A stretch of 5,242 nucleotides of DNA from an uncultured Eubacteriales bacterium. GTDB taxonomy: Bacteria; Bacillota_A; Clostridia; Christensenellales; Aristaeellaceae. Both the position numbers and the translations under genes were made by a program. Positions 1 through 5,242 of this stretch are shown in pieces. The stretch covers positions 1 through 5,242 of the forward strand of contig CACYNZ010000268.1 in assembly GCA_902775835.1 (NCBI GenBank). Reading direction: 5' to 3'. The stretch's first letter is position 1. Every line of letters starts with the position of its first letter. The notes below the pieces were generated by a model that made no database searches, had not been told where the DNA came from, and saw nothing but the letters and a program-made list of their open reading frames with translations.

Positions 1-1200
1 CATCTGGACCCGGAACTCAACAGTCCGGACATGGCGGCTCAGGCCAGCGCAGCCGGCGAGCGCATCCGTGCACTGGAGGAAAAGGCGCAGAAGACAGAGG
101 AAACACTGAATACTCTGCAGTCGGGCTTCACGTCCAGTCTGGAACAGTGCCGGGACCGGGAACAGACATGCCGTGGCAATCTGGCCAAGAGCCTGGAGGA
201 AGCGCGGGAACAGACGGAACAGGCCCTGAAGGATGTAAACGCCAGGCTTTCCGAAGCGGACCGTGCAAGAGCGGAACTGAACAGCCAGGTGCAGGCGCTG
301 GAAGCACAGGTCAGTGGCGCGGCAGGGAATGAGCTCAACAGGATTGCGACGCAGCTGCAGGAAACCCGGAAAAACCTGGCGACGCATATCCAGGCGGAGG
401 CAAATGCCAGGGAAGAAATGCGCAGTGACATGGACAGCCTGCGGAAAGCGGCGGAAACAGCCTCAGACAGCGCGAACAGAGTGCGCGAGGATCTGCAGAG
501 GCAGCAGAGCGGCCTGGCACATGCCGTGGACCAGCGCATGGACGGATTCGGCGAGCGCCTGGCGGGGCTGGAAACCCAGACCCGGAACCTGGAAAACCAG
601 GACAATATTCTGCGCGAAAACGTGGAAAAGCTCAGGGCAGACTGCCGGGAATGGGAAAAACTGGACAGCGCGGTAGAAAACCTGGAAAAGGCGCTGCGGG
701 AGCTTCAGGGCGGAAACGGCAATGTGCAGACAGATCTGCAGACCCTGGCAAGACGGGTGGAGGAATGCATGCGCAGCATTGACATCCTGAACCAGAGCGC
801 CCTGGCCATGTCGGTGCACGGGCACAGACCGCCGCCCATGCACCGGGAAGATGGAATCCGGGAACAGCTGGAACATCTGCGGGAAAGCCAGGGACGGCTT
901 CGGGACCTGATTTCCGGCTGCGTGCGGCGGGATCAGGGACGGCAGAACATCGGAAAGATCCTGGGCATCGGCGAGGACGGAAGCGTCCGTGCCGTGGACC
1001 CGCAGCTGGCCGGTCAGGTGCAGGCGGACTGGCTGGAAACGGACGAGACCCGGGCTTCCTATGTGCGCAACAAGCCCTTCAGAATGCGCAGCGGCTACCC
1101 CAGCTGCGACGGCATCATCCTCTACGCGGAAGACCGGACACCCTATCTTCTGCGGGTGAATGATACCGGGGACCTTACGGTGAGCGCGTTCCGGGAATAA
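1..1200 (+). CDS. Phage fibre protein, long coiled coil (5' end outside window)
   Basis: The frame is open from base 1 to the TAA at 1198-1200 (399 visible residues). The first ATG, at 31, has no Shine-Dalgarno, so the true start is upstream. Numbering from base 1, residues 1-30 (LDPELNSPDMAAQ and after) resemble the 'DPTLs..G.aADA.avG' linker that follows the N-terminal anchor in many phage fibres. About residues 18-310 are almost continuous heptad-like helix rich in Glu, Gln, Arg, Ala and Leu, broken by GGNGN near 239 and HGHRPPP near 274. The C-terminal end holds DQGRQNIGKILGIGEDGSV (311-329), then QADWLETDETRASYVRNKP (341-359), a motif common in clostridial phage fibres, then a short beta-rich tail ending LTVSAFRE. 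The last two parts recur in the next gene. The likely role is a virion fibre or spike, with an elongated trimeric stalk inferred from the coiled coil. Whether it sits on tail or head cannot be decided here. Confidence 0.75.
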   Translation, partial: HLDPELNSPDMAAQASAAGERIRALEEKAQKTEETLNTLQSGFTSSLEQCRDREQTCRGNLAKSLEEAREQTEQALKDVNARLSEADRARAELNSQVQALEAQVSGAAGNELNRIATQLQETRKNLATHIQAEANAREEMRSDMDSLRKAAETASDSANRVREDLQRQQSGLAHAVDQRMDGFGERLAGLETQTRNLENQDNILRENVEKLRADCREWEKLDSAVENLEKALRELQGGNGNVQTDLQTLARRVEECMRSIDILNQSALAMSVHGHRPPPMHREDGIREQLEHLRESQGRLRDLISGCVRRDQGRQNIGKILGIGEDGSVRAVDPQLAGQVQADWLETDETRASYVRNKPFRMRSGYPSCDGIILYAEDRTPYLLRVNDTGDLTVSAFRE

Positions 1201-1216
1201 GCCCGGAGATTCATCA

Positions 1217-1230
1217 TGAAACCGGTTTCA
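1217..1230. other. Perfect 14-bp palindrome in the intergenic spacer
   Basis: TGAAACCGGTTTCA equals its own reverse complement. It lies 16 bases after the stop codon of the upstream fibre gene and 65 bases before the next start. It could be a dimeric protein binding site. As RNA it would form only a 5-bp stem with a CCGG loop. No promoter elements are recognisable beside it, so the function is unknown and chance cannot be excluded. Confidence 0.4.
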
Positions 1231-1249
1231 AAACAATGTGTACATGAAA

Positions 1250-1270
1250 GGCCCCGACATTTTCGGGGCC
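1250..1270 (+). other. GC-rich RNA hairpin between the two fibre genes
   Basis: GGCCCCGA (1250-1257) pairs perfectly with TCGGGGCC (1263-1270) around the five-base loop CATTT. No U-run follows on the plus strand; the downstream bases are GGGAACAGAAAAAAGG. It is therefore not a standard intrinsic terminator. It ends 12 bases before the Shine-Dalgarno of the next gene. It may act as an RNA stability or processing element, or shape access to the ribosome site. The structure is clear; the role is inferred. Confidence 0.6.
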
Positions 1271-1282
1271 GGGAACAGAAAA

Positions 1283-1290
1283 AAGGAGGA
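1283..1290 (+). promoter_or_regulatory. Strong Shine-Dalgarno of the second fibre gene
   Basis: AAGGAGGA lies six bases after its core GG from the ATG at 1296. It is the best ribosome binding site in the window and fixes this start. High expression, as expected for a virion protein, would fit. Confidence 0.85.
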
Positions 1291-1295
1291 CATCT

Positions 1296-2060
1296 ATGCA
1301 GCTTAAGGAGATCTACAACTACAAGGCGGCGGACACGGGACTGGACACCAGGATCACGGCACTGGAAAACGCCATGGGCACCGACGGCGAAGGCACCGTG
1401 GATGCAAGAATCCAGGCGGCCATTGACGCGGCAAAGGCGCCTCTGGAAAGCGCGGACACGGCATTGGATGGCCGGGTCACCACGCTGGAGGGTCAGGTAA
1501 ATACCCTGAACGGGGACGCCCAGACCCAGGGTTCGGTAAAGCAGCAGGTGGCGACGGCGGTGGCCGGCATTGTGGCCAATGCGCCGGAAGCCTATGACAC
1601 CCTGAAGGAGATCGCTGACTGGATTTCCGGGGACGTGAGCGGCGCGGCTGCCATGAACACCCGGATTACCGACAACGCCGGCGCCATTTCCGTGCTCAAC
1701 GGTGACAGTAGCACTGAAGGCTCCGTGGCAAAGCAGGTGGCGGATGCCAGGGCTGTCCTTGAACAGGCGGACAGCGCATTGGATGCGCGCCTCCAGGTGC
1801 TGGAGGGGGACGAGGACACGGAGGGCTCCGTGGCCGAAGCCAAGGCCGTGGCAGATCAGGCCCTTGAGGAAGCACGGGCCTGCGTGGCCATTGATCAGGG
1901 CACGCCAAATGCCGGGCATATGCTCTGGGTCAGCGGCAGCGGTGAAGTCACCTCGGAAGTGCCGACGCAGATCATGCTCATGGACAGCGCCAGGACCAAA
2001 ACCTTTGTGCTCACGATCGGCACGGAAGGCGCGCTGACGGTGTCCGAGGTGGTGGCCTGA
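1296..2060 (+). CDS. Repeat-containing phage fibre protein
   Basis: 254 residues from an ATG with a near-consensus Shine-Dalgarno. The protein is acidic and built from repeated short helices. Three copies of an L-[NE]-G-D-x-x-T-x-G-S-V motif occur at residues 71-81, 134-144 and 169-179. ALD-[GA]-R-[VL] segments at 56-61 and 161-166 each lead into a TLEG or VLEG turn. Residues 95-111 (NAPEAYDTLKEIADWIS) match the 'APE.(F/Y)DTLKEI.DWI' signature known from phage head-fibre and tail-fibre proteins. The C-terminus (DQG..N.G..L at 200-210, then LTVSEVVA) mirrors the end of the upstream fibre gene. No signal peptide or membrane segment is seen. It is probably a second virion fibre, or a partner of the first. 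Its place on the virion (tail tip, baseplate or capsid surface) cannot be told from the sequence. Confidence 0.75.
   Translation: MQLKEIYNYKAADTGLDTRITALENAMGTDGEGTVDARIQAAIDAAKAPLESADTALDGRVTTLEGQVNTLNGDAQTQGSVKQQVATAVAGIVANAPEAYDTLKEIADWISGDVSGAAAMNTRITDNAGAISVLNGDSSTEGSVAKQVADARAVLEQADSALDARLQVLEGDEDTEGSVAEAKAVADQALEEARACVAIDQGTPNAGHMLWVSGSGEVTSEVPTQIMLMDSARTKTFVLTIGTEGALTVSEVVA
1506..1832 (+). repeat. Three diverged coding repeats, GD-x-x-T-x-GSV motif
   Basis: The motif is encoded at 1506-1538 (LNGDAQTQGSV), 1695-1727 (LNGDSSTEGSV) and 1800-1832 (LEGDEDTEGSV). The first two copies are each followed by KQQVA or AKQVAD. Spacing is 63 residues, then 35. The nucleotide sequences have drifted more than the protein, so this is an old internal duplication within the fibre gene. 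Confidence 0.7.
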
Positions 2061-2086
2061 CCTGTTCCCGGAAGGGAGGAAGCGGT

Positions 2087-2212
2087 TTGATTCGATCCTA
2101 TCTGTGTGTGTTTCGTGACGGCCGGACCGACAGCATGGAAGCGGAAAGCTTTGAGGAAGTGCTGGAGCGCCTGGGCGGGGAGGAGGACCTGTGGCTGGTG
2201 ATCTGGGACTGA
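2087..2212 (+). CDS. Small protein of unknown function (41 residues)
   Basis: A TTG start at 2087 is preceded by GGAGGA (2075-2080), with a spacing of seven bases after the core, and the frame runs to a TGA at 2210-2212. The product begins MIRSYLCVFRDGRTDSMEAE and ends LWLVIWD. It looks like a compact beta-beta-alpha-beta fold: a hydrophobic strand, a DGR turn, an acidic helix (SFEEVLERLG) and a final hydrophobic strand. No transmembrane segment is seen. The last 22 bases overlap the start of the endolysin gene, and its codons at 2177-2186 supply that gene's ribosome site, which suggests coupled translation. An in-frame ATG at 2132 is a worse start because it has no Shine-Dalgarno. I do not recognise the family. 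A role tied to the fibre or the lysis cassette is only positional guesswork. Confidence 0.6.
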   Translation: MIRSYLCVFRDGRTDSMEAESFEEVLERLGGEEDLWLVIWD

Positions 2213-2940
2213 CCGGCGCGGACCTGGCCCGGGAAGCCCGGAAGCTGGCGGGGATGGACATTCCCTATACGCCGGGCGGCGAAAGCCTGAAGGGCATGGA
2301 CTGCCAGGGCCTTGTGGAGTATGTGATCCGCTTTCTCGGCGGAAAGGCCAGATGGAAGGGGTCAAACGCCATGTACCGCAGCTGCGTATGGCGCGGGACA
2401 CCGGAACAGTGCCGGCAGCAGTTCGGGCAAATCCCTCTGGGCGCCTGTACCTTCATCTGGAAGGATGACGGCGGCGAACGGGAGAGGGGCTATATGGACG
2501 GGCTCGGGAACGCGGTGCATGTTGGCATATACCTCGGGGACAGGTGCGTGCACGCGTCAAATTCCCGGGGCCGGGTCTGCTTTTCGGATTTTGCCGGCAG
2601 AAGCATCCCGGGCGGCTGGAACCGCGTTGGACTGCTGCCGGGGATTGACTACCTTGGGAAAGGGGGAAGAGAAATGGCAGAAGTGTTTTCGGAAAACGGC
2701 CGCGGCGTGCGCATGCGCGTGCGGCCCTCGGAGACCTCCGCGGTGATCCGGAAGCTGGATGTGGGCACGGAGGTGGAGGTGCTGGAGGACCTGGGCATCT
2801 GGCTGCATATCCGCGCACAGGGCCAGGACGGCTATATGATGGCCGACTTTGTCCGGGAAAGCGGGGACATGGACCTTGAGGACAGAATCGCGGCGCTGGA
2901 AAAGCGCCTGGACATGCTGGAGAGGCGGATGAAGAATTGA
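2191..2940 (+). CDS. Endolysin: NlpC/P60 peptidase, SH3b domain, C-terminal coiled coil
   Basis: 249 residues from a GTG start with GGGGAGGAGG at 2177-2186. Residues 10-155 form a NlpC/P60-type cysteine peptidase, a family that cleaves peptide stems of peptidoglycan. The nucleophile is C38 in GMDCQGLV, H110 lies in HVGIYLG, and H121 in CVHAS is the likely third polar residue. The Cys-to-His distance of 72 residues includes an extra region (NAMYRS...GQIPLGA) that I recall from clostridial phage lysins. Residues 163-222 form a bacterial SH3 domain (VRMRVRPSE, LDVGTEVEVLE, GYMMADFV), expected to bind cell wall. Residues 226-247 are a short heptad coiled coil. There is no signal peptide, so release should depend on a holin, and a candidate lies two genes downstream. 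A second in-frame start at 2674 could yield the SH3b part alone. A virion-borne lysin is possible but less likely given the neighbours. Confidence 0.9.
   Translation: MAGDLGLTGADLAREARKLAGMDIPYTPGGESLKGMDCQGLVEYVIRFLGGKARWKGSNAMYRSCVWRGTPEQCRQQFGQIPLGACTFIWKDDGGERERGYMDGLGNAVHVGIYLGDRCVHASNSRGRVCFSDFAGRSIPGGWNRVGLLPGIDYLGKGGREMAEVFSENGRGVRMRVRPSETSAVIRKLDVGTEVEVLEDLGIWLHIRAQGQDGYMMADFVRESGDMDLEDRIAALEKRLDMLERRMKN
2659..2676 (+). promoter_or_regulatory. Internal Shine-Dalgarno and ATG inside the endolysin gene
   Basis: AAAGGGGG (2659-2666) is followed after seven bases by an in-frame ATG at 2674. The same AAAGGGG signature precedes the holin (3324-3330) and small terminase (3627-3634) starts. 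Initiation here would give an 88-residue product, 2674-2940, made of the SH3b domain and the coiled coil without the peptidase. The site falls in the linker YLGKGGREMAE between the two domains. Internal starts that make free wall-binding subunits are known in several Gram-positive phage endolysins. Use of this one is inferred. Confidence 0.5.
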
Positions 2941-3341
2941 CAGGTATGGATATGCTCAAGACCGCCGGGGTGGCGGCCTCCTCCATTCTCTCCATCTGGG
3001 GCGTGATCCGCCTCTGGGAAAGCCTGGGCCGGCATGTAAGGAAAAAGCGCTCCGAGCCCTTTGAGGAAATATCGGGGCGTCTTGAGCACATGGAACGTAC
3101 GCTGCAGGCCTTGGACGCGAGTCTCCTGGCCCAGGAGGACGCGCTGGCCGGGGTGCAGTGGCAGTTCCTGAACCGCTTCTATGTGCAGTATGTGGAAAAG
3201 GAAAAGGCCTGCCCCATGGAAGTGAAGCAGAACATTGAGGAAATGTACCGGCTCTATGTGCGTGACGGCAAGCGCAATCATGTGGCGGCGGACTATCTGG
3301 ACCGGCTCATGGCGCTGCCGGTGAAAGGGGACAGGCATTGA
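2937..3341 (+). CDS. Membrane-anchored coiled-coil protein of the lysis cassette
   Basis: 134 residues from a TTG whose last two bases begin the endolysin TGA stop (TTGA overlap). A GGAGAGG at 2919-2925 is 11 bases upstream, so coupling or reinitiation is likely. ATGs at 2946 and 2952 are alternatives without a ribosome site. Residues 9-27 form one hydrophobic helix (TAGVAASSILSIWGVIRLW), followed by a basic patch (RHVRKKR, 32-38), which predicts the C-terminus in the cytoplasm. Residues 40-72 are a likely coiled coil. The end (QNIEEMYRLYVRDGKRNHVA, then LDRLMALP) resembles the 'NIENLY..Y...G.NGVMDDI...LALP' tail of small uncharacterised proteins in Firmicutes phage lysis regions, a comparison from memory. 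It could be a holin partner, an antiholin-like regulator or another membrane factor. The function is not known. Confidence 0.7.
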   Translation: MTGMDMLKTAGVAASSILSIWGVIRLWESLGRHVRKKRSEPFEEISGRLEHMERTLQALDASLLAQEDALAGVQWQFLNRFYVQYVEKEKACPMEVKQNIEEMYRLYVRDGKRNHVAADYLDRLMALPVKGDRH

Positions 3342-3625
3342 AGTATGTGCAGTTTTCCAAGCGCATGGTGCTCCTGGTGGTGTCCGCCGTCACCTGCCTT
3401 ACGGGCGCGGCCATGATCCTGTGCTATCTCTCGGCGCATTTTCCGGAGATCGTGAAGCTGGTGGACGCGTACATCGGGTTTGCCACCATCTGCTTTGCGG
3501 CCTATTCCGGGAACTCCGCCGTGGAGAAATACCTGGTCCGGCGCTACCATGAAAATGCGCAGCGGCAGGAAAGCCAGGAGCATGAACATGACCGGGACAT
3601 ATGGGAGGACCATGCCATGGGCTGA
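3338..3625 (+). CDS. Probable holin, two transmembrane helices
   Basis: 95 residues from a TTG that overlaps the preceding stop (TTGA), with AAAGGGG at 3324-3330 giving a spacing of seven. Residues 10-32 (MVLLVVSAVTCLTGAAMILC and on) and about 41-57 (LVDAYIGFATICFAAYS) are hydrophobic helices separated by a short turn, HFPEIVK. The tail (63-95) is strongly charged and rich in Glu, His and Arg. This topology, the small size and the place directly after an endolysin without signal peptide fit a class II-like holin, which forms lesions in the cytoplasmic membrane at the end of infection. The N-terminus carries K2, K8 and R9 before a second Met at 10, a layout reminiscent of dual-start holins, but no Shine-Dalgarno precedes M10. 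With a second membrane protein just upstream, which of the two is holin and which accessory is not settled. Confidence 0.7.
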   Translation: MKYVQFSKRMVLLVVSAVTCLTGAAMILCYLSAHFPEIVKLVDAYIGFATICFAAYSGNSAVEKYLVRRYHENAQRQESQEHEHDRDIWEDHAMG

Positions 3626-3640
3626 GAAAGGGGGACAGGA

Positions 3641-4120
3641 ATGGGCGCAGACAAGGAAGCGCCGTGCCTGATCATCCTGGAAGAGGACGGCGCGTGCCGC
3701 GGAAGGAAGCGGGAGGAACTGGAAAAGCTCACCGACTGCGTGCTCAACAGTCCCGCCACGAACGCGGATCCGGAAGTGGTGAAGTTCTGGAAGAAGCACG
3801 GGATTGACCGGGAGCATGTGACGGTCATGATGAGCATTGAGGCGCAGCTGGCCATGCGCGCCGAGCGCGGGGATGATCACGCCCTGTCTGTCATGCTGGG
3901 CCTGGCCGGCGCGGACAGCCGGATCGTGCTCAACTGGCACCGTATGGAAATGGCCGAGAAGCGCCTGAAGCTGGAGGAGGAAAAGATGCGGCGCATGGCG
4001 GACCGGGAAGAGGGAAGTGCGGGCAGCGTGAGCGATCTGCTCTCGTCCCTTGCCTCCGCGCTGGACGCGCCGCCCAGGACCCGGGAGATCCAGGAGCTGA
4101 TAAGCGGTGGCGGACTATAA
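3641..4120 (+). CDS. terS: Probable terminase small subunit
   Basis: 159 residues from an ATG with AAAGGGGG (3627-3634), six bases upstream. Terminase small subunits recognise the packaging site on phage DNA and hand it to the large subunit. The call rests mainly on position: the large subunit begins inside this gene with a 14-base overlap. The sequence also fits a clostridial phage family I recall, with N-S-P-x-x-x-A-D-P-E-V-V-K-F-W-x-x-H-G-I-D (36-56), then M63-M64, A74-x-x-G-D (74-78) and a helical stretch M85-LGLAG-A91. Residues 99-124 are a highly charged helix (EMAEKRLKLEEEKMRRMADR), probably for oligomerisation. The C-terminal REIQELISGG is a likely contact for the large subunit. No classic helix-turn-helix is obvious. 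An unrelated protein that merely precedes the terminase is the alternative. Confidence 0.68.
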   Translation: MGADKEAPCLIILEEDGACRGRKREELEKLTDCVLNSPATNADPEVVKFWKKHGIDREHVTVMMSIEAQLAMRAERGDDHALSVMLGLAGADSRIVLNWHRMEMAEKRLKLEEEKMRRMADREEGSAGSVSDLLSSLASALDAPPRTREIQELISGGGL

Positions 4121-5242
4121 GGGGTTCACGGAAAACCAGCTCAGGTATCTCAGGAAATGCGCCGTGTCCTGGCTGAATGTGGCCGAGGGCGGCAAGCGTG
4201 CCGGCAAGAATGTGGTGAACATTCTTGCCTGGTCCGCCTGCCTGGAGACGCACCCGGACCGCCTGCACCTGGCGGCGGGGGTGAGCATAGGGACGGCGAA
4301 AATGAACATTCTGGACTCCAACGGCTTCGGGCTCCGGCATCTGTTCAGAGGCCGGTGCCGGTCCGGCAAGTACATGGAAAAGGAAGCTCTGTATATTTCC
4401 ACCGGAGGCGGGGAGAAGGTGGTGATCTTTGCCGGCGGCGGCAAGAGCAGCGACGCGGCGCTGATCAAGGGCAATACCTTCGGAAGCGCGTACATCACCG
4501 AGGCCAATGAATGCCACCAGACATTTCTGCAGGAAGTGCTGGACCGTACGCTTTCCTCCTCCCGCCGTCAGATTTTCATGGACCTGAACCCGAAGGCGCC
4601 GCGGCACTGGTTTTACACGGATTTCCTGGACTGGCAGGATAAATTGCGGGAACAGGGCCGCAATGACGGATACAATTACGCGCACTTCACCATTGCGGAC
4701 AATCTGGCCATGAGCGATGCCATGGTCCGGGAACTGCTGGACAAGTATGACCAGGGCAGCATCTGGTTCAGGGCGGATATCCTGGGCCAGCGCACCGCGA
4801 GTACAGGCCGGATCTACACATCCTATGACCGGGAAAAGGTGCTGCTCAGCGGTCAGCACCGGTACCGGGAATACACGGTGGGCATTGATGTGGGCGGGCG
4901 GGACGCCACGGTGGCCACAATGATCGGGCTTACATATGACATGCGGGAAGTGCATGTGCTGGACGGGCTGTACCATCACCAGGGAATTTCGGACCGCATG
5001 TCAGAAACCCGGTATGTGGACATGATCGTGAACTGGCTGAAAATGCATCCCGAGGCGGATACGGGTACCATCTATGTGGATTCGGCGGCCAAGCTGTTCC
5101 GCAGAGGGCTGGAGGACGGCGTGATCGCCGCGGGCCTCCGGTTTTCCGTGCGCTCCTTTGACAAGCGGGACGGGATACTGGAGCGCATTGCCCTTGAGGA
5201 CCGTCTGCTTGTGCAGGGCAGGATCCGGATTGCTCCGCACCT
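4107..5242 (+). CDS. terL: Terminase large subunit (3' end outside window)
   Basis: 378 visible residues from a GTG at 4107, the only start codon after the in-frame TAA at 4101. AGGAG at 4092-4096 lies ten bases upstream, and the gene overlaps the small subunit by 14 bases. The protein is the ATP-driven DNA packaging motor and headful or cos nuclease. It begins MADYKGFTENQLRYLRK, with Q11 as the adenine-contacting Q-motif. Walker A is GGKRAGKN (28-35, K34). Walker B and the catalytic Glu are in AYITEANE (128-135, E132). DLNPKAPRHWFY (159-170) is the coupling region. The nuclease domain starts with VGIDVGGRDAT (D261), and the second acidic site is YVDSAA (D325). The third nuclease Asp is expected beyond the window. 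Family length is usually about 400-450 residues, so roughly 30-70 are missing. It resembles the PBSX-type group found in Firmicutes siphophages. Confidence 0.93.
   Translation, partial: MADYKGFTENQLRYLRKCAVSWLNVAEGGKRAGKNVVNILAWSACLETHPDRLHLAAGVSIGTAKMNILDSNGFGLRHLFRGRCRSGKYMEKEALYISTGGGEKVVIFAGGGKSSDAALIKGNTFGSAYITEANECHQTFLQEVLDRTLSSSRRQIFMDLNPKAPRHWFYTDFLDWQDKLREQGRNDGYNYAHFTIADNLAMSDAMVRELLDKYDQGSIWFRADILGQRTASTGRIYTSYDREKVLLSGQHRYREYTVGIDVGGRDATVATMIGLTYDMREVHVLDGLYHHQGISDRMSETRYVDMIVNWLKMHPEADTGTIYVDSAAKLFRRGLEDGVIAAGLRFSVRSFDKRDGILERIALEDRLLVQGRIRIAPH

Follow-up and report, generated by a model that had tools for sequence, protein, structure and literature searches.

Does the lysin gene of this locus specify the full-length enzyme alone, or is a second protein, a free SH3b plus coiled-coil subunit, also translated from a start codon within it, as the original prediction held? 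The window, i.e., the whole stretch of 5,242 nucleotides analyzed here, is a piece of a phage or prophage genome. Its host probably belongs to the gut Clostridia, because the nearest genome relative, a rumen Clostridia MAG (L085), and the nearest terminases, those of human fecal phages and Clostridioides phages, both point there.

Table. Features of the window, with positions counted from its first nucleotide.
Feature	Positions	Strand	Details
Coiled-coil-rich ORF	31-1200		
Tail-fiber-like ORF	1296-2060		Upstream of the lysin gene
41-aa ORF	2087-2212		Overlaps the lysin start by 22 bases; includes the lysin SD
SD of full-length lysin, GGGGAGGAGG	2177-2186	+	4 nt before GTG 2191; energy −15.4, rank 4 of 463
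Full-length lysin (NlpC/P60, SH3b, C-terminal helix)	2191-2940	+	249 aa, 27.6 kDa
NlpC/P60 catalytic part	2191-2646	+	Alignment A1, AF2 model, fold search
Internal SD, AAAGGGGG	2659-2666	+	In the NlpC/P60-SH3b linker; energy −15.5
Internal start ATG (residue 162)	2674-2676	+	7 bases after the SD, in the lysin frame
Predicted second product (SH3b and helix)	2674-2940	+	88 aa, 10.1 kDa
SH3_3 domain	2704-2853	+	Residues 172-221 of the full-length protein; Pfam
C-terminal helix	2875-2934	+	Residues 229-248; AF2, block pLDDT 57-60
Two R-hxxhE motifs, heptad register	2884-2922	+	RIAALE, residues 232-237; RLDMLE, residues 239-244
Downstream ORF	2937 (TTG) or 2946 (ATG) to 3341	+	N-terminal hydrophobic stretch (by reading)
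Holin-like small membrane protein	3338-3625	+	Assigned by reading of the sequence
ORF in the place of the small terminase	3641-4120		No family match
Large terminase	from 4107		

Relatives of the ORF ending at 3341 directly follow the lysin in L085 and L088, with one more in L013. In three loci (L085, L088, and L001), a relative of the 3338-3625 ORF, for which no holin family match was found in Pfam or PHROG, lies 3′ of the lysin. L085 and L088 share the order of a lysin followed by two small ORFs. As regards an endolysin versus a virion-associated role, the context consists of these two small ORFs, the second of them holin-like by reading, and of the tail-fiber-like ORF upstream, and in PHROG the catalytic part matches a minor tail protein profile best. 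The 41-aa ORF has neither a Pfam or PHROG match nor a relative in the loci searched. The coiled-coil-rich ORF has a relative at L085:2596-3822 (31% over 442 columns), which is also upstream of the lysin there. No relative of the lysin was present in the 13,152 bases examined of the 46,204-base contig of the terminase-closest phage (L139, 63%), or in the 7,424 bases examined of H3/L140, the terminase-nearest record of the phage collection.

In the lysin, both NLPC_P60 and SH3_3 score above the Pfam cut-offs. In alignment A1 (27 sequences), Cys38 (2302-2304) is nearly invariant and His110 (2518-2520) is invariant, and from the family these 2 residues are the predicted NlpC/P60 active-site pair. 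The AlphaFold model, built from 27 sequences (mean pLDDT of 85.6), displays a catalytic domain, a low-confidence linker at residues 157-160, an SH3b that begins at about residue 161, and a free-standing helix at residues 229-248, and the fold search matched the lysin to NlpC/P60 structures, including LytE, SagA, and a Clostridioides difficile autolysin. Pfam, the model, and the fold search thus concur on a single catalytic domain followed by a predicted wall-binding domain, with an in-frame internal start and its SD lying between the two, which is the arrangement of a Type II iTSS endolysin, a term we take from PMC12203907 (here and below, published work is cited from the accessible parts of each paper).

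The predicted signal is indeed found where it had been placed: AAAGGGGG occupies 2659-2666, seven bases before an in-frame ATG at 2674 and at the peptidase/SH3b linker, and the frame opened by this ATG encodes the expected 88 residues (10.1 kDa), in which SH3_3 is recognized at E=1e-9. The proposed likeness to the signals of the small terminase and holin genes holds as well, since AAAGGGGG has only 2 copies on both strands of the window, the other one at 3627, before the ATG of the 3641 ORF, and AAAGGGG also stands before TTG 3338. We ranked all 463 ATG, GTG, and TTG codons on both strands of the window by the pairing of their upstream bases with the anti-SD, the letters of which we presume to be of the Firmicute type. 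The highest ranks went to the 2087 ORF (−16.0, the top SD of the window), ATG 2674 and the start of the 3641 ORF (−15.5 each), and the lysin GTG (−15.4). ATG 2674, tied for rank 2 of 463 and the strongest among codons not starting a presumed gene ORF, thus resembles a true gene start. The supposed superiority of the internal signal over GTG 2191 was borne out only in part: the internal site is superior in its start codon (ATG versus GTG), its spacing (7 nt versus 4 nt), and the weaker RNA structure predicted around it (−12.1 versus −26.9 kcal/mol over 75 nt), but not in SD pairing, and the notion of a stronger internal SD was dropped, the energies being equal (−15.5 versus −15.4). When the seven upstream residues were recoded synonymously with the codon usage of the window, 12% of 20,000 draws reached the observed energy; given the peptide, the codon choice of the window gene alone is unremarkable (P=0.12) and suggestive only. 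The window gene by itself cannot decide the matter; relatives were therefore fetched, and it is the family comparison that decides.

The comparison was based on 138 loci (some contigs being represented twice under different ids), mostly on viral contigs, which together with the window yielded 112 distinct ORFs with the motif, after 19 loci without the motif and 8 identical ORF copies were left out; one search step used the best 80 of 122 relatives, and the closer alignment A2, rather than A1, was used for the profile search of genome contigs. The 75 distinct SH3b-type ORFs were reduced to 65 at <80% identity. We defined a site as an in-frame start with an SD of −8.5 or stronger between codons −10 and +1 relative to the SH3b start. 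Such a site is present in 50 of the 65 homologues, with SD energies of at most −10 in 47 and at most −12 in 38, and the start codon is ATG in 35 sites and GTG in 15. The same test in frames +1 and +2 returned 14 and 1 sites, respectively. Synonymous recoding that kept the protein gave a mean of 30.1 sites of 65 and a maximum of 38 over 300 sets, a null in which the amino acids of the site, including Met and Val, are fixed; the original prediction had asked for conservation beyond what the linker protein requires, and 50 of 65 goes beyond it. Windows of equal size elsewhere in the same ORFs contained sites in 2%-17% of cases, except for 28% at +58 codons, near the C-terminus, with the control windows at −2 and +4 overlapping the junction.

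The position of the sites is equally constrained. In 40 of 50, the ATG or GTG precedes the first SH3b column by 1-4 codons; in 30 of 50, 7-8 nt separate the end of the best AGGAGG-like word from the start; and position −12 is G in 94% and position −9 in 84% of the sites (n=50). Of 171 codons that follow an SD of −10 or stronger at the junction, 46 are start codons, versus 49 of 844 elsewhere, a 4.6-fold excess (Fisher 3e-14, uncorrected for overlap and kinship). All 7 SH3b-type loci missed by the first parser, which are among the 19 loci without the motif, have the site, with SD energies from −11.8 to −16.9; 3 of these (L069, L080, and L081) are <80% identical to the counted members and to each other, and the other 4 form a group near L015. 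Among database proteins, Met is found at positions −7 to 0 of SH3b in 20 of 35 (near-copies included), against 0.22 expected. It is this comparative evidence that takes the case beyond chance, and the family very likely has a conserved Type II internal start from which SH3b is made as a free subunit.

The 15 homologues without a site in the tested interval fall into 3 sets. Six have a Pro-rich linker and a YTVxIPxLTxxQAxxLxxxYP-like C-terminus (L049, L068, L070, L074, L077, and L079), 5 end directly after SH3b (L013, L026, L048, L058, and L091), and 4 carry a longer tail (L005, L019, L088, and L090). A good start lies further upstream in the linker of L048, L091, and L019, and a weaker one in that of L005 (GTG, −9.4, one codon outside the interval), so that the count of 50 of 65 is conservative. 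According to the original prediction, random loss of the signal would speak against a functional start; the losses do not look random, 11 of the 15 site-less homologues also being without a tail of the usual type, a pattern to which shared ancestry may contribute. Two further observations concern these and other unusual members. The YTVxIPxLTxxQAxxLxxxYPG-like motif follows SH3b in the 6 homologues named above and a similar one follows PG_binding_1 in L067 and L084; this motif may represent another wall-binding or assembly element. L090 and P0015 have a long linker insertion and no strong internal start near SH3b, with a two-motif coiled coil retained.

Site and tail tend to co-occur. With tails defined by rule as at least 18 residues not of the YTVxIP type, and with 3 ORFs cut by contig ends left out, 45 of 50 homologues with a tail have the site versus 2 of 12 without (p=1.5e-6). 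The regular expression had put L007 and L077 in the wrong tail class, and after both were moved by hand the numbers are 46 of 50 and 1 of 12 (p=3e-8). In relatives that share the type of catalytic domain but end in PG_binding_1 by Pfam (L001, L033, L040, L067, L076, L084, and L089), an in-frame start at −8.5 or stronger after the catalytic domain is present in only 1 of 7 (Fisher p=0.002), the stretch searched being the whole region after the catalytic domain as opposed to 12 codons in the SH3b set; the exception, L033, has one in-frame GTG with an SD of −10.9 in the tail, and the other 6 have none. In a phylogeny of the catalytic part that comprised 72 rows, the 7 PG_binding_1 relatives among them, there are 11 changes of the site and 10 of the tail, but no more than 3 independent pairs fall on starred, well-supported branches (sign test p=0.25, with the 7 PG_binding_1 rows counted as having neither site nor tail), and thus the link between site and tail may reflect shared ancestry.

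The tail of the window lysin, DLEDRIAALEKRLDMLERRMKN, has a regular heptad pattern with two R-hxxhE motifs seven residues apart, RIAALE and RLDMLE both following Arg(g)-h(a)-x-x-h(d)-Glu(e) in heptad register. According to the literature, this motif directs the formation of parallel three-stranded coiled coils, albeit not without exceptions (PMC3653964, PMC6173795). Two such motifs are also present in L005, L085, and L090 and, by reading of A1, in each of P0006 and P0007, and one is present in L035 and L047; other relatives have tails that read as ELxxIYDxIGxxLG-like or beta-plus-helix-like. L005 and L090 share the two-motif coiled coil but have no start in the tested interval, and thus the link between coiled coil and internal start is not a strict one. 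Tail helices were modeled for the window and for L014, as single chains and with helix pLDDT of about 50-60, and were read from sequence in the other homologues. The model of the L014 subunit, which has a different tail (mean pLDDT of 76.9), places the first SH3b strand just after the internal start, followed by a low-confidence loop and then a separate C-terminal helix. The separate helix in both models would fit a helix in need of partners. A trimeric assembly of the window lysin is possible, if somewhat less likely than not.

The region downstream of the catalytic domain also appears to be mobile. From residue 138 on, the protein P0002 is identical to the window lysin at 111 of 112 positions, with 58 identities in the preceding 110 columns, which suggests a recent swap of linker, SH3b, and coiled coil. 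The break in the P0002 match to window positions 2602-2937 falls just before GGWN. The linker with the internal start, SH3b, and the coiled coil seem to travel as a unit, because P0002 is near-identical from the linker on, unlike in the catalytic part; it is possible that P0002, represented here by its protein sequence, comes from a chimeric assembly, its contig being short (1437 bases). Among the loci L097-L138, mostly viral contigs of about 9-15 kb, many encode a relative that has the catalytic part only (166-223 aa, no SH3b), and the six-frame ORFs of 41 catalytic-only loci, in the DNA examined, include no separate SH3b ORF of the lysin kind. A tblastn search with the 88-aa product found no relative in viral contigs. 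The homologues L087, L092, and L093 come from MAGs labeled Succinivibrionaceae, Fibrobacter, and Bacteroidales, odd labels for a lysin of the Gram-positive type, which may reflect either binning errors or a wider host range.

We propose that the window gene encodes a two-product endolysin. Ribosomes initiating at GTG 2191 would produce the full-length NlpC/P60-SH3b enzyme, and ribosomes initiating separately at ATG 2674, with its own SD, would produce a free SH3b-helix subunit. The short chains would supply SH3b domains and attach to the full-length chain via the helix that both have in common, and the extra binding domains per enzyme would tighten its hold on the wall, as has been argued for known cases (PMC9430671). 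We regard initiation at the internal start as highly probable and the two-product endolysin as a whole, enzyme and subunit from one frame, as quite probable; that the short form assembles with the enzyme is somewhat favored. Conservation strongly supports the initiation step; joining through the helix and tighter binding are what we infer beyond it. A bolder extension, possible but rather doubtful, is that SD, start, SH3b, and tail form one exchangeable cassette in a large family of gut phage lysins, in which the swappable tail would set the number of SH3b domains per catalytic chain and lineages that lose or replace the tail would tend to lose the start as well; the window lysin would then be a mixed-chain coiled-coil trimer, unlike the known assemblies built through binding domains.

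Could the signal exist without a second protein? Linkers rich in Gly, Lys, and Glu are encoded by GGG, GGA, AAA, and GAA, and an SD-like run could be a mere by-product of such a linker beside a chance Met, a reading compatible with the 12% of synonymous draws that match the energy in the window and with the 30 of 65 sites that recoding of such linkers alone yields. Pinto et al. predicted internal starts in 51.5% of endolysin genes versus 15.2% of portal genes, four being confirmed, and hence false positives exist (PMC9430671). We nevertheless consider this explanation improbable: the observed 50 of 65 exceeds the highest of the 300 recodings, even if Met and Val at the site are taken as given, starts after a strong SD are more than fourfold commoner at the junction than elsewhere, and all 7 uncounted loci, 3 of them independent, agree. 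It has also been proposed that SD-like sequences pause ribosomes, and the run could delay elongation between the two domains, giving the catalytic domain time to fold before SH3b, with no initiation at all. The location of the site at this border throughout the family would suit such a role, but a pause needs no start codon at 7-8 nt, and the start-codon excess after a strong SD at the junction favors initiation; moreover, both ATG and GTG are in use, and the comparable border in 6 of the 7 PG_binding_1 relatives is without a site. Pausing is thus very improbable. Hardly any credence can be given to the site being a disused relic of two once-separate genes that became fused, which the catalytic-only relatives and the apparent mobility of the SH3b module with its linker (P0002) might evoke: at such divergence a relic is expected to decay, yet the SD, its spacing, and the start codon persist in linkers of varying length and sequence, and the DNA examined of 41 catalytic-only loci offers no separate SH3b ORF of this kind.

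A more serious alternative accepts the short product but keeps it apart from the enzyme: the free SH3b-helix protein would act by itself, e.g., on wall sites or debris to which it binds, thereby tuning the speed of lysis, or would form homo-oligomers only. Not every two-product lysin forms complexes; the 2 products of LysJavan488, the short form of which retains a catalytic domain, do not associate (PMC9430671). In one assay, wild-type CTP1L was repressed by added free CBD, and knocking out the RBS of CS74L or CD27L left lysis unchanged (PMC4777826). We nonetheless judge this alternative unlikely, given that 6 of the 7 listed cases with a CBD-only product were shown to form heteromers, the seventh, LysLW32, not being analysable (PMC9430671), that the same helix is present on the full-length enzyme, and that tail and site tend to occur together. 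Should the short product exist, a gene annotated with the full-length lysin alone lacks one of its proteins, and the subunit could be lost from recombinant lysins made with codon-changed genes, a loss for which the codon-optimized CTP1L gene is a described case (PMC4777826). Some natural members of the family have the internal start and others do not, so that the role of the short form is testable by comparing related lysins, and the link between start and tail, if true, would be a simple rule to predict which lysins assemble.

The kind of system described here is already known; what appears to be new is the NlpC/P60 plus SH3_3 family and the co-occurrence of the internal start with a C-terminal tail. 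In the open-access literature (subscription papers being outside its scope), our search turned up no publication on this family, nor any on two-product endolysins with coiled-coil tails; the terms "internal translation" and "isoform" are absent from the accessible main text of a survey of modular lysins in the human gut phageome (PMC13284279), and NlpC/P60 is absent from the domains in the Fig. 1 legend of PMC9430671. The clostridial and enterococcal precedents invoked by the original prediction are documented for CTP1L and CS74L (PMC4777826) and for LysIME-EF1 (PMC7098653). Like the window lysin, CTP1L, CS74L, and CD27L have one catalytic and one wall-binding domain, a linker SD, and an in-frame GTG or ATG, the TG of which is kept by their relatives; the AAGGGGG that precedes GTG in CTP1L and CS74L is almost the same as AAAGGGGG of the window (PMC4777826). 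By contrast, these 3 lysins associate through the binding domain itself (PMC9430671), whereas in the window SH3_3 is followed by a separate helix with trimer motifs. Internal starts also yield a free binding domain in the enterococcal lysins LysIME-EF1 and Lys170, which require assembly with the short form for full activity but combine 1 full-length with 3 short chains in a tetrameric ring formed through the binding domain (PMC7098653, PMC9430671); LysIME-EF1 further differs in having a CHAP domain, and the word "coiled" is absent from the accessible text of its paper (PMC7098653). LysP7951 of a Streptococcus thermophilus phage likewise has a second product consisting of the binding domain only, and its lytic activity was seen only with the multimer, but the stoichiometry is 1:5 and the domains are different (PMC9430671). 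Finally, Ply2638A of a staphylococcal phage resembles the window lysin in its SH3b-containing short form from an internal start, which was shown during infection, and phages with one isoform release their progeny late; however, this lysin is of Type I, with a short form that retains an amidase domain and pairs through it (PMC12203907), whereas the predicted short form of the window lysin is of Type II, with SH3b only.
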